A stretch of DNA of 64,000 nt, from positions 1,007,501 through 1,071,500 of the forward strand of contig NZ_AP028679.1 in assembly GCF_037076455.1 (NCBI RefSeq). The letters are read 5' to 3'. The position numbers and the translations under genes are program-made. The DNA is from Desulfoferula mesophila. GTDB taxonomy: Bacteria > Desulfobacterota > Desulfarculia > Desulfarculales > Desulfarculaceae. The notes below the pieces were generated by a model, which searched no databases, was not told where the DNA came from, and saw only the letters and a program-made list of their open reading frames with translations. Below are positions 1 through 64,000 of the stretch, one piece after another (within the stretch, counting starts at the first letter, position 1; every line of letters starts with the position of its first letter).

Positions 1-1106
1 CCCAGAAGCTGTTCGAAGCCGGCCTTGGTCTCCTCGTCAGCCAACAAAGCGCGGTATTCCTCGGTGATGCGGTCACGCTCCTTGATGACTTGGTCCATGG
101 GCCGTTCGATGGGCTTGCCGGCCCTGACCTTGTCAATGTAGATGCACAGGGAAGCCAGGGGGATGTCCAGGTCGTCGTTCCAGGATTTGTCATGGTGGTA
201 CCAGCCGGTGCCGGTGGAGGTCCAGAACCAGGGATAGCGGGCCTTCTCAAAGGCGTTCAGCCATTCCTTGCCGTTGGACGTGGCCTCCAGCTCGTCCTTT
301 ATCTCGACGAACTTTCTTCCGGAGTTGACGATGCCGTCCACATTGAGATCAACCGCCGCCCGGGCCAGTTTCTTGAGCTCTTCATCGGGCCGGTACATGA
401 TCACGTCGATGCCCGAGACCATCTGAGTAACCCGCTGCAGGGGGATATCCGGGAACACCTTTTGGCAGAAATCCAGGAAGGTCACGTATGCGGCGTAACC
501 CAGGTTCAAGAACTCGAAGTGGTATTGCCAGCAGAGCAGGCCCAGATCGATCAACTTGTCATAGGCATGGAGTAGCTCATAGCCCGTGGACTTGCCCAGG
601 CCCTCCATGACGACCGATATGTCTTCCAGCTCGGGGAGGGGCTTGATCTCGAGGGCTTCCAGGTCAGATATGACCTTCTCGAGCTTTTTGATCCACTGAT
701 CTTCCAGCTTGTTCCAATTCTCGTAGTAGTAGCCGGCCCTCTCCATGAAATGGGCCACCCGGGCCTCGACTTCGGCGGGGTCGGTCACCGGCACCGGCGA
801 GATGTAGATGTAGCCGTTGATGATGCGGTGATCCACGCCATAAACGGGGGGCACCGCGAAAATGCGGGTGTTGAACTGAGACAGGGCCAGGTACCAGGCC
901 TCGTCCCAAATTATGTCAAAGGGGTAGATAGGCTCGGGATAATGCAGTCCGTCATAAAACCAGAACATCCCCTTTTCGTACTGTTCGCGCTCCGGGTCGT
1001 CGGTCACGAACTGGTACTGATAAGGGAACATCCGTTCCCAACCTTCAGTGCCGGGTATTTTTTCTACCTCGTGAGGATCAGGAAATCTCCGTTTGCTCTC
1101 GCCCAT
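1..1106 (-). CDS. PEP-utilising phosphotransferase, phenylphosphate-synthase-like (partial, runs off left edge)
   Basis: An open frame of 368 codons starts at the ATG at 1106 behind AAAGGGAG and continues past base 1. The N-terminus (MGESKRRFPDPHEVEKIPG, then WFYDGLHYPEP, DHRIINGYIYISP and VTQMVSGIDVIMYRPD) resembles, from memory, the larger subunit of anaerobic phenylphosphate synthase, a relative of PEP synthase without its own ATP-grasp domain. Such proteins carry a phosphohistidine swivelling domain further downstream, which lies outside the window. Known role of the family: ATP-dependent phosphorylation of phenol as the first step of anaerobic phenol degradation. It is divergent from the LysR gene and lies 1.6 kb from a UbiD carboxylase, which suits aromatic activation. 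A different PEP-utilising enzyme with another substrate remains possible; the catalytic His cannot be checked here. Confidence 0.6.
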   Translation of the reverse strand, partial: MGESKRRFPDPHEVEKIPGTEGWERMFPYQYQFVTDDPEREQYEKGMFWFYDGLHYPEPIYPFDIIWDEAWYLALSQFNTRIFAVPPVYGVDHRIINGYIYISPVPVTDPAEVEARVAHFMERAGYYYENWNKLEDQWIKKLEKVISDLEALEIKPLPELEDISVVMEGLGKSTGYELLHAYDKLIDLGLLCWQYHFEFLNLGYAAYVTFLDFCQKVFPDIPLQRVTQMVSGIDVIMYRPDEELKKLARAAVDLNVDGIVNSGRKFVEIKDELEATSNGKEWLNAFEKARYPWFWTSTGTGWYHHDKSWNDDLDIPLASLCIYIDKVRAGKPIERPMDQVIKERDRITEEYRALLADEETKAGFEQLL

Positions 1107-1454
1107 AGCCCTATCTCCCTTTGTATAGAGGCCTCTGAAAAAGGGTAACCCTTTTGTTAAGGACCGAGGGAAAACGACTGTGAATCTAAGAGGAGTGAGC
1201 CACTGAAGTCAGCCGCCAATGACCAAAATATTCTGCCAGGCTTCTCAGCCCCTACGTGCAAATTTCATAGAGATGATTTTGGGCACAAATAGATAATGGC
1301 CTACGCGCTGTCTGAGTTTCAAGCCAAATAAAATTATTCTCCTCATAAGCTATGTTTATATGCTGACAAGCTTTATCCCTATTTATCAACCAGTTGAGAT
1401 TCTCGAAAATTGTTTCGAATTGACAGCCAATCGGCACTGTTTTAATATCAAGCC
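1107..1454. promoter_or_regulatory. Divergent AT-rich intergenic region with 17-nt palindrome
   Basis: This gap separates the leftward PEP-utilising gene from the rightward LysR gene, and LysR proteins usually act from such divergent regions. At 1139-1155 there is a near-perfect palindrome, AAAAGGGTAACCCTTTT, 33 bases upstream of the leftward start codon; it could be an operator. The part from 1250 to 1450 is strongly AT-rich. A 61-codon leftward frame at 1252-1437 has no family resemblance and is not called. Confidence 0.4.
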
Positions 1455-2339
1455 ATGAACCTCAATCAACTGCTCACCTTCTTTCATGCCGCCGAGGCCA
1501 TGAATTTCTCCCAGGCGGCGGAGACGCTCAACGTCACCCAGCCGGCGGTGAGTGCCCAGATCAGGAATCTGGAGGAAGATTTAGGTGTCAAGCTTTTTGC
1601 CCGTCTGGGCAAGAAGCTGGTCCTCACCGAACCGGGCGACGTCCTGTTGGCCCATGCCCGCAAGATATTCAAGCTGGAGGAAGAAGCGGCCCAGGCCATC
1701 AAGCAAATGCGCCTGGTGAAAAAGGGGACCTTGAAGCTGGGCACCGCCCGCACCTATGCGCACACCATAATTCCGCCCCTCCTGGCCCGCTTTCAGAGCA
1801 ATTACCCCCTGGTCAACATCGTCCTGATCGAGGGCAGCTCCCGGGAGATGGCCCGGCGCTTGTGGTCGCTGGACATCGAGGTGGCGGTCATCGCCGCTCC
1901 GGGCCGGGTGCGCAGGGTCGACTTCAAGTTTTTCCGCAGCGAGGAGTTGACCCCCATCGTGGCGCCGGAGCACCCCTTGGCCAACAAAAAGGACGTTCCG
2001 GTCAAGGCCCTGACCGCCAATCCCATAATCATGCGGGAGAAGGGCTCCGGCACCCGCAAGGTGGTGGTCGATCTTTTTCGCAAGCACCACATCAAGCCGG
2101 CGATCGTCTTCGAGACCAGCAACGCCGAGGTGATCAAGGAACAGGTCGCCCAGGGCCAGGGGATTTCTTTCCTCACCCGTTCCGGCGCGGCGGCGGATAT
2201 TCGGTCCGGGAAGGTCGCCACCTTTTCCCTGAAAAACGAGCAACCCCAGCTGAACATCTGCACCGCGGTGCTCAAGGGCCACGAGTTGTCTCGGCCGGCC
2301 CGGGCATTTTTGGACCTGCTCTACCGCGACCATGCTTGA
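1455..2339 (+). CDS. LysR-family transcriptional regulator
   Basis: A 294-residue protein of standard LysR length. Residues 2-60 form the winged helix-turn-helix (LNQLLTFFHAAEAMNFSQAA followed by the ETLNVTQPAVSAQI recognition part). Residues about 90-290 form the periplasmic-binding-protein-like effector domain, with the usual RTYAHTIIPPLLARF opening. It is a cytoplasmic DNA-binding regulator that responds to a small co-inducer. It sits between the divergent PEP-utilising gene and the UbiD gene, so either could be its target; the effector might be an aromatic acid, but that is inference from the neighbours only. Confidence 0.93.
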   Translation: MNLNQLLTFFHAAEAMNFSQAAETLNVTQPAVSAQIRNLEEDLGVKLFARLGKKLVLTEPGDVLLAHARKIFKLEEEAAQAIKQMRLVKKGTLKLGTARTYAHTIIPPLLARFQSNYPLVNIVLIEGSSREMARRLWSLDIEVAVIAAPGRVRRVDFKFFRSEELTPIVAPEHPLANKKDVPVKALTANPIIMREKGSGTRKVVVDLFRKHHIKPAIVFETSNAEVIKEQVAQGQGISFLTRSGAAADIRSGKVATFSLKNEQPQLNICTAVLKGHELSRPARAFLDLLYRDHA

Positions 2340-2717
2340 CCTTTAGGGCGGCGCCAGCCCGCCCGCGCTTGCCCGTTTGGGCCCCATCTCGGCGTCATAA
2401 TGCGCGCTAATAGCACTATAGATTATGTGTCCACAGTTAGTGGTTAGACGGGACACGGCGAAGCCAAGCGTGGCTCTTGTCCGGGGCAGCATAAATTTAA
2501 TAGCTTAAACAACTAGTTCCGCCTGTCGGTTTTTTCCGGGCTCGCTTCGACATAATGTTGTCATATAAAAATTACTTATACCTTGCATAATATTATATGA
2601 GTTGACTTTAAAGCGCCGCATTATCCATATTAAATTCAATAATTTGGATATACCCATCATCGTCAGCCTTATCAGGGCCACGAAACGCCTTTAGGCGCAA
2701 AGGGAGGAGCCGGTTTT
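2340..2717 (+). promoter_or_regulatory. Leader region of the UbiD gene, no gene seen
   Basis: The 378 bases between the LysR gene and the UbiD gene hold no convincing reading frame. The middle part (about 2540-2660) is AT-rich and is the likely promoter region for the UbiD gene. A good ribosome site, AAAGGGAGGAG, lies just upstream of the ATG at 2718. Confidence 0.45.
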
Positions 2718-4127
2718 ATGAAGGACATGAGGGACTTTATCGCCACCTGTGAAGAGTCGGGCATCCTGCATCGAATCAAGGCCGAGGTCGACTGGGACCT
2801 CGAATTATCGCACATCGCCAAACTGAACGAGGAGAAGAGCGGCCCGGCGCTGTTGTTTGAAAACGTCAAGGGCTATGACACCCCGGTGATCACCAGCGTG
2901 TGCACCACCGCGGAAAGGCTCGCGGTGATCATGGGCATGCCCAAGGAATCCACCCTGGTCCAGATCATGGAAAGGTGGGTCGAGGTAGGTGACAACCTGC
3001 TGCCTCCCGTGGAGGTGGACAAGTCCGCGGCCCCCTGCAAGCAGAACATTCTCACCGGCGACGACGTGGACCTTTACAAGTTCCCGGTGCCCAAGTGGTA
3101 TCCCCTGGACGGCGGCCGCTTCTTCGGCACCGCGCACTTCATCATCTCCAAGGATCCCGATACGGGTTGGGTGAACCTGGGCACCTACCGCTCCCAGCTC
3201 CTGGGCAAGGACAAGCTGGGCACCCAGTTCATCAAGGGCAAGCACGCCGACATCATGCTCAAGAAATACCAGGCCTTGGGCAAGCCCATGCCGGTGGCCT
3301 CCATCGTGGGCTGCGATCCCTTGCTGTTCATCTTGGGGGCGGCCCGGCTCTCGGCCTTCACCAGCGAGTACGACGTGGCCGGCGCCATCCGGGGCCAGGC
3401 GGTGGAAGTGGTGGCCGGTGAAACGGTGGACCTGCCCATACCCGCGCACGCCGAGATCGTGGTGGAGGGCGAGGTCGACGCCGAGAAGTTCATGGAGGAA
3501 GGGCCCTTTGGCGAGTACACCGGGTATTACTCCGGGGTGGGCACCGACCCGCGCAACTTCATAGACGTCAAGTGCATCACCCACCGCGACAACCCCATCC
3601 TGTGGGGCACCACCGTGGGCCGGGCGGTTACCGACACCCACATGACCATGGCCCTGTCCTATGGGGCCACCTTGTGGCAGCAGCTCAAGGCCATGAAGAT
3701 CCCCGGCATCCAGTCGGTCTATTGCCCGCCGGAAGGCTCGGGCCGCTTCCTGGCCATCATCTCCATGAAGCAGATGTACCCCGGTCACGCCGACCAGGTG
3801 CTCACCGCGGCCATCTCCACGGAAATGGGCGCCTACGGCCTCAAGACGGTCATCGTGGTGGACGAGGACATCGATCCCTGGGACATCCCCCGGGTCATGT
3901 ACGCCCTGTCCTTCAGGTTCCAGCCCAACCGCAGCCAGGTTATCAAGCGCGGCCGCTCCACCCCGCTGGACCCCTCGCTGCCCATCGACGCCCGGGACAT
4001 CACCGGCCGTCTGCTGCTGGACGCCACCATACCCTACGATTGGAAGGAAAAGCCCATTCCCATCGCCCTGGACCCCGACGTGGTCAAGAAGGTCGAGTCG
4101 CGCTGGTCGGAGCTGGGCTTCGAGTAG
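2718..4127 (+). CDS. UbiD-family prenyl-FMN-dependent (de)carboxylase
   Basis: A 469-residue protein of normal UbiD length. UbiD enzymes use prenylated FMN to carboxylate or decarboxylate aromatic or alpha,beta-unsaturated acids. The hallmark EGPFGEYTGYYS near residue 260 carries the catalytic glutamates, and GTYRSQLLGKDKLG near residue 155 supplies the conserved arginine region. The start at MKDMRDFI follows a strong ribosome site. With a phenylphosphate-synthase-like gene and a LysR gene beside it, an aromatic carboxylase (phenylphosphate or similar) is a reasonable guess, but sequence alone does not give the substrate or direction. No ubiX-type prenyl-FMN synthase is visible in the window, so the cofactor must come from elsewhere. 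Confidence 0.9.
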   Translation: MKDMRDFIATCEESGILHRIKAEVDWDLELSHIAKLNEEKSGPALLFENVKGYDTPVITSVCTTAERLAVIMGMPKESTLVQIMERWVEVGDNLLPPVEVDKSAAPCKQNILTGDDVDLYKFPVPKWYPLDGGRFFGTAHFIISKDPDTGWVNLGTYRSQLLGKDKLGTQFIKGKHADIMLKKYQALGKPMPVASIVGCDPLLFILGAARLSAFTSEYDVAGAIRGQAVEVVAGETVDLPIPAHAEIVVEGEVDAEKFMEEGPFGEYTGYYSGVGTDPRNFIDVKCITHRDNPILWGTTVGRAVTDTHMTMALSYGATLWQQLKAMKIPGIQSVYCPPEGSGRFLAIISMKQMYPGHADQVLTAAISTEMGAYGLKTVIVVDEDIDPWDIPRVMYALSFRFQPNRSQVIKRGRSTPLDPSLPIDARDITGRLLLDATIPYDWKEKPIPIALDPDVVKKVESRWSELGFE

Positions 4128-4156
4128 ACACCCCGGCAATTTAAAGGCCCAAAACG

Positions 4157-4188
4157 CGGCGGACCCCACCTCAGGGTGGGGTCCGCCG
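4157..4188. terminator. Strong hairpin between convergent genes
   Basis: CGGCGGACCCCACC and GGTGGGGTCCGCCG form a 14-bp perfect stem around a TCAG loop. It lies between the rightward UbiD gene and the leftward Tm-1-like gene and probably serves both, although no long T-run follows. Confidence 0.75.
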
Positions 4189-4231
4189 TTCAGTCAGGGC
4201 TTGGGTAAAAAAATCCCCGGGGGCGAGGAAG

Positions 4232-5407
4232 TTAGAGCATCTCGATCATGGCTTGGGCGGCCTGGTCCGCGAAGGCGGGATCGTTGATATGCTGTCCCAC
4301 CTCCTTCACCTCGATGCTGGGGCTCAAGCCATCGCGCAGATGGTCGATAAATAGCCGGTTCAAGGCGGGTTCGTCCAAGGGGGCGCCGGGGCCGTCGGCC
4401 GCGGACCAGCCTCCCAAAGGGACCAAAACCTTTACCGCCGAGGTGGCGCGGTTGAGCTTGTCTCGCAACTGGCCGGCCAAAAATAACGTCTCTTCCCGGC
4501 TCAGGCGCACCGCCGAGCGGAAATCGTAATAGAAAATCTTGCGGTCCGCATATTGGGGGGGAACCGTATCGCGGGTGAACTCCAACACCGCGCAGTCCAT
4601 GCCGCCGGGCACCACCAGACGGGGGATGTCTACCTCGGGCAGGGGTTCCAGGCGGCCCGGTCCGATGAGCTTGCAGTAGCCGTCCTTGAGGGTGTCGGCC
4701 AACTCGTGGGGGGCCAGGTCCAGGATGGCGTCGAAGCGCCCCTCGGCGGCCAACTCCTCCAGGGCCAATCCGCCGATGCCGTTGGCGTGGAAGGCGATGA
4801 CCTCGTAACCGCCGGCCTCCAACCGCTCCTTGACCGCCTCGGCCGCCGGAGTGATGAAACCGAACATGCTCAGTCCGATGCGCCGCCTGTCCGTGGCGCC
4901 CTGCCAGCCCGGGGCCACCATGCCGCAGACGGCTCCGGCGGCCCGGTCCAGGATCAGGCCGGTAAGGGAATTGACCCCCAGCAGGTCACCCACGCTGTGA
5001 ATCACGGTGATGTCCTTGGTGCCCACAACCTGGGACATGTCATGGGCCGCCACCGTGGACACCATCACCTTGGGCACCCCCAGGGGAAGCACTTTCATGA
5101 CGCTGGTGGCCAGATGGGTGCCGCTGCCCCCTCCGGCGGAAACCACACCGGATATTTGGCCCTGGGCGTATAGCCGGGTCAGGACGCGACGGGCCTTTTC
5201 AATGGTGGCGCTGATGGCCTGGTCCCTGTCCGCCACCTGGGAGGGGCGCAGGTCCAAGTCGGGAGAAAAGCTCGGGGCCCCTTTGGTGCCTACGTTGATG
5301 GTCAGCACCCGGTGGCCCCGTTTCATGATGCCTTCTTTTAAAAAAAGGTGTTCCTCGCCCTTGGAGTCGAAGGTGCCCATTACCGCAATGGCCGAGTGTA
5401 TAGCCAT
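4232..5407 (-). CDS. Tm-1-like ATP-binding domain protein (UPF0261)
   Basis: A 391-residue protein opening MAIHSAIAVMGTFDSKGEEH, with GVVSAGGGSGTHLATSVMKV in the middle and VVPGGMDCAVLEF later: the UPF0261 / Tm-1-like family. The namesake plant protein binds ATP and inhibits tobamovirus replication. The bacterial role is unknown, though the family often sits beside catabolic genes. The frame can be extended one codon to a TTG at 5410, but the ATG at 5407 behind GAAGAGGG is preferred. It is convergent with the UbiD gene and separated from it by a terminator, so the two are not one operon. Confidence 0.85.
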   Translation of the reverse strand: MAIHSAIAVMGTFDSKGEEHLFLKEGIMKRGHRVLTINVGTKGAPSFSPDLDLRPSQVADRDQAISATIEKARRVLTRLYAQGQISGVVSAGGGSGTHLATSVMKVLPLGVPKVMVSTVAAHDMSQVVGTKDITVIHSVGDLLGVNSLTGLILDRAAGAVCGMVAPGWQGATDRRRIGLSMFGFITPAAEAVKERLEAGGYEVIAFHANGIGGLALEELAAEGRFDAILDLAPHELADTLKDGYCKLIGPGRLEPLPEVDIPRLVVPGGMDCAVLEFTRDTVPPQYADRKIFYYDFRSAVRLSREETLFLAGQLRDKLNRATSAVKVLVPLGGWSAADGPGAPLDEPALNRLFIDHLRDGLSPSIEVKEVGQHINDPAFADQAAQAMIEML

Positions 5408-5604
5408 CAACCCTCTTCAGTTTTTAATTGATAGAGTCTCCACCGATTTACTAAACATGGAGTCGATTATAGCGCGTTGCGGGAATATAGTGAACCACTC
5501 TGTGATCGCCGCGGGCTCAATTGCTTGGAGTACTGCGAACCGTGGGTCTGGAAGCGGCGTCCTGTCAGCCGGCACGTTTCCAAAGCGTTTGAGACAGTCA
5601 GTGG

Positions 5605-5826
5605 TTTTGCCAAGATTCTCTCCTAGCCCCTAAGCCCCTCGCGGATAATGTGAATCTTCTGCGGGGCCGAGCAGTTCCCGCGGATCTCCTGTCTGAGTTC
5701 CCGGAACTTCACTTACAATGCTTCGCTCTGACTCAAGGCGAACTCCTTTGGGTGGTGAGTCTACACCAAGTGCATTCTTTATTAAAAACAACAAATCTGT
5801 TCCAGAGACTCTGGCTCCAAACACTT
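5605..5826 (-). mobile_element. Remnant of an IS3-family element end plus start of its orfA
   Basis: Read leftward from 5826, this segment matches the transposase-proximal end of the intact element at 39.6-41.2 kb: the terminal stretch with ACAGATTTGTTGTTTT, the CCCAAAGGAGT box, and then an orfA copy. The orfA copy begins with TTG instead of ATG (LSQSEAL, then a stop, then VKFRELRQEIRG), has a second stop after EGLRG, and fades out near 5605. It is a dead, diverged copy. Nothing recognisable was seen in 5411-5604. Confidence 0.7.
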
Positions 5827-6009
5827 ATGCCAACAAAAAATACCCCCTTGTGCGCCAAATCTGCTGATGCTATACAGTATATGATTTTCATGGCCTTCTT
5901 GGGCTACTTTTGCTGGCTATATGCAGGTGCTTGTCATCTTAAGTGGTGTCCCGCTAGCTAGTGATCATACCAGATTAACTCCGCTTAAAAATTTATTAGG
6001 AAATAATCA

Positions 6010-7646
6010 ATGGTAAAAATGTCACAAGCGATCAAGAATAAGTTGGCATCTATCCCTGCAACCACAATACTTATTATTACTATTTTTTTTGTACTGGCGT
6101 TAGGATTTCATAACCAATTTATTCAAGATGATGCTTTTATTTCGTTCAGATACGCTGAAAATTTTGCACACGGGCATGGGCTAATCTGGAATGTCGGAGA
6201 CACCGAACCGGTCGAAGGCTATACCAATTTTCTTTGGACATTGCTGATAGTCCCGGCGATATATTTAGATATCGATCCAGTGTTGTGGAGCAAGATATTA
6301 GGTTTTATTTTTGGTTTGGGCACGCTGTTTTTTACCTATCACGTGTCACTCAAAATAACTAACTCGCGACTTGCTGCATTTTTATCATTATTGCTTCTTG
6401 GGACTAACTACTCTTTCAGTAGTTATATTACAGGCGGCCTTGAGACACAACTGCAAGCTTTTCTTGTCATTTTATCTGTGTATGTTTCTCTATTATTATT
6501 TAATCACAACTTCAACATAAAGCAAGTGTGGATGTTATATCCAGTGCTGTCCATTTTGTTCTCCCTTCTTGTCATGACACGACTTGACTCAGTTTTGATC
6601 TGCAGTGTTTTGTTCTTATCTATAAGCTATTCTGTTATTACCAGCAAAGATAATTTTCGTATAAATTTACGTAACTTTGCACTACTAGTCATACCTAGTC
6701 TGTTGATTAGCGGCACTTGGTTACTCTTCACATATTTATATTATGCGATATTCTGCCTAATACCTACTATGTAAAAGCTGCTAGCGGATCCTCCCTAGAA
6801 CGAGGTCTCATATATGCATCTCTTTTCCTGGTAAGTTATGGGCTGTTTCCTTTTATTATATTGGGGGCGCTTTATTTTAGGAAAGTAATGAAAAACTGTA
6901 AGTTTTCTATGGTTTTGGCATTAACAATATTGATTTGGACCATGTATATAATTAAAGTGTCTGGTGATTTCATGGAGTTTCGTTTCTTTGTACCAATTAT
7001 GCCCCTTATCTACATATTGATTTCTATAACGATAGTACTAATGCCAGGCTGGGTGGAAAGGATTGTAGCCGTAATTTTCTTGCTAATTTTATCCTTACAT
7101 CACGCAGTAACTTTTAGCGGCGCTAATGGAATTGAGTCGATTTCTTAATTAAACAGGCATGTAGAAATGAGAGGTGAGGACTGGCGAACGGTTGGGCGCG
7201 TGCTTGGTGATATGTTTTCCGGGGCAAGGCCTCCCGTAGTTATTAGCACCACGGCTGCGGGCGCGATTCCTTACTACTCAAAGCTGCTTACTATTGATAT
7301 GTTAGGCCTCAACGACAAATGGATCGCAAGGAACGGAATTATAAGAAGCACTCGCCCTGGGCACACCCGTTATGCCACTATTCAATATTTGATTGACTCA
7401 AAAGTAAATCTAGTGATAGCACATCCTATAGTAAAAGAAATATCGTCTCCAGCAACAACCGATCCTAATGCAATTATGTGTAAGCTAGACGTTTCGACAC
7501 TCCCTAATACATCAAAGATAGTCGAAATACCCTTAAACTCTAACTACAGATTAGATGTCTTATACATTTTAAGACATGGTGCTGTCGATAGCGCCATAAA
7601 GCGCCTCGGATTAGTTACGCATGATATAGATGTTGTGAAGAAATAG
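6010..7646 (+). pseudogene. GT-C membrane glycosyltransferase (ArnT/AftB-like), broken by a frameshift and a stop
   Basis: Three frames together encode one protein of about 540 residues: 6010-6774, 6717-7148 and 7167-7646. The first part has an N-terminal membrane helix followed by QDDAFISFRYAENFAHGHG and EPVEGYTNFLWTLL, typical of GT-C polyprenyl-phosphosugar transferases, with many hydrophobic segments. Near 6745 a single missing base separates TYLYY from DILPNTYYVKA, which other members carry as one motif. At 7146-7148 a TAA interrupts the second frame, which continues without shift into MRGEDWRTVGRV. The gene is AT-rich, unlike the surrounding chromosome, which suggests horizontal origin and recent decay. 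Confidence 0.8.
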
Positions 7647-7911
7647 AGTTTAACTAAGTTGTAAGGACTCTGGCTTCACCTCACATTTATCATGCAGATT
7701 GTAGCTTTTTCCCTTCTTCTTGATGGTCCTCTGCGCTGAACCCAGCCCACGAACATCCTCGCTTGAAAACATCTGCCTTTTCATATCCGTCTAGTGAAGT
7801 TGGGAATATCATAATATGATAGCCAGGGATACTGTAACCCTCCCTTAAAATAGGGCCAGTTTGAGGTAGAGACTTCTGGCAGACTGAGGTCTGCAAGGAG
7901 GACTCTTCACG

Positions 7912-8178
7912 ATGCGCAGGACCAGATTCAGCGAAACTCAGATCGTCAAAATTCTGAAAGAGGTGGAAGGAGGCAGGACCGCCAAGGAGGTCTGCCGGGA
8001 ATACGGTGTCAGCAGCGCCACCTACTACAAATGGAAGTCCAAATACGGGGGCATGGAGGCCTCGGACATCATTCGGCTCAAGGAGCTTGAAGAGGAAAAC
8101 CGGCGTCTGAAGCAAATGTACGCCGACCTGAGTCTCGAGAATCGGGCTCTGAAGGACGTCATCGAAAGAAAAATATAA
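7912..8178 (+). CDS. IS3-family transposase OrfA
   Basis: An 88-residue protein with a helix-turn-helix of the HTH_Tnp_1 type (RRTRFSETQIVKILKEVEGG, then YGVSSATYYKWKSKYGGME) followed by a leucine-zipper-like coiled coil (LKELEEENRRLKQMYADL). OrfA binds the element ends. Its 3' end, GAAAGAAAAATATAA, is A-rich, as expected for -1 slippage into orfB to give the OrfAB transposase. Confidence 0.92.
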   Translation: MRRTRFSETQIVKILKEVEGGRTAKEVCREYGVSSATYYKWKSKYGGMEASDIIRLKELEEENRRLKQMYADLSLENRALKDVIERKI

Positions 8179-8210
8179 GGCCAGCGGGTCGGCGCGATCT
8201 GGCTAAGTTC

Positions 8211-9020
8211 ATGTGCAAAGAGCACGGTCTGAGCATTCGCCGGGCCTGCCGCGCCCTGAGGCTGAGCCGGTCGGTTTATGCCTACCGACCCAAGCCCCGC
8301 GACGATGGTCCGATCATCGAGGCGCTGACTTCGCTGGCAGACAAATATCCCAGATACGGCTTTGCCAAACTGTTTCAAGTAATTCGGCGGGATGGACATG
8401 GCTGGAATCACAAGCGGGTGTACCGAGTGTACTGCGCCCTGAAGCTAAACCTTCGCAGGAAGGGTAAGAAGCGCCTGCCTACTCGTGATCCCCAGCCGCT
8501 TGCAGTGCCGGATCTGGCCAATATCTGCTGGTCGGTGGACTTCATGAGCGATGCCCTGTATGGCGGCCAGCGATTCAGGACCTTTAATGTGGTGGATGAT
8601 TTCAATCGAGAGGCCCTGGCCATAGAGGTGGACGTCAATCTCCCCGCCCAAAGGATAATCCGAGTGCTGGAGCGTATCGCTGCCTGGCGGGGCTACCCGT
8701 CCAGGCTGAGGCTGGACAACGGCCCGGAGCTGGTCAGTGTAGCTATGGCCCAATGGGCCGAGGAGCATAGTATCGATTTGGGTTTCACTCAGCCCGGCAA
8801 GCCCACCCAGAATTCATACATTGAACGCTTCAACCGGACCTATCGGGAAGAGGTGCTGGACCTTTACATATTTTCCCGTCTAAGCGAGGTGCGGGAAATC
8901 ACGGATCGCTGGCTCAAGGAGTACAACGAGGAACGCCCTCATGAGTCCCTCGGCAACCTGACACCAGCCGAATACCTCGCTATAAATTCACCCGAAGTTT
9001 CTACTGTTGACTGGCACTAA
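8211..9020 (+). CDS. IS3-family transposase OrfB (DDE integrase domain)
   Basis: A 269-residue OrfB with HTH_21 and rve domains. The DDE triad is visible in WSVDFMSDALYGG, RLDNGPELVS and YIERFNRTYREEVLD. Its frame is -1 to orfA and is open back to the slippery stretch near 8170, so it is probably made as an OrfAB fusion; the ATG at 8211 may also serve. The C-terminal end (ESLGNLTPAEYL) is complete, so the element looks intact. Confidence 0.92.
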   Translation: MCKEHGLSIRRACRALRLSRSVYAYRPKPRDDGPIIEALTSLADKYPRYGFAKLFQVIRRDGHGWNHKRVYRVYCALKLNLRRKGKKRLPTRDPQPLAVPDLANICWSVDFMSDALYGGQRFRTFNVVDDFNREALAIEVDVNLPAQRIIRVLERIAAWRGYPSRLRLDNGPELVSVAMAQWAEEHSIDLGFTQPGKPTQNSYIERFNRTYREEVLDLYIFSRLSEVREITDRWLKEYNEERPHESLGNLTPAEYLAINSPEVSTVDWH

Positions 9021-9036
9021 TCGGGGGAGGTTTACA

Positions 9037-9236
9037 CTGGTTCAGCCGTTTAGCTAGGCCGAAACGGGGGCTATCCATTTCCCAGCCTAACTATTACCCA
9101 CCACAAACCATCCGCACTCAAATCGCCCATTCCGTAATTGGTGTCCTTTCTCTGGAGGGCTCACTACAAACTATAAATAGCTGCTCATTTGGCAGCGCAT
9201 TTCAAACATTTAAGTGATTGAAAAAAGGAGCTAATT
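9037..9236. other. Short gap between IS and small ORF
   Basis: No gene or clear signal was seen apart from the ribosome site AAAAAAGGAG just before the small gene at 9237. Confidence 0.4.
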
Positions 9237-9434
9237 ATGGAAAAAAATTCAAAATGTGATGCGTGCATCTTTAACAAGCAAGCGGTTCAACTCTCGGATG
9301 AGCATCGGGCTGCCATCCGTGAACACATGCGAGAGATCGACAAACACCTGGAGGCAGTAAATGCCCTGATCCAACCAAAACCTAAAAACAGGCGGAGAAT
9401 GTCCATCACCGACCTGGAGAAGAACTGGGGGTAA
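9237..9434 (+). CDS. Small hypothetical protein beside the integrase
   Basis: A 65-residue protein starting with ATG 6 bases behind AAAAAAGGAG, a convincing ribosome site. It has an N-terminal CDACIFN motif, a predicted amphipathic helix (LSDEHRAAIREHMREID) and a basic PKPKNRRRMS stretch. I do not recognise the family. It ends 25 bases before the integrase start and is probably co-transcribed with it, so a recombination accessory role (excisionase-like) is possible but unproven. Confidence 0.6.
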   Translation: MEKNSKCDACIFNKQAVQLSDEHRAAIREHMREIDKHLEAVNALIQPKPKNRRRMSITDLEKNWG

Positions 9435-9458
9435 CGCCCTGGTGGTCGGGAGAGAGAC

Positions 9459-10481
9459 ATGTCAGTACATAGGAGGAAGGATGGCATATGGTTTGCCAAA
9501 TGGCGTGAGAAGGGTAAGGAGCGAAGACGATATTTTGGCAAAGAGGGCGAAGAGGAAGCCAGGCGATGGGATGCTCAGAAGGCCCAAGCTGAAGCAAATA
9601 GGGCTAATGGCGATATCACATTGGTGGAGCTTGCTTCTCATTACTTCGACGCTAAAGTCGACGACCTACACCCTCTGACCCGAAAAGCGATCATCGCCTA
9701 TCTGCGCGATGCTGCTGCTACGTTCGCAGAAAAGCCCTGTGAGCTCATCACCAAACAGGATCTCCAGACCCTGAGGAAAAACCTCAGCCATCTAAAACCA
9801 GCAACGAGGAACAAGGCCCAGACGTACCTATCGGCAATTATGAATTGGGGGGTCGAGCAGGAGTTGATCATCCGCAACCCCTGGGCTGGGGCGAGAAAGC
9901 TCAAAGAACAGGCCTACAGAGTGACCTCCAACCTGGAAGACTTCAAAGCAATTCGTAAAGAGGCTGCTCCCCATCTTGCATGGGCGATCGATGTTAGTTT
10001 AAATTTGGCCCTACGTCCCGGCTCGGTTGAACTGCTCTCCCTGAAATGGGATTGCTTCAATTGGAAACACGGATATGTGCAGATCAGGCAGGGAAAGGGA
10101 GGAGGGGTCAAGAGAGCCCAGATGAACCCTTCCTTTCTGGCAAGAGCAAAAAAGCGTTACCACGACGACAAGTCGAAGGGAATCCCGTGGGTGGTGCACT
10201 ATAAGGGCCATAAGATAAAGAGTCTTAGAACGGCTTGGAGGGCAGCTAAGCGTAGGGCGGGGTACCAGGATCATCCAATAAGGCTTTACGACATTAGGCA
10301 CATAGCTGTGTCTGAGATGTTAGCCGGAGGTGGAGACCCAGCTGCTGTTCAGCACCAGGCTGGCCATAAGGATCTCAGTACCACTCTGAACATATATGGC
10401 CATGTGCTTGAGGGAGCCCAGAAGAGGGCGGTAAAACTACTCCCAGATTTGGGAAATGACGAAAGTGGTGACAAAAGGTGA
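9459..10481 (+). CDS. Tyrosine recombinase / phage-type integrase
   Basis: A 340-residue site-specific recombinase. The N-terminal Arm-type part is MSVHRRKDGIWFAKWREKG, the core-binding domain spans about residues 50-140, and the catalytic domain follows. Visible catalytic residues are Arg in LNLALRPGSVELLSL, Lys in RQGKGGGVK, Arg in LYDIRHIAVS (the usual first His of HxxR is Tyr), His in HQAGHKDLSTT, and the nucleophile Tyr in LNIYGHV. It ends 43 bases from the 3' end of tRNA-Arg, the classic layout for an element integrated at a tRNA gene. It probably mobilised the 5.4-10.5 kb island, though no distal attachment repeat was found. Confidence 0.93.
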   Translation: MSVHRRKDGIWFAKWREKGKERRRYFGKEGEEEARRWDAQKAQAEANRANGDITLVELASHYFDAKVDDLHPLTRKAIIAYLRDAAATFAEKPCELITKQDLQTLRKNLSHLKPATRNKAQTYLSAIMNWGVEQELIIRNPWAGARKLKEQAYRVTSNLEDFKAIRKEAAPHLAWAIDVSLNLALRPGSVELLSLKWDCFNWKHGYVQIRQGKGGGVKRAQMNPSFLARAKKRYHDDKSKGIPWVVHYKGHKIKSLRTAWRAAKRRAGYQDHPIRLYDIRHIAVSEMLAGGGDPAAVQHQAGHKDLSTTLNIYGHVLEGAQKRAVKLLPDLGNDESGDKR

Positions 10482-10488
10482 CAGAAAA

Positions 10489-10514
10489 GGGGTTAGCCGA
10501 TAGTGGCTAACCCC
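10489..10514 (+). terminator. Rho-independent terminator after the integrase
   Basis: GGGGTTAGCC and GGCTAACCCC form a 10-bp perfect stem with a 6-base loop, followed by TTGATTTT. It ends the integrase transcript just before the tRNA gene. Confidence 0.8.
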
Positions 10515-10524
10515 TTGATTTTCT

Positions 10525-10601
<77 letters not shown>

Positions 10602-10733
10602 TGTGGTGTAGAGGGCATATCTACCACAACATCGGTGGCTTGTCCACCAACTAGGTCCTTTACCGCCAGGCCGGTCCTGGGGTTATAATGCTTCTATCTG
10701 GCAAAACAATATGGCTGACAAGGAGTGTAGAAG

Positions 10734-11219
10734 ATGCAGGATTGCAAAGTGGAGATCAAGAGGGTAGCCGCGGCCATCGACTTTAGCGATTATTCCGAGA
10801 TCACCTTCAGTTACGCCCTGGCAGAGGCCCGGGCTCACGGGGCGGAGCTGGTGGTGGTGAACGTGATTAACGTAAGGGGCCTGGACGTATTGGACCGGCT
10901 GAGCGCCGAGGGTTACGACCTGGGCGGCAAGCAAGGGTACCTGGAGCGGGTGGAGGCCGAGCGCCGCGAGGCCTTTGAAAAGGATTATCTGCCCTCGGCC
11001 CAGGGCGTGGCCACCAAGGTGATCATCATCGACGGCCACCCCCATGAGGAGCTAATCAAGTTCCTGCGCGACGAAAACATTTCCCTGATGGTCATGGGCA
11101 CCAAGGGCCGCAGCAACCTGGCCGGAGCCCTGTTCGGCTCCACGGCGGAAAAGGTCTTCCGCCGCGCCCCCTGCCCGGTGCTGTCGGTGCGCGGGCCGGA
11201 GCACTGCCGCCTGCCCTAG
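10734..11219 (+). CDS. Universal stress protein (UspA family)
   Basis: A 161-residue single-domain Usp. It opens with the beta strand RVAAAIDFSDYSE and carries the ATP-binding G-2x-G-9x-G-S/T signature at residues 122-137 (MGTKGRSNLAGALFGSTAEKV), so it is probably of the ATP-binding subclass. These cytoplasmic proteins accumulate in starvation or stress. The start follows AAGGAG. It is a single gene after tRNA-Arg and converges with the Cys-repeat gene, ending only 4 bases from it. Confidence 0.92.
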   Translation: MQDCKVEIKRVAAAIDFSDYSEITFSYALAEARAHGAELVVVNVINVRGLDVLDRLSAEGYDLGGKQGYLERVEAERREAFEKDYLPSAQGVATKVIIIDGHPHEELIKFLRDENISLMVMGTKGRSNLAGALFGSTAEKVFRRAPCPVLSVRGPEHCRLP

Positions 11220-11223
11220 CTGT

Positions 11224-11538
11224 CTAGGGCAGGTCGGTGTCCTCGTCCACCAGACAGGCGCCGTCCGGACAAAACAGCTCCAACCACAAGCCCTCTTGGC
11301 CCGCCCGGCGCGAGGTTCTCAGAACCGGCGCCGAAGGCGGGCTTTTTTCCGCCTCGCTCAGGCAGGACTGATCGGGGCAGAAGACCTTGAGCCACAGGCC
11401 CTCTTGGTCCGCCACCCCTGGAGCTTCCACCATCTCCGGTGGCAGAGCCTGTATCTCGGCCTCGTTCAAACAGCGCGCCTCGGGGCAGAAAACGTTGAGC
11501 CAGGCGCCTTTTACTTGGGGGCGTTTATCCTCGGCCAT
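11224..11538 (-). CDS. Triple Cys-repeat small protein, unknown function
   Basis: A 104-residue protein built from three copies of a module G-x-W-L-x-V/L-F-C-P-x4-C-L at an exact 36-residue spacing: Cys18/Cys23, Cys54/Cys59 and Cys90/Cys95. The linkers differ. The six cysteines could bind metal or form disulfides. There is no signal peptide or membrane segment. The start codon follows AGGGAG. I do not recognise the family. It lies downstream of dsrP beyond a terminator and converges with the usp gene. Confidence 0.7.
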   Translation of the reverse strand: MAEDKRPQVKGAWLNVFCPEARCLNEAEIQALPPEMVEAPGVADQEGLWLKVFCPDQSCLSEAEKSPPSAPVLRTSRRAGQEGLWLELFCPDGACLVDEDTDLP

Positions 11539-11640
11539 ATAAGCAACTCCCTGGTTTGGTCTTCCCCTGATCGGTTCAAGTTTCTCCCCTTATTATGCCT
11601 AGCTATGGGCTGGGTTTTGCAAGGGCTGGCCAAAAGAAAG

Positions 11641-11662
11641 CCCCTCCCCGATAGGGGAGGGG
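11641..11662 (-). terminator. Terminator of the dsrMKJOP operon
   Basis: CCCCTCCCC and GGGGAGGGG form a 9-bp perfect stem with a 4-base loop. Read leftward it is followed by CTTTCTTTT, as expected for a rho-independent terminator 30 bases past the dsrP stop. Confidence 0.85.
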
Positions 11663-11692
11663 CCTTGTGCTTTCAGGGTGGCGAGAGGGTGG

Positions 11693-12853
11693 CTAAACCG
11701 CCTCTTCCTCCGCCTTCACGCCCAGGGCCACCTTGTAGAGGATGGTGAGCACCAGCATGCCGGCGGCGTAAACGCCGATGGTGATCATCAGCTCCAAGCC
11801 GGTGGGCGAGTACTCGGTGATCTCATGCAGCGGGTTGGGCACGAAGCCGCCGGAGATCATGGCCATGCCCTTGTCGATCCAGGTGCAGATAAACACCAGC
11901 ACGCAGGCGATGGGCAGGATGGTCGGGTTCTGGCGGGTGCGCGGGTTTACCAGCAGCACGATCGCGGTCAGGCCGCAGGCCAGGGCCGTCCACACCCAGG
12001 GCACCAGCATGCTGTGCCCGTGCAACCCGAAGTACAGGTATTGCAGGTGAGAGGTGTGGCTGGGAATGGCGCTGTAAGCCACCGTGAACACCTCCAGCAG
12101 GAAGAAGAAGATGTGCAGGATGATGGCGTAGCACACGATCTTGGCCAGCGTCTCGAAGGCCTCGCGGCCCGCGTCGAAGCGGGTGAGCTTTTTGACCAGG
12201 TAGCCCAGCAGGATCAGCACCGCGGGGCCGGCGGCGAAGGCCGAGGCCAAGAAGCGGGGGGCCATGATGGCGGTGAGCCAGAAGCCGCGGCCGGGCAGAC
12301 CGGCATACAAGAAGGCGGTCACGGTGTGGATGGACACCGCCCAGGGGATGGACAGGTAGATGACGAACTTGATCCAGCCCGGCGGAGGCACGTTCTTGCG
12401 CTCCGACTCCAGGGTTACCCAACCGGCCACCAGGTTGATGATCAGGTAGCCGTTCAAGACGATCATGTCCCAGAACAGGATGGAGTTGGGCGTGGGGTGG
12501 ATCATCACGTTCAGGATACGGCTGGGTTTACCAAGGTCCACCGTGATGAACAGGATGCACATGATCACCGAGGCGATGGCCAAGAACTCGCCCAGGATGG
12601 TGATGCGCCCGAAGGTCTTGTAATGGTGCAGGTAGTAAGGCAGCACCAACATCACCGCCGAGGCGGCCACGCCGACCAGGAAGGTGAACTGTGCGATGTA
12701 AAAGCCCCAGGAAACGTCCCGGCTCATGCCGGTGATCATAAGGCCTTTGTTGTACTGCACCAGATAGGCCCCAAAGCCGGCCCCGACTACGACGAGAAGG
12801 GCGATGAGCCAGGTCCAGTACAGCTTGCTTCCGCTTAAAGCCTTTTCAAGCAT
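11693..12853 (-). CDS. dsrP: DsrP, integral membrane quinol-interacting subunit of DsrMKJOP
   Basis: A 386-residue NrfD/PsrC-family protein with about ten membrane helices. It opens MLEKALSGSKLYWTWLIALL, with GMSRDVSWGFYIAQFTF and NPLHEITEYSPTGLEL later, all typical of DsrP. In sulfate reducers the complex links the menaquinone pool to reduction of DsrC trisulfide on the cytoplasmic side; DsrP is thought to exchange electrons with quinones. It is the last gene of the operon, 8 bases after dsrO, and is followed by a terminator. Confidence 0.95.
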   Translation of the reverse strand: MLEKALSGSKLYWTWLIALLVVVGAGFGAYLVQYNKGLMITGMSRDVSWGFYIAQFTFLVGVAASAVMLVLPYYLHHYKTFGRITILGEFLAIASVIMCILFITVDLGKPSRILNVMIHPTPNSILFWDMIVLNGYLIINLVAGWVTLESERKNVPPPGWIKFVIYLSIPWAVSIHTVTAFLYAGLPGRGFWLTAIMAPRFLASAFAAGPAVLILLGYLVKKLTRFDAGREAFETLAKIVCYAIILHIFFFLLEVFTVAYSAIPSHTSHLQYLYFGLHGHSMLVPWVWTALACGLTAIVLLVNPRTRQNPTILPIACVLVFICTWIDKGMAMISGGFVPNPLHEITEYSPTGLELMITIGVYAAGMLVLTILYKVALGVKAEEEAV

Positions 12854-12861
12854 GACGACCT

Positions 12862-13689
12862 CTACACCAGGTAATAGACCTGGGGATCAGTGCCCAGGTT
12901 GGGTTTACGGCGGATGCTGTAGCGCTTGCGCAGCAGTTGACGCAGCTCGCTGCCGGCATCGTCCACGTCACCAAAGACCATGGCCCCGCCGCTGGCCTCG
13001 GAGCAGTAAGGCAGCTTGCCCACCGCCAGGCGCTCGGTACAGAAGGTGCACTTTTCCACCACACCCTTGGTGCGGGTGGGGTAGAGCGGGTACTCCTTCT
13101 TGATGAAGGGCCGCGGGTCGCGGAAGTTGAAGCTCCGTGAGCCGTAGGGGCAACCGGCCATGCAGAAACGGCAGCCGATGCAGCGGTGCATGTCCATCAT
13201 TACGACCCCGTCCTCGCGCTGGAAGGTGGCCTTGGTGGGGCACACCCGCACGCAGGGAGGGTTGTTGCAGTGGTTGCACATGGTGATGAACTGTGCGTTC
13301 TTTATATCCGGGTCGGCCCAGCGGTTCTCGGTCTCGGGAAAGACGTTGGGATAAGGGGCCGTCCAGATCCACTTGATCTCTTGCTTGCCCGGAATCTTGG
13401 GAACGTTGTGGTAGTAGTTGCAAGCCTCGATGGCCGCCTGCGCCTTGGCGGGAGTCAGTTTGCGCATGTCGATCAACATGCCCCAGCGGCGCCCCTTGAG
13501 ACGCTCGGGGTTGGGCGTGACGTCCGAATTGCCCTGCTCCGAGGGGAACACCATTTGATAGGGGGTGGGCATGCGCTCGGCAGCGTCCAGGGAGCCGGGC
13601 TTGAGCAGCTGGAAACCGGCAGTGCCCCCCAGACCCAGGGCGGCCGAGACCCCGGCGAGTTTTAAGAACTTTCTCCTATCCACACCCAT
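12862..13689 (-). CDS. dsrO: DsrO, periplasmic Tat-exported ferredoxin subunit
   Basis: A 275-residue protein. I choose the ATG at 13689, which overlaps the dsrJ stop by one base, rather than the longer frame to 13797, because it places the Tat signal DRRKFLKLAG at the N-terminus. Three cysteine clusters of the FdhB/PsrB type are visible: CNHCNNPPCVRVCP, CIGCRFCMAGCPYGS and CTFCTERLAVGKLPYC. It should bind several [4Fe-4S] clusters and pass electrons between DsrJ and DsrP on the periplasmic side. Confidence 0.95.
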   Translation of the reverse strand: MGVDRRKFLKLAGVSAALGLGGTAGFQLLKPGSLDAAERMPTPYQMVFPSEQGNSDVTPNPERLKGRRWGMLIDMRKLTPAKAQAAIEACNYYHNVPKIPGKQEIKWIWTAPYPNVFPETENRWADPDIKNAQFITMCNHCNNPPCVRVCPTKATFQREDGVVMMDMHRCIGCRFCMAGCPYGSRSFNFRDPRPFIKKEYPLYPTRTKGVVEKCTFCTERLAVGKLPYCSEASGGAMVFGDVDDAGSELRQLLRKRYSIRRKPNLGTDPQVYYLV

Positions 13690-14078
13690 CACTTCTTCTC
13701 CTTGGGCTCGGGCACCAAGTGGCAGTCCCAGCAGAATGGGGCCACGGCCAGATAGTTGTGGCACTGGTCGCAGAACTTGGCCTTGTCGGAGTGGCACTCC
13801 AGGCAGGTGTTGGTCAAGCTCATGTTGTAGGTCTTGCCGTTGGCCGAGTGGTAGAGCCGGTCACCCCTGCGCACCACGTCGTCGCGCCAGACGTTGAGCA
13901 TGACCATGTGGCTGGTGCGCATGTAGTTGGTGTCCGCCACGCATTGGGTGGCCACGTTCTTGGGCGGAAGCTGCGGTTTGGGGACCGGGGCCGCCGCGCC
14001 CAGGTTGCTCCACAAGGGGTAGGTGAAGATGGCCACGAAGATGACCAGGCCGGTAATGATTTTGCCGCTGTCGTACAT
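13689..14078 (-). CDS. dsrJ: DsrJ, triheme cytochrome c subunit
   Basis: A 129-residue protein with one N-terminal uncleaved membrane anchor (residues 7-25) and three heme c motifs: CLECH at 92-96, CDQCH at 103-107 and CWDCH at 116-120. Cys46 (in ATQCVADTN) matches the position of the unusual heme-ligating cysteine described for DsrJ. It is periplasmic, part of DsrMKJOP, with one-base overlaps on both sides (TAATG with dsrK, TGATG with dsrO), showing tight translational coupling. Confidence 0.95.
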   Translation of the reverse strand: MYDSGKIITGLVIFVAIFTYPLWSNLGAAAPVPKPQLPPKNVATQCVADTNYMRTSHMVMLNVWRDDVVRRGDRLYHSANGKTYNMSLTNTCLECHSDKAKFCDQCHNYLAVAPFCWDCHLVPEPKEKK

Positions 14079-15733
14079 TACTCCTCACCCTCCTCTCCGG
14101 CTTCGGCGGGGGCTTCTTCCTCCGCGGGGGGCTTGTACGAAGGGTTCTCTTCGCCGCGCAAGTTGTACTCGCGCTCGCCCTGGCCTTCCATGACCAGAGC
14201 GTTGGCCACCAGCTCGCTGAGCCCGCAGACGCCGACCCCCGGCACCCAGTAGTCCATGAGGGCCGGGAAGACCGCGCGGTCGATGGCGCACACGCACGAG
14301 AGCATGTTCACCCCGTGGTCCTCGTGCACCCGCTTGACCGCGTTGGCCCGGGGCAGGCCGCCCCGGAAGCGCATCTCCAGGTACTCGCCGGCGTTGAGGC
14401 CAGATCCCGATCCGCAGCAGAAGGTGTTTTCCCGGGTCACCTGGGGCGCCATGTCCACGAAGTTGTTGCACACGTTGTTGAGGACGTAGCGCGGCTCCTC
14501 CAACATGCCCATGCCCCGGCTGGTGTTGCAGGAGTCGTGGAAGGTGGGGATGATGTGGTCGTTCTGGCTGGGGTCCAGCTTGAGCTTGTTGTTCTTGATC
14601 AGGTCGGCGGTGAACTCGGTGATGTGCACCATCTTGGTGGACGCCGCGTTCTCGAAGCGGGTGCCGGTCAGAGGGCTCACCGGCATCTCCAGCCAATCGG
14701 CCGGCCCGTTGAGGGTGTCCATGTATTGGTGCACCACCCGCCACATGTGGCCGCACTCGCCGCCCAGGATCCACTTGACCCCCAGGCGCTTGGACTCGGC
14801 GTACATCTTGGCGTTGAGGCGCTTCATCATCTCGTGGGAGGTGAAGAAGCCGAAGTTGCCGCCCTCGGAGGCGTAGGTGGACCAGGTGTAGTCCAGGCCG
14901 ATGTGCTCGAAGAGCATCAGGTAGCCCATGAGGGTGAAGATGCCCGGCTCGGCGAAGACGTCGCCCGAGGGGGTGACGAAGAGGATCTCGGCCCCCTTGC
15001 GGTTGAAGGAGGGCTCGATCCTGACCCCCACGTACTCCTCGATGTCGTCGAGCAGGTACTCGATGTTCTCCTTGAAGGTGTGGGGCTTGAGTCCCAGGTG
15101 GTTACCGGTCATGAAGCAGTTGGCCACCGGGGAGGCGATCCAGTCGATGTTGCAGCCCAGCAGGTTGATGATCTCGCGGGCGATGATGGTGATCTCGGCG
15201 GTGTCGATGCCGTAGGGGCAGAACACGCTGCAGCGGCGGCACTCGGTGCATTGGAAGAAGTAGTAGAACCACTCCTTGATGACGTCTTCGGTGAGCTTGC
15301 GCCCGCCGGCCAGCTTGCCCAGGATCTTGCCCGCGGTCTTCATCTCGCCGCGGTAGATGCTGCGGATCAGCTCGGCCCTGAGCACCGGCATGTTCTTGGG
15401 ATCGCCGCTGCCGATGAAGAAGTGGCACTTGTCGGCGCAGGCCCCGCAACGCACGCAGATGTCCATGAACAGCTTGAAGCTGCGGAAACGCTGCAGGCGC
15501 TCGGCCATGCCCTCGCGTACGATGCCCTTCCAGTCGGCCGGGAGCTTCCAGTCGTCGTCGGTGGGCGACCAGTCCCGGGGGTTGGGCAGGCCCACGGTCT
15601 CCAGGGCCGAGGCCTTGGCGGCATAAAGGAAGTTGCCCGGTTTGAATTCGGGCTTGGTGTCCATCCATCCCTTTGCGGGAGGATGGTGATCTATCTGACC
15701 GACTACTGTGGGACTTGGAGTTTTGGCAGCCAT
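14078..15733 (-). CDS. dsrK: DsrK, cytoplasmic catalytic Fe-S subunit (HdrD-like)
   Basis: A 551-residue protein related to heterodisulfide reductase HdrD. Two ferredoxin motifs, CVRCGACADKCHF and CTECRRCSVFCPYGID, bind [4Fe-4S] clusters. CCG-type cysteine motifs for the non-cubane catalytic cluster are seen in GGECGHMWRV, FHDSCNTSRG and TFCCGSGSGL. It is the site where DsrC trisulfide is thought to be reduced. The C-terminal 40 residues form an acidic Glu/Ala tail (EEEAPAEAGEEGEE), a lineage-specific feature. It begins 2 bases after the dsrM stop. Confidence 0.95.
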   Translation of the reverse strand: MAAKTPSPTVVGQIDHHPPAKGWMDTKPEFKPGNFLYAAKASALETVGLPNPRDWSPTDDDWKLPADWKGIVREGMAERLQRFRSFKLFMDICVRCGACADKCHFFIGSGDPKNMPVLRAELIRSIYRGEMKTAGKILGKLAGGRKLTEDVIKEWFYYFFQCTECRRCSVFCPYGIDTAEITIIAREIINLLGCNIDWIASPVANCFMTGNHLGLKPHTFKENIEYLLDDIEEYVGVRIEPSFNRKGAEILFVTPSGDVFAEPGIFTLMGYLMLFEHIGLDYTWSTYASEGGNFGFFTSHEMMKRLNAKMYAESKRLGVKWILGGECGHMWRVVHQYMDTLNGPADWLEMPVSPLTGTRFENAASTKMVHITEFTADLIKNNKLKLDPSQNDHIIPTFHDSCNTSRGMGMLEEPRYVLNNVCNNFVDMAPQVTRENTFCCGSGSGLNAGEYLEMRFRGGLPRANAVKRVHEDHGVNMLSCVCAIDRAVFPALMDYWVPGVGVCGLSELVANALVMEGQGEREYNLRGEENPSYKPPAEEEAPAEAGEEGEE

Positions 15734-15735
15734 GA

Positions 15736-16836
15736 TTACTCTTCCCTCTTCTCCTCAGTCTCCTGAGTCTCCGGCGCGGCCGGCGCCTGTGCGGCGTCCT
15801 TTTCGGCCTGGGCCTCTTCCAAGGACTTCTCCACCGGCAGGCCCGCCTCGACCATCTCTTCCCGGAAGTCGTCTTCGTACTCATGATAGTCGTGAGTCTT
15901 GACGGGGTAGCTCCAGGGGTTGACGTGGCGCACCGCGCGGCTGTTGTTAACCAAGTTGCGGGTGGGGCTGAGGAACACGCCTCCCAGGTGCATGAGCTTG
16001 CTGAAGGGGAAGTAGGCGAACAGTACGCACACCAGGAACAGGTGGATGTAGAACCACACGCTGATTCCCTCGGGCACCACCGGATGCAGGGTGGCCAGGC
16101 CCATGGCCAACTCCTTGACGTTGATCACGTCCAGGCGGACCACGTAGCGCGACACGATGCCGGTAAGACAGATGCCGGTGATCAGGAACAGCGGGAACCA
16201 GTCGGCGGCCAAGGAGATGTAGCGAACCGAGGGCACCACGATGCGCCGCAGCAGGAGCAGGCTGACGCCGCCCAAGAGCACCAGGCCGCTCAACTGGATG
16301 GTGGGCAACCCGATGGCGTAAGAGGCCAGGTTGAACTCCAGGAAGCCGTCCAGATGCTCCAGGGTCTGCTGCCACATGGCTATGGGCTCGGTGAAGAACC
16401 GCAGGTGCCGGAGGATCACCACCAGGAAGGCCCAGTGGAACATCATCGCGAACAGCCACAGGAATTTTTCCGAGCTGTAGCGAATCTTGGGCCCCTCGCG
16501 GTAGTCCAACTTCATGTTGCGGAAAAGACTGCGGAAGGTGAGCACCTCGAAGACCATCCTGAGCACGACGGCGCCGGTGCTACAGGGGTTGTCGATCTTG
16601 TTGGGCTTGATCCACGGCAGGGATTTTTCCTGTCCGCAGGTGGTGGGGATGCGGAAGGGCACCGGTGAGCGGGCCCAGTCCACCACCCGGTAGACCAGCC
16701 CCGCAAAGAAGGTAAGCACCGCCGCGTAGGGGATGATCACCCCGAAGAGAACCTTGAGCCCAAGGCCCCCCACGCCCACCAGCGCTATCCCTACGAGCAC
16801 CAGCACGGCGACTAGGCTGAATAGGAAACCAATCAT
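15736..16836 (-). CDS. dsrM: DsrM, membrane cytochrome b subunit (NarI-like)
   Basis: A 366-residue membrane protein with about six helices and a NarI-type heme b core (residues about 110-280, with MMFHWAFLVVILRHLRFF and FYIHLFLVCVLFAYFPFSKLMH carrying candidate heme-ligand histidines). It receives electrons from menaquinol or DsrP and passes them to DsrK. The C-terminus is a charged, Ala/Glu-rich cytoplasmic tail. First dsr gene of the operon, 42 bases downstream of the RsbRD-N gene. Confidence 0.95.
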   Translation of the reverse strand: MIGFLFSLVAVLVLVGIALVGVGGLGLKVLFGVIIPYAAVLTFFAGLVYRVVDWARSPVPFRIPTTCGQEKSLPWIKPNKIDNPCSTGAVVLRMVFEVLTFRSLFRNMKLDYREGPKIRYSSEKFLWLFAMMFHWAFLVVILRHLRFFTEPIAMWQQTLEHLDGFLEFNLASYAIGLPTIQLSGLVLLGGVSLLLLRRIVVPSVRYISLAADWFPLFLITGICLTGIVSRYVVRLDVINVKELAMGLATLHPVVPEGISVWFYIHLFLVCVLFAYFPFSKLMHLGGVFLSPTRNLVNNSRAVRHVNPWSYPVKTHDYHEYEDDFREEMVEAGLPVEKSLEEAQAEKDAAQAPAAPETQETEEKREE

Positions 16837-16878
16837 TCTACTGCTACCTCGTTTCGGTTAGCCTTGGTTTAGATGGCG

Positions 16879-17409
16879 TCACAAATTCTCCGGCTCGGGG
16901 CCGGCTTTTTCCACTAACAAGTTGGCCCGCTTGAGCAACAGGAAGGCGTTCTGCTGCACTTCCTTGGCCCTGAGGTCGAATACCTGCTCTCGGCAGGCCA
17001 CATATATATCAAAGGCCACCAGGGACATGAAGTCCAGGGTCGCCTCCAAATCCACCAATTCCTGGTCCAGATCCTCGGTGTCGATCTCCGGGCCCACTAC
17101 CTCTCGTATGATATATTTCAGTGAAAACACGAAAGATATGGCCTTGGACGCAGTGAACTCCTGAATGGCTCGGATGCGGATGATGCGGTCCAGGAAGGGG
17201 GTGGCCTTTTCCCGGTCCACGCCCTCGATCAGCAGGTCGAACAGGTGCTGGGTTTCGGCCACGATGGTGTGCCCTATCGGGTTGTGAAACTGATCCTTCT
17301 TGTTTTTTAGGAACTTGGCTGTTTCAGGGGGGTAGGTTTCCACAATGGCGTCGACCCAGCGCGACACCAGGGTGGATTTGTGTTTGGCCAATAATGTCTT
17401 GAGCTTCAT
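16879..17409 (-). CDS. RsbRD N-terminal domain protein upstream of dsrM
   Basis: A 176-residue, mostly helical soluble protein matching the RsbRD_N domain (MKLKTLLAKHKSTLVSRWVDAIVETYPPE). In Bacillus stressosomes this globin-like helical domain senses signals and is fused to a STAS domain, which is absent here. It lies 42 bases upstream of dsrM in the same direction and is almost certainly in the operon. From memory, similar genes precede dsrM in other sulfate reducers. A sensory or assembly role for DsrMKJOP is plausible but not established. Confidence 0.8.
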   Translation of the reverse strand: MKLKTLLAKHKSTLVSRWVDAIVETYPPETAKFLKNKKDQFHNPIGHTIVAETQHLFDLLIEGVDREKATPFLDRIIRIRAIQEFTASKAISFVFSLKYIIREVVGPEIDTEDLDQELVDLEATLDFMSLVAFDIYVACREQVFDLRAKEVQQNAFLLLKRANLLVEKAGPEPENL

Positions 17410-17818
17410 TTCACTTATGCCAATCGGCCGCCGCCCATTCCGCTGCCGGCGGTGGCGTGTGTCGTTGTTTTGACCGCCTGGCCCGCCCGCCTGGGAAAAA
17501 TGTGCAATTCTCAGTGCATTAGAGGGTTTAGCGCCTGAATATCAGTGGCAATATTTAACACAGCCCCCGGTGGGTCGTCAAGCTTTTAACCATGAAGAGT
17601 AAAGGCTTTATTGGCCGGAGGGCGGGGGTCCCGGGGGATTGGACCGGGTAACGACCGGCCTTTATGAGCTATTCAGATTACCAGGATATCCTCCCGCCCG
17701 GCCGGGCAAGTGAAATTTGGGGCGAGCCCTGGCGGATCGGGCGGGCCCGACCGGTCGAGGTGGTGCGCCCCAGACGCCGGGTAGTGTCTCCGGCGGCCGG
17801 GGCGCGTGGATCGTTTGG
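17410..17818. promoter_or_regulatory. Intergenic region upstream of the dsr operon
   Basis: About 410 bases separate the RsbRD-N start from the end of the binding-protein gene. The part near 17500-17600 is the most AT-rich and should contain the dsr operon promoter. A rightward frame from 17664 overlaps the binding-protein gene and lacks a ribosome site, so I do not call it. Confidence 0.4.
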
Positions 17819-19048
17819 TTATTTCTTGGCCCGCACGGCGGCCAACTCGGCCTGGTCGCGGCAGATTTCCACTCCCTGGATGGCGATGAAGTTCTGGGGG
17901 ATGGAGAAGCCGTACTTTTGGTTCTGGGCGGTCTCGCCCCACAGGCAGTCCTCCACCACCTGGTGGTCCTCGCCCCGCATGATCTTGTAGCCTTCGGGGG
18001 TGTCCCAGGCCAGGGGCTCGCGTTCCACCGCGGCCACGATCTTGTCCGCGTCCAGAGAACCGGCCCGCTCCACCGCCGCCTTGAGGAAATAGACCCCCGC
18101 GTAGGTTTCACCGGCCATGTAGTCGGGGTACTGTTTAAACTTTTTCTGATAAGCCGCCACGAAACGCCGGTTCAGGTCCGATTGGGGCGAGGTGAAGAAA
18201 TAGCGCGAGGAAACATAGACGCCGTCGGGCATGTCCTTGCCCATGGGCACCAGGACCTCCAAGGCTCCAGCGCAGGGGAAGGCGAACTTGACCGTCTTGA
18301 AGATGCCGGTGGGCAGCGCCTGCTTGATAAAGGTGACCGCGTCGCCGCCCCACAGGGGAGACCACACCGCGTCGGGCTTGATCTCCTGGATCTTCTTTAT
18401 CTCGGCGCTGTAGTCCTTGGCCAAAAATTTGGGAAACAGCTCGCCCACGAACTCCACGTCCGGCCGCAGTTGCTTGAGTTTCTCCTTGAACATCTTCCAG
18501 GAAGAGTGGCCGTAATTGTAATTGGGGCCGATGACCATGTAGCGCTTGTAGGGCTTGGAGGCCATGAGATAGGCCCCGGAGCGGGCGTGCATCATGGCGT
18601 TGCTCAAGGTGCTGAAGATGTAGGGGTGCAGCTTGGCCCCGGTGAGGGCGTCGGTGGCCGCCTGGGTGGTCACTAGTATTTTTTTGTGCTCCTTGGCGTA
18701 CTCCGACAGGGCCATGGCCAGGCCGCTGGAGGTAGGCCCCATGAGAAAGTCCACCTTGTCCTGATTGACGAACTTGTCGGCCAGGGACATGACCACGTCT
18801 TTTTTCAGCTTGGTGTCCTCGCACAGAGCCACCACCTGGCGCCCCAGGATGCCCCCCGCGGCGTTGATCTCCTCCACGGCCAACTGGATGGCCTGGCAGC
18901 CGTGCACCCCATAGCCGCCCACCTTGCCGCTGGAGATGAACATCGCGCCGATTTTGATGGGGGCTCCCGCCGCCCAGGCCGCGCTGGCCAGCCACATTAA
19001 AGCCAAACCCGCGCACACCGTTCCCCGGATCAATGCTTTCCCCTTCAT
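17819..19048 (-). CDS. ABC transporter periplasmic substrate-binding protein, LivK type
   Basis: A 409-residue protein with a Sec signal peptide (MKGKALIRGTVCAGLALMWL up to AWAAG) and a Peripla_BP_6 fold (PIKIGAMFISSGKVGGYGVH, then GPTSSGLAMALSEYAKEH and VIGPNYNYGHSSWKMF). The family binds branched-chain amino acids, amides or aromatic acids. No permease or ATPase genes of a Liv/Urt transporter are in the window, so this is an orphan binding protein. The start follows GGAGG. Its ligand could be the substrate of the neighbouring dehydratase operon, but this is only a guess from position. Confidence 0.9.
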   Translation of the reverse strand: MKGKALIRGTVCAGLALMWLASAAWAAGAPIKIGAMFISSGKVGGYGVHGCQAIQLAVEEINAAGGILGRQVVALCEDTKLKKDVVMSLADKFVNQDKVDFLMGPTSSGLAMALSEYAKEHKKILVTTQAATDALTGAKLHPYIFSTLSNAMMHARSGAYLMASKPYKRYMVIGPNYNYGHSSWKMFKEKLKQLRPDVEFVGELFPKFLAKDYSAEIKKIQEIKPDAVWSPLWGGDAVTFIKQALPTGIFKTVKFAFPCAGALEVLVPMGKDMPDGVYVSSRYFFTSPQSDLNRRFVAAYQKKFKQYPDYMAGETYAGVYFLKAAVERAGSLDADKIVAAVEREPLAWDTPEGYKIMRGEDHQVVEDCLWGETAQNQKYGFSIPQNFIAIQGVEICRDQAELAAVRAKK

Positions 19049-19475
19049 GCTACCTCCCTTGCTTGTCGTGGCCTTTCAGGCCATTACCAGACCTGGACGC
19101 GCCGGAATCCGCCCGCCAACGGCAGACCCCCAACCCTTGCGGCCAACCCGCCTCAACCATGCGACCACCTTTGGCCCCAACGGCACTCAATCGGCAGCCG
19201 TACTTTATAGTTCTTGGGATATAAGCAAGTTACGTGCCGACAGCCCCTCGGAATTCCGAGTGGGCCAACTTGCCATAATTACATAGTATTTGGGGGGATT
19301 TCTTGGGCAGGGGTGGTCGACTCCCCTGGTAAATATCACCGGCGGTGGAAAGGTTTTTGCCAGACGCCCTAACAACTTGCCTGGCCGTTACGGCCGCGGC
19401 CTTCATAAAATCCCGGCAGAGGGTAAAATAGGCTAAACCCCTTGGTTCGATCCATCGCCCACCGGGAGCAAACCC
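19049..19475. promoter_or_regulatory. Divergent intergenic region
   Basis: These 427 bases lie between the leftward binding-protein gene and the rightward VOC gene and should hold both promoters; the stretch near 19200-19300 is the most AT-rich. No gene was found. Confidence 0.4.
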
Positions 19476-20099
19476 ATGATTCGCTACAAAGGCGTCAACC
19501 ACCTGGCCTTGGCCACCAAGGACATGCCCGCCACCATCCGCTTTTGGCGCGACCTGTTGGGCCTGCGCCTGGTGGGGGGGCTGGGCAAGCCAGGATACCG
19601 CCACTATTTTTTCGAGTTGGGCCCCCATGACTACATCGCCTTCTTCGAATGGCCGGGGGTGGAGCCCATCGAGGAAAAGGACCACGGGGTGCCGGCCAAG
19701 GGCCCCTATGTTTTCGACCACGTGTCCCTGGGGGTGGAGAAGCAGGGCCACCTGTGGGAGATCAAGGACCGCCTGGAGGCGGCCGATTTCTGGGCCAGTG
19801 AGGTCATCGACCACGGCTTCATCCACTCTTTATATGCTTTTGACCCCAACGGCGTGGCCATAGAATTCTCCTGGGACGTGCCGGGCAACGACCTGCGGGT
19901 GCGGCCGGTGATGGCCGACCGCCTTCCCTGCCCCGAGGCCCTGGAAGGGCCCGAGCCCCGGCCGGGCATGTGGCCTCCGGTGAGCTCCCCCAGCACGGCA
20001 GAGGACAAGGTGGTCTACCCCGGCGAGGGTGGGGCCATCCGCGACGACGGGCGCAACGCCTGGGTGGGCGGCGGGGCCGAGGGTGAATCAGAGTCATGA
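19476..20099 (+). CDS. VOC-superfamily (glyoxalase/dioxygenase fold) protein
   Basis: A 207-residue protein with a vicinal-oxygen-chelate domain in residues 1-135: VNHLALATKDMPATIRFWRD carries the first metal-type His, and YAFDPNGVAIEFSWD the last Glu. Members act as isomerases, epimerases, lyases or dioxygenases through a divalent metal. The C-terminal 70 residues are Pro/Gly-rich and not part of the fold. It is the first gene of the dehydratase cluster; methylmalonyl-CoA epimerase-like or glyoxalase-like activity on an acyl-CoA intermediate is possible. The start follows GGGAG. Confidence 0.85.
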   Translation: MIRYKGVNHLALATKDMPATIRFWRDLLGLRLVGGLGKPGYRHYFFELGPHDYIAFFEWPGVEPIEEKDHGVPAKGPYVFDHVSLGVEKQGHLWEIKDRLEAADFWASEVIDHGFIHSLYAFDPNGVAIEFSWDVPGNDLRVRPVMADRLPCPEALEGPEPRPGMWPPVSSPSTAEDKVVYPGEGGAIRDDGRNAWVGGGAEGESES

Positions 20100-20174
20100 G
20101 TTGCCAAGGCGGGCGCGGCCAAACTATACTGCTGCCACCGCACGGCAAATCTACAACCTAGCCAGCGAGGCCCC

Positions 20175-21269
20175 ATGAGCCCCAGCCAGCTTCCCACTCG
20201 AAGCGAGTATCTCAAAACCTGGCGCGGCGGCGGCGGCAAGGTCTGCGCCGTGTTTCCCGCCCAATACCCCAAGGAACTGCTCTGGGCCCACGAGGTGCTG
20301 CCCATGGAGGTGTGGGACCCACCCCAGGAGCCGGCCAGGGCGACGGGCCACTTGCAGCCCTACATCTGCTCGGTGGTGCGCCAGGGCCTGGAGCTCTTGT
20401 TGGCCGGGGGCATGGACGAGGTGGGGGCCATCCTGTTCCCCCACACCTGCGACTCCCTGCAAAACCTGGCCTCCCTGGTGGCCGATTATCTGGAGCCCCC
20501 CGCGCCCAGCCTGTTTTTCTACAACCCCAAGGCCCCCTTCGCGGCGGCGGCCCAAAGCTTTTACGTGGCGCGGCTCCAGGCCCTAGACGAAGAGCTGTCC
20601 CTGATCTTCGGGCCCGCGCCGGAGGGGGCCCTGGAAGAGGCCCTGGAGTGGAGCCGCCGCTTGGCCGGGCTCTACGCCCGGGCCTACGCCCGCCGGGCGG
20701 CCGGGGAGCTCAAGGCCGGGGCGGCGGAGTTTTACGCCGTGCTGCGCGGCGGGGAATATTTGCATCCCCGGGACTACGTTCCTTTGCTGGAGGCCTGGCT
20801 GGAGCGGGCTTCGGCCACGGAGCAAGGCCGGGGGGCGGCGTTGCTGATGAGCGGGGTGCTGCCCGGTCCGCCGGACCTCTTGGAGACCCTGGACGATTTG
20901 GGGCTCCGGGTGATGCACGACGATCTCATCTCCATGAGCCGCCGCCTGCTCTATCCCCCGCCGGAAGCGGGCGATCCCTACGAGGCCCTGGCCCGGAGCT
21001 TTTTGGCCATGCCGCCTTGCAGCACCCGGGGATCGTCGCTGGCCGAGCGCCTGGCCTGGCTCAAGAAGCTGGCCCGGGAAAGCGGGGCCCAGGGGGTGGT
21101 GTTCAGCGTGGTCAAGTTCTGCGAGCCGGAGCTGTTCGATTTGCCCGAGCTGCGCCGGGGCCTCAAACAGGCCGGGCTGCCCAGCCTGGTCCTGGAGGTG
21201 GACGTGAACCAGGAGGTGGGCGGCCAGGCGGCCACCCGCCTGGAGGCCTTTGGGGAGATGTTGTCATGA
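20175..21269 (+). CDS. 2-hydroxyacyl-CoA dehydratase / BcrC-type subunit
   Basis: A 364-residue member of the HGD-D family (HgdB/BcrC/FldC types). Conserved cysteine contexts are present: CAVFPAQYPKELLWAHEVLP, YICSVVRQGLE, HTCDSLQNLASL and KFCEPELFDLPELRRGLKQA. Together with the next gene it should form the heterodimer that carries [4Fe-4S] clusters and eliminates water from a 2-hydroxyacyl-CoA by a ketyl radical, or reduces an aromatic ring if of the benzoyl-CoA reductase type. The stop overlaps the next start by ATGA, so the two are translationally coupled. Confidence 0.87.
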   Translation: MSPSQLPTRSEYLKTWRGGGGKVCAVFPAQYPKELLWAHEVLPMEVWDPPQEPARATGHLQPYICSVVRQGLELLLAGGMDEVGAILFPHTCDSLQNLASLVADYLEPPAPSLFFYNPKAPFAAAAQSFYVARLQALDEELSLIFGPAPEGALEEALEWSRRLAGLYARAYARRAAGELKAGAAEFYAVLRGGEYLHPRDYVPLLEAWLERASATEQGRGAALLMSGVLPGPPDLLETLDDLGLRVMHDDLISMSRRLLYPPPEAGDPYEALARSFLAMPPCSTRGSSLAERLAWLKKLARESGAQGVVFSVVKFCEPELFDLPELRRGLKQAGLPSLVLEVDVNQEVGGQAATRLEAFGEMLS

Positions 21270-22585
21270 GCCTTAGCGCCAAGGCCCGGATGCAGTTCAT
21301 GAAGGACCTGGGGTTTCCGGCCATGCTGGCCCTGGCCAAGAAAACCAGGGGCAAGCGCCGCCCCCGCCAGGCCAACCCCGACTTCGGGCCGCCGCTCAAG
21401 TGCGCCGGGCGGCTCAAGGAGATCATGACCCGGCACTACTATTTGTCGCGTTTCGCGCCGGGGGCCCGGCCGGTGGCCTGGGTCACCAGCGGCGCGCCGG
21501 TGGAGCTGCTGCGGGCCTTTGATTTCTACACCATGTATCCCGAAAACCACGGGGCCTTGTGCGGGGCCCAGAAGATGGGGCCGGAGCTGTGCGAGGCGGC
21601 CGAGCAGGAAGGCTACTCCCCGGACCTGTGCTCTTATGCGCGGGTGGACCTGGGCCACTTCTTCAGCGGCAAGACCCCGGCGGGCAAGCTGCCCAAGCCG
21701 GACCTGTTGTTCTGCTCCAACAACATCTGCCAGACCGTGGTGTACTGGTACAAGGTGCTGGCCCACCGTCTGAACATCCCCCTGGTGCTTTTTGACACCC
21801 CCTTCAACTACGGCGAGATAAACGACACCGACATCGCCTACATGAAGGAGCAGCTCCTGGAGATGATCCCGGTGTTGGAAAAGGTCTCGGGCAAGGCCTT
21901 TGACCTGGAGCGCCTGCTCAAGCTGGCCGAGCTGAGCAAGAGCGCCAGCCAACTCTGGGGGCAGTGCCTGGAGACCATGCGGGCCCGCCCCGCGCCCATG
22001 ACCATCTTCGACGCCTTCATCCACCTGGCCCCGGTGGTGAGCCTTCGCGGCCTGCCCGTGGCCCGAGACTACTACGAGATCCTGTTGGCCGAGCTGACCC
22101 AGCGGGTGGCCCAGGGAATCGGGGCCATAACCAACGAGAAGAAGCGCCTGATGTGGGACAACATCGCAGTGTGGTACAAGGTGCGCGACTTCTCCGAGCT
22201 GTTCGCCGCCCGAGGCATGAACTTCGTGGCCGCCACCTACACCAACGCCTGGGCCGAGACGATCCAGCACCTGGACATGAGCCACCCCTGGGAGTCCCTG
22301 GCCAAGACCTACTCCCTGGTTATACTTAACAACAACCTGGAGCACCGCCTGAAGCTCATGGAGAAGATGGTGGGCGAGTACGCGGTGGACGGCCTGGTGG
22401 TGCACTCGGCCCGTTCCTGCAAGCCCTACTCCCTGGGCCAGTACGACCTCAAGCGCCTGCTCAGCCAACGGCTGGGCATACCCGCGGTGGTCATCGAGGC
22501 GGACATAACCGATTACCGCTTTTTCAGCGAGGAACAGGCCCTGACTCGCCTGGAGGCCTTTTTCGAGGCCCTGGAAGCGGCCTGA
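21266..22585 (+). CDS. 2-hydroxyacyl-CoA dehydratase / BcrB-type subunit
   Basis: A 439-residue protein. The frame is open much further upstream, but the ATG at 21266 overlapping the previous stop is the real start (MSLSAKARMQFMKDLG). Motifs match BcrB/HgdA-type subunits: TSGAPVELLRAFDFYTMYPE, HGALCGAQKM, LCSYARVDLG, CSNNICQTVVYWYK, and SARSCKPYSLGQYDLKRLL near the end. These cysteines should hold a [4Fe-4S] cluster and the active site. Only one activase gene is nearby, which favours a dehydratase over a four-subunit class I benzoyl-CoA reductase; substrate unknown. Confidence 0.87.
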   Translation: MSLSAKARMQFMKDLGFPAMLALAKKTRGKRRPRQANPDFGPPLKCAGRLKEIMTRHYYLSRFAPGARPVAWVTSGAPVELLRAFDFYTMYPENHGALCGAQKMGPELCEAAEQEGYSPDLCSYARVDLGHFFSGKTPAGKLPKPDLLFCSNNICQTVVYWYKVLAHRLNIPLVLFDTPFNYGEINDTDIAYMKEQLLEMIPVLEKVSGKAFDLERLLKLAELSKSASQLWGQCLETMRARPAPMTIFDAFIHLAPVVSLRGLPVARDYYEILLAELTQRVAQGIGAITNEKKRLMWDNIAVWYKVRDFSELFAARGMNFVAATYTNAWAETIQHLDMSHPWESLAKTYSLVILNNNLEHRLKLMEKMVGEYAVDGLVVHSARSCKPYSLGQYDLKRLLSQRLGIPAVVIEADITDYRFFSEEQALTRLEAFFEALEAA

Positions 22586-22603
22586 GCCTAAAAGGAGAAA
22601 TTC

Positions 22604-23140
22604 ATGGCCATCATTAAACTCGTGCCGCCGGAGCAGGCCCAGGGCCAGGTCAAAGAGGCTTACGACATGTTCGCGCCCATGGGCATGATTCCGGCGCCCA
22701 TGCAGATGTACTCCTCCTCTCCGGCGTGGATGGGGGTGCGCACCCAGCTTATGGGATATTACATGCAGCACCCCAGCCTGAGCGCGGGCCTGCTGGCCCT
22801 GATTCGCATGCTGGTGGCCGAGGAGCTCAAGTACTACTACTGCATCTCCCTGAACACCGGGCTGCTCAAGACCCTGGGCATCGCGGACGAGGACGCGGCG
22901 GCCAAGGTTTTGGCCGATCCGGCCAACCCACCCCTGGAGGCCAAGGACAAGGCCATGCTCCTGTTCGTGCTCAAGGCGGTGAAGACGCCTGACGAGGTGT
23001 GCTCCGAGGACACCCAGAAGCTCAGGGACCTGGGCTGGAGCGACGGGGACATCATCGACGCCACGGCCCATGGGGCGAGCATGGTGACCGACGGCATCTT
23101 GTTCAAGGCCTTTAAGATGGACGAGGGTCAGTCCTGTTGA
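22604..23140 (+). CDS. Carboxymuconolactone-decarboxylase/AhpD-like protein
   Basis: A 178-residue helical protein of the CMD/AhpD-like fold (IKLVPPEQAQGQVKEAYDMF, then LIRMLVAEELKYYYCISLNTGL, and LGWSDGDIIDATAHGAS). AhpD-type members use a CxxC pair; here only one cysteine lies at the corresponding place (YYYCISLN), so a disulfide reductase role is doubtful. It starts behind AAAAGGAG, 18 bases after the dehydratase subunit. Its place between the dehydratase and its activase suggests a helper or protective function in this pathway. Confidence 0.8.
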   Translation: MAIIKLVPPEQAQGQVKEAYDMFAPMGMIPAPMQMYSSSPAWMGVRTQLMGYYMQHPSLSAGLLALIRMLVAEELKYYYCISLNTGLLKTLGIADEDAAAKVLADPANPPLEAKDKAMLLFVLKAVKTPDEVCSEDTQKLRDLGWSDGDIIDATAHGASMVTDGILFKAFKMDEGQSC

Positions 23141-23151
23141 TTTGCGGCTTC

Positions 23152-23257
23152 GCCAGCCACCGGCATACGGCGTTGCTGGCATCGCTCGGACCTCGACGTA
23201 GCTGGGGCTACGCCTCCGGTCCTCGCTCGCCAGGCGCCTTGTCTGCCGGCGGCTGGC
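23152..23257. repeat. Large imperfect palindrome between operon genes
   Basis: Arms GCCAGCCACCGGCA (23152-23165) and TGCCGGCGGCTGGC (23244-23257) pair at 13 of 14 positions and enclose about 80 bases with further pairing around CGTAGCTGGGGCTACG. It lies in the 244-base gap between the CMD-like gene and the activase gene. It resembles the REP/MITE-like intergenic repeats common in proteobacteria; it could also act as an RNA hairpin that stabilises the upstream message. Confidence 0.6.
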
Positions 23258-23384
23258 TGTACCGCCTGGCTGTGCCGGGGGCGTTGATGAGAGAAAGTAG
23301 CCGGGGCTGGGCGGGGCTTAGACGCAAGCGTTAGTGTAGATAGGTATCTGGCTTCCTGAACCTAGTATTTAGAGAAAGCGCAAC

Positions 23385-24164
23385 ATGAGCTATTTCGCGG
23401 GCATAGACGTGGGTTCCTTGAGCAGCGACGCGGCGGTCATCGACCAGGATGGCGACCTTAAAGGTTGGAGCGTGACCGAGACCGGGGCCCACAGCACCAA
23501 CGCGTCCGAGGCCGCCCTGGACGCGGCCCTGGCCATGGCCGGGCTGGGCCGGGACGACCTCAGCTTCGTGGTGGCCACCGGCTACGGCCGGGCCGCCGTG
23601 CCCCTGGCGGGCAAGAAGGTCACCGAGATCTCCTGCCACGCCCTGGGGGCCCATTCCCTGTTCCCGGACGTGGGCACGGTCATCGACATCGGCGGCCAGG
23701 ATTCCAAGGTGATTCGTTTGGGCCCGGGCGGCAAGGTGACCGACTTCGTGATGAACGACAAGTGCGCGGCGGGTACCGGCCGCTTCTTGGAGGTTATGGC
23801 CGCCAAGCTGGGGGTGGGCCTGGATGACCTGGGGAGGCTGTCCCTGGCCGCCGACGGCGAGGTGGGCATCTCCAGCGTGTGCACCGTGTTCGCCGAGAGC
23901 GAGGTGGTGTCCCTGGTGGCCCGCAACCAGCCCATAGCCCAGATCATCAAGGGCCTGCACCGCTCGGTGGTCAACCGGGTGGCGGCCATGACCGGCAACA
24001 TCGGGGTGCAGCCGCGGGTGATCATGAGCGGCGGGGTGGCCAAGAACGCCGGGGTGGTGGCCCTCATGGCCGAGCGCCTGGGCGTGGAGATCGCGGTGCC
24101 CGAGGAGCCCCAGATCGTGGGGGCCCTAGGCGCGGCGCTTATGGCGAAGAGGGAGGCGCAATGA
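23385..24164 (+). CDS. 2-hydroxyacyl-CoA dehydratase activase (BadF/BadG/HgdC family ATPase)
   Basis: A 259-residue ASKHA-fold ATPase. The phosphate-1 loop is FAGIDVGSLSSDAAVID, the second is VIDIGGQDSKVIRL, and the adenosine motif is VIMSGGVAKNAGVV. The two cluster cysteines are in NDKCAAGTGRFLEVM and SSVCTVFAESEV; they bridge one [4Fe-4S] cluster at the homodimer interface. It injects a low-potential electron into the dehydratase at the cost of ATP. Its presence confirms that the two upstream subunits are a radical enzyme. Its stop overlaps the next start (ATGA). Confidence 0.95.
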   Translation: MSYFAGIDVGSLSSDAAVIDQDGDLKGWSVTETGAHSTNASEAALDAALAMAGLGRDDLSFVVATGYGRAAVPLAGKKVTEISCHALGAHSLFPDVGTVIDIGGQDSKVIRLGPGGKVTDFVMNDKCAAGTGRFLEVMAAKLGVGLDDLGRLSLAADGEVGISSVCTVFAESEVVSLVARNQPIAQIIKGLHRSVVNRVAAMTGNIGVQPRVIMSGGVAKNAGVVALMAERLGVEIAVPEEPQIVGALGAALMAKREAQ

Positions 24165-25195
24165 ATCTAGTTCCCCTGGGCAGCACCGGACTCATGGTCT
24201 CTGAAGTGGGCTTCGGGGGCATCCCCATCACCCGCGTGACCGTGGACGAGGGCGTGGCCCTGGCCCGCGCCGCCTATGAGCGGGGCTGGCGCTTTTTCGA
24301 CACCGCGCGCATGTACGGCGACAGCGAAGTCAAGCTGGGCCAAGCCCTGGAGGGGGTGCGCGACCAGGTGGTGCTGGCCTCCAAGACCATGAAGCGCAGC
24401 GCCCAGGAGATGCGCGGGGAGATCGCGGCCAGCCTAAAGGCCCTGCGCACCACCTGGATCGACCTGTACCAGATCCACAACCTGGCCAAGCCCCAGGACC
24501 TGGAGGCGGTGCTGGCTCCTGGCGGGGCCTTGGAGGCGCTGCAAGAGGCCCAGGCCCAGGGCAGGGTGCGGCACATCGGCTTTTCCTCCCACCACCCGGA
24601 CACGGCCATCGCGGCCATCGAGACCGGACGCTTCGCCACGGCGCAGTTCGCCTGCAACTTCGTGGAGGACCAGGCGGCGGCGCGGGTCTTTGGCGCGGCC
24701 AAGAAACGGGGCATGGGCTGCATCGCCATGAAGCCCCTGGGCGGCGGCCTGCTGGAGCGGGCCGACCTGTGCTTCGCCTGGCTGCAGACCCAGGAGGGAG
24801 TGCTGCCCATACCGGGCATGCAGAGCCTGGCCGAGCTGGATCAGATCGCCGGGCTCTACGAGAACCGCCGGGAGTTGGGTCCGGCCGACCTGGCCGAAAT
24901 GGAGCGCATCCGCGCGGAGCTGGGCAGCCGCTTTTGCCACCGCTGCGGCTACTGCCTGCCTTGCCCCAACGGCGTCGACATTCCCAAGGTCATGCTGTTC
25001 ACCAGCCAGAAGCGGCGCTTCCCCCCGGCCCAGCTCATAGAAAAGACCCGCGAGGCCATCGCTCAGGCGGAGGCGGAGTGCCTCGAGTGCGGCGAATGCA
25101 CCGCGCGCTGCCCCTACGAGCTGCCCATCCCCGAGATGCTCGCCGAGATCACCGCCGACTTCCGCGACTTTTTGGCCCAGCACGGGCAGGCCTGA
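24161..25195 (+). CDS. Aldo/keto reductase with C-terminal ferredoxin domain
   Basis: A 344-residue protein. I choose the ATG at 24161, which overlaps the activase stop, although the frame is open far upstream. Residues 1-250 are an aldo/keto reductase barrel (LGSTGLMVSEVGFGGIPI, FFDTARMYGDSE with Asp and Tyr, VVLASKTMKR with Lys, and LYQIHNL in place of the Gln/His site). The C-terminus has two cysteine clusters, CHRCGYCLPCPNGVDIP and CLECGECTARCPYELPI, for [4Fe-4S] centres. Such reductases couple ferredoxin-like and NAD(P)H chemistry. It could make the hydroxy acid for, or supply electrons to, the dehydratase. Confidence 0.9.
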   Translation: MNLVPLGSTGLMVSEVGFGGIPITRVTVDEGVALARAAYERGWRFFDTARMYGDSEVKLGQALEGVRDQVVLASKTMKRSAQEMRGEIAASLKALRTTWIDLYQIHNLAKPQDLEAVLAPGGALEALQEAQAQGRVRHIGFSSHHPDTAIAAIETGRFATAQFACNFVEDQAAARVFGAAKKRGMGCIAMKPLGGGLLERADLCFAWLQTQEGVLPIPGMQSLAELDQIAGLYENRRELGPADLAEMERIRAELGSRFCHRCGYCLPCPNGVDIPKVMLFTSQKRRFPPAQLIEKTREAIAQAEAECLECGECTARCPYELPIPEMLAEITADFRDFLAQHGQA

Positions 25196-25202
25196 AAAGA
25201 AA

Positions 25203-25227
25203 ACGCCCTCGGCATGACCGGGGGCGT
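25203..25227. terminator. Terminator after the dehydratase operon
   Basis: ACGCCCTCGG and CCGGGGGCGT pair around a CATGA loop with TAAAAA following; on the other strand TTTTCTT follows. It lies between the operon end and the convergent NYN gene and may serve both. Confidence 0.7.
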
Positions 25228-25257
25228 AAAAAGCTGCCGTCTGATTGGCGGAGCAGG

Positions 25258-26358
25258 TCAGCCCTCGAGAGGCTCCTCTTCGTCTTCGTACTCCAGGGCG
25301 CGCACGTCGCGGGCCGCCCCGGCCTTGCCGCCCACGGGCAGGGTCTTGACCTCGAAAACCACCTCGCGGCCCTCTTCCAGGGTCTCGAAGTCCAGGCCCT
25401 CGAGGTCGCTGAGGTGGAAGAAAAAACTCATCCCGTCATCGGTGGTGACGAAGCCGTAGCCCTTGTCTTCCTTTTTGAACTCCACCACCCCTTCCAGGGT
25501 CTCGCCGATCACGGGCAGGCCGGCCTGGGGTCCGTAGTCAATCTGGTCGTCATCCTCATAGGTGGAGGTGACCACGCTGGTGACCCGGCGCTGGGCATAG
25601 GCGGCCCGGCAGGCATCGCAGTAGACCGGTTCGCCCCGGCGGGGGCGGTAGGTGGTCTGGAAGCGGCGTTCGCCCTCGTGTTCGGGTGACTGGCACTCCA
25701 GCCATTGAGGCTCGTAGCGCAGCTCCAGCTCCTCGATGTGGTCGTCCATCCACAGGGTGTCGTAGTCCTTGACCCGCTCGCGGTCCTCGGGGTCGGCCAA
25801 CTCCTGGGCGCAGGAGGAGCGCACGCTCACCAACAGCACCCGCTTGCCCAACTGACGGACCGTCTGCAACACCGGGGTGAAGTCGCGGTCGCCCAACACG
25901 GCGGCGGCGATGTCCATGCCAAAGGGCATGGCCGCCTGGTAGAGCATCTTGGAGGCCAGGGCGATGTCCACGCACTTTTCCCGGGGTTGGAAGCTGTCGG
26001 CGGGGTCGCGGTCGGCTTGGCGCACCCGGCGGCCCCGGAAGTCGATGTTGAACAGCTCGGTGTCGTAGTGGTAGTCCTCACGCAGGAGCTTGTAAAACTC
26101 GTTCTGCCGGGTGATCAACCCCTCGTCCAGGTGGTCGTAGTTGGTGGGCAGGCTGGCGAAGATATGGTTGCGCACCACGTCGATGCCCGAGGGGTCCACC
26201 CCCAGGCGCTCGGCCAACTCGCGAGCCACCACCTGGGGCAGCACGCCGTAGTCGATTTTGAACTCACCCTTGCCGCTTTGCTCGGCCAGGCGAGGGAGGG
26301 TGCGATAGAGCCAGGTTCCATCAATAAAGATCATCACTTTGTACATCTTGATCCCCAT
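25258..26358 (-). CDS. NYN-domain nuclease with zinc ribbon and C-terminal cold-shock domain
   Basis: A 366-residue three-part protein. Residues about 6-215 form a NYN/PIN-like RNase domain with the acidic residues in VMIFIDGTWLYR, CVDIALASKML and AAVLGDRDFTPVL. Residues about 225-265 hold a putative zinc ribbon (WLECQSPEHEG, then GEPVYCDACRAAYAQRR). Residues about 290-350 are a cold-shock domain (GVVEFKKEDKGYGFVTTDDG, then FFFHLSDL). This suggests a soluble RNA-binding ribonuclease. The start may be the first ATG or the one at 26346 (MYKVMIF). It follows the acyl-CoA ligase gene by 172 bases in the same direction. Confidence 0.82.
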   Translation of the reverse strand: MGIKMYKVMIFIDGTWLYRTLPRLAEQSGKGEFKIDYGVLPQVVARELAERLGVDPSGIDVVRNHIFASLPTNYDHLDEGLITRQNEFYKLLREDYHYDTELFNIDFRGRRVRQADRDPADSFQPREKCVDIALASKMLYQAAMPFGMDIAAAVLGDRDFTPVLQTVRQLGKRVLLVSVRSSCAQELADPEDRERVKDYDTLWMDDHIEELELRYEPQWLECQSPEHEGERRFQTTYRPRRGEPVYCDACRAAYAQRRVTSVVTSTYEDDDQIDYGPQAGLPVIGETLEGVVEFKKEDKGYGFVTTDDGMSFFFHLSDLEGLDFETLEEGREVVFEVKTLPVGGKAGAARDVRALEYEDEEEPLEG

Positions 26359-26530
26359 GTCTTGCTAAATGTTTATCTCGCCTAAACTTTTGGGGCGAGG
26401 CTTCACGGGGGACGCGGGGCTGGGCAGGTGGAGGGAGAAACAGAATTAACGCGCCCAACGCGAACCCTAATTTTATTAAGTAAACCCCAGGGCAGGGCGG
26501 CTGTCAAATGCCACCTTTAAGTAATCGGTA

Positions 26531-28210
26531 CTATTCTTGCGTGGCCCATTTGGCCTCTTCCTCCTCGCGCAGAGAGCGCCGCAGCACCTTGCCGATCATG
26601 CTCTTGGGCAACTCCGCGCGAATTTCCACCTCCCTGGGCACCATGTAGGCCGAAAGGTTCTCTTTGCAAAACGCCTTAATCTCCTCCGGCGTGGCGCTTT
26701 GGCCCTTTTTGAGCACCACGAAGGCCTTGATGAACTCGCCCTTGGTGGGGTGGGGCAGGCCCACGGCCACCGCCTCGGCCACCGCGGGATGCTGGTGCAA
26801 GACCTCGTCGATCTCGCTGGGGAACACGTTGAAGCCGCTGACGATCACCAGATCCTTTTTGCGGTCCACTATGGTGATGAAGCCGTCGGCGTCCATGACC
26901 CCGATGTCGCCGGTGAACAGCCAGCCGTCCCGGATGGTGCGGGCGGTGAGCTCCGGCTGGTTCAGATAGCCGGTCATCAAATCCGGCCCGCGCAGCACGA
27001 TCTCCCCGGCCTCGCCGGTGGGCATTTCCTTGGTCCCGGTGTCCAGGTCCATGATGCGCCACTCGACGTCCGGGAAGGGGATGCCGATGGTGCCGGGCTT
27101 TTTCGGGCCGCGCAGGGGATTGCAGCTGATGGCCGTGACCGCCTCGGTAAGGCCGTAGCCTTCGATGAGCTGGGCCCCGGTGCGCTTTTCAAACTCCTGC
27201 TGCACCGCCTGGGGCAGGGGAGCGGCGCCCACGAAGATGCCCCTGAGGCTCTTGAGGTCGCACTTGTCGATCTCGGGGCTCTCCTTGAGAGCGATGAACA
27301 TGGTGGGCACCCCGGCGAAAATCGAGGGGCGCGCCTTGTCGATGGTCTTGAGCACCTCGCCGGCCTCGAAGCGGGGCAGCAGGGTGACGGTGCCGCCCTG
27401 GGCCAGGGGGGCGTTCATGCACACGCTCATGCCGAAGCCGTGGAACAGGGGCAGCACGGCCAGCAGGGAGTCGTCCTGGTCCATGTTGACCCAGGCGTGG
27501 GCTTGGGTGAGGTTGGCGATAAGCGCCCGGTGGGAGAGCATGATGCCCTTGCTGATGCCGGTGGTGCCGCCGGAATAGATGAGCGCGGCCATGGATTCGG
27601 GGTCGATCTGCACTTGGGGGGCCTGGGCCTTGAGGGCCAGGAGCCCCTTGAAGCTCCAGGTGGCCTTGTCGCGCCCGATCAGCGGTTTGGGCAGGGATTT
27701 GTCCAGCGCGCGCTTGATGGGGTAGAGCAGGTTTTTGGGGAAGGGCAAAAAGTCCTGCAAGCCGGTGTAGACCACCAGGTCCAGGTCGATCTGCTTGCGG
27801 ACGTTGCTCACCCGCTGGCTGAGCAGGTCCAGGGCGATCACCGCCTTGGCCCCGGAATCCTGGAACTTGAAGATCAGTTCCCGCTCCACGTTGAGCGGGT
27901 TCATGAGCATGGCCGTGGCCCCCAGGCGCAGCACGGCCAGATAGGAAATCACGAACTGGGGGCAGTTGGGCATGAGCAGGGCCACCCGGTGGCCGGGCTC
28001 CACCCCCCGGGCGGCCAGACCCCCGGCCAACTCTTCCGCCAGGCTGAACAGCTGCCGGAAGGTAAGCTCCTTGCCCAAAAAGCTTAGGGCGATCTTGCGG
28101 GGCACCTTGGCCGCGCTTTGGGCCATCAGGCTGTATAGGTCAGTGGAGGGGTAGTCCAGGTGCCGGGGCACCTCGGGGTCGTAGCGTCTCAACCACGGAA
28201 ATTCAGCCAT
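26531..28210 (-). CDS. Long-chain fatty acid / acyl-CoA ligase (AMP-forming)
   Basis: A 559-residue ANL-family ligase that activates a carboxylic acid with ATP and CoA. The P-loop-like A3 motif is ALIYSGGTTGISKG, A5 is LIEGYGLTEAV, A7 is GWLFTGDIGVMDADGF, A8 is DRKKDLVIVSGFNVFPSEID, and the catalytic Lys is in PKSMIGKVLRRSL. Overall it resembles FadD, but substrate length cannot be read from the sequence. The start follows AAGGTGG. It is the upstream gene of the ligase-NYN pair. Confidence 0.9.
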   Translation of the reverse strand: MAEFPWLRRYDPEVPRHLDYPSTDLYSLMAQSAAKVPRKIALSFLGKELTFRQLFSLAEELAGGLAARGVEPGHRVALLMPNCPQFVISYLAVLRLGATAMLMNPLNVERELIFKFQDSGAKAVIALDLLSQRVSNVRKQIDLDLVVYTGLQDFLPFPKNLLYPIKRALDKSLPKPLIGRDKATWSFKGLLALKAQAPQVQIDPESMAALIYSGGTTGISKGIMLSHRALIANLTQAHAWVNMDQDDSLLAVLPLFHGFGMSVCMNAPLAQGGTVTLLPRFEAGEVLKTIDKARPSIFAGVPTMFIALKESPEIDKCDLKSLRGIFVGAAPLPQAVQQEFEKRTGAQLIEGYGLTEAVTAISCNPLRGPKKPGTIGIPFPDVEWRIMDLDTGTKEMPTGEAGEIVLRGPDLMTGYLNQPELTARTIRDGWLFTGDIGVMDADGFITIVDRKKDLVIVSGFNVFPSEIDEVLHQHPAVAEAVAVGLPHPTKGEFIKAFVVLKKGQSATPEEIKAFCKENLSAYMVPREVEIRAELPKSMIGKVLRRSLREEEEAKWATQE

Positions 28211-28747
28211 ATTCCACCTTGCGGCGCTCTTGGGAAGCCGTCTTGAAACAAGCGAGGATAACTAACGTGCGGGTAGGCCGATTATAGGCAACGGTGGTGG
28301 TGATGTCAAGGCCAACTCAGCATAATGGCTATGCATTTTCCAATTGGCCCCCACCCGGCTCAAAGGGCGAAGCGCGCCCGGGGCCCGGCGGCCGGGGCCA
28401 AAAAAACCCCCGGCCTTTACGGCCGGGGGGGTGTGTGGAGGAGGGAGTAGTCGCCGGCTGTGAGGAGGGGTGCCGGTTGCCCCTAATATAAGCAAAGCCT
28501 TTGCCAACCGGGGCGTCATGGAAAACTTTTTTGATTTTTGATTATATATTAAGTGGTTGCCCGCTGAAACCCTGTTTGGCCCCCGTCGCGAGTAAGCCGC
28601 GGGGCCTACCAATAGGTACAAAAATCCAGTCGTAAGTTACAAATTGGTAGGAAATTCCGCGCCCCCTATTAAGGGTGTTTACAAAAAAGTCCCAACAATG
28701 CGGGCGCTTATGCCTAATTTGCGCCATGAGCGCCGAAGGCACGTAAC
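28211..28747. promoter_or_regulatory. Divergent region with an isolated terminator-like hairpin
   Basis: About 540 bases separate the leftward ligase gene from the rightward regulator. At 28407-28429 CCCCCGGCC and GGCCGGGGG pair perfectly; read leftward the stem is followed by seven T (28400-28406 read as A on the plus strand), i.e. a terminator on the ligase strand about 190 bases upstream of its start with no gene to terminate. It could be an attenuator in a long leader. The stretch 28540-28690 is AT-rich and a likely promoter zone. Confidence 0.5.
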
Positions 28748-30157
28748 TTGCTAGAACAAATAACCATGATGACTATGCCTTCCCAACAGGAATGCCAGGC
28801 CGTGTTGGACATGGCCAGTTTGGTGGAAAAAGCCCTTGATCTGGAGTCGGTTCTGGAGGGGATTCTCCTGCGTCTGGACCAGGCCCTGGATCTGCGGGGA
28901 GCCCGTTTTTGGTTGTGGGAGGCGGGAGACGCTCCTTGGGTGGCCACCGGTTTGGGCCAGGACCATGACCTGGGCCCGGACGCGGTAAACCAAAGTTTGG
29001 TCATCGGCGCGCCGCTGTTGCCCCTTGGCCGCGAGTCGGGCCGCCTGGTGGCCGCCCTGCGCGACAACGAGCCCGACCAAATCAGCGCCCGCAGGCTGGT
29101 AAACGCGGCGGCCCAACTGGCCAGCTCGGTCTTGGCCCTGCACCGCGATTTGTCCCTGCGCCGCCACACCGGGGAGAACGCGGCCGAACTGGACCCCACG
29201 GCCACCCATCTTTTCCTGGCGGGCCAGAGCGAGGCCATGGTGCGGGCCCAGGAGCTGATCAGCAAGGCGGCCCCCAGCGAGGCCACGGTGTTGTTGTTGG
29301 GGCCCCTGGGGGTGGGCAAGGCCCTGGCCGCCCAGGTGGTGCATCGCCTCAGCCAGCGCCGGGAAGGGCCGCTGTTGCACCTGGATTGCGCGGCCTGGGG
29401 GCCGGCGGAGCTGGAGCGCAGGCTGTTCGGGCGTCCGACCGGCTCTGGCTCCAGCGCGGACAGCCTTTTGGAGCAAGCCACCGGGGGCACCTTGTATCTG
29501 CAAGAGGTGGGCAGCCTGAGCCTGCCCCTGCAGGCCAAGCTGTTGCAGGTTTTGCAAGAGGGCGAATACGAGCCGGCGGGCGGCGGGGACATACGCCACG
29601 CCCAGGTGCGGGTGGTGGCTTCTTCCACCAAAGACCTGGAGCGCAACGTGGCCCAGGGCTCCTTCCGCCAAGATCTTTTCTATCGCCTGGGGGTGATGCC
29701 CATTCATCTGCCTCCGCTCAGACAACGGCGCGAAGACGTCAGCCTGCTGGCAGAATATTTCCTGGGCCGCAACCGCGAGCAACAGGCCCCGCACCTCAAC
29801 CCGCAGGCCCAGAGCGTGCTCACCCACTACGCCTGGCCCGGTAACGTGGCCGAGTTGGAGAACCTCTGCGGCCGCCTGGCCCTGTTGACCAACGCCCCGG
29901 AGATCGGCCTGGACGATCTGCCGTCCTTCCTGTTCTACCGGGAGGCCGCCGGTTCCCAGGAGCAGCAGCTTTCGCGTCTGGAAGAGATAGAAAGGCAGGA
30001 AGTGGTGGCCGCGCTGGAGCGCAACAACTGGGTGCAATCCCACGCCGCCGCCGAGCTGGGCCTCACGCTGCGCCAAATAGGCTACCGGGTAAAGAAATTC
30101 GGCCTGGAGGGAGCCATAAAAAAAGGCCGCAGCCGGGCCCAGAGCGCCACTCTCTAA
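28748..30157 (+). CDS. NifA/NorR-like regulator: GAF, degenerate AAA+, Fis-type HTH
   Basis: A 469-residue protein with the architecture of NifA/NorR activators. Residues 15-140 resemble a GAF domain. Residues about 158-390 are the AAA+ region, and 425-455 a Fis-type helix-turn-helix (AAAELGLTLRQIGYRVKKFGL). The AAA+ part is abnormal: Walker A is GPLGVGKA at 185-192; the loop that should read GAFTGA is GSGSSA at 232-237 and the insert is shortened; Walker B reads LYLQE at 249-253, with Gln for the Mg-binding Asp. It is therefore unlikely to open sigma-54 promoters in the normal way. It lies 220 bases upstream of hcp, the likely target. Confidence 0.85.
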   Translation: MLEQITMMTMPSQQECQAVLDMASLVEKALDLESVLEGILLRLDQALDLRGARFWLWEAGDAPWVATGLGQDHDLGPDAVNQSLVIGAPLLPLGRESGRLVAALRDNEPDQISARRLVNAAAQLASSVLALHRDLSLRRHTGENAAELDPTATHLFLAGQSEAMVRAQELISKAAPSEATVLLLGPLGVGKALAAQVVHRLSQRREGPLLHLDCAAWGPAELERRLFGRPTGSGSSADSLLEQATGGTLYLQEVGSLSLPLQAKLLQVLQEGEYEPAGGGDIRHAQVRVVASSTKDLERNVAQGSFRQDLFYRLGVMPIHLPPLRQRREDVSLLAEYFLGRNREQQAPHLNPQAQSVLTHYAWPGNVAELENLCGRLALLTNAPEIGLDDLPSFLFYREAAGSQEQQLSRLEEIERQEVVAALERNNWVQSHAAAELGLTLRQIGYRVKKFGLEGAIKKGRSRAQSATL

Positions 30158-30243
30158 GAGCGAACCAACCCTTCCGACCCATTCCAAGCTGTATTCCCGC
30201 CGCCCTTGATTCGACCCGAAAATCATTTTTTTGCCGAAAAGGC

Positions 30244-30284
30244 TTGACTCTGGCCAAATAAAAGGTATTTTAGTACCTAAATAC
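30244..30284 (+). promoter_or_regulatory. Candidate hcp promoter with overlapping palindrome
   Basis: TTGACT at 30244-30249 and TATTTT at 30266-30271 have a 16-base spacer and look like a sigma-70 promoter. An imperfect 20-bp palindrome, GTATTTTAGTACCTAAATAC (30265-30284), matches its reverse complement at 16 of 20 positions and overlaps the -10 box, as a repressor operator would. The hcp start codon is about 95 bases further down. Confidence 0.55.
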
Positions 30285-30379
30285 AACAAAGGAGCTGCCT
30301 CGCAGATTTCCCGATTTCGGAACCGCAATACTTTTACAATGAACTCATAGGGACAAATCAGGATTTGGAGGAGAGAGTC

Positions 30380-32023
30380 ATGGATATGTTCTGTTATCAA
30401 TGCGAGCAAACCGCCAAGGGCCAGGGCTGCACCATCCAAGGCGTCTGCGGCAAGCCCCCCGAGGTGGCCGCTCTGCAGGATCTGCTGACCTACGCCCTCA
30501 AGGGCTTGGCCGTCGTGGCGGCCGAGGCGGGCAAGCAGGGCACCGTAGACCGGGAGGTGGGGCGCTTTGCCTCGCGCGCCCTTTTCTCCACCTTGACCAA
30601 CGTGGACTTCGACCCCCAGCGCTTTCCGCCCATGATCACCAAGGCGGTGGAGTTGCGCGAGGAGCTCAAGGCCAAGCTGCCCGGCGTGGCCTTCCCCCAG
30701 GATGCCGCCAATTTCCAGCCCGGCGAGAGCCTGGAGGTCATGGTGGAGCAGGCCAAGGACTACCCCCTGGCTCCGGCGGAAGGTGAGCGGGCCGACATCA
30801 TCGCGCTGCAGCACACCACCCTGTTCGGCCTGCGGGGCCTGGCCGCCTATGCCGACCACGCGGCCATCCTGGGCCAGGAGGACGACGCGGTCTACGCCTA
30901 CATCTACGAGGCCCTGGCGGCCATGGTAAACGACGAGCTGGACCTGAACGGCTGGGTGGGCATGACCCTCAAGTGCGGCGAGGTGAACCTCAAGGCCATG
31001 GAGCTGTTGGACGCCGGCAACACCGGCACCTACGGCCACCCCGAGCCCACGGCCGTGCCCCTGGGCCACAAGGCGGGCAAGGCCATTCTGGTAAGCGGCC
31101 ACGATCTGATGGATCTGGAGCTGCTCTTGGAGCAGAGCAAGGATAAGGGCATCTACGTGTACACCCACGGCGAAATGCTGCCCACCCACGCCTATCCCAA
31201 GCTCAAGGCCTATGAGCACTTCTACGGCCACTACGGCACCGCCTGGCAAAACCAGGGCAAGGAATTCCCCGAGTTCCCCGGGGCCATCCTCATGACCACC
31301 AACTGCATCCAAAAGCCCAAGGGCGACACCACCGAGAAGATCTTCACCACCGGCCTGGTGGGCTGGCCCGGCGTGCCCCATATCGCCGGTCAGGGACGCG
31401 ACAAGGATTTCTCCCCGGTCATCGACAAGGCCCTGGAGCTGCCCGGCTTCCCCAGCGACGAGGACAAGGGCAGCGTGTTGTGCGGCTTTGGGCGCAACGC
31501 GGTGATGGGCGTGGCCGACAAGGTCATCGAGGCCGTCAAGGGCGGCGCCATCAAGCACTTCTTCCTGGTGGCCGGTTGCGACGGGGCCAAGCCCGGGCGC
31601 AACTACTACACCGAGTTCGTGGAGAAGACCCCGGCCGACACCGTGGTGCTCACTCTGGCCTGCGGCAAGTTCCGCTTCTTTGACAAGCAACTGGGCGACA
31701 TCGGCGGCATACCCCGCCTTTTGGACGTGGGCCAGTGCAACGACGCCTACAGCGCCATCCAGATCGCGGTGGCCCTGGCGGGCGCCTTCGGCGTGGGGGT
31801 CAACGATCTGCCCCTTTCCATGGTGCTCTCCTGGTACGAGCAAAAGGCCTGCGCCATCCTGCTCACTCTGTTGCACCTGGGTATCAAGGACATCCGCCTG
31901 GGCCCCAGCCTGCCCGCGTTCATCACCCCCAACGTGCTCCAGGTGCTGGTGGACAACTTCAACATCATGCCCATCACCACCCCGGACGAGGACCTCAAGG
32001 CCATCCTGGGCGAGGCTGCCTAA
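30380..32023 (+). CDS. hcp: Hybrid-cluster protein (hydroxylamine/NO reductase), class I
   Basis: A 547-residue Hcp. The ATG at 30380 behind GGAGGAGAG is preferred over the TTG at 30365. The N-terminal cysteines Cys5, Cys8, Cys17 and Cys23 (CYQCEQTAKGQGCTIQGVC) bind the cubane cluster in the spacing of anaerobe class I proteins. Hybrid-cluster ligands are in VAGCDGAKPGRNYYTE, TLACGKFRF, VGQCNDAYSAIQI and SWYEQKACAIL. The protein reduces nitric oxide or hydroxylamine and is linked to nitrosative stress in sulfate reducers. Regulated probably by the NifA-like protein upstream; monocistronic, followed by two hairpins. Confidence 0.96.
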   Translation: MDMFCYQCEQTAKGQGCTIQGVCGKPPEVAALQDLLTYALKGLAVVAAEAGKQGTVDREVGRFASRALFSTLTNVDFDPQRFPPMITKAVELREELKAKLPGVAFPQDAANFQPGESLEVMVEQAKDYPLAPAEGERADIIALQHTTLFGLRGLAAYADHAAILGQEDDAVYAYIYEALAAMVNDELDLNGWVGMTLKCGEVNLKAMELLDAGNTGTYGHPEPTAVPLGHKAGKAILVSGHDLMDLELLLEQSKDKGIYVYTHGEMLPTHAYPKLKAYEHFYGHYGTAWQNQGKEFPEFPGAILMTTNCIQKPKGDTTEKIFTTGLVGWPGVPHIAGQGRDKDFSPVIDKALELPGFPSDEDKGSVLCGFGRNAVMGVADKVIEAVKGGAIKHFFLVAGCDGAKPGRNYYTEFVEKTPADTVVLTLACGKFRFFDKQLGDIGGIPRLLDVGQCNDAYSAIQIAVALAGAFGVGVNDLPLSMVLSWYEQKACAILLTLLHLGIKDIRLGPSLPAFITPNVLQVLVDNFNIMPITTPDEDLKAILGEAA

Positions 32024-32041
32024 GGCGTTCGCCCGACCCTT

Positions 32042-32077
32042 GCCCGCCGGCGCCCACGCCCCTGGGCACCGGCGGGC
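32042..32077 (+). terminator. First hairpin after hcp
   Basis: GCCCGCCGG and CCGGCGGGC form a 9-bp stem with an inner CGCCC/GGGC pairing. It lies 18 bases after the hcp stop; no T-run follows directly, so it may act together with the next hairpin. Confidence 0.55.
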
Positions 32078-32092
32078 CTCCCCCAAAAAAAT

Positions 32093-32127
32093 GCGGGTCG
32101 AAGGCTGAAAAACAGCCTCCGACCCGC
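32093..32127. terminator. Second hairpin, between hcp and the ANTAR gene
   Basis: GCGGGTCG with AGGCTG pairs with CAGCCT and CGACCCGC around an AAAAA loop with one mismatch. It separates convergent transcripts; TTTTTT-type sequence follows on the minus strand (32085-32091 read as A on plus). Confidence 0.7.
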
Positions 32128-32180
32128 TCCCCCCACCTCTGGGACCGCGTCTTCAGGGCGCGGTCCGGTGGTCTTGATGT

Positions 32181-32774
32181 CTAAGGCTTGTCGCCGTTGA
32201 ACAGGTGGTAGGCGGCCAGCACCTGGCGGGCCACCTGCACCAGCTTTTGGTTGCTGCGCCGCGCGTGCTGCTGCAGGCGGCGCAGGGCCTCGGGCTCGCC
32301 GAGCCCCAGGTTGAGGATCAAAAGGTTCTTGGCCTTTTCGATGATCTCGCGCTCGCTCAGCCTGGTCTCCAGCTCCTGGGTCTGCTCCAGGAGCTCGCGC
32401 AGGCGCGCCTGCAGGGCCCCGGCCGCGGCCAGTTGCAGGCGCGACTGGGAGCGATCCTGGGAGGGCGTGATAAGGGCCAGGGCCCCGCAGGCGGCGGCCA
32501 ACTCGGCCAGGCCCTTCATTCCCGCGGGCGCGGCCAACACCACCCCCACCTCCTCGGCGGCTAATATTTTTTCCCAGGCCGCCAGCTGGGGCGGAGCAAA
32601 GCCGTGCAGGTCCCACAGGACCAGCATCTCCCCGGCGCTCACCAAGGGCGGCAGAGTCTGCGGCGGATCGGGGGACAACACTGCCACCTCGCAGCCAGCC
32701 AGGATGGGGGCCAGGCCGGCAGCCAGGGGCGAGTTCGGTTGTTGCACCAGGGCCACTTTTAATTGAGTCACCAC
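32181..32774 (-). CDS. ANTAR-domain RNA-binding antiterminator with pseudo-receiver
   Basis: A 197-residue protein resembling NasT/AmiR. The C-terminal ANTAR domain (about 135-195) shows LETRLSEREIIEKAKNLL and ALRRLQQHARRSNQKLVQVA, the three-helix bundle that binds paired hexaloop RNA hairpins and prevents termination. The N-terminal 125 residues have receiver-like hydrophobic spacing but the acidic pocket is poor (VLWDLHGF only), so phosphorylation is doubtful. A coiled coil links the parts. The start is one of two adjacent GTG codons (32774 or 32771) behind AAAGGAGG. It converges with hcp; its RNA target is not identified. Confidence 0.8.
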   Translation of the reverse strand: MVTQLKVALVQQPNSPLAAGLAPILAGCEVAVLSPDPPQTLPPLVSAGEMLVLWDLHGFAPPQLAAWEKILAAEEVGVVLAAPAGMKGLAELAAACGALALITPSQDRSQSRLQLAAAGALQARLRELLEQTQELETRLSEREIIEKAKNLLILNLGLGEPEALRRLQQHARRSNQKLVQVARQVLAAYHLFNGDKP

Positions 32775-32927
32775 GCGCCTCCTTTGGCCTGGGCCGATTG
32801 CAAGACGGCCGCCAAGAGAGGCGCGGGCTATTTAGGCTTAAATTTTAGTGAGATATGAAAACGAGGCAGCGCGGGCCCAGGGCCCGCTTACCGTAAGTCG
32901 AGGCGGAGTTACCGAAAGTTTTGGCTC

Positions 32928-33932
32928 TTAGGAACGACGATCCACCACGTAGGGGGCCAAGGCCAGCAAGGTCTCCAAGGGATCGCCCGGCCCCTGGTCC
33001 GGCACCAGATCGGCCAGGGCCTTCTGGGCGGCCATGGCGTGTCCCCTGGCCTGGGACATGGTGTGATCCACCCCGCCGGCGCGGCGCACCAGCTCCTTGG
33101 CCTCGGCCTGGGCTTCCGGGTCGGTGGGCGCGGCGGTGGCCAGCTCCACCAGGCGGCCGCGCAAGGCGGGGCCGCAGGTTTCTCGAGCAAAAATGAAGGG
33201 CAGGGTGATCTTGCCCTCGGCCAGGTCGTGGCCCACCGGCTTGCCGAACTCGTGCTCGGTGCCCACGTAGTCCAGGGCGTCGTCCACCATCTGGAAGGCC
33301 ATGCCCAACTCCATGCCGTAGGTGTACAGCGCCTGGATAACGGTATCGCCGGCACCGGCGAAGATGGCCCCCATCTGGCAGGCGGCGGCTAGAAGCACGG
33401 CGGTCTTGGCCTGGATCACCCGGCGGTAGTCGGTCTCGGCCAACTCGTAGTCACCGGTGAACAACAGCTCCAAGACCTGGCCCTCGGCCATGAGAGTGGT
33501 GCAGTCGGTCAGGGCGTTGATAAAGCGATGGTCGGCCACCTCGGCGGCCAGGGAGTAGCTCTTGGAGAAAAGGAAGTCCCCCACCAGAATCACCGCGTCG
33601 TTGCCGTAGCGGGTGCGGGCCGCCGGACGCCCCCGGCGCAGACCGGCCTCGTCCACCACGTCGTCGTGCAACAGGGTGGCGGCGTGCAGGTATTCGAAGA
33701 TGGCCGCCTGACGGGGCTCCCCTTGCCCCCCGGCCGCCGCCGCGGCCAGCAGGTAGAGCACCGGGCGCAGCCGCTTACCGCCGCTGAAGATGATGTAGGC
33801 GCTCACCTGCTCGATGTAGGGTACGTGGCTGTGCAGGGAGTCCTGGAGAGCCTGGTCGGCCGGCTCGGCCAAGGCCAAGACCCGGCGGCGCAATTCTTCA
33901 GCGGGCAAGGTTGGTTGGAAGCTGGCGGCCAC
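32928..33932 (-). CDS. Trans-polyprenyl diphosphate synthase (octaprenyl/IspB type)
   Basis: A 334-residue isoprenyl synthase that lengthens FPP or GGPP to the side chain of menaquinone. The first Asp-rich motif is in ATLLHDDVVDEAGLRRGRP, the second in MAFQMVDDALDYVGTE, and GGKRLRPVLYLL precedes them. The frame extends to 34064, but I choose the GTG at 33932 behind AAAGGA, which gives the family's usual length. Quinone side chains match the menaquinone-dependent DsrMKJOP respiration of this organism. It stands alone between the ANTAR gene and tRNA-Leu. Confidence 0.92.
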   Translation of the reverse strand: MAASFQPTLPAEELRRRVLALAEPADQALQDSLHSHVPYIEQVSAYIIFSGGKRLRPVLYLLAAAAAGGQGEPRQAAIFEYLHAATLLHDDVVDEAGLRRGRPAARTRYGNDAVILVGDFLFSKSYSLAAEVADHRFINALTDCTTLMAEGQVLELLFTGDYELAETDYRRVIQAKTAVLLAAACQMGAIFAGAGDTVIQALYTYGMELGMAFQMVDDALDYVGTEHEFGKPVGHDLAEGKITLPFIFARETCGPALRGRLVELATAAPTDPEAQAEAKELVRRAGGVDHTMSQARGHAMAAQKALADLVPDQGPGDPLETLLALAPYVVDRRS

Positions 33933-34074
33933 GGGGTTCCTTTCTGTGTTAAATACCTGTTGGCTGCAATACCTTATCACCCTTGCCCTGTCAAACGCGA
34001 GCGGCGCGGCAAGGCGCTGACGCTGGCGCGCGACGATGGTATATACTAAGCCGCGCCCTGCCAAACCCGTCTAT

Positions 34075-34161
34075 GCCCGGGTGGTGGAACCGGTAGACAC
34101 AGGGGACTTAAAATCCCCAGGCTCAACGGCCGTGCGGGTTCGAGTCCCGCCCCGGGCACCA
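34075..34161 (+). tRNA. tRNA-Leu (anticodon UAA)
   Basis: A class II tRNA of 87 bases with encoded CCA: acceptor GCCCGGG paired with CCCGGGC, D arm with GGTGGAACCGGTAGACAC, anticodon stem GGGGA/TCCCC with loop CTTAAAA, a long variable arm, and T arm GGTTCGAGTCC. Phage-like genes begin just past its 3' end, so it may be an old integration site. Confidence 0.96.
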
Positions 34162-34439
34162 AGTAATATCAATTATTTGCGTTGACAGCTCCAGATATGC
34201 TGGGGCTCCCGTTTTCTGTGAAACGCTTTTTGTGCCATTATTATGCCATATTTTATCGTGAAGCAAAATGAAAACCTCTTGGCCCTCTGATACTTCTTAT
34301 CTTTGCCCACCCCGACGAATAGGGCGAAATGACCCCATAGAAATGGCCGGTGCAACCGTTTATGGCTACACCGGCCTATTTACTTTACACACTTTCTATC
34401 CCAGGCGATGTTTGTAGGGCCAACCGCGCCTAGGTAAGT
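34162..34439. other. AT-rich gap downstream of tRNA-Leu
   Basis: No integrase gene is found where one would be expected. GGCCGGTG (34345-34352) and CACCGGCC (34369-34376) form a perfect 8-bp stem that could terminate the leftward DUF927 transcript. AGCTCCAG and CTGGGGCT near 34187-34209 form a smaller hairpin. Confidence 0.5.
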
Positions 34440-36353
34440 TTATGCCGCTTGCAGAGCCTGCCCCTCCCGTGGTGGCCCTGGGTCTTGCAGAAACACACCC
34501 TTGATGTGGTACACACGCTTGGTCCCCAGGCCGGGCAAATGCCTTAGCTTGGAGTTTTTTCCGTCCTGGCTTCTTTCCAACCACCCTCTATCGGCCATGG
34601 CCTCGCACAGGGGCTTGTGATCGAAACCCTTGCAGATCACCTTGGTGAACATCTCCGGCAGAATAAAGTAGTCATAGGAACCATCGTCGTTTTTCTCTCT
34701 GAAGCCAGCTCGGCCGGATATCGTTCGGGTCGTAGTCTCTCCGATTTTTCCGAAGCGGCTGTCTCCGTGCTGCTCCAGATACTTACGGATTTGAGCCAGT
34801 CCCGCTTCTACCTCATGTGGAACAGAGGAATCTTCCAGCTGCCCAAGCCACTCGTCAAAGCACTTAGCCGCTGCCAGTTCCGCCTCGTTTTCCTCCCATG
34901 GGACAATACCAAGCTCCGTTGCCAAGCGGCCTGCGGCTGCCACGAGACCGAAGCGCTCGCAGACCCTGATCACCTGCCCATTTGCGCCTTCGGGGCAGTA
35001 CTGACTTACGAACTCTGCGGCCAGTTTTCGCACCTCTTCTCGTAGCTCGGCCGGGTCACGCTTGACCAGTTCGCCTACAAATGCCGGTAGCGCAACTCCG
35101 TAGTTACGGCCAGCAGCTTCTTGTAGCGCTTGCGAGAATGCGGCCCCGTTTTGGTGACCGTGGATTTCCTCGAACATACCCAAGCCAACCCCAGCGTCCG
35201 CCGGGATGTCCACTATCCTGACCAGTTGTCCGGCCTGCACCTTGCCGTGGCCTATTTTTGAGACGATGGTCATCTCCCCGGTTGACAGGAAAAGGACTCT
35301 CCATCGTTGGGTTGCTTGAACCCCTCCGGAGGGAGCACGGCGAGTTTTCCCTTGACCATCGGCGAGCATGTAGCTGACCTTGGAAACGACAGTTTTGCTC
35401 GCCTCGCCGATCTCGTCCAAGGCCATCAGGCAATCGCAATGGTGCTTCGCGATGGATTCAAAGCCGTTGTCGGTGCTCCGCCACGATTTTAGGAAGCCTT
35501 TGACTCCGCCACCGCCACATACGCTTCCAGCCGCGTGAAGCACGGAGGTTTTGCCTATTGAGCTTCCACCGTGGAAGTGGAAGCCACCGTTTTCGTACCC
35601 TGCTTTATCCAGCAGGGGAGCGGCCAAAGCGGTAGAAACACCGAACATCAACCGGGAGTTGCCGCGACAGAACTTTCCGACTGACTCCTGCCAACCGTGG
35701 AGAGAGCCCTTGCGTTGGAACTTGGCTTCGCTGGAGAGCCCCTGGTAAAGAACCTCCTCTTCGGGCGTGTCTTCCGGGTATATGGCGTGGTCCGGCAAGA
35801 CGAAAACCTCACCATGCCAGCCGATGCGGTCGACCGTTCGCGCTCGTGCCTGCGGATTGACCGAATCCAAGAAGCTCTGCAGGTTTGACTTGGCATGGCG
35901 GTCAGGGCCCAGACGCAGCCCCATAGAGGTGAGGGTCCCCAGAAAGCCTGTAGGCCTTTTGGCTATCTTCTCTCTCGGCAATGTGCAACGCTTTGTTTGG
36001 CCATCGGGGTCTTGCAGCTCTAGCAAGACTCCCCATGACTCACCCGAGAAATCGCGAGTGAGCGCCCTTGCAACCAACTGGGTGCAGACCTTTACCCAAC
36101 CATTTTCGGGCGTGTTGACCCACAACCAGCCCTCTTCGACAGCAAACCCTTCCGGAAAGCCATCCGGTGCCTCCCCGCCCAAGTCTGCCCCGCCGAAGAC
36201 ATCCTCGACCATGGCATCGATTGGTTCCAAGGTCTCTTGGGTTTGGAGGTCGAGGGTTTCTTCTATTCCTAATGTGGTGGGCGGGATGTCCCCATTAGGA
36301 TTTGAGGTCTCTTGCTGTGGGGCGGTGGCCAGTACACTTTTTTCCTTAGGCAT
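34440..36353 (-). CDS. DUF927 phage/plasmid helicase-primase-like ATPase
   Basis: A 637-residue protein. Residues about 130-440 match DUF927: HGWQESVGKFCRGNSRLMFG, then a Walker A in FHFHGGSSIGKTSVLHAAG and a Walker B-like CLMALDEIGEA. DUF927 proteins are found in prophages and mobile elements, often fused to or near primase domains, and are thought to act in element replication. The C-terminal 120 residues may be DNA-binding. No N-terminal primase or TOPRIM domain is evident here. Its start overlaps the AlpA-like gene by 8 bases, so both are one transcript. Confidence 0.8.
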   Translation of the reverse strand: MPKEKSVLATAPQQETSNPNGDIPPTTLGIEETLDLQTQETLEPIDAMVEDVFGGADLGGEAPDGFPEGFAVEEGWLWVNTPENGWVKVCTQLVARALTRDFSGESWGVLLELQDPDGQTKRCTLPREKIAKRPTGFLGTLTSMGLRLGPDRHAKSNLQSFLDSVNPQARARTVDRIGWHGEVFVLPDHAIYPEDTPEEEVLYQGLSSEAKFQRKGSLHGWQESVGKFCRGNSRLMFGVSTALAAPLLDKAGYENGGFHFHGGSSIGKTSVLHAAGSVCGGGGVKGFLKSWRSTDNGFESIAKHHCDCLMALDEIGEASKTVVSKVSYMLADGQGKTRRAPSGGVQATQRWRVLFLSTGEMTIVSKIGHGKVQAGQLVRIVDIPADAGVGLGMFEEIHGHQNGAAFSQALQEAAGRNYGVALPAFVGELVKRDPAELREEVRKLAAEFVSQYCPEGANGQVIRVCERFGLVAAAGRLATELGIVPWEENEAELAAAKCFDEWLGQLEDSSVPHEVEAGLAQIRKYLEQHGDSRFGKIGETTTRTISGRAGFREKNDDGSYDYFILPEMFTKVICKGFDHKPLCEAMADRGWLERSQDGKNSKLRHLPGLGTKRVYHIKGVFLQDPGPPREGQALQAA

Positions 36354-36600
36354 TGGCCACCTCCTCTTCTATTTCTATATAGGAGGCATGCTCCTCCATC
36401 CAGGCGATCAGGTCCTTGACCCAGTAGGCAACTCGCCTGCGATGCATGATCCGATTTTTAGGCCCTGTGCCATCCGAATCATGGTTGGCCATGGTACGTG
36501 GGTTTAAAAGCCCCCCGCTGAATTTTGCTACCTCCGACCTCGCCACGATGGGCGAGGGCCATGTTTCTGCTAATAAACTAAAATCAACTTTCTTTTCCAT
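36346..36600 (-). CDS. AlpA-like / helix-turn-helix phage regulator
   Basis: An 84-residue protein with a winged-helix type arrangement: IVARSEVAKFSGGLLNPRTM, followed by GTGPKNRIMHRRRVAYWVKD and a C-terminal helix. This is the layout of small AlpA/MerR-like proteins that control excision or replication of mobile elements. It sits directly upstream of the DUF927 gene and overlaps it. Confidence 0.7.
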   Translation of the reverse strand: MEKKVDFSLLAETWPSPIVARSEVAKFSGGLLNPRTMANHDSDGTGPKNRIMHRRRVAYWVKDLIAWMEEHASYIEIEEEVANA

Positions 36601-37028
36601 AAATTACGATTGTCGCTCCTATTTATTCGCCGGTTGCCCGTAGGTTCGCAAAGTGAACCGTTCAGGCGTATAGCCCGGCGCAAATTCTGGGCCTCTTTCA
36701 GCCCTTCATGCTTGGGAGGGGTTCACGAGACAGCTATAGATAAATGCGCTGCTCGTTGACAATCGTACCGCTTACTACCCGAAGGCTGGTCACGGCATAG
36801 GGTCCAGTTAAATCTTCTATAACAGGGTTTTTGTTCTCCCACTAAACTACACAGCTATCTTGCCCCGTTTGGGGCTGTTCTTCAAGTCTAAGTCATAGGC
36901 AACTCCTTGTTAGGGTTCCGAGTTAGAGTTACATAAAGAAGATAAGACTGAGCATCAGGGTTCGCAAGTGCAGCAGGCCAAAAAAAAGGACCCCGGTGCC
37001 CTAAAAAGCAACACGGGGCCCTCAGGGC
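36601..37028 (-). terminator. Non-coding gap with terminator of the DUF932 gene
   Basis: Read leftward from 37022, GGCCCCGTG and CACCGGGGTCC form a stem followed by eight T (36979-36986 on the plus strand as A), a good terminator for the DUF932 gene. Further left, around 36864-36877, GCCCC and GGGGC form a minor hairpin. The 36600-36700 part should carry the AlpA-like promoter. No gene seen. Confidence 0.6.
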
Positions 37029-37955
37029 CTACTGCACCATCCCCAACACCATCCCTCCCACCACCTGAAGCCTGTGGCTTTCCTCGGCGGTCAAAGGGCT
37101 ATGCTTGGATCCAAAGGTATAAGCTTGGATTATCTCCCACATTGTCTTGCCGGGTTCCTGGACGAAGCCCCAAGCCACTGCCTTCTGCTCCCGCTGGCTC
37201 AGTTGGAACTGCCGATTGAAGGAACGTAGTGTTGCCTCGGGATCGCTGACCGGGCTGCTCATGGAGATCCTCATCTTGTCCCTGCTCGAATCCAACTCCC
37301 CCTGCACCTGCCCCAACGCTTGAGGAAGTTCCTCCAGAATCCGCGCCGATACGTGCCGGTAGGAAGATGAGACCTCAGTCTTGGCGATCAACCCATTGGT
37401 GCAAACCAAGCGCAGGAAAAAGGCTTTGACGGACAGACTGGCCAGACCTACCTCGGAATTGGAAACGGAGATGCCCGGCGTAAGCCTGTCTCCCTTCACC
37501 TCGAAGGTGCGATTCTGATCCGGAATGCTCAGGCTCATAAATTCCTTATCCAAGGCCACCTGCACCTTGGTCTCTGTCCCCACACCGATCTCAACCAGCC
37601 GGGACAGGACCTCCAGGTTGTCAGCCGGTGTGTATCGGGGCGTGAACACCGCCCGAACATCCGCGCCATCAAAGCGGACGAAAAACTCCTCGTTCCTTTC
37701 TTCCCGAAGCCAATAGTTTAACTGTTCCGCCTGGAGATCAGCAGGGCAGCGCTCCAGATATGGATGAGGTATTCCCAAGCGGGCTGCAACCCGCTGGGAG
37801 GCAACCCTTCTCAGGTGATGCGGTTCACCTCCGATCTTTACGGTCCTTAGATCAGAGAACTCCATCTCTTTCACCGGGACCAAGGCATCGTAGTAGTTGG
37901 CAGCGAGAGCTTCCGCCCTCTGCTGTACGTTTCCAAAGGTGGTCATTCCTTTCAT
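37029..37955 (-). CDS. DUF932 phage-type protein
   Basis: A 308-residue protein matching DUF932: FSDLRTVKIGGEPHHLRRVA near the N-terminus, LGIPHPYLERCPADLQAEQL, FFVRFDGADVRAVFTPRYTP, and FFLRLVCTNGLIAKTEVSSS. The family is common in phages and plasmids and its function is unknown; some relatives neighbour recombination genes. The start follows AAAGGAG. It is flanked by a leader upstream and a terminator downstream, so it is probably monocistronic. Confidence 0.82.
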   Translation of the reverse strand: MKGMTTFGNVQQRAEALAANYYDALVPVKEMEFSDLRTVKIGGEPHHLRRVASQRVAARLGIPHPYLERCPADLQAEQLNYWLREERNEEFFVRFDGADVRAVFTPRYTPADNLEVLSRLVEIGVGTETKVQVALDKEFMSLSIPDQNRTFEVKGDRLTPGISVSNSEVGLASLSVKAFFLRLVCTNGLIAKTEVSSSYRHVSARILEELPQALGQVQGELDSSRDKMRISMSSPVSDPEATLRSFNRQFQLSQREQKAVAWGFVQEPGKTMWEIIQAYTFGSKHSPLTAEESHRLQVVGGMVLGMVQ

Positions 37956-38338
37956 CTAAAAGCTCCTTTCTGAGATACGGACGCAGAAACGGAAATCCGT
38001 GACTCCGCATCACGTAGCCAGTTTTTTGAGGGTGTGATATGTCCGGCAGGCTTTTGATTTAGACGGAATCGACGTTCTAGACGTTTAAAAACGAAATGGC
38101 CAATTGTGGCCGTAATTGCTAACGGGGAATTTTACGGAAAAATCGCTTTTAGCCAGACCAGCATTGAGACCTCCACGGAGACCTAGATGGTCCGGAGAAA
38201 CAACGAATAGTAGTCTGAAACGTCAATTGGGGTGCTGGCTGGGGACAGGATCAGCTTGGGGGCTGGGTTGATTGGAAGATACGGATACGCTGAATCATTA
38301 GGATTCGTCGCGGAAATCGTCGCGGACTCTGTCTAGGC
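37956..38338. promoter_or_regulatory. Non-coding gap upstream of the DUF932 gene
   Basis: About 380 AT-richer bases separate the DUF932 gene from the small gene at 38339. It should hold the DUF932 promoter. I see no gene; no tandem repeats were found. Confidence 0.4.
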
Positions 38339-38623
38339 TTAAGCGGCTTCTTTTGCGGTCCGTCGTTCCCTAATCAACTTGATGGCCATGCTCAAACGGA
38401 AGACCACGATCACCAGGTGGTCCAGTTGAGGGCTACCGGGATCAATCTCGAACAGGTGCTGGAGCTTCTTCCGGTAGTCCCAGCGCACGCTGCCCAGATA
38501 GGCCTCGACTTCCTCGGGAGTGTGCCGCTGCATCAACCGCTTCACTTGGACGATGGGCCGGGGCTGCCCCTGCCTAGAGACCGTGAGGCACTGCTGTAGG
38601 GCCGAAATATCTTCACTCCTCAC
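38339..38623 (-). CDS. Hypothetical phage-module protein
   Basis: A 94-residue helical protein of unknown family. The frame is open to 38734, but the GTG at 38623, which overlaps the nuclease stop (GTGA) and follows AAGGGGGAG, is the better start. It is basic and charged (YRKKLQHLFEIDPGSPQLDH, LIRERRTAKEAA). Translational coupling to the upstream nuclease suggests a joint function in element recombination. Confidence 0.65.
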   Translation of the reverse strand: MRSEDISALQQCLTVSRQGQPRPIVQVKRLMQRHTPEEVEAYLGSVRWDYRKKLQHLFEIDPGSPQLDHLVIVVFRLSMAIKLIRERRTAKEAA

Positions 38624-39432
38624 GGTATCTCCCCCTTCATCCACTGCCCGCATGCGTCCTGATAAACACAACCTGAGCACCGCCAGGAACCCACAGAGGC
38701 AGGCAAATAAACACCCTTGGAAATTCCCTCCCACGCAACCAGTACTCGTTTTAGGGCCCCCTGTTCATCCCCCTGGGACCTGGTGGTGTAATACTGCTCG
38801 AATTTGGGAACCTTGGTCTTTATCAAGGCATCCAGACGCAGGAGTATCTCCCGCCCTGCGAAACCATTGGCCTTGGCCGCTGCCTGATAGAGGGTCATCT
38901 GGAAGTTCTGATCCACTTGGTCAACGCTGTAGCTTTTGGCACTTGTCTTATGGTCCACGATGGTGATTACCCCGGACGAATCCTCGATCACCAAGTCATA
39001 GATACCGATTAAGGGAGCCGGCAGGCCCTCTATGTTCATGCAGAAGGGCTCTTCCACAGCTAGGACCTTGCAGTTTTCCACCGGCACCTGGGCCGCGAAT
39101 ACGGCCAGCATTGCTTTGCCCTGTTCGAGGTAGCTGCGATAGTCGGTGCCCTCCTTGTAGCGAATGGAGCCGTTATCTGCTGCTCGCTCGCTCCATTGTT
39201 TTTCGAAGGACTTCTTCAGGTGGTCTCCGCTCAGCCTTACACCTTTGCTCATAGAACGGTAGTACTCGGCCAAGACCTCATGGATAGCGGATCCGAAGAC
39301 CAATACGTCTGGCGTAAACTCGGGAGCCAAACCGTCTACCTTTCCGAAACGGTAGGCCAGTCCGCATTCCAAATACCCGGCCACAGAGCTGGCAGACAGG
39401 TGCGGTTCTTTTCGCAGTGCTTCTATCTCCAA
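38620..39432 (-). CDS. Cas4/RecB-like PD-(D/E)XK nuclease with Fe-S cysteines
   Basis: A 270-residue nuclease. I choose the TTG at 39432 behind AAGGAGG over the longer frame to 39510. Motifs: SASSVAGYLECGLAYRF (first Cys), VFGSAIHEVLAEYYRS (His), IGIYDLVIED and ITIVDHKTSAKSY (catalytic Asp and D-x-K), YQAAAKANG, and WRCSGCVYQDACGQW, giving a C...C-x2-C-x5-C set for a [4Fe-4S] cluster as in Cas4 and AddB. No cas1/cas2 or repeats are nearby, so it is a phage-type recombination exonuclease rather than a CRISPR gene. Confidence 0.82.
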   Translation of the reverse strand: MEIEALRKEPHLSASSVAGYLECGLAYRFGKVDGLAPEFTPDVLVFGSAIHEVLAEYYRSMSKGVRLSGDHLKKSFEKQWSERAADNGSIRYKEGTDYRSYLEQGKAMLAVFAAQVPVENCKVLAVEEPFCMNIEGLPAPLIGIYDLVIEDSSGVITIVDHKTSAKSYSVDQVDQNFQMTLYQAAAKANGFAGREILLRLDALIKTKVPKFEQYYTTRSQGDEQGALKRVLVAWEGISKGVYLPASVGSWRCSGCVYQDACGQWMKGEIP

Positions 39433-39469
39433 GGGAGCCTCCTTTCTGGTTGATGATGGGAAAAGTAAT

Positions 39470-39652
39470 TTAAGCAGCTTGCTGGAGGTGGCGGATAAAG
39501 GAGCTGGCATCAGCGGAGCTCAGGGCCTCCACTTTGACTCCATGTATTTCCTGGCAGAGTTGCTCCAGTTCCTGTTCGTTGATCTTCCTGCGTTGCGCCA
39601 GATTGATGATTGCCCTGTGCTGAGCTTCGGAGAGCTTTTTGTATGTCGTCAA
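39470..39652 (-). pseudogene. C-terminal tail of a recombination/annealing-type protein cut by the IS
   Basis: The frame KKLSEAQHRAIINLAQRRKI, then EQELEQLCQEIHGV and LSSADASSFIRHLQQ, matches the helical tail commonly found at the end of phage single-strand annealing or related recombination proteins. It has no proper start: the frame runs straight into the left end of the IS3-family element near 39640. The rest of the gene is missing on the far side of the IS within this window, so a deletion accompanied or followed the insertion. Confidence 0.6.
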
Positions 39653-39679
39653 AGCGTTTGGGACAAGAATTGGTTTTTG

Positions 39680-40708
39680 CTAATGGAGACATTCCCGGTA
39701 GACCTCGGGTTTAATAATCTCTTCGTTTAAGGGCTTCAGTCCCAGGTTTTGGCGCCTCCTGCGCCGCATAGTCTGTTCCTTGACCAGGTTTCTGGCTGTG
39801 ATGATATCCCTGACCCTGCCGTGATACACGTCAGCGGGTGTCAGGTTGTCCAGGGACTCGTGCACCCGACGGTGGTTGTAATAATCCACGAAGCGGCCTA
39901 TCTGGTGCTCTAGTTCCCAGGGCAGGTAGTAGTTCTCAAGGTTGATCCGATTTTTCAATGTCCGGTGGTATCGCTCGATCTTGCCCTGAGTCATGGGGTG
40001 GTAGGGCTTGCCCCTGGTGTGTCTGATGCCATGCTGGTCCAGGTACTGCTTCAGGTCCCCGGCCAGGTAGCAGGGCCCGTTGTCCGATAGCAGCCGCGGC
40101 CGGTGCCGGACCTTGACCCCGGTAATCCCGGTCTTGGTGATGGCCAAGTCCAGAGTGTTCTTCACGTCCTCCGCCGACATGGTGCTGGTCAGAAGCCAGG
40201 CGATGATATAGCGGCTGTAGTCATCCAGGATCGTGGACAGGTAGTACCAGCCCCAGCCGATGATCTTGAAATAGGTGAAGTCGGTCTGCCAAAGCTGGTG
40301 CACCCGTTTGGTCTTGTGCCTATACTCATCGGCGGCCGTGAGCACGATATAGGCCGGACTGGCCACCAGGTCATAGTCCCTCAAGATGCGATAGACGCTG
40401 GACTCGCTGATGAAGGCCCCCTGGCTGTCGGTGATGTGCCAGGCCAGCTCTCGGGGGGTGAGCTCAGGCATCTGCTTGGCCTCTGAAACAATATGCTTCT
40501 TCTCGCTCTCAGGGATCTTGTTCCAGAATCTCCTGGCATGGGGAGGCTGGCTGGCCAGGCCATCGTAGCCATAATCCAGATATCGTCGATACCAGCGGTA
40601 GAAGGAGCTGCGCGGCACGTCCATCTCGCGCAGCGTCTGCTTCACCGGCAGGGACGACCCCTCCACCAGCCGGATGATCTCCATCTTCTCAGCTTGGCTG
40701 AAGCGCAT
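39680..40708 (-). CDS. IS3-family transposase OrfB
   Basis: A 342-residue transposase with an N-terminal helix-turn-helix (REMDVPRSSFYRWYRRYLDY) and an rve DDE domain: Asp in LWQTDFTYFKIIG, Asp in RLLSDNGPCYLAGD, and Glu in MTQGKIERYHRTLKNR. The C-terminus (VHESLDNLTPADVYHG) is complete. The start ATG at 40708 overlaps the orfA stop (TGATG); a GTG one codon upstream is the alternative. Confidence 0.93.
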   Translation of the reverse strand: MRFSQAEKMEIIRLVEGSSLPVKQTLREMDVPRSSFYRWYRRYLDYGYDGLASQPPHARRFWNKIPESEKKHIVSEAKQMPELTPRELAWHITDSQGAFISESSVYRILRDYDLVASPAYIVLTAADEYRHKTKRVHQLWQTDFTYFKIIGWGWYYLSTILDDYSRYIIAWLLTSTMSAEDVKNTLDLAITKTGITGVKVRHRPRLLSDNGPCYLAGDLKQYLDQHGIRHTRGKPYHPMTQGKIERYHRTLKNRINLENYYLPWELEHQIGRFVDYYNHRRVHESLDNLTPADVYHGRVRDIITARNLVKEQTMRRRRRQNLGLKPLNEEIIKPEVYRECLH

Positions 40709-41070
40709 CACTGATCCAGATCTTCGCCCGTGCCAGCCAAGCTTTTTTTAAGCACCACGTTCTTCAGGGACAGATCAGCCACCAGTTCCTTGAGCTGGCT
40801 GTTTTCCAGACGCAAGGACCGCACCTCGCCGCTGGTGGCCTGACGCTTGGTGTCGCCCATCAGGCGCCGCTTGCCAGCCTCCAGAAACTCCTTGCTCCAG
40901 CTGTAGTAGAGATTGGGGGCTATGCCCTCTCGGCGACAGAGTTCGGCGATGCTCTCCTCGCCCCTAAGACCCTCCAAGACGATCCGGATCTTCTCCTCCG
41001 CCGAGTACTTCCTTCGGGTTTTACGCCTGATCTCCCGGACCTTGTCTTCCACTGCTTCACTCTGGCTCAT
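40708..41070 (-). CDS. IS3-family transposase OrfA
   Basis: A 120-residue OrfA with HTH_Tnp_1 (KYSAEEKIRIVLEGLRGEES, then LCRREGIAPNLYYSWSKEFL) and a C-terminal coiled coil (LRLENSQLKELVADLSLKN). Starts MSQSEAVEDKVREI after AAAGGAGTGAGCC. The two remnants elsewhere keep recognisable versions of this N-terminus, which allowed them to be identified. Confidence 0.93.
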   Translation of the reverse strand: MSQSEAVEDKVREIRRKTRRKYSAEEKIRIVLEGLRGEESIAELCRREGIAPNLYYSWSKEFLEAGKRRLMGDTKRQATSGEVRSLRLENSQLKELVADLSLKNVVLKKSLAGTGEDLDQ

Positions 41071-41254
41071 GGCTCACTCCTTTGGGTGCCGATTCTACCC
41101 AGGAGTATCCATTAGCTAAAACAACAAATCTGTCTCAGGGGCTCTGACACCAAACACCCTTGGCCTTTGAACACAAAATGGTCGCTTAACGAATTGTCCG
41201 CTGGTACTGGGTAAGACCAAGAAGAAGATCTGACAGGGAAACGGACCATAAACT

Positions 41255-41542
41255 CTATTGTTGACAGGCGGCCTGATCAGAGCAAGTGGGGGCCACCTCT
41301 AGAGGAAATACGTTGTCTGTGGAGTGCCCTATGACCTGAATTCGCATCTCTGGGCTCCCGGTCGGTTGAGCCACTACGGCGGACGCTTTGGATTTCGGAC
41401 GACCCCTCAATTGGATGACCCGGGAGTGTGGTAGGCAAGTTTCGAACGGACCGGGGAGTTGCCGGCTAAAAAATTCCCCCGGATAGCCATGGCTGTTCGG
41501 GTCGGAGCTAGGGACATTGGAATCTCTCTGACTTGGGTTCAT
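41255..41542 (-). CDS. Doubtful small ORF after the glucan synthase gene
   Basis: A 95-codon frame whose ATG overlaps the stop of the glucan synthase gene (ATGA), which argues for coupled translation. The protein is polar, Pro/Ser-rich, has no recognisable domain and no membrane segment, and composition looks weak for a gene. Kept as a low-confidence call. The 41157-41254 stretch between it and the IS holds nothing seen. Confidence 0.25.
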   Translation of the reverse strand: MNPSQRDSNVPSSDPNSHGYPGEFFSRQLPGPFETCLPHSRVIQLRGRPKSKASAVVAQPTGSPEMRIQVIGHSTDNVFPLEVAPTCSDQAACQQ

Positions 41543-44500
41543 ACTCCGAAACGTATTGCGGATTCTCCCTGCAAATTCGCTGCGCCGGTTCCCAGCCGTA
41601 CACGAATTTTGTGCTTGACCGCCAATTCTTCAAGCTGAATGACTTCGCCTATGCCCAGCCTGCGTCCGTCCATTTCAAGCCAGACTAGTCCCTGGTGCAC
41701 CCTTTCGGGATTGTCTATCGTGACCTCGTAGACTGCCTTTCCGCGATAGAAGCGTAGCGAAACTGTTTTCCAAGCCGAGGGAAGGACAGGATCAATGGTC
41801 AACTCGCTTCCGTGAATCTGCAAACCCAACATCTCCTCTATCAACAGGCGGTACATCCAACCGGCGGAGCCGGTGTACCAGGTCCAACCGCCTTGGCCAA
41901 CTCGCCCAGTCAGACTATATACATCCGCGGCGACAACGTAGGGCTCCACCTTGTAGCGAGCGACATCTTCCGGTTCTCGGGCGTGCTCAATGGGATTGAG
42001 CAGGCGAAAAAGCGCAGCGGCCCCGTCAGCGTCTCCGCGCCGTATCAGGCCCAGGGCCAGCCACAGCGCCGCGTGGGTATACTGTCCTCCGTTCTCCCGG
42101 ACTCCCGGCGGGTAACCCTTGATGTAGCCGGGGTCGATAGCCGAGGAATCGAACGGCGGGGTGAACAGCAGCACCAACTTTTCATCAGTCCGTACCAATT
42201 GTTCTCGAGCCGACTGGAGAGCTTGGGCGGTGCGTTCAGAATCCGCCCCACCGCATATTGCCGCCCAGGATTGGGGAATGGAATCAATCCTCGCTTCCTC
42301 GCTTGCCGCCGAGCCCACCGGGGTGCCGTCATCGCAATAAGCGCGCAGATACCAGGCCCCGTCCCAAGCCTGGTCCTCCACCGCTTTGGCCAGGGCGCCG
42401 GCTGCCTCGCGAAAACGCGCGGCATCATCGGCTTGTCCACACAGCTCCGAGCATTCGCTGAAGGCATTTAAGACCTCCACGATAAACCACGCCAGCCAAA
42501 CGCTTTCTCCCCGGCCGTCTTGACCGATGCGGTTCATGCCATCGTTCCAGTCGCCGGAGCCCATGAGAGGCAGTCCATGAGGACCCTGGGTCATCCCCTT
42601 TTTAATGGCAAGCCGGCAGTGTTCATAAACCGAGGCGCTCTGGCTGCTCGTCTTGGGCGAAACGAAGATTTCGTGCTCGCTGTCCTCCAGGAGGGGGGCC
42701 TGGATGAAGTTCACCTCCTCGTCGAGCAACTGCGTGTCACCGGTGACCTGTACGTACCGGGCCACGGCAAAAGGGAGCCAGAGAAGATCATCCGAGCAAC
42801 GCGACCTTACGCCGACGCCGCTGTCCGGGTGCCACCAGTGCTGAACGTCGCCTTCCGGAAACTGCCGGCCGCAGGCCAACAGGATATGCTCCCGGGCTAA
42901 CTGGGGCATGCTGTATAGCAACGCCAGGACATCCTGGAGTTGGTCGCGGAACCCGAAGGCGCCGCCAGACTGGTAAAGACCGGAACGGCCCCATATCCGG
43001 CAGCTCAAGGTCTGGTAGAGCAGCCAGCGATTGGCGAGCAAGTTAGTTGCCAACTCCGGGGTTGTCACCTGCACGGTCTGCAAGGTGCGATCCCACCATA
43101 GACGGGTGCGCTCCAGGGCCCCATCCACCACGACTGCCTCCCTGTACCTCGCTATCAACTCCCGCGCCTGCTCGGCCGACGCGGCCTGGCCCAGTATGAA
43201 GGTCACCTCCCTGCTTTCCCCGGGCTCCAACTCCAGCTTGATTTGGAGGACCGCGCAAGGGTCCAACCTGGTGCCGGTGCGGCTGGAAAGACAAACTCTG
43301 TGCATAGCGGCGGGATCGGCTAGACTCCCGTTACGCCCTAAAAATTCCTGGCGGTCCGCAGAAATCGAGTGCGCAGGCGGGCTGATGGTGGCAAAGGACA
43401 CGCGATCGGCGGCCTGGAGATGGTAGTGGTTGTAGGCGAAGATCGCCTGCGACCGCTTATCCCATTCGGTGAATATGTGCATCTGGGTGTCCTCGCGGTG
43501 CTCCCCCAGGGTCCACTCAGCATAGAAGGTCACGGCCAGGCGTCGGTAACGAGAACCATCGTTCCTCAAACGCAGGCGCTTCAAACAGAGAGGATCACCG
43601 CCCGCGTCGTCCTGAGGCACGAAGACGGTCATTTCCTGTTCGATGGCGTGGCTGTTGTGCTCGAAGACCGTATACCCCGCACCGTGACGGGCGCGGTAGG
43701 CGTCCAGTTCGCGGATGGGCAGCGGAGTCGGCGACCAGAAGCCGCCGCTCTCCTCATCGCGAATATAGACCGCTTCGGAAGGAGCGTCGCACAGGGGATC
43801 GTTGCCCCAGGCGGTCAAACGGTTCTGCTGGCTGTTGCCCGCCCAGGTGAAACCCGAACCAGACTCACTTATCAGGGTGCCGAAGGCGGGGTTGGCCATG
43901 ACATTCACCCAGGGCGCCGGCGTGCAGCTATCCGGCCCCAGATAAATCACATACTCTCGGCCGTCGCCGGTGAATCCCCCCAGGCCGTTGAAATAGTCCA
44001 GTTCCATGAAGGGAAGCGGAGCCGAGGGCTCTTGCCCCACAAACTGCGTCTTCAGCGGCGGCGGGAACTCCCATGCCGGATGGGGCATGGTGGCGAGTTG
44101 CGCGGCGAGCGGCCCCCGTGCTCCGACCAGGACAACTCTCGCTACGGCCAGAAGCAGCGTAATACCTTCCTCCGGCATCTGATCCTCTTGGCGCAGAAAG
44201 ATGCCGCCGGGCACGTCGATGCCCGTGTGCGGGGCATAACCCTGGATTAGGCGTCTAAGTTCATAGTTCAAGGCCTGTTCGTAGCTTCCGACCTCTTGAT
44301 TGAGGATCACGAGGTCGGCTTTAAACCCGTGGAGCCGCCAGTAGGCATGAGCTTGCAGCATTTGGCGGACCAGGCCCATGTCCCGCGATTCATTAATGGT
44401 AACCAAGGCGATGGGCAGGTCGCCGGAAATTCCCTGGCTCCACAGACCAGATTGGTCCAGCCGGTTTTTTTTGATTCGCTCTCCCGTCGTTCTGAGCTGC

Positions 44501-47500
44501 CAGCCGGGATAGAGCATCGATCCCGCCAGTTGCTGAAACCGCCGAGCCTCGTCCGGCTGGATTCGCAGCCGGCGCATTCCCAATTGGGAAGCATCCCATG
44601 CCCGGTCCAACTGGTGCTGGATGGCGTGCGCGTCATTGTATTTCTCGGCCAGGGCGCATGCCCCATCTCTGGTGTCGGCCGCGCCCAACATCAAATAGAA
44701 CTCCCCGCGCCCACCGGGTTCCAGGTACAAAGTCCGGCGGAGGCTGAAGATTGGATCCAAAACCTGGCCGGAGGTGTTGGAAAGATTTTGATAAAGCGCG
44801 GCGGGGCTGCCCGTGGTTCGGCCTCGGCCGATGAAGCGCCCACGGTCCGTTTCGAATTGAAGGCTTTCTTCTTTGGTGTCTTTGGCGACAAGCATATGCA
44901 TCGCCCAGACCGCTGGTTCGTCGACATCACGCCGCCGGCGGGTGGCCAACAAGGCATGTTGCTTGCTGAGCGCTTCTGTCTCGATGAATAGCTTGTTAAA
45001 TGCGGGATGTTGGCGGTCGACGGCATGTTGCGCCAGGGCCAGCTCAATGTAGCTGGTGACCTCCAAAACACACCGGTGGTTCGAGCGGTTGATGAGGGTG
45101 ATTCGGCGAATCTCAACGTCGTCTTCCGAGGCTACAATGATCTCCGTCTCTGTCTCTATGCCGGCATCCAACCGCCGTATTTCCGCTCGGTCGCTGGCAA
45201 AGCCGACGAAGTACTTGTCTAATGGCCCACCCACGGGCTGGTAGATGTTGCTCCAGACCTGGTTGGTTTTCAAATCCCTCAGGTAGCAATACACTCCCCA
45301 ATCGTCGCAGGTCACGTCCGCGCGCCAACGGGTCAGATCGAAATCATCCCACCGGCTGTACCCTCCGCCGGCATTGGTAACCATCAGGGAGTACCTTCCA
45401 TTGGATAGGAGCTGTACTTTGGGAGCAGGCGAATGGGGTGTCGCAAAGGTGGAGATTGGGGGTGCAGACTGCCCGACGGTGGCGCGCGCATACCCCCCTT
45501 CCCGCTGAGTGGCCTTGTAGACCGGCGGCGCCAAAGGGAGCCGCTCGTACAGGAGAGGCTGGGTGGCCTTGACCCGGGGATCGGCATGGAATCGCCGCTG
45601 CATGGGCTGGCCATTAAGCAGGTTGTCCAAGGCCAACAGACCCATGGCCTGGTGGTGGGCCATGTAGGCGTGCACGATCACGCCCGGTTCCCCCGACCGA
45701 CGTTCCGGCCGGCTGTAATCAATTGCCTCCATGAAGCCGTAGGCCCCATGCAACCCGACCCGTTCCAGGGCCCGAAGGTTCAATAGCGCCGATTTGGAGT
45801 CGATGGCCAGCGCTAAAAGCGTCGAATAAGGAGACACAACCAGTGAATCCGCCAAGCCGCGCTTAAGCCCCAGGCCAGGGACCCCGAAAGCCTGGTACTG
45901 ATAGGTCCCTTCCGCGTCAAGGTCGCTGAATGCGGCCTCGGAGATACCCCAGGGAACTCCGAGTCCCTCGGCATACGCTTTTTGTACCGTTAGCGCTTGA
46001 CGGCAGGCATTATCGAGGAGGGAATAGGGGAAACTCCGTTGCAGTAAGAGCGGCAGCAAGTATTCGAACATGGTGCCGCTCCAACTGAGCAGGACGCGGT
46101 GCCCGCGCACCGAGCCGAAAGGCCGCGACATGGCCAGCCAATGATTGTTGGGCACGTCGCCGCGCGCTATGGCCACGAAACTGGCCAAACGCGCCTCGCT
46201 GGCCAAAAGGTCGTAGTAAGATGAGTCCAGCCGCTGTTCGCTTACGTTGTACCCGATGTTGAACAGCCGCCTTTGCGCATCATATAAAAAGCCCATCCCC
46301 ATGCCTTTGCCCAGTTCCCGCATTTCATGCATGGCCTCTTTCGCTTGGGCCAGCGTTTCCCCCGCCAGCCACTGGGCCTTGGCCACCTCGCCTTTGAGAA
46401 TTGCGATCCGATTGCCTCGCAATTGGGGGTTATCGTTATTGGTGGGATAGCGTTCCATAAATGCGGTTAGCGAGGCGTACTTCCCGGCGGCCAGCTCCCG
46501 TAGCGATGGCGCCTGGGCCAAGGAAAGCAGGAGGGCAGCATGCGTGTCCGGGCCTCCCAGGTCGGCAATCCCGACCAAATCATGGTCCAGCAGTTCGACC
46601 CATGACAGGTAGCGTTCCACGAGTGCGATCCAGGATGCCACCTGCGACTCGATCTGACCTGCCCAATAAGTCGCTTCCGCCTGTGTGTTTTCATCCCGCC
46701 GCAGTTGAGCGGCCAGTTGTTGGGCCGGTGCCCTAGCGGAGCGCAGGCGCCTAATGATCTCGTCCATCCGTTTGGGCGGGTCGGAGAATATTCGGGACAG
46801 TGTCTCGATAAGGTTGGTGTGCGGCTGGTTGTCCTCCGCCGGGGAAAGCGCCTTGCGCAGCAGGCGTAAAGTGTCATCGAGTCCCGACAGGCTTTGCGGC
46901 CCGATGAGCGGCTCTCCCAGGATTTCCGCCAAGCCCATCTCCAGCGCCCAGAGGCTGGCCAGAAAATTGCCGCTGTCCACCGTGGATACATAGCGCGGTT
47001 CCAGGGGCTCCAAGGTTGATATGTCGTACCAGTTCAAAAGGTGGCCGTTGTAGCGTTCCAGTGCCGTGACCGTGGCCAGGGTGTTGCGAGTCCGTTCGAC
47101 CACGAGGTCTATGGTCAGGAAGCCAAAATCATAAGCCGCCGCGACGCCGAGCAATCCCAACCCGATGTTGGTGGGGCTGGTTCGCAATGCCAAGGCGGTT
47201 TTGGGCGAAACCTGGAAATTGTCGGGCGGCAGCCACGAGGTTTCCGTCCCCGTGAATTCGTCGAAAAAACGCCAGGTCTGCCTGGCCACCTCTCTAAGCT
47301 TGGTTACATCCTTGATCGGCAACTCCGCTCCGGGGGCCAGAGGTTTCGGAATCTGATTCAACCACCACCCGGACAAGGGGCTCAGTATCCAGAGCACGAG
47401 AAATGGTGCCGCCGCGAAAAAATTGCCCGGGCTGAATAGAAACACCAATGTGGCCAGGCCGACCGCCGCGAGGGCTATCAGCGACAACAGGGCCAGAAAC

Positions 47501-50500
47501 GCCCGGGCTCTCACCGCTGCTTTCGAGGATGGCACAACGGCGGAGGCCCATTGGAGAAAATGGCGGCCGCTCACCATCAGGCGATGCAATACTTTGATGA
47601 CCGCGTCCAGCGATCTTATGGCCTGATAGGGGGTCAACGAAATCTCGACCACCATGCGCGCGGCGTCGTGACCCAGTTCAGGCCAGGAAATGGCCCCGGG
47701 CCAGGGCCTAGTCGTCAAGCAAGTGAGCAACCTGCTTAACAAGGGAAACGCGAACAGAAGCCCCACGGCCGCACTGGCTATCACTGACATGGCCGACGTG
47801 TTGAACCAAGAAGCCACGAGAAAGGCGATCATGCCCGCGGGCGCCAGGCTGCGGCGCAGGTTGTCGAATATCTTCCAGCGATTGAAAATGTTAAGTGGAT
47901 TGACGATGAGCTTTCCGTCCGGCCCGGGAACCTTAGGTAGGCACCAACGCGCGATCTGCCAATCACCGCGTATCCATCGGTGTTGTCGGCCGGAATAGGC
48001 GATATAGTCCGCCGGAAAGTCGTCCAGAAGTTCTATGTCGCTGGCCAGACCGACTCGAACGTGGGCGCCCTCGATCAAATCGTGGCTCAGAATCAACTGT
48101 TCCGGTAGCCGGCCGTTCAGAGCCCGATGAAAAACTCGAGGATCGTAGATACCCTTGCCGACATAGGAGCCCTCGCCGGCAAGGTCCTGGTAGACATCGG
48201 AAACGGCCCTAGTGTACGGATCGATACCGACCGGATCGGTAAACAGCCTTCGGAAGGGCGTGTTCACCCCGAAAAGCGGTGTCGTGGTCACCCGAGGCTG
48301 GATTATGGCGTAGGCGTCGGGGTTTTCTTCTTGGGCCAGGGACGGGCAGTTGAGAGGGTGCGCCAGTGTTTCCACCAGGCGACGCCCCGTGTCGCGCAAA
48401 AGCTGGGTGTCGCTGTCCAGGGTGATGACGAACCTTACGTCCGTCAGCCGCTCCGCTTCACCCACGCGAACGATGGGTTGCTCGCTGGGTTGCGTCTCGC
48501 CGCTGATGAGTCGGTTGAGTTCTTCCAGTTTGCCGCGTTTACGCTCCCAACCGATGTAAGATTGTTCGCACTCTGTCCACACGCGCTCACGATGGAACAA
48601 ATAGAAGCAGTGCTTGCCGTGACGTTGGTTTAGAGTTTCGATCCCATCGATGGCGACCTGTAAAAGCTCGTCCCCCACCGCTTGGGCCGTGTCGGCATCG
48701 ACGTAGTCGCTGAAGAGGGCAAAAATGAGGTTGGGGTCCTGGTTGGCCAGATAGCGAATTTCGAGTTTTTCGATTTCCCAGCGGAGACTGGGTTCATTCG
48801 CCAAGAGCATGGGGACCACGACCAGTGTCCGGAACTGGTCTGGGATGCCCCCTTTGGCGAAGGACATCTTGGGAAGCAAACGTGGCGGTAGCAGGCGGGT
48901 GCAAAGGTAGTTGACCATTTGCACGGCGAGTTGGCTGATGACTGGCGTGGACAAGATCGCTGCTATTAACAGCATCGGCGGCCCGGTCCCGAAGCCCGAG
49001 CCCAGGACGACTATCAGACACAGCAGTGACAGCGTCAATCCGCCAATGGCCCCCAGATACAAGGGCGTGTGGTGCTGATAGACCCAACCGAGCACTCGGC
49101 GCTTTAGCGGCTCGGACACTTCCAAAGACTTGATTAATAAGGGCCGGCCACGGCCGACAAGATAGTACCCCACATGGTTAAGCGGCAGGGCGGCACCATC
49201 TTCGGCGGCTTTGCGGGCCAACTCCACCGACGCGTTCGCGACATCGTCTTCGTCCCTGCCTCCGGCTCGCGAGAGTTCTTCCACGGCGCCGCGATATCTG
49301 TTGCGTGTTTCAAAATCCATGCTGGAGTACCCGTTGGCGGGATCTTGGGCGAGCCTACGCTCCACCCGGGAATGTTCCTCAGAGACCTCTCGCCAATCAA
49401 GCAGGATCAGCATCCTGAGGCTGGTCACACAGTTGCCGATGGATACGTTTGCCGCCGCTTGGGCGGCCTTGTCCGTGAGTACGATTTCGTCAACTTTGTT
49501 AGCGAGTTTCTGTTCAAGCAAACTGACAACGGGGACCAAAGCCACAGCCTCGTCATGGAGCTGTCCGATGAGTCTAGCCGCGAAATGCCGACTAGGTTCA
49601 GGGCGAATCTGAGCTAGGTCGGCCAGGAAAGAAAAAACCAGGGTTGGCTCCAAGCGGGCTGACACCAGAAGGCGATTGGCCCAAAAATCGGCAATCTGCT
49701 GATCATGCAAGTCATGATGAAGCTCTTCGGCCAGCCAGCGGAGGCGGTCAATCAGGGCGATTTTGAGCATGAGAGGGAAGGCCCACAGCTCACCTATGGT
49801 AAACGGGGTTCGCTCCTGGCAGGATTCCAGAAATTCCCCGATCGAATGGATGTCCAGATATCCGTCCCTGCGCTCCACCAGATCCAAGGCAAAACGATAG
49901 ACCCGAGGGATTTGGGGATCGGCGTCCAGCTTAGGGAGCGAACGGTAGAATTTCTTCGACAGGTTCAATCTGACATCATCAATCTGGGCCTGCACAATGT
50001 GAGCATTATCCAGAATCCACTCCGCCGATTGGGAGATGCGCTGCTCCAGGCGGGAGGCGTCTGCCAGTTCACGTTGGACCTCATTAGTAACTGATTCCGA
50101 CTGGTCCAGAATTCGCAGAAGTGGCATTCCGCCGCCAACTTTTGTAGCGGTTAAATCATCCGCAATCCTGAAGCGTCCCGCTTTATTTGTTGATGATTTG
50201 GTGATTGTGACTTCAGTGTTTTTCCTACTTGCCCGGACAAATCGAACATGCCTTGCGTGAAAGACAAATAATGCCGGGTCTGTATCTACTCCTTGCCTCA
50301 ACGCCTTGATGGCCCGGCCCACTAATAATGGTGAGGCTTGCACAATAACCACGGTTTCGCCAGGCACAAGCCGTGAAGATAACTTCTTGACAAGCTGGTT
50401 ACCAATGCCCAGGCCCAATATATGGAACACGATCACTCCAGAAATCGCTCCAATAACGGTAGCCAGGGCGAAGATGACGGGTCCGAACACTCCGACGAAA

Positions 50501-50748
50501 AGTCCTTCATACCCAAGAGCAGCCAGTCCAGAGAGGATTCCCCCCAAAAGCCCGAGACCTGCCCCCCAAAAAATGCCGAACCATGATGTGATGTTTTCGA
50601 CTTCGATGCGGCCGTCTCGTGCCTTGTGAACATTAGCGGAGCGCCATATGCGCTTTGCACGCAATTGCCTTCGCGCATCTGTGGCATCATGCCGTTCTTT
50701 GTAAAAACCGAGCAGAACGCAGGGGTGATTATTCATCCTAAAGCGCAT
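41539..50748 (-). CDS. ndvB: Cyclic beta-1,2-glucan synthase (NdvB/Cgs type)
   Basis: A 3069-residue membrane enzyme that makes and cyclises periplasmic beta-1,2-glucan used in osmotic adaptation. Start chosen at the ATG at 50748 behind AAAGGG. The GT84 core near residues 650-1000 has RFVITLDSDTQLL, YVGKGIYDPRVFHRAL, HDLIEGAHVRVGL and the SGRQHRWIRGDWQ acceptor motif, followed by several membrane helices. Later come glucoamylase-like and tandem GH94 regions (GSGDWNDGMNRIGQDGRGES near the C-terminus), as in Brucella Cgs. Unusual: about 200 extra residues precede the usual start, containing an N-terminal DARRQLRAKRIW segment and two Gly-rich membrane helices. Gene is over 9 kb and apparently intact. 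Confidence 0.92.
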   Translation of the reverse strand: MRFRMNNHPCVLLGFYKERHDATDARRQLRAKRIWRSANVHKARDGRIEVENITSWFGIFWGAGLGLLGGILSGLAALGYEGLFVGVFGPVIFALATVIGAISGVIVFHILGLGIGNQLVKKLSSRLVPGETVVIVQASPLLVGRAIKALRQGVDTDPALFVFHARHVRFVRASRKNTEVTITKSSTNKAGRFRIADDLTATKVGGGMPLLRILDQSESVTNEVQRELADASRLEQRISQSAEWILDNAHIVQAQIDDVRLNLSKKFYRSLPKLDADPQIPRVYRFALDLVERRDGYLDIHSIGEFLESCQERTPFTIGELWAFPLMLKIALIDRLRWLAEELHHDLHDQQIADFWANRLLVSARLEPTLVFSFLADLAQIRPEPSRHFAARLIGQLHDEAVALVPVVSLLEQKLANKVDEIVLTDKAAQAAANVSIGNCVTSLRMLILLDWREVSEEHSRVERRLAQDPANGYSSMDFETRNRYRGAVEELSRAGGRDEDDVANASVELARKAAEDGAALPLNHVGYYLVGRGRPLLIKSLEVSEPLKRRVLGWVYQHHTPLYLGAIGGLTLSLLCLIVVLGSGFGTGPPMLLIAAILSTPVISQLAVQMVNYLCTRLLPPRLLPKMSFAKGGIPDQFRTLVVVPMLLANEPSLRWEIEKLEIRYLANQDPNLIFALFSDYVDADTAQAVGDELLQVAIDGIETLNQRHGKHCFYLFHRERVWTECEQSYIGWERKRGKLEELNRLISGETQPSEQPIVRVGEAERLTDVRFVITLDSDTQLLRDTGRRLVETLAHPLNCPSLAQEENPDAYAIIQPRVTTTPLFGVNTPFRRLFTDPVGIDPYTRAVSDVYQDLAGEGSYVGKGIYDPRVFHRALNGRLPEQLILSHDLIEGAHVRVGLASDIELLDDFPADYIAYSGRQHRWIRGDWQIARWCLPKVPGPDGKLIVNPLNIFNRWKIFDNLRRSLAPAGMIAFLVASWFNTSAMSVIASAAVGLLFAFPLLSRLLTCLTTRPWPGAISWPELGHDAARMVVEISLTPYQAIRSLDAVIKVLHRLMVSGRHFLQWASAVVPSSKAAVRARAFLALLSLIALAAVGLATLVFLFSPGNFFAAAPFLVLWILSPLSGWWLNQIPKPLAPGAELPIKDVTKLREVARQTWRFFDEFTGTETSWLPPDNFQVSPKTALALRTSPTNIGLGLLGVAAAYDFGFLTIDLVVERTRNTLATVTALERYNGHLLNWYDISTLEPLEPRYVSTVDSGNFLASLWALEMGLAEILGEPLIGPQSLSGLDDTLRLLRKALSPAEDNQPHTNLIETLSRIFSDPPKRMDEIIRRLRSARAPAQQLAAQLRRDENTQAEATYWAGQIESQVASWIALVERYLSWVELLDHDLVGIADLGGPDTHAALLLSLAQAPSLRELAAGKYASLTAFMERYPTNNDNPQLRGNRIAILKGEVAKAQWLAGETLAQAKEAMHEMRELGKGMGMGFLYDAQRRLFNIGYNVSEQRLDSSYYDLLASEARLASFVAIARGDVPNNHWLAMSRPFGSVRGHRVLLSWSGTMFEYLLPLLLQRSFPYSLLDNACRQALTVQKAYAEGLGVPWGISEAAFSDLDAEGTYQYQAFGVPGLGLKRGLADSLVVSPYSTLLALAIDSKSALLNLRALERVGLHGAYGFMEAIDYSRPERRSGEPGVIVHAYMAHHQAMGLLALDNLLNGQPMQRRFHADPRVKATQPLLYERLPLAPPVYKATQREGGYARATVGQSAPPISTFATPHSPAPKVQLLSNGRYSLMVTNAGGGYSRWDDFDLTRWRADVTCDDWGVYCYLRDLKTNQVWSNIYQPVGGPLDKYFVGFASDRAEIRRLDAGIETETEIIVASEDDVEIRRITLINRSNHRCVLEVTSYIELALAQHAVDRQHPAFNKLFIETEALSKQHALLATRRRRDVDEPAVWAMHMLVAKDTKEESLQFETDRGRFIGRGRTTGSPAALYQNLSNTSGQVLDPIFSLRRTLYLEPGGRGEFYLMLGAADTRDGACALAEKYNDAHAIQHQLDRAWDASQLGMRRLRIQPDEARRFQQLAGSMLYPGWQLRTTGERIKKNRLDQSGLWSQGISGDLPIALVTINESRDMGLVRQMLQAHAYWRLHGFKADLVILNQEVGSYEQALNYELRRLIQGYAPHTGIDVPGGIFLRQEDQMPEEGITLLLAVARVVLVGARGPLAAQLATMPHPAWEFPPPLKTQFVGQEPSAPLPFMELDYFNGLGGFTGDGREYVIYLGPDSCTPAPWVNVMANPAFGTLISESGSGFTWAGNSQQNRLTAWGNDPLCDAPSEAVYIRDEESGGFWSPTPLPIRELDAYRARHGAGYTVFEHNSHAIEQEMTVFVPQDDAGGDPLCLKRLRLRNDGSRYRRLAVTFYAEWTLGEHREDTQMHIFTEWDKRSQAIFAYNHYHLQAADRVSFATISPPAHSISADRQEFLGRNGSLADPAAMHRVCLSSRTGTRLDPCAVLQIKLELEPGESREVTFILGQAASAEQARELIARYREAVVVDGALERTRLWWDRTLQTVQVTTPELATNLLANRWLLYQTLSCRIWGRSGLYQSGGAFGFRDQLQDVLALLYSMPQLAREHILLACGRQFPEGDVQHWWHPDSGVGVRSRCSDDLLWLPFAVARYVQVTGDTQLLDEEVNFIQAPLLEDSEHEIFVSPKTSSQSASVYEHCRLAIKKGMTQGPHGLPLMGSGDWNDGMNRIGQDGRGESVWLAWFIVEVLNAFSECSELCGQADDAARFREAAGALAKAVEDQAWDGAWYLRAYCDDGTPVGSAASEEARIDSIPQSWAAICGGADSERTAQALQSAREQLVRTDEKLVLLFTPPFDSSAIDPGYIKGYPPGVRENGGQYTHAALWLALGLIRRGDADGAAALFRLLNPIEHAREPEDVARYKVEPYVVAADVYSLTGRVGQGGWTWYTGSAGWMYRLLIEEMLGLQIHGSELTIDPVLPSAWKTVSLRFYRGKAVYEVTIDNPERVHQGLVWLEMDGRRLGIGEVIQLEELAVKHKIRVRLGTGAANLQGESAIRFGV

Positions 50749-51122
50749 TAAATTTTTCCCTTTATCGAAATAAAAACAAGCGAACGCATTAAACTTATTG
50801 GGAGAACCTCGGAAATGATTAATGTCGAACAATAAGTTGTGGATAATGTATAAGCTGTGCCCATATTAACGATATTTTCCATTTCTTATCATGCTTGTCT
50901 CGAGTGGACTCAGATGCGGCTGAATCGAAACCTTCGGATCGCTTTGTCGGAAAAGGCAGTTAGCGTCATTAAGCCCGCCCTGATCTGCTGGGCTTGGTTC
51001 GCGCATCTGCCGCTGACCAGTTCCTTGGCCCGCCGAGATGGACCGGCGGCCGCGAACCCCGGAGCGGTAGAACCTTTTTGGGCCCACGGCCAGAGGCCTT
51101 GGTTTACCGGATGTAATAAATA
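50749..51122. promoter_or_regulatory. Promoter region of the glucan synthase gene
   Basis: The 50760-50890 part is AT-rich and should hold the promoter. From 50900 to 51120 the sequence is GC-rich with no gene on either strand that I can support. Confidence 0.4.
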
Positions 51123-53798
51123 TCATTGATGCTTGCCTTCGAAATGAATGACCAGCCGGTTCTCTCCGGTATCCAGGTATTTTTCTGCCTCAAACCCCAG
51201 CTTTTTCCCCAACGCGAGCATGTTCCTATTCTCTTTTAATACGATGCCGTGAACTGTTTTGAATCCCTGCTTTTCGGCAATTGAGAGGCATTTTTCCAAA
51301 AGATTGCCCCCGATGCCCTTGCCTTGCCAGGCATCACCCATCAGAACGGCGAATTCACCCGTCTTGCCATCCGCATCGCCGATGATTCTGGCAACCCCCA
51401 GTATGTTGTCGGTTGGCGATTCCTCATCGATGGCCACCAGCGCGATCTCCCGGTCGTAATCGATCTGGGTGAACCGCGCCAGCATTTCTGGGTTCAATTC
51501 CGTTAACGTGCCGAAGAAACGATGGTAAATCGTCGTGGGCGAAAGCGTCTTGAACAACGCTGTCAAAAGTGGTGCGTCCTCGGGTTTGATGGGTCGGATA
51601 AAAATGCGGCGCCCATCTACGCTAACCATATGGGATTCATCCTTATCCGGATAAGGGCCAATCACCAGATGCAGGGAGGACGGTACTGCAAGCGGCGAAA
51701 CGAGGATGCGGGCATCGACCGCGATGGGTTTTCCGTCTTTGATCAGAACGGGATTCATGTCCAGTTCTGCGATTTCGGGGAAATCAATCAACAGTTGCGA
51801 TAGTCGGATTATCATCTCCTCCAGCCGTTGCATGTCGGCGGCGGGGTGGTTGCGGAATCCTTGCAGCAGGGAGTAGACTTTGGTTTCCTCCATCAACCGC
51901 CGGGCCAGCAACCGGTTCATGGGAGGAAGCCCCAGTGCCTTGTCCTTTAAAACTTCCGTGTAAATACCGCCCATACCGAACAGAATCACCGGACCGAAAC
52001 TGGAATCTCGCTTGCCGCCCAGCAGAATTTCATAATCCGGGTTTGAGAAGTAGGGCTGAATCGTTACTCCCTCAATCCGTGCCCCGGGTTTGTATCGGCG
52101 TGCCGACGACATAATTTGGTTATAGGCTTCGCAAACATCCGCATCACAACGCAAATCCAGACGAATGCCGCCGGCATCGGTTTTGTGGGTGATGTCCCCA
52201 GAGTGCACCTTCATGACCAATGGGTATCCCATTTCACGGCCTATACGCGAGGCTTGCGCCTCGGTCTCGGCGATTTCCGTCCTAATCACGGGCAGGCCGT
52301 AGGCTGCGAGTATTTCCTTGGAATCCGTTTCCGGCAGAAATTCCTGAGCCGGCGCGGCGGCGATCAACTTGCGGGCTTTTACCTGATCGAAGACCATGTG
52401 CCCGGTCATCTTCGATGGGACTTCCAACAGCATTTCGAGGCTTCTGGTATATTCGGCCATATATAAAAAAGCCCGAACCGCCCGTTCTGGTGTGTCGTAG
52501 GTCGGGATTCCCGCCGCATTCAACGCATCAACGGCCGTGGCGATTCGTTTGCCGCCCATCCAGCAGGCAAATATTGGATACCGGCGATCCTGAATCGCGG
52601 CAGCCAGGGTCTCGGCTATGGCGAGGGGATCGGTAAGCGCCTGGGGTGTAAGGATGACCAGCACCCCGTCCAGATTCTTCGATTTGAGGCAGACCTCCAG
52701 GGCCTGGCCGAAGCGCTCCGCGGAAGCATCACCCAAAATGTCGATGGGGTTGCCCCGGCTCCAGAAGTCCGGCAGGAAGGCATCGAAGGCTTGTAACGTT
52801 TCGGGGTCAAGGGGCGCAGGCTCCTGACCATAGTGGGCTAGCGTGTCCGTCGCCATCACGCCCGGCCCGCCTCCATTGGTGAGGATCGCCAGACGGGGGC
52901 CGCGCGGTCGCGGCTGCTTGGCCATCAGTTCAGCGCAGTCGAAGAGTTCTTCGATGGTGTCCACGCGAACGATACCGGCACGTTTGAACGCGGCGTCATA
53001 AACTGCATCTTCTCCGGCCATTGCGCCCGTGTGGGAGGCCGCTGCCCTTGCACCGGCGGGGCTTCTGCCGGATTTTAGGACGATTATGGGTTTTATCCGA
53101 GATACGGAACGCGCGGCGCTCATGAATTTACGGACATTCGTTAGACTTTCGATATACAACAGAATGCTTTTGGCCGAGGACTCATTGCCGAGATAATCGA
53201 TCATGTCTCCAAAATCGACGTCCAGCATGGAGCCGATGCTGACAAAATGGCTAAAGCCGATGTGTTCCTTGAAAGCCAAATCAAGAATCGCCGAACAAAT
53301 GGCACCGCTTTGGGATACAAAGGCCAGATTACCGGTCGCGGGCATCTCGGTTGCAAAACTGGCGTTGAGGTTTGCGCCGGGCTGGATGACGCCCATACAG
53401 TTCGGCCCTACGATACGAAGCCCGCCGGCATGAGCTATCTGTTGAATCTTTTCTTCTATCTCTCTGCCCTGTTCACCGACTTCTTTTCCCCCCGCCGAAA
53501 TAATAACGGCACCTCCCACTTTTTTTTTGACGCATTCACTCACGATATCGACAACACCACGAATAGGCGTGGCGATAATCGCAAGGTCCACGCTGGTCCC
53601 CAGGGCGGAAACCGATCCGAAGCACTCATGTCCGTGGATGGTTTTATATTTGGGATTCACCGGCAGTAATGTTCCAGAGAATCTGCCGTCAATAAGATTT
53701 TTCATCAATGCGTTGCCGATGGTTCCCGTTTTTTCGCTAGCGCCCACCACCGCAACATGTCGCGGTTTAAAAATGCATTTCAGATTATTTTGTCCCAT
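51123..53798 (-). CDS. Pat-type protein: NDP-forming acyl-CoA synthetase domains plus GNAT acetyltransferase
   Basis: An 891-residue protein with CoA-binding domain (FKPRHVAVVGASEKTGTIGN), succinyl-CoA-ligase-like domain (GNLAFVSQSGAICSAILDLA), ATP-grasp domain (about 500-700) and a C-terminal GNAT domain (LLTALFKTLSPTTIYHRFFG, then GEFAVLMGDAWQGKGIGGNL). This is the architecture of Pat, which acetylates lysines of enzymes such as acetyl-CoA synthetase. The loop DSSAK...SHTGAMAGEDA keeps a candidate His. The ATG at 53798 behind GAGGAGCG is chosen over a start at 53849. Single gene. Confidence 0.9.
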   Translation of the reverse strand: MGQNNLKCIFKPRHVAVVGASEKTGTIGNALMKNLIDGRFSGTLLPVNPKYKTIHGHECFGSVSALGTSVDLAIIATPIRGVVDIVSECVKKKVGGAVIISAGGKEVGEQGREIEEKIQQIAHAGGLRIVGPNCMGVIQPGANLNASFATEMPATGNLAFVSQSGAICSAILDLAFKEHIGFSHFVSIGSMLDVDFGDMIDYLGNESSAKSILLYIESLTNVRKFMSAARSVSRIKPIIVLKSGRSPAGARAAASHTGAMAGEDAVYDAAFKRAGIVRVDTIEELFDCAELMAKQPRPRGPRLAILTNGGGPGVMATDTLAHYGQEPAPLDPETLQAFDAFLPDFWSRGNPIDILGDASAERFGQALEVCLKSKNLDGVLVILTPQALTDPLAIAETLAAAIQDRRYPIFACWMGGKRIATAVDALNAAGIPTYDTPERAVRAFLYMAEYTRSLEMLLEVPSKMTGHMVFDQVKARKLIAAAPAQEFLPETDSKEILAAYGLPVIRTEIAETEAQASRIGREMGYPLVMKVHSGDITHKTDAGGIRLDLRCDADVCEAYNQIMSSARRYKPGARIEGVTIQPYFSNPDYEILLGGKRDSSFGPVILFGMGGIYTEVLKDKALGLPPMNRLLARRLMEETKVYSLLQGFRNHPAADMQRLEEMIIRLSQLLIDFPEIAELDMNPVLIKDGKPIAVDARILVSPLAVPSSLHLVIGPYPDKDESHMVSVDGRRIFIRPIKPEDAPLLTALFKTLSPTTIYHRFFGTLTELNPEMLARFTQIDYDREIALVAIDEESPTDNILGVARIIGDADGKTGEFAVLMGDAWQGKGIGGNLLEKCLSIAEKQGFKTVHGIVLKENRNMLALGKKLGFEAEKYLDTGENRLVIHFEGKHQ

Positions 53799-53888
53799 CA
53801 CGCTCCTCGTTTTTTCAATTCGACCCTCTTTGATACCGCGACTACACAAAACCCACAGGTATGATAGAAAATTCTCCTGGGGACACTA

Positions 53889-55268
53889 TTAGGTCGAAAC
53901 ATGGGTTTTCACATACGACTGAAAGTCTGCATATGACTTCCGGTTAAGCCGGAGATTTTTCCTGTATGAGAAATTGCCGACCAAGCTGACCAGCGGTTTG
54001 CGGCGTTGCCATATGCTGCTCCAAACTCTGCACAGAATGCGCCGTATAGAATAAAAACTCCAATCGCAGGTGATCATCTCTTGGATAATGTCCTCTAAAG
54101 ACAAATTCTTATACTGGGCCACCGGGAAGGTCAGCGTGAAATATTTCCAGTCTCCTGGAAATGCATCGAGGGCGATGCGGTCCTCAGATTTCATCAGGTC
54201 CCAAAGGCGAGTGCCGGGTAAGGGGGTCAGAAACAGCGCGTTGAGATTGTCGACGCCGTGACGCCTAGCTGTCTCGGCTATAAGCTTGCCTACACCCGGT
54301 TCATCAGTGTCCAGTCCGATGATAAAGGAGCCCGCGACCAGAATGCCGTGCCTCTGGATGCGCCGCACCGACTCGTGGATATCCCGGTCCTTCTGAATGT
54401 TGAATTTCTTGCCTATTTCCCGGAGCCCCTCGGGTGTGGGGGATTCAAAGCCGATGAAGACGCCGACGCAACCAGCCTTGGCAGCCAGCGCCAAGAGCTC
54501 TTCGTCATCGGCGAAGTTAATGCTGGCTTGGGCAAACCACTTTTTCCCGAGGTCCGCATGTGCCATGGCACGGAACAGGTCTTTGGCGCGTGCGACGTGC
54601 TCCCGGCGCGTGCCGACAAGATTGTCGTCCACCACCAGCACATACTTTTCACTGATCATCCGCAACTCTCGCACCACATCTGCGACGGGTCGTTGCCGGT
54701 AATGGGCCCCGTTAAAGGCCGTCACGCTACAAAAGCTGCAGTTCAAGGGACAGCCGCGCGTGGTCTGAATGGCCCCGCAGGCATATCCCCTATTCAGCAA
54801 ATCGTGCCGGGCCATCGGCACGTCCTTTATATCGGCGAGCCCTCCGTCATACCGGTGTTGCAACCTGCCGTTCAGGGCATCTTCCAGAACCCCCGGCCAA
54901 ATGCCCTCTGCTTCCCCCGTAACCAACGCATCTACGCGCTCCATCGCCTCCTCTCGGCACATGGTTGCGTGAATGCCGCCCATGACCACGGGTACGCCTA
55001 GACCCCGGAAATGAGCGGCCACCTCGTAGGCGCGGTTCGCCTGGGAGGTGAAAGCGGTGATGCCCACCAGGTCCGGCCGGGGCAGAGCCGCATAGTCAGG
55101 CGCGCCGAGGTTCTCGTCTATGATTTGGATTTTCCACTCCGATGGGGTCAGGCCGGCCAGAACCATTAGACTGAGCGGCTTCCATACTCGGTAGCGGTTC
55201 CAACGGCTCTCTTCAAAATTGACGATGCTTACGAGCGGGTTGGATGGGTTGACCAAATATAGTCGCAT
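53889..55268 (-). CDS. B12-binding-domain radical SAM enzyme
   Basis: A 459-residue class B-like radical SAM protein. Residues 1-150 form a cobalamin-binding Rossmann domain (VVMGGIHATMCREEAMERVDA). The radical SAM cluster is TTRGCPLNCSFCSV near residue 170, followed by VLVVDDNLVGTRREHVARA and IGFESPTPEGLREIGKKFN. Relatives include hopanoid and other methyltransferases. No hopanoid or bacteriochlorophyll gene is nearby, so the substrate is unknown. The C-terminal 80 residues are basic. Start behind AAAGGACAGG. Confidence 0.88.
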   Translation of the reverse strand: MRLYLVNPSNPLVSIVNFEESRWNRYRVWKPLSLMVLAGLTPSEWKIQIIDENLGAPDYAALPRPDLVGITAFTSQANRAYEVAAHFRGLGVPVVMGGIHATMCREEAMERVDALVTGEAEGIWPGVLEDALNGRLQHRYDGGLADIKDVPMARHDLLNRGYACGAIQTTRGCPLNCSFCSVTAFNGAHYRQRPVADVVRELRMISEKYVLVVDDNLVGTRREHVARAKDLFRAMAHADLGKKWFAQASINFADDEELLALAAKAGCVGVFIGFESPTPEGLREIGKKFNIQKDRDIHESVRRIQRHGILVAGSFIIGLDTDEPGVGKLIAETARRHGVDNLNALFLTPLPGTRLWDLMKSEDRIALDAFPGDWKYFTLTFPVAQYKNLSLEDIIQEMITCDWSFYSIRRILCRVWSSIWQRRKPLVSLVGNFSYRKNLRLNRKSYADFQSYVKTHVST

Positions 55269-55375
55269 CCTGTCCTTTCATTCCTGGCTAGGCCTTTCAC
55301 TTTTATTCATCAATCCGGACAAAGCTGTGGGCCATCGCTATTGGCGAGGCCTACCACCGAATACTCACCACCGGC

Positions 55376-55816
55376 TTAATCGGTCAGTTCGGCCTTGGCC
55401 TTTTGGTAGGCCTGCTTAAGATTCTGCAAGGCCTCATCCAACTCGACCTTGGCCTTTTCCCAGGCCTTGCCACTGGATGATTGCATGGCCTTGAGCTTCT
55501 CCTGCGCCACTGCCTGCTTCTTTTGTAGATCAGCCAAGATATCCTTGACCTTGTCCTGGCCAGCGGCGGCCTTTTCCTTGGCATTGTCCATCAACTGAGA
55601 AGTATCCTTCTCCAGTTCTTGGTACTGGGCTTGGGCCTGGGCAAACAACTCCTCTTGCTTCTGCTTGGTGTAGGCCACGGCAGTGTTCATCGCCTCCTTG
55701 GTCTCTTTCTTCACCTGTTGAGCGGTCACCTTCTGGTCGTCGCCATTACCGCACCCGGCCAGGGTCAAGCCCCCCAGGGCGGCTAGAGCGACTAAAGCGG
55801 TCAGTGTCCTTTTCAT
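55376..55816 (-). CDS. Coiled-coil lipoprotein
   Basis: A 146-residue protein with a lipoprotein signal (LAALGGLTLAGC, lipid on Cys22) and a long Lys/Glu/Ala/Gln-rich helix without Gly or Pro breaks, which should form an extended coiled coil in the periplasm. It looks like an envelope spacer or stress lipoprotein of unknown role. It lies downstream of the CsbD-like and Spy-like genes in the same direction. Confidence 0.8.
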   Translation of the reverse strand: MKRTLTALVALAALGGLTLAGCGNGDDQKVTAQQVKKETKEAMNTAVAYTKQKQEELFAQAQAQYQELEKDTSQLMDNAKEKAAAGQDKVKDILADLQKKQAVAQEKLKAMQSSSGKAWEKAKVELDEALQNLKQAYQKAKAELTD

Positions 55817-55931
55817 TCATCTATCTCCGTGTTTTCGAGTGGTGCAATTATTTGAAACGTGACGCGGCGCGATTCAACGTCGATCTCAGTAAGACCTACA
55901 GACTTGCCGACGCGCGACCGCGACCGTCGCC

Positions 55932-56039
55932 CTATTTCCCCACAACCTTCTCGATCTCGCCGACCTTTTTCTGTATTTTGCCGGCCCTTTTTTCGTCTTT
56001 ACCTGCGCCTTCCAATTCAGAATTCATGCTGGCTTTCAT
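55932..56039 (-). CDS. Micro-protein of CsbD type (35 residues)
   Basis: A very short gene, MKASMNSELEGAGKDEKRAG then KIQKKVGEIEKVVGK and stop. The ATG stands 6 bases after AAAGGAGG, a textbook ribosome site. The Lys/Gly-repeat pattern (G-K-x-K-V-G-E-I-E-K) is that of CsbD-like general stress proteins, but at about half the usual length. It lies between the Spy-like gene and the coiled-coil lipoprotein gene, both on the same strand. Confidence 0.65.
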   Translation of the reverse strand: MKASMNSELEGAGKDEKRAGKIQKKVGEIEKVVGK

Positions 56040-56086
56040 GATGTCCTCCTTTGAATTAACCTCTAAATCCCTTTGCGGGTTCAGGC

Positions 56087-56638
56087 TCAGTAACCCACTC
56101 CCGCCCCTGGGCAGGACCAGCCACGGTCACCGAACTTCTGGCGGCAATTCAACAGGAATTGATTACGCTTCTTGGTCAGTTCTGCCTGCTGGGCCGCCAC
56201 TTCATCGGCCAACGCGTCCACTTTGTTGTGGTCCGGGTTGGGGCTGGCCCAAAGGGTCTCCAACTCTAACTGAGTGGCCACCAGTTTTTTACGCAACTCC
56301 AAAGTATCCAAACGGAACTGGTGATACATTTGCTTCCAGGCCTGACGGTCCTCGGGTGACATGGACTGCCACCCTTGGTAATTTGGGCCCGTGCCTGAGC
56401 CATAGCCGGGTCCACCGCCGGGTCCCATCATGCCCCGGCCATAGCCGCCATTAGGGCCCATCATGCCGGGCCCCATGCCGTAGCCTGATCCGCCGCCCGG
56501 GCCCATCATGCCGGATCCGTTGTAATTAGAAGGAGGGGGCTGCTGCGGGGCCGGTGTGGTGGACTGGGACCATGTCAGACCGGCCACCAGGACCAGGGAC
56601 AGGGCCACAACAGAAACCATTAAAAGTTGTTTGCGCAT
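56087..56638 (-). CDS. Spy/CpxP/ZraP-like periplasmic protein with Gly-Met repeats
   Basis: A 183-residue secreted protein: signal peptide to about residue 25, then a low-complexity region with repeated GMMGPGGG, GPGMMGPNGG and GRGMMGPGGG units, and from about 85 a helical domain (MSPEDRQAWKQMYHQFRLDT, LATQLELETLW type, ELTKKRNQFLLNCRQKFGD) like the metal-resistance/Spy family. Spy and ZraP act as periplasmic chaperones in envelope or metal stress. The Met-rich repeats may bind copper or silver. First gene of the small stress cluster. Confidence 0.82.
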   Translation of the reverse strand: MRKQLLMVSVVALSLVLVAGLTWSQSTTPAPQQPPPSNYNGSGMMGPGGGSGYGMGPGMMGPNGGYGRGMMGPGGGPGYGSGTGPNYQGWQSMSPEDRQAWKQMYHQFRLDTLELRKKLVATQLELETLWASPNPDHNKVDALADEVAAQQAELTKKRNQFLLNCRQKFGDRGWSCPGAGVGY

Positions 56639-56828
56639 ATCAATACTTCCTTGGATTTAGTAATTGCGGCCCAAGTCTATTGAGCCAATCCTCATCAAAT
56701 ATCGATCTTCAAAAGCCTCGCGTTGATAGCCGCGATCACCGTGGACAGGGATTAAGTTATGCGGCGCATGTCGCCCTTCTACTGGTTTAGTCCTTTTGAG
56801 GATTTTGGTGAGCATTTTTGCCCCATAA

Positions 56829-57776
56829 CTAAGAAGAAGTTTCTAGGTGAGGGGATCTGCTACCAAAGATCCCTCGAAGTCCGACACACTTGCCTTGGCC
56901 ATCAATGACCGGGGCTCCGTTAGTTTCCAAAACAACCCGTTCCCCTCCCTTGCGGAGATAGATGCTTTCCAAGCGCAGTATGGGCTCCTGGTTGTCCAAG
57001 GCCGTGCGAAACAGGGTACTGACCCGATCGGCTTCAGAGGGAGGCATAAGATCGAATAGAGTCTTGCCTACGATTTCCTCCGGCTCATAGCCCAAGAAAT
57101 ACTTGACGCTAAGGCTGACGTGCAGGAACTTGCCGTCCTGGTCAACCTCCCAAAACCAGGAAGTTATGGTTTCCAGCAGCGCCCGGTATTGTTCAGTCCT
57201 TTTTGTTACCTCTGCATAGCTTTTCTTGGATTCGGGGACCTCCAGCATGGCCAGGCGGTATCCTGTGGGCCTTTTCCATTGATCAAGCGGGGCCATGATT
57301 TCCACGTGCATTAAGCGAGGAGCTCCATGGGATGGTCTGAGTTCAAATTCACACCCGCGCTTTTTGCCGGTATTCCCGGTGGATTTTAGGCAGTCATGCA
57401 AAACAAGCAGGCCCTCGTTTGCGGTAAATTGAAAAATGCTGACCCCGATCAAATGGCGGCGCTCCCGGCCCAACATGGCCGCACCTGTCAAATTGACCTC
57501 GCTAATCGCGCCATTTAGCTCCAGGGAAATGAAGCCCATTGGAGCTAATTCAAACAAATCTAGATACTTGTCCTTGGCTGCGACTAATTCGGCCTGGGAC
57601 TGACGAAGTTGTTCGTTTTGGGTTTCAATCTCGTACTGGAAGGCCTCCAGATCCTCGATAAGATCCAAAGGGCTTCTTTTTGGCGAGGTGCCTTCCGTCC
57701 CCCTTTGCAACAGCAACAGTTTCGCAGTGCTTTGCCGCAGTTCTGCAAATTCGGCGGTGTTTTTCGATGTCTTCAT
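56829..57776 (-). CDS. Two-PAS-domain signalling protein without output domain
   Basis: A 315-residue cytoplasmic protein. An N-terminal coiled coil (EDLEAFQYEIETQNEQLRQS) leads into PAS 1 (residues about 70-190, LFELAPMGFISLELNGAISE) and PAS 2 (about 195-305, EVDQDGKFLHVSLSVKYFLG). The protein ends after PAS 2, with no histidine kinase or GGDEF domain. It may be a sensory partner, or a truncated kinase whose 3' part was lost in the rearrangements of this region. Confidence 0.8.
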   Translation of the reverse strand: MKTSKNTAEFAELRQSTAKLLLLQRGTEGTSPKRSPLDLIEDLEAFQYEIETQNEQLRQSQAELVAAKDKYLDLFELAPMGFISLELNGAISEVNLTGAAMLGRERRHLIGVSIFQFTANEGLLVLHDCLKSTGNTGKKRGCEFELRPSHGAPRLMHVEIMAPLDQWKRPTGYRLAMLEVPESKKSYAEVTKRTEQYRALLETITSWFWEVDQDGKFLHVSLSVKYFLGYEPEEIVGKTLFDLMPPSEADRVSTLFRTALDNQEPILRLESIYLRKGGERVVLETNGAPVIDGQGKCVGLRGIFGSRSPHLETSS

Positions 57777-57827
57777 AAAATTTCCTAGCGGCGCACTTGA
57801 ATGGACAAGGCCCCTATGGGTTTTTGT

Positions 57828-58073
57828 CTAAATCTCCAGGCTCATCCCCCCGCCCCAGATGTCTTCCCACCCAAGGCTTTCCCTGGTCGGGTTGTCCAGG
57901 CGAATGGGGCGCCTATTCTTGCGGTGCGCGCAGAACTCACAAGTGAAGTGCGGCCATTGGGCGGAAGCGACCCGATCCAAACAGGCCACATAATGGGGGC
58001 AGTCAAGATTGCGACGGCCGCTGTGGTTGATAGGGTTGTTACCCATTGGTACGTGACCAGCCTCCTTACTCAT
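57828..58073 (-). CDS. Small cysteine-rich (probable zinc-binding) protein
   Basis: An 81-residue protein with LDCPHYVACLDRVASAQWPH followed by FTCEFCAHRKNRRP, a C-x5-C...C-x2-C zinc-finger-like pattern seen in small conserved proteins of deltaproteobacteria (from memory). The start follows GAGGGGG. It lies between the receiver-like and PAS genes, on the same strand, and may be co-transcribed with them. Confidence 0.7.
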   Translation of the reverse strand: MSKEAGHVPMGNNPINHSGRRNLDCPHYVACLDRVASAQWPHFTCEFCAHRKNRRPIRLDNPTRESLGWEDIWGGGMSLEI

Positions 58074-58140
58074 AACAGACCCCCTCTCAATCTTGATTCC
58101 TGGGGATGGCTGGCCATGGCGCGTTGGTCCGGCGGAAACT

Positions 58141-58548
58141 TCAGTGCTCCATCCGGGTTTGGCTGCTGGCCGCTCCCGATGAATTATCCAAGCCCTGCCT
58201 GTACAGGACGTTCTCTACGACTTCGGGCAGCGCGTCGGGTAGGGGGACTTTCATCTCATAGTTACCGTCCTGAGAGACATACACCGCTCCCCAGTAATTG
58301 GCATTCGTACTGAAAACCACTGGAAGACGAGGTTCAGGCAATGTCGTGACGGTTCGCCAAAGCAAATCAGCCGGGTCGTGTTCACCAGACAGGTCGGCCA
58401 CAATAACCTCGGGTCGGAAAGAAGTTATCTCTTCTGCCAACCGCGGCGTGAATCCGATGCTCTTTACCAAATGCTCACCGTCGCTGAGTTGGTAGGCGTG
58501 GAAAGCCCGGGCCCACTCAAAGCCGGCAACCAAGAGAATCCTGGCCAC
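58141..58548 (-). CDS. Receiver-like (CheY-fold) protein
   Basis: A 135-residue protein: VARILLVAGFEWARAFHAYQ, then RPEVIVADLSGEHDPADLL with the candidate phospho-Asp, PVVFSTNAN, and YEMKVPLPDALPEVV with the switch Lys. The second acidic residue near the N-terminus is replaced (VAGFEW), so phosphorylation is uncertain. The GTG at 58548 behind AAAGGAGG is chosen rather than the ATG at 58689, which lies inside the inverted repeat. Probably the first gene of the transcript leading to the PAS protein. Confidence 0.7.
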   Translation of the reverse strand: MARILLVAGFEWARAFHAYQLSDGEHLVKSIGFTPRLAEEITSFRPEVIVADLSGEHDPADLLWRTVTTLPEPRLPVVFSTNANYWGAVYVSQDGNYEMKVPLPDALPEVVENVLYRQGLDNSSGAASSQTRMEH

Positions 58549-58627
58549 GGGTCCTCCTTTCCTTAAGGTGTTAAGGGGACCAAACAAAACTCTCGAGGCG
58601 TCGAACTGGTTACCCAGTGAAATGTCA

Positions 58628-58778
58628 CTTCTCAGTGGTCGGTAGGCTTGCCTAGGCGAGGTTGGCCGAAGCTTGGCCACGAGCGGCAAGTGGGAGCAAG
58701 TTGTGCCCGCTACGTCTGTATTAAATTATCCCTTGAAATCCTGGAAACGCACAGATGAGATATCGTGGAAATAATGGT
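58628..58778. repeat. Inverted repeat, left copy (about 150 bp)
   Basis: This segment, beginning CTTCTCAGTGGTCGGTAGGC, is repeated in reverse orientation at 61602-61753 with roughly 85 percent identity by eye. The left copy lies immediately upstream of the receiver-like gene and probably contains its promoter. Confidence 0.85.
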
Positions 58779-58982
58779 GATATTATCTCAACATTAACGG
58801 CAGATTGGTGACGCCCTTAGGGGCGCTGCCTAGGGAGGCCACCCCCAGCCAAGCGGCCCAGATAGCCATAAGCTAGGTGCCGGGAGTTCAGCCGCTGGGC
58901 CGGCCCAGTGGTGCAAGTCAACGGGCCCAAGGCCGCATTTTACCTGATGGCCTTCATGAAGGGCAGATAAGCAGCCGTCTGG
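58779..58982. other. Gap with possible rightward gene fragment
   Basis: Mostly unexplained sequence. A rightward frame just before 58970 reads REFSRWAGPVVQVNGPKAAF then YLMAFMKGR and stop, and lacks a start; it may be the end of a lost gene. Low support. Confidence 0.25.
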
Positions 58983-60209
58983 CTACCAAAGAGCCCACAC
59001 CACGGTGGAGCCGTCGGGCCACTCTTCTGGCCACTGTTCCATCTTTGGGGCGTCGTCTGGCTTTTCCCCGCGCATGAGGGTCAAGAGGTCCTCCCGGCTC
59101 AGGCCGGGGAAGGCCAACAGGCTCAGCCCCCGTGGCTTGCCTCCGGCTCGCACTCCCGCCTGCTGCACCAGATCGCCGTAGGCCTGGGCCAACTCCTGGG
59201 CCTTGTGGGCCAGTTCAGGAGCCAGGCCGGGCCACCATTTTTCTCCGTCCACCCGTTGGGCCAGATGGTTCACCCTTTGGCGCAGCAGGTCCATATCCGA
59301 AGACAGATCCAGCTTGGCGGCCAGGTCCAAAAAGGCCCGGTCGTCCAATTCGGATAGATCTGGCAGCACCAGACGGGCCGCCTCCTGGGCCAGAGGGTTG
59401 TCGGGCCGGGCGGACATTGGTGCCATGGTCAGGGGCGACACCGCCCCGGCCGGGGTGCGGAACTCCTTGACCGGAGGTTGCACCAGTTCGTGGGCCCGCT
59501 CCAATAGCAAACGGGCGGCCGCGGCGCTGGTTGTGACCGGCCAACCGGTTTCGGCGCCAAAACCCTGGGCCAGTGTGCTCCAAGCCTTTAGGCGGCTCTC
59601 CAGCAGGTGCTCCTGGGGCAGGGTGTAATCCACCGGTGCCAGATGGTCCATGAGCGGGGCCTCGTAGTCCACCGGCTGGTAATCATCTTGGTCCTGGCCC
59701 ATGGAGTGGCGCAAACGGCTCTCTCCCTGGCGGGCCTGGGACAAGGCCTGCTCCAGCTCGGCCGCCTCCTGGTCCTGGATGTGAGCCAGATTCAGCAAGA
59801 GGTCCGCCTCCACTCCGGGCAGGCCGGGATCGCCCTGGCCCTTGGGGCCTAGGTAGCTTTTGATCTCGCGCATCACCGTGCGGAACGTCTCCGGCGGGGT
59901 GGGCAGTTCCATACCCGCCTTGAGAGCCTCCGCCGAGCTGGAGCCCTTGTGGGAGGTCAGCCATTGCTGCCATTGGTCCAGCAGCTTGGCCGCCTGGCGG
60001 GCCTGGGGGTTGTCCGAGCCCACCGCTCCGGCCTGGCCCGCGGGTCTGAGCATACGGGCCAGGCTCTCCAGTCCCGACGGGGTGGCATGGGCCCCCTTGC
60101 CCAGGCTGGGCGGCTCTAGCACGTTAAGGGGCTTGAACAAGGGGCATAAGGCGGTTAGGGCGCTTCGCCTAAGGGCGGTGGCCGGAAAAATAAGGGCGCT
60201 GAGATCCAT
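58983..60209 (-). CDS. Hypothetical protein, unknown family
   Basis: A 408-residue protein starting MDLSALIFPATALRRSALTA behind AAAAGGAATT. GC-rich with codon use like the core genome. No signal peptide, membrane helix or known motif; it is rich in Ala, Leu, Gln and Pro, mostly predicted helical, with a central acidic stretch (GQDQDDYQPVDYEAPLMD) and an end WPEEWPDGSTVVWALW. I do not recognise it. It is enclosed by the inverted repeat pair and stands alone. Confidence 0.7.
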   Translation of the reverse strand: MDLSALIFPATALRRSALTALCPLFKPLNVLEPPSLGKGAHATPSGLESLARMLRPAGQAGAVGSDNPQARQAAKLLDQWQQWLTSHKGSSSAEALKAGMELPTPPETFRTVMREIKSYLGPKGQGDPGLPGVEADLLLNLAHIQDQEAAELEQALSQARQGESRLRHSMGQDQDDYQPVDYEAPLMDHLAPVDYTLPQEHLLESRLKAWSTLAQGFGAETGWPVTTSAAAARLLLERAHELVQPPVKEFRTPAGAVSPLTMAPMSARPDNPLAQEAARLVLPDLSELDDRAFLDLAAKLDLSSDMDLLRQRVNHLAQRVDGEKWWPGLAPELAHKAQELAQAYGDLVQQAGVRAGGKPRGLSLLAFPGLSREDLLTLMRGEKPDDAPKMEQWPEEWPDGSTVVWALW

Positions 60210-60578
60210 GACGAAAATTCCTTTTGAAACCGGCCTGGCCGGTGCGTGGGCTCGGCCCGGCGCGGCTGGTATGGTAATTTACTGGTAAGTCATTGTCCAC
60301 TTTAGAAGTCCAGATATACGGCAGTCGCCGCGTTTCACTTGATTTTTAGTCTGCGAAGCGCCCGGCGCACACTGCCACTCGATTGGGCAGCATCTAAAGG
60401 CTTAATGATCTGTCTGGCAAAGCGATTTCTCACTGAAAACCCAGTGACAATCGGAATTACCTTTATTTTTAGCATAGTAGCCCATTTTCGTTTTCCCGGT
60501 CAAACATGCATCTTTTTTCAGCCAGTACCCAGCACTTCTTGGTATTGATGGGCCAATGAAAAAGCCGAGGCCATGTGC

Positions 60579-60728
60579 ACCGGGGCTATCAATGTCCGTG
60601 ATGCTTCCCATGTGGCTACTCACCACCACGATCAGCCGTTTTTCGCTTCTGGCCACGTTACCCACAAAGTACTCGGAGACCCGCATGGCCCCCATCGCGT
60701 TGACCTCGAAGGTCCTCGCCCAGTCGAG
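60579..60728 (-). pseudogene. Fragment of a short-chain dehydrogenase (SDR)
   Basis: Within a leftward frame, LDWARTFEVNAMGAMRVSEY then RLIVVVSSHMGSITDIDSPG matches the middle of an SDR (N-x-x-G helix and the S-S-x-x-G-S-I strand). The 5' part is missing: the frame runs into the left end of the IS256 fragment at 60731. After SPG the similarity ends, and the catalytic Tyr-x3-Lys is absent. A further 350 bases to the left (60210-60578) contain nothing I can support. Confidence 0.65.
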
Positions 60729-60730
60729 GA

Positions 60731-61258
60731 GTGTCAGCGATTTTGTGTAAGTAGCCATCCGTGGGAGACTCTGTCTCCTAGGAGGAACACGCGATGGCTA
60801 TCAATGACGAGTTGCTGGATCAGTTGATGGAGGGTCTGGATAGGCCCGAGGACCTGTTGGGTGACAAGGGCCTGCTGCAGGAATTGAAGAAAGACCTTAT
60901 CGAGAGGGCGCTTGGGCCGAGCTCACTCACCATCTCGGCTATGAGCGAAACGATCCCGCCGGGCGTGGCTCCGGCAATTCCCGCAACGACAAGAGCAAGA
61001 AGACGGTCCGGGACAAGGACGGCCAGATCGAGATATCCGTTCCCCGTGACCGCCAGGGCACCTTCGAGCCCCAGCTGATCAAAAAGGGCCAGAAGCGCAT
61101 CAAGGGCTTTGATGAGAAGGTCATCTCCATGTACGCCCGGGGTATGACGGTCCGTGAGATCCAGGGGCATCTCAAGGATGTCTACGCGGTCGATGTTTCC
61201 CCCGACCTGATCTCCGAGGCCACCGGCGCGGTCATGGAAGAGGTCAGGGAATGGCAAA
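60731..61258 (+). mobile_element. 5' part of an IS256-family element
   Basis: The left end GTGTCAGCGATTTTGTGTAAG is typical of IS256 terminal repeats. The transposase begins at 60794 (MAINDELLDQLMEGLDRPED) but is frameshifted near 60915; the downstream frame continues LTHHLGYERNDPAGRGSGNS and FEPQLIKKGQKRIKGFDEKV. The element breaks off near 61258 after EEVREWQ, where LuxR-type sequence begins. The catalytic DDE region and right end are missing. Confidence 0.85.
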
Positions 61259-61584
61259 CTCACCGCCTCCTTGTTCCTCGCCTGCAGGGGCTGCTGGAAT
61301 CGGGGCTCGATCAGAACCAGCAAAAAGTGGTGCGGCTGCTGATATCTCAACTGAAACACATCACCTCCTCTTTTACCCAGCGACTGAACTCCCCCAAATT
61401 CAGCCTCACACCTAGAGAGATCCAGGTGGCCATGATGATTCGAGAGGGTTTGGCGACCCAGGAAATCGCCGAGGTGTTGAATGTATCAGGTGACACGGTT
61501 GCCACCTATAGAAACAATATACGTCGTAAAATTGGCATATTAGGACATAAGGTCAGTTTGAGTGCCCGCTTATCCGAACTTTGA
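61129..61584 (+). pseudogene. Chimeric ORF: IS256 transposase piece fused to PAS/LuxR-type HTH domain
   Basis: A 151-codon frame. Codons 1-43 (MYARGMTVREIQGHLKDVYA, VSPDLISEATGAVMEEVREW) are IS256 transposase. From about codon 44 the sequence becomes the C-terminal end of a PAS-LuxR-type regulator: NQQKVVRLLISQLKHITSSF, then FSLTPREIQVAMMIREGLAT and VSGDTVATYRNNIRRKIGIL, a complete GerE helix-turn-helix. The join is in frame. No convincing ribosome site precedes the ATG, so it may be silent; if expressed it would be a DNA-binding domain without its sensor. Confidence 0.75.
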
Positions 61585-61601
61585 TAACGGTGATTTAACC
61601 T

Positions 61602-61753
61602 AGTCATTATTCAAACTATATCTCATCTGTAAGTTTCCGGGATTTCAGGGGATAATTTAATAAAGATACAGAGGGCACCGCTTGCTCCCAATTGCCGCTC
61701 GCGGCCAAGCTTCGGCCGACCTCGCCAAGGCAAGCCTACCGACCACTGAGAAG
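61602..61753. repeat. Inverted repeat, right copy (about 150 bp)
   Basis: Reverse-complement partner of 58628-58778, ending CCTACCGACCACTGAGAAG. It starts 18 bases after the chimeric ORF stop. The pair encloses 2.8 kb holding the orphan 408-residue gene, the SDR fragment and the IS256-LuxR chimera. Confidence 0.85.
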
Positions 61754-61765
61754 CAGCGCAGTTAG

Positions 61766-61900
61766 AAGAAGTTTATCCAGTATTTGGTGCAAAAAACCGA
61801 TACCAAGGTTTTGTTGTTCACCGCCAACTCCAAGAGTGCGGATTTCTATACCATGAACAACGACTTTACCCAGATCATGAACACGGTCAACATCAAGTAG
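61766..61900 (+). pseudogene. 3' end of a lost gene
   Basis: A frame without start directly after the right repeat reads KKFIQYLVQKTDTKVLLFTA then NSKSADFYTMNNDFTQIMNT, VNIK and stop. Its coding-like composition suggests the tail of a real protein whose 5' part was removed at the repeat boundary. Family not recognised. Confidence 0.45.
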
Positions 61901-61929
61901 AAAGACCCTAATATGTCGAAGGATCGATA

Positions 61930-62154
61930 ATGAACAAGGCATACAAAGGGCTGACATTAATCTTGACCCTATCCCTTATCCTGGGTGGCTCGTTAATCAT
62001 GCTGGGTTGTGAGCAGGAGGGTCCGGCCGAGAAAGCCGCAAAAAGGATCGGTAAGGCCGTGGAAAAGGCCGGAGAAAAAGTAGAGGAGGCCACAGACAAG
62101 ATGGGCGACACCATGGAGAAGGCCGAGGGCAAGGTCCATGATGCGACCAATTAG
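61930..62154 (+). CDS. Small entericidin/YtxH-like lipoprotein
   Basis: A 74-residue protein with a lipoprotein signal (LILGGSLIMLGC, lipid on Cys27) and a Lys/Glu/Ala helical tail with repeated A-x-x-K-x-G-K-A-V-E-K-A-G motifs, as in small membrane-stress lipoproteins. It is 36 bases ahead of the BON lipoprotein gene in the same direction. Confidence 0.78.
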   Translation: MNKAYKGLTLILTLSLILGGSLIMLGCEQEGPAEKAAKRIGKAVEKAGEKVEEATDKMGDTMEKAEGKVHDATN

Positions 62155-62190
62155 AGCTGGCAGGTGTTTGCCATGGTTAGGAGACTCGAG

Positions 62191-62820
62191 ATGATTAACG
62201 ATTTCATAATGTCAAAACTCATGGCGATAACCGTCTTGATGGTGGCGGTATTTTTTGCCGGATGCGCCGGTATGGTGCCTACTCCCCCTCCGCAAGCTCC
62301 GTTGCCTTTAGAACCAAAATCAAATGTATCGGGCGGTGAGACGGTGTACACCTTGCAGCCAGTTTTGCAGTGGCAGACAGTTCCTGGGGCCGAGGGGTAC
62401 GCCATCTACGTCAACGAGCAAACTCCTCGTGATTACCGCCTGATCTACAGCACTAAAGATAGAGGCCAACCCCAACTGCATGCCACCAGCTTCCGTTTAC
62501 CTCCCAACCTGCTGCGTGACGGCGGGCACTACCGTTGGAACGTGAGGGCTTGGAACAGCAGCGGATGGAGTCCCTACTCCCGGAGCTACGAATTCAGGGT
62601 CAAGATTTATGCGGACAGGGAGTTGGAATCGGTGGTTAGGGACCACCTTCAGCGGGCACCCGAGGTGGATGATCGAAATATAAGAATTATTGCTCGTGAT
62701 GGCGATATTACTTTAAGTGGCTGTTTGAACACTCGTCGACAGATCGACTTGGCCAACGAGGTTACCGCTTCTGTTGGTGGTGTGCATAGAGTGTACAACG
62801 ACTTGCGAGTCTGCCGCTAG
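62191..62820 (+). CDS. Lipoprotein with Ig/FN3-like region and C-terminal BON domain
   Basis: A 209-residue protein. The ATG at 62191 behind AGGAG is chosen over a GTG at 62164. The lipoprotein signal ends VAVFFAGC. Residues about 45-140 look like a fibronectin-III-type fold (PVLQWQTVPGAEGYAIYVNE, HYRWNVRAWNSSGWSPYSRS). Residues about 145-209 are a BON domain (ADRELESVVRDHLQRAPEVD, ITLSGCLNTRRQIDLANEVT), found in OsmY-like proteins that bind phospholipid in osmotic stress. Outer membrane or periplasmic, probably structural. Confidence 0.85.
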   Translation: MINDFIMSKLMAITVLMVAVFFAGCAGMVPTPPPQAPLPLEPKSNVSGGETVYTLQPVLQWQTVPGAEGYAIYVNEQTPRDYRLIYSTKDRGQPQLHATSFRLPPNLLRDGGHYRWNVRAWNSSGWSPYSRSYEFRVKIYADRELESVVRDHLQRAPEVDDRNIRIIARDGDITLSGCLNTRRQIDLANEVTASVGGVHRVYNDLRVCR

Positions 62821-62849
62821 GCCATCCAGAACACAAGCAACTGAAATCG

Positions 62850-62877
62850 CCGCACACTTCTTTCGGGAGGTGTGCGG
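62850..62877 (+). terminator. Terminator after the BON lipoprotein gene
   Basis: CCGCACAC and GTGTGCGG form an 8-bp perfect stem with a 12-base loop, followed by TTTCTTTTTTCTT. Confidence 0.88.
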
Positions 62878-63032
62878 TTTCTTTTTTCTTCTCCCTGTTC
62901 TCCACGCTAGATTGGCTACCGGACGCAACCGTGCAAACCTGGTTTTAGTCTGTTCTTGGGTTTTGTTTAAATTCTTGGTGGTTGACCAGTCATCACCGAC
63001 CAACGCAATGGCTTCTTGAAAGTGAAGGTTCG

Positions 63033-63086
63033 TTATGGGAAGGGAATCTCGATGCCGACCCAGGCCAGGGCCCGCTTGACCGTGGC
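63033..63086 (-). pseudogene. C-terminal stub of an MscS-type mechanosensitive channel
   Basis: Leftward from the IS remnant border at 63086, the frame reads TVKRALAWVGIEIPFP and stop, the characteristic end of MscS channels (GIEIPFP). Only 17 codons remain; everything upstream is replaced by the IS3 remnant. The stretch 62878-63032 shows nothing else. Confidence 0.5.
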
Positions 63087-63222
63087 TGTTTAGAGTCAGA
63101 GCCTCTGAGACAGATTTGATTTTTTAGCTAATGGAGACTCCCGGGTAACATCGAGACCCAAAGGAGTGAGCCATAAGCGAGAATGAATGGGCAGAAAAGA
63201 AGGTCCAAGACATTCCGGGGGA
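63087..63222 (+). mobile_element. IS3-family end remnant, third copy
   Basis: Starts TGTTTAGAGTCAGAGCCTCT and follows the transposase-proximal end of the intact element at 39.6-41.2 kb through GCTAATGGAGACTCC, ACCCAAAGGAGTGAGCC and into orfA, whose start codon is ATA instead of ATG (ISENEWAEKKVQDI). It then fades. A dead copy; 63223-63346 holds nothing recognised. Confidence 0.75.
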
Positions 63223-63346
63223 GATATGCCGGAACTCCCTGCCACCCTTAACAAAGTTCAGCTTTAAAGTTTAGAAATGTTATGCCAAGAAAAAGCCCCA
63301 TCCTGCGCTAACATAGAAATGAGGCTATTTAATGATCTCCTCGATC

Positions 63347-63700
63347 TTAACCGACAGGCACCAACCTCCAGGCGCTGGACTTGCCTCTGGGCTTCTCCAA
63401 GGTGAACGCGGCTCCAGGTTTGGCACCCGACATTTCGGCAAAATCGCTCACGGTCAGTCGACCCTTGGCGGTAACGGTATAGGTAGTAGGCTTTGCTTTC
63501 ACCTTGCCACCGGTTGCCTCTTGCTTGATCTTGCCCGATTCCACCATGCCCATTTTTAACTGCTGTGCGAATTCGACCGAGGTCATGGCCTTTTTCTTGT
63601 AGGCGAGCTTTTCCCTAATCTCCTGCTCTGATACACCATCGTTGACCATCTTAATAAGTTTCTTGCGGTCTTCTTCATTCCATTTCGAGGTCCTAGCCAT
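63347..63700 (-). CDS. Conserved hypothetical protein (charged, HTH-like N-terminus)
   Basis: A 117-residue basic protein. Residues 1-55 look like a helical, HTH-type region (KWNEEDRKKLIKMVNDGVSE, MTSVEFAQQLKMGMVESGKI); after a linker, residues 70-115 form a small beta-rich unit (YTVTAKGRLTVSDFAEMSGA, FTLEKPRGKSSAWRLVP). I recall similar short proteins in Desulfobacterota genomes but no function. Start behind AGGAAC. Confidence 0.7.
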   Translation of the reverse strand: MARTSKWNEEDRKKLIKMVNDGVSEQEIREKLAYKKKAMTSVEFAQQLKMGMVESGKIKQEATGGKVKAKPTTYTVTAKGRLTVSDFAEMSGAKPGAAFTLEKPRGKSSAWRLVPVG

Positions 63701-63854
63701 GTTCCTGACTTTTTTTGCTTTAGGGATGCTTTAATTTTTTGGATTGTTCTTATTACCAGATATTATTAAGTCAGCGCAAGCACAATAAGCAAGCGATATT
63801 CAGTGAATGTGTACTGCTAGGTTAGATTTTGAGAAACCAACTGTAATGGAAAAA

Positions 63855-63900
63855 GCCGCTGCCGTTGTTACCTCCTCACGGGCAAGGTCGATCCAGCGGC
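63855..63900 (-). terminator. Terminator of the gene entering from the right edge
   Basis: GCCGCTG (63855-63861) pairs with CAGCGGC (63894-63900); read leftward the stem ends GCGGCTTTTTCC, a T-run. A competing GCCGTTG/CAACGGC pairing exists in the same sequence. Confidence 0.6.
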
Positions 63901-63923
63901 AACGGCCTCTCGGGACAGTTAGA

Positions 63924-64000
63924 TTAATACCTCGCGATCATTATCCGATACTTCATGAATGCCTCATCTATTGTCATGCCTACTGCTTCTTCAAAAACTG
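63924..64000 (-). CDS. 3' end of a gene cut by the right edge
   Basis: The leftward frame from the right edge reads VFEEAVGMTIDEAFMKYRIM then IARY and TAA at 63924, followed by a terminator. Too short to name. Confidence 0.45.
   Translation of the reverse strand, partial: VFEEAVGMTIDEAFMKYRIMIARY

Follow-up and report, generated by a model that had tools for sequence, protein, structure and literature searches.

Few bacterial NYN nucleases have, to our knowledge, known targets; VPA0982 (PDB 2qip) and LabA are, as we take it, bacterial LK-nuclease/DUF88 (PF01936) proteins. RNase II/R is an exonuclease with an RNB catalytic domain, and its cold-shock domains (CSDs) guide single-stranded RNA. 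These CSDs adjoin the nuclease, according to PMC4229858. The NYN domain of MARF1 is described in PMC6294520 as an endoribonuclease whose cleavage of single-stranded (U)30 is improved by Mn or Mg; its acidic patch comprises Asp358, Asp426, Asp427 and Asp452, and a D426A/D427A double mutant is much weaker. PMC2848206, from 2010, describes bacterial OST-HTH proteins that bear OST-HTH after the nuclease. It also notes that this nuclease domain can be fused to Zn-knuckles and that there are bacterial OST-HTH proteins containing an S1/cold-shock OB fold; its accessible text holds no description of a finger and a CSD together on one nuclease lacking OST-HTH. A preliminary description of the locus studied here knew of no characterised bacterial enzyme with its order of domains, and we found no characterised NYN–CSD enzyme of that order in open-licence papers, but fusions of such modules had already been noted in 2010.

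The window (the whole 64,000-nucleotide stretch of Desulfoferula mesophila contig NZ_AP028679.1 that was analysed) encodes a protein that is three modules plus a loose tether (Table 1). Seven orthologues, 71–93% identical, preserve the frame and every part. In a simple Nei–Gojobori count of the window gene against these seven, dN/dS was 0.05–0.42 for the NYN domain, 0.07–0.29 for the finger and 0.04–0.42 for the CSD, below 0.43 for every module in all seven comparisons; for the linker it was 0.17–1.76, above all three modules each time. Because frame and parts are kept in the seven orthologues and linker dN/dS is highest in 7/7, this is a real gene and not a chance open reading frame (ORF). 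Linker identity to the orthologues was 23–77%, against 71–97% for the three modules, and the linker was the least confident inter-module part of the predicted structure, with pLDDT below 50 at residues 262–279. The model used is a second AlphaFold model (mean pLDDT 78.9), superseding a first (pLDDT 63.6) whose fold search gave no NYN chain among the best 50 matches listed. Judging from the sequence, M5 (26346) rather than M1 (26358) may be the start codon: in three orthologues (G007, G005 and G004) DN directly precedes MYKVM in the frame, with no Met where M1 stands, and a GGGGA lies upstream of the M5 codon.

Table 1 Features of the NYN–finger–CSD locus in window coordinates.
Feature	Position	Strand	Evidence
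NYN–zinc finger–CSD protein gene, 366 aa	25258..26358	(-)	ORF, Pfam, orthologues; possible start 26346
NYN (LabA/LK-nuclease, DUF88-type) domain, residues 1-213	25720..26358	(-)	PF01936, 2qip, MARF1 NYN
Putative zinc finger, C222-x4-H227-x19-C247-x2-C250, residues 214-258	25585..25719	(-)	Ligands, model, weak PF23477
Variable acidic linker, residues 259-284	25507..25584	(-)	Low pLDDT, low identity
Cold-shock domain, residues 285-355, RNP1-like KGYGF and RNP2-like FFFH	25294..25506	(-)	PF00313, CspA/CspB/CspE structures
Terminator-like hairpin with T tail, just 3' of the gene	25203..25215	(-)	Weak

A Pfam scan matched PF01936 at residues 7–191 with 34.1 bits (cut-off 24.2), and both PF01936 and PF00313 matched all eight genus sequences, the window's own counted. 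The acidic residues of the NYN domain are D13, E127, D131, D157 and D159. Four of them (D13, D131, D157 and D159) were invariant in 15/15 rows of one alignment (A3) and in 13/13 rows of another (A4), which included eight NYN proteins 17–28% identical to the window protein and from which L090 and L099 had been dropped beforehand. When the single protein or alignment A2 was searched against PDB sequences, matches were confined to the CSD region, and a NYN-only profile was needed to reach 2qip (E 4.6e-15), on which each of the four residues falls on an Asp. The structure prediction that the preliminary description had proposed as a check matched 2qip (Z 17.5, 160 residues) and the MARF1 NYN domain (Z 14.4, 147–148 residues), and so bore out the claim of a NYN/PIN-like domain with its acidic residues. 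MARF1 was not significant in the NYN-only profile search (E 0.37 and 0.44); in that weak profile alignment, D131 and D157 pair with MARF1 aspartates that we take to be D426 and D452 (numbering from PMC6294520). The same weak alignment places I132 at MARF1 D427 and D159 opposite a MARF1 Asn, and D13 would correspond to D358 on motif grounds alone, the profile alignment not extending to that stretch of MARF1. We predict from model and sequence that the NYN domain has a PIN-like fold with an acidic catalytic set, and RNase activity. A second NYN match in the genome, at G000:C1:3439607-3440035 (L052), was stronger (135.4 bits) and lies in a 277-aa frame with no CSD.

The middle module had been called a zinc ribbon, a type of fold that has two knuckles on β-hairpins and usually a CxxC...CxxC pattern. 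Its CxxC and conserved candidate ligands stand, but the ribbon label is imprecise and not supported. C222, H227, C247 and C250 and their spacing were invariant in 9/9 homologues, including the most distant orthologue (G061, 42% identity), and the candidate ligand site consists of one CxxC (C247/C250) plus a C-x4-H, two CxxC knuckles being absent. In the model, a hairpin of strands 218–221 and 232–235 is followed by a helix (248–263) that starts at the CxxC, which argues against a ribbon. The sole Pfam lead was PF23477 (zf_Tbcl_2, a probable treble-clef finger), which scored below its cut-off of 27, with 14.1 bits for the whole protein and 17.8 bits for residues 214–260 alone, and which recurred below cut-off in all eight genus sequences and G061. 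Conservation of the cysteines is by itself no proof of a metal site, because C129 and C183, outside the finger, are likewise invariant in 9/9 homologues. The module is perhaps a treble-clef-like CHCC finger that would bind zinc.

The C-terminal region does score as a CSD, as the preliminary description had it (PF00313, residues 289–352; 47.1 bits, cut-off 27). Foldseek with the model returned CspE, CspA and CspB-type structures (E about 3e-6 to 1e-5), the OB fold matching CspE and CspA with a TM score by target of about 0.8. In an alignment to CspB, five of the seven positions of the CspA/CspB RNA-binding surface retain the residue or an aromatic: F294 stands for the Trp, Y301 and F303 are the RNP1 aromatics, and F313 and H315 are kept. 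Two surface Phe are replaced: K295 takes the place of the second KWF aromatic, and L316 that of the Phe following the His. The CSD of G061 is degenerate, at 16.3 bits and below the cut-off of 27, so the CSD may be non-essential to function.

The domain-architecture search that had likewise been proposed found the NYN domain and the CSD above their Pfam cut-offs, and the full-length protein in all eight genus genomes and G061. Among 63 genomes of the class, none of the 12 other family genomes and one of the remaining 43 (G061, E 5.8e-103) had it, and in the order of G061 it occurred in 1/41 genomes, G061 itself; some of the relatives counted as lacking it have incomplete genomes. Eight of 395 sampled phylum genomes matched at a limit of E 1e-12, five genus genomes with the full-length protein and three others with CSD-only matches, and a contig search with the single protein, a method that reaches close relatives only, gave four loci 84–93% identical.

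NYN–CSD proteins without the finger were found in a sister genus of the same family (L009, in G014) and in two other families (L100, in G317, and L101, in G097), with an N-terminal NYN domain and a C-terminal CSD both above Pfam cut-offs. They differ from the window protein in lacking a finger, and their NYN parts are 18–22% identical to it; L009 is 50–51% identical to the other two, so we regard the three as a separate NYN–CSD family. A further genome (G435) holds a full-length match 82% identical to L101, and in the class of G097 this family occurred in 2/192 genomes. PF01936 matched in 149 of 297 sampled phylum genomes; in a selection of loci from these (the 30 best NYN loci and 13 longer-frame NYN stretches) our own CSD profile revealed no further NYN–CSD protein, although this profile missed the degenerate CSD of G061 and similar ones would escape it too.

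In all five neighbourhoods read among the seven other genus genomes (G004 and G005 were left out), the gene lay between homologues of an aldo/keto reductase (24161-25195) and a sigma-54 regulator (28748-30157). An operon or functional link with the upstream acyl-CoA ligase was rejected, its homologue adjoining in 3/5 and not being seen there in G002 and G003. No partner or substrate-indicating neighbour gene was seen in these five neighbourhoods, and G061 shared no neighbours within 12 kb except for a single weak hit against a remote ORF of the window. The region held 3 terminator-like sites, where shuffled sequences gave 1.5 on average. A scan of 25150-26700 gave no sigma-70 promoter; a TTGACA near 26503 was spotted by eye.

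We also rejected a mobile origin, as searches of plasmids (E limit 1e-8), phages (E limit 1e-5) and viral contigs turned up no match to the protein, the viral search using two short patterns only and with 0/260 stretches confirmed. The L009 and L100 proteins likewise had no plasmid match. Elsewhere in the window, an Rfam isrN match (8177-8319, (-) strand, 57.7 bits) overlaps the start of ORF 8211-9020 (+), an IS3-like transposase as read from its sequence; the isrN family is probably matching insertion-sequence DNA here and not a real sRNA.

The window gene gave the single PF00313 match (E <=0.001) in its genome, which is one contig and 98.7% complete, and each of the eight genus genomes had one such match, always in this NYN–finger–CSD gene. 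Across the 63 class genomes, some of them incomplete, 18 had a PF00313 match (G061, with its degenerate CSD, not counted), and short-frame CspA-like matches occurred in only three (G021, G031 and G036), leaving 60 with no short-frame match. In the phylum sample, 176/198 genomes had a CSD match, mostly strong and often several. On these sequence counts the lineage seems to manage without the usual cold-shock proteins; one narrow literature search turned up no publication on cold shock in Desulfarculaceae. A genus whose only CSD sits inside a nuclease offers a clean test of what a CSD is for without a separate Csp.

Other CSD fusions were seen in passing. Three genera share a protein (L112, L114 and L115) that starts with a CSD and whose C-terminal region, conserved and helical-looking (SLFFEAA...GFFRY), to our mind recalls a Csm2-like CRISPR subunit. 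L116 1247-1912 (-) resembles, as read from the sequence, a ribosome hibernation factor joined to a C-terminal CSD, and among solved structures PDB 9t0z is a hibernation factor that includes a CSD-like part. In family member G013, L014 256-1710 (-) carries an N-terminal CSD on an apparent ATPase.

We consider it probable, with some reserve, that the window protein is a stand-alone, vertically kept cellular endoribonuclease, metal-dependent and acting on single strands, whose CSD and finger hold RNA. The NYN domain would bind a divalent metal through D13, D131, D157 and D159 and would cleave single-stranded RNA, while the CHCC finger beside the catalytic domain and the CSD, tethered by its flexible acidic linker, would bind and hold the RNA, much as in RNase II/R, whose CSDs serve an unrelated nuclease. 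That the CSD would deliver single-stranded RNA to the nuclease, as first suggested, is by analogy a sound inference. As the gene is fixed in the genus and holds the genome's only recognisable CSD, its role would probably lie in general RNA turnover or quality control and not in defence. A bolder reading, which we offer tentatively and hold to be possible rather than likely, is that, in a lineage lacking the usual CspA-type RNA chaperones, the sole CSD of the genus serves to load RNA onto a dedicated NYN endoribonuclease, so that the only CSD protein of these cells works by cutting, not melting, RNA.

A structure- or ribosome-specific RNase, whose NYN domain would cut one defined RNA and whose CSD and finger would dock on rRNA or ribosomes, strikes us as unlikely. 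Rae1/YacP cuts mRNA at the ribosome. This bacterial protein is listed among the structural relatives of NYN in the MARF1 paper (PMC6294520), and a CSD is found also in the hibernation factor 9t0z and in the apparent one at the related locus L116, but the NYN domain of the window protein resembles LabA/DUF88 2qip and, in the stretches read, none of the conserved neighbours was a ribosomal or RNA gene.

More doubtful still is a non-catalytic RNA-binding regulator, in which the NYN domain would bind without cutting and the protein would replace the missing CspA-type chaperones. The uniqueness of its CSD in the genome and the lack of short-frame CSD matches in 60/63 class genomes would fit such a role. 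An acidic set invariant across very distant NYN relatives, however, is unexpected for a dead enzyme, and the 12 other family genomes lack the protein: nine show no CSD match at all, and eight have none, whether above the cut-off or, at E 0.001, under it, except in unrelated frames. With the protein absent from these genomes and a CSD from most, the lineage seems able to dispense with a Csp substitute.

We set aside a defence system, since the locus is fixed across the genus and PADLOC yielded nothing beyond a CSD model and a weak match of the candidate family HEC-09 to the NYN motif (E 1.8e-4). That HEC-09 match is what speaks for a defence or toxin-type RNase; the protein's presence in 8/8 genus genomes, at one fixed place in the five read, its four scanned window neighbours (all metabolic or regulatory) and the lack of phage or plasmid matches make this very improbable. 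A chance ORF or a wrongly joined frame, which the high GC content of the window and its many long overlapping ORFs might favour, is already refuted by the conservation of the modules in eight genomes and G061 and by their low dN/dS against the seven orthologues, and its probability is negligible.

Set beside the known systems, the endoribonuclease that we favour has the same predicted fold and acidic motifs in its NYN domain as LK-nuclease/DUF88 proteins such as VPA0982 (2qip). It differs from the bacterial OST-HTH proteins in bearing a CHCC finger and a CSD in place of their OST-HTH; a Pfam scan (E up to 1) gave no match to OST-HTH (LOTUS), nor to RNB. Whereas RNase II/R combines N-terminal CSDs with RNB, the CSD here is C-terminal. 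MARF1 (Limkain b1), a demonstrated endoribonuclease, likewise joins a NYN fold to RNA-binding modules, but is eukaryotic. The parts are known, and their NYN–finger–CSD combination is rare; NYN nucleases being common, a member with a built-in predicted single-strand RNA-binding arm is convenient to assay.

Follow-up and report, generated by a model that had tools for sequence, protein, structure and literature searches.

The gene that precedes hcp in the window (the whole 64,000-nt stretch of DNA analysed here) encodes a NifA paralogue whose motor motifs have been lost and whose remaining parts are under strong selection. We found NifA ancestry, repeated motif loss across a clade, purifying selection, a nifA-type promoter, and an operator shared between hcp and an Rrf2-family gene. 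The reading we favour, to which we give about an even chance, is that the gene arose long ago by duplication of nifA together with its promoter, and that its product would now be an ATPase-dead, sigma54-decoupled DNA-binding regulator that damps NifA-type activation. An earlier sequence-only reading of this DNA had overlooked the sigma54 promoter and enhancer of the regulator, the relationship to NifA that the tree shows, and the divergent candidate small RNA. Coordinates are positions within the window, except where marked 'genome' or given with a locus number such as L063.

The open reading frame at 28748-30157 (+), coding for a GAF-like domain, an AAA+ domain and a Fis-type HTH, is intact as that reading had stated, and its start required correction. 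The listed TTG start at 28748 falls within the conserved sigma54 -12 element of the regulator promoter, and the ATG at 28766 (MMTMPSQQ) aligns with the ATG of the orthologues; a second conserved ATG is at 28811. The start was therefore moved downstream, and is likely either 28766 or 28811. Since the sigma54 start site is expected near 28762, the leader would be very short. The protein combines the AAA+ fold of the PF00158 family with the Fis-type HTH, and its PF00158 score (156 bits) is the lowest among the 42 such proteins of the genome, the next being 196. We inspected 30 of the remaining 41, each of which has a GAFTGA-type loop as well as the Walker B Asp; among the 31 sigma54 activators thus inspected, the paralogue is the sole one lacking the motor motifs. 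Its best NCBIfam match is NifA (TIGR01817) at 270.3 bits, far below the curated cut-off of 528.85.

Table 1. Features of the regulator-hcp locus (window positions).
Feature	Position	Strand	Remarks
Candidate sigma54-dependent small RNA, ~84 nt	28400..28483	-	hairpin, C-rich loop ACCCCUCCUCACA, linker CUACUCCCUCCU, intrinsic terminator
Divergent sigma54 promoter TGGCAAAGGCTTTGCT	28491..28506	-	conserved sigma54-like element
Enhancer, tandem TAC-N6-GTA sites CCTACCAATAGGTA + TTACAAATTGGTAGG	28604..28652		between two divergent sigma54 promoters
Sigma54 -24/-12 promoter of regulator gene AGGCACGTAACTTGCT	28737..28752	+	conserved in L011-L016, L090, L092, L101, L105
NifA-paralogue gene (GAF-like domain, AAA+, Fis-type HTH)	28766..30157	+	probable start ATG 28766; ATG aligned in L011-L013
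N-terminal GAF-fold domain (residues about 7-135)	28784..29170	+	AlphaFold pTM 0.78; Foldseek
AAA+ domain (PF00158 match)	29219..29707	+	Pfam
Walker A GPLGVGKA, Lys kept	29300..29323	+	motif alignment
GSGSSA replacing GAFTGA, 4 residues missing after	29441..29458	+	motif alignment
Walker B LYLQE (Asp to Gln)	29492..29506	+	motif alignment
Sensor-II position, Arg to Ala (WPGNVAEL)	29849..29851	+	common to all seven genus g1 copies
Fis-type HTH	29978..30100	+	HTH_8, 2.6e-12; near invariant across clade
Sigma70-type hcp promoter TTGACT-16-TATTTT	30244..30271	+	-35 conserved in L011-L013
Palindrome GGTATTTTAGTACC over hcp -10, probable Rrf2-type operator	30264..30277		conserved; also at Rrf2 gene promoter
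hcp, hydroxylamine reductase / hybrid cluster protein	30380..32023	+	NF003658, 814.6 bits

The AAA+ domain matched PF00158 with an E value of 6.7e-45, and the AAA lid is also present. Loop 1 reads GRPTGSGSSAD----SLLEQ, compared with GHAKGAFTGATEEKPGRFEE in the canonical NifA of the genome, and is four residues shorter. Both motif changes noted from the sequence, GSGSSA with a shortened insert in place of GAFTGA and LYLQE in place of the Walker B D-E pair (D to Q, E retained), were thus reproduced by alignment. Beyond these, the sensor-II Arg is replaced by Ala, the switch Asn by Asp (LDCAAW), and the sensor-I residues TN by ST, with the Walker A Lys and both R-finger Args retained. Four hallmarks of a functional sigma54 enhancer-binding protein (EBP), namely a GAFTGA-type loop 1, the Walker B D-E pair, the sensor-II Arg and the switch Asn, are therefore missing. 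The E108Q variant of PspF is defective in ATP hydrolysis and still carries out remodelling (PMC4132715); loss of Walker B alone is thus no proof of inactivity, and our verdict rests on loop 1 combined with several catalytic residues. From this combination we infer that the paralogue has neither ATPase activity nor sigma54 contact, in support of the earlier prediction that it cannot open sigma54 promoters.

Pfam recognised no GAF domain in the window protein. Foldseek with the AlphaFold model returned GAF matches that include Nlh1 of A. aeolicus and the NifA GAF domain 8jrc, and the modelled N-terminal domain is a GAF by fold. Pfam detected GAF in L015/L016 and in canonical NifA, with only a trace in L014, and the domain is absent from two relatives (L101/L105; the G012 and G013 copies). 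The description of this domain as well kept thus applies to the fold, but neither to the Pfam result nor to these two relatives. The same description of the DNA-binding domain applies throughout the clade, as the HTH stays near NNWVQSHAA.ELGLTLRQIGYR.KKFGL.

At least 13 genomes carry degenerate NifA-type copies, and every one of them belongs to the Desulfarculaceae. Seven are from the genus of the window (G000, G004, G006-G010) and six from a second genus (G012-G017), where a contig end interrupts the copy of G017. When 63 genomes of the class were searched with a profile (E 1e-115), no such copy turned up outside Desulfarculaceae. In a quick tree with few outgroups (14 rows of degenerate copies, 12 distinct; motif columns excluded; another GAF-EBP from the same genome as outgroup), the degenerate copies formed one clade with an SH-aLRT of 99, sister to NifA. 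By descent in this tree, the paralogue belongs to the NifA lineage. The known protein nearest to it there is NifA, of which its own genome has a copy (genome 1124010-1125197); NifA has the same GAF-AAA+-Fis HTH layout but also GAFTGA, the Walker B Asp and the sensor-II Arg. Canonical NifA was found in five genomes of the genus, with GAFTGA and D-E, and the identity of the paralogue to it is about 38-42%.

Loss of the sigma54 loop and/or the catalytic residues differs from copy to copy, by lineage. Eleven of 12 clade members are without a GAFTGA-type loop 1, and the Walker B pairs comprise QE, EE, TD, AE, DD, DG, ES, QA and QG. The Walker A Lys, retained in most copies, is replaced by Arg in L015/L016, and the R-fingers are retained in all. 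The most nearly intact copy, L014/G004, retains a GAFSGA loop, yet its D-E pair has become TD and its sensor-II Arg has become Ala. The idea of an isolated mutant among orthologues with intact GAFTGA thus fails. By the Nei-Gojobori method, the three closest copies gave dN/dS values of 0.08-0.12 and the next pair 0.17; the N-terminal, AAA+ and HTH parts had similar values, and canonical NifA pairs were comparable (0.10-0.20). These ratios are approximate because synonymous sites are fairly saturated (dS 0.45-0.83). Purifying selection of similar strength across the domains shows that even the inactive AAA+ domain is being maintained.

A sigma54 pattern search of the whole window gave no more matches than expected by chance, and the case for the sigma54 elements therefore rests on conservation rather than on the match. 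Two TAC-N6-GTA sites are located about 130 and 100 bp upstream of this sigma54 element. Two such sites occur at each of five loci, against a chance expectation of 0.01-0.04 per 140 bp, and in five genomes canonical nifA has one at an equal distance (about 130 bp upstream of -24), an architecture common to nifA and the paralogue. Similar sites of the form CTACCAWWTKGTA(G) are present between the glnK and glnA genes and upstream of two amtB genes; in G017 and G019 they precede a GAF-AAA+ gene resembling the protein at genome 1249423-1250343, though no degenerate NifA copy was found in G019. Since the enhancer is common to nifA, the paralogue, glnA/glnK and amtB, the paralogue probably belongs to a nitrogen-limitation regulon that includes nifA. 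Sites of the CTACCAWWTKGTAG type were located at L063 1501 (genome 1246331-1246494), L066 (3797848-3797890), L076 (1190844) and L075 (1126714), in the contexts of glnK-glnA, two amtB loci and the vicinity of the nif cluster, and probably represent a nitrogen regulator motif of Desulfarculaceae. NtrC was considered as the enhancer binder and rejected, as the genome has no NtrC equivalog above the cut-off; the preferred candidate is thus the GAF-EBP near glnA-amtB (genome 1249423-1250343), and that it binds TAC-N6-GTA is our guess. Neither the locus nor the nif cluster contains TGT-N10-ACA NifA-type sites, and no NifA binding motif could be derived. A 15-base exact match to the sigma54 element of the regulator (GGCACGTAACTTGCT) is present at 19224-19238 (-), upstream of a gene resembling a periplasmic amino-acid-type binding protein.

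In other delta-proteobacteria, hcp is under HcpR-type control. Here the promoter adjoining hcp is of sigma70 type, in agreement with the sequence-only reading, and its -10 is covered by GGTATTNTARTACC, for which one other convincing site exists in the genome, at the promoter of an Rrf2-family gene that is followed by a 4Fe-4S protein gene. The palindrome GGTATTNTRRTACC was located at 30264-30277, L052 1501-1514 and L141 7541-7554, and is probably an Rrf2 operator, which would define a small regulon of hcp and ferredoxin. The palindrome also occurs at the promoter of an Rrf2 gene (56-60% identity) that separates the NifA copy from hcp in G012, G013 and G015. Because hcp and Rrf2 promoters have this palindrome in common, we assigned the hcp promoter to Rrf2 and not to the NifA copy; hcp is most likely controlled by an Rrf2-type repressor. 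Control by the Rrf2-type NsrR is known elsewhere (PMC1274295), with hcp under an Rrf2-family palindrome there as here, but the site here is GGTATTNTRRTACC and the Rrf2 gene is elsewhere in the genome or, in sister genomes, between the NifA copy and hcp. The sequence-only reading had proposed a sigma54-independent regulator of hcp: loss of loop 1 with retention of the HTH upholds the sigma54 independence, whereas the Rrf2 palindrome speaks against the control of hcp. No sigma54 promoter immediately precedes hcp, but transcription from the sigma54 promoter of the regulator may read through into it, as no terminator was found in the 222-bp gap between the two genes. A gene for an ANTAR-domain protein (32181-32774, -), which might be a nitrogen-type antiterminator, is convergent with hcp in conserved synteny.

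Motor parts lost, DNA-binding and sensor domains kept, and a nitrogen switch retained suggest that the paralogue is probably a brake or modulator rather than an activator, most likely a DNA-binding, ATP-independent antagonist or repressor. Under nitrogen limitation, a responsive activator, probably the GAF-AAA+ protein, would switch on its targets, and nifA, the paralogue and the divergent small RNA would be induced together. The paralogue would either bind DNA via its NifA-like HTH or mix into NifA rings via the retained R-finger and Walker A surfaces, and in both cases damp NifA-type activation as a passive, non-hydrolysing antagonist or repressor, tuned by the GAF domain. hcp would be induced separately via the Rrf2-controlled sigma70 promoter and perhaps also by read-through. 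The DNA binding and the induction are likewise inferences; antagonism of NifA, based on kinship and co-regulation, is speculative.

A purely nif role leaves unexplained why hcp follows the NifA copy in 9 of 11 readable contexts, in two genera. This adjacency would suit a local sigma70-type repressor or activator of hcp whose GAF domain senses a nitrosative or redox signal, as would the sigma70-type hcp promoter and the known loop-less EBPs that act at sigma70 promoters (PMC10274813). We regard such a role as doubtful: the -10 palindrome is common to the Rrf2 gene promoter, sister genomes have Rrf2 directly before hcp, the hcp promoter is without TAC-N6-GTA, and in two genomes, G004 and G016, the NifA copy is present without adjoining hcp. 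Nor is the paralogue likely to remain a sigma54 co-activator, that is, an inactive subunit in rings with canonical NifA, which would supply the loops and ATPase, that alters target choice or signal input; the universal R-fingers, the Walker A Lys of most copies, the selection on the AAA+ domain and the promoter architecture common with nifA all fit that proposal, but an identity of about 40% and the missing Walker A Lys in L015/L016 do not.

A non-transcriptional role, for example as a GAF-sensor scaffold binding PII-type or other proteins, would fit the GAF fold retained by most of the clade; with the HTH as the best conserved part, and the G012 and G013 copies devoid of GAF, it appears very unlikely. 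Still less probable is a slowly decaying relict without selected function. Catalytic motifs have indeed been lost in several distinct ways, but frames are intact in all full-length copies, dN/dS is about 0.1, the HTH is near invariant, and the promoter is conserved across more than 50% protein divergence; the earlier statement that the gene is not simply decaying is borne out by this selection and by the clade-wide retention.

Loop-less EBPs are otherwise known as scattered cases, mostly NtrC. With loop 1 lost and the DNA-binding domain kept, the paralogue resembles the sigma54-independent loop-less EBPs, namely Rhodobacter capsulatus NtrC, Caulobacter NtrC and VpsR (PMC10274813), and is likely a sigma54-independent DNA-binding regulator. 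The two NtrCs, like the paralogue, have loop 1/GAFTGA deleted, an intact HTH and a link to nitrogen control, but are two-component NtrCs, whereas the paralogue belongs to the NifA side, has a GAF domain and has a degenerate ATPase site; both NtrCs still require nucleotide binding, and the Caulobacter protein also Walker A and B residues (PMC10274813). VpsR of Vibrio cholerae shares the EBP fold without GAFTGA and acts at sigma70 promoters with no need for ATP (PMC10274813), but is an activator of another clade with another signal input. We found no NifA-derived clade with a degenerate ATPase site in the open-licence literature. A whole NifA-derived clade in which catalytic and sigma54-contact residues have been lost repeatedly and to different degrees offers a natural series in which to study the role left to an EBP after motor loss. 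It also points to a possible internal NifA modulator in diazotrophs.

The divergent element has a sigma54-like promoter, a conserved non-coding body and a terminator, and is on these features a probable sigma54-dependent small RNA gene. Its body, which has no start codon, is 98% identical in L011 and L013, compared with 41-55% for the neighbouring spacers. Three relatives were folded, giving a hairpin, a C-rich linker and a terminator; the first hairpin has a compensatory change at one position of its stem, and the C-rich loops are anti-Shine-Dalgarno-like. Six genomes of the genus have the candidate at the same locus according to a covariance model (E 5e-24 to 3e-6), which gave only weak terminator-like matches elsewhere in the genome or family; Rfam had no significant family for it. 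Pairing with the hcp ribosome-binding site (-24.2 kcal/mol) was rejected as evidence because it lies within the background: 11 of 45 other starts in the window were equal or better, and 43 of 500 shuffles reached this value. Under the same enhancer as the regulator, this conserved candidate could be a putative post-transcriptional arm, and we tentatively entertain a dual brake, in which an ATPase-dead NifA antagonist, co-induced with NifA and with the sigma54-dependent small RNA, stands beside the NO-detoxifying Hcp. On the far side of the candidate, a perfect 12/12 sigma70 consensus promoter with a 17-bp spacer (28309-28281, -) lies upstream of an acyl-CoA ligase gene (28210-26531).
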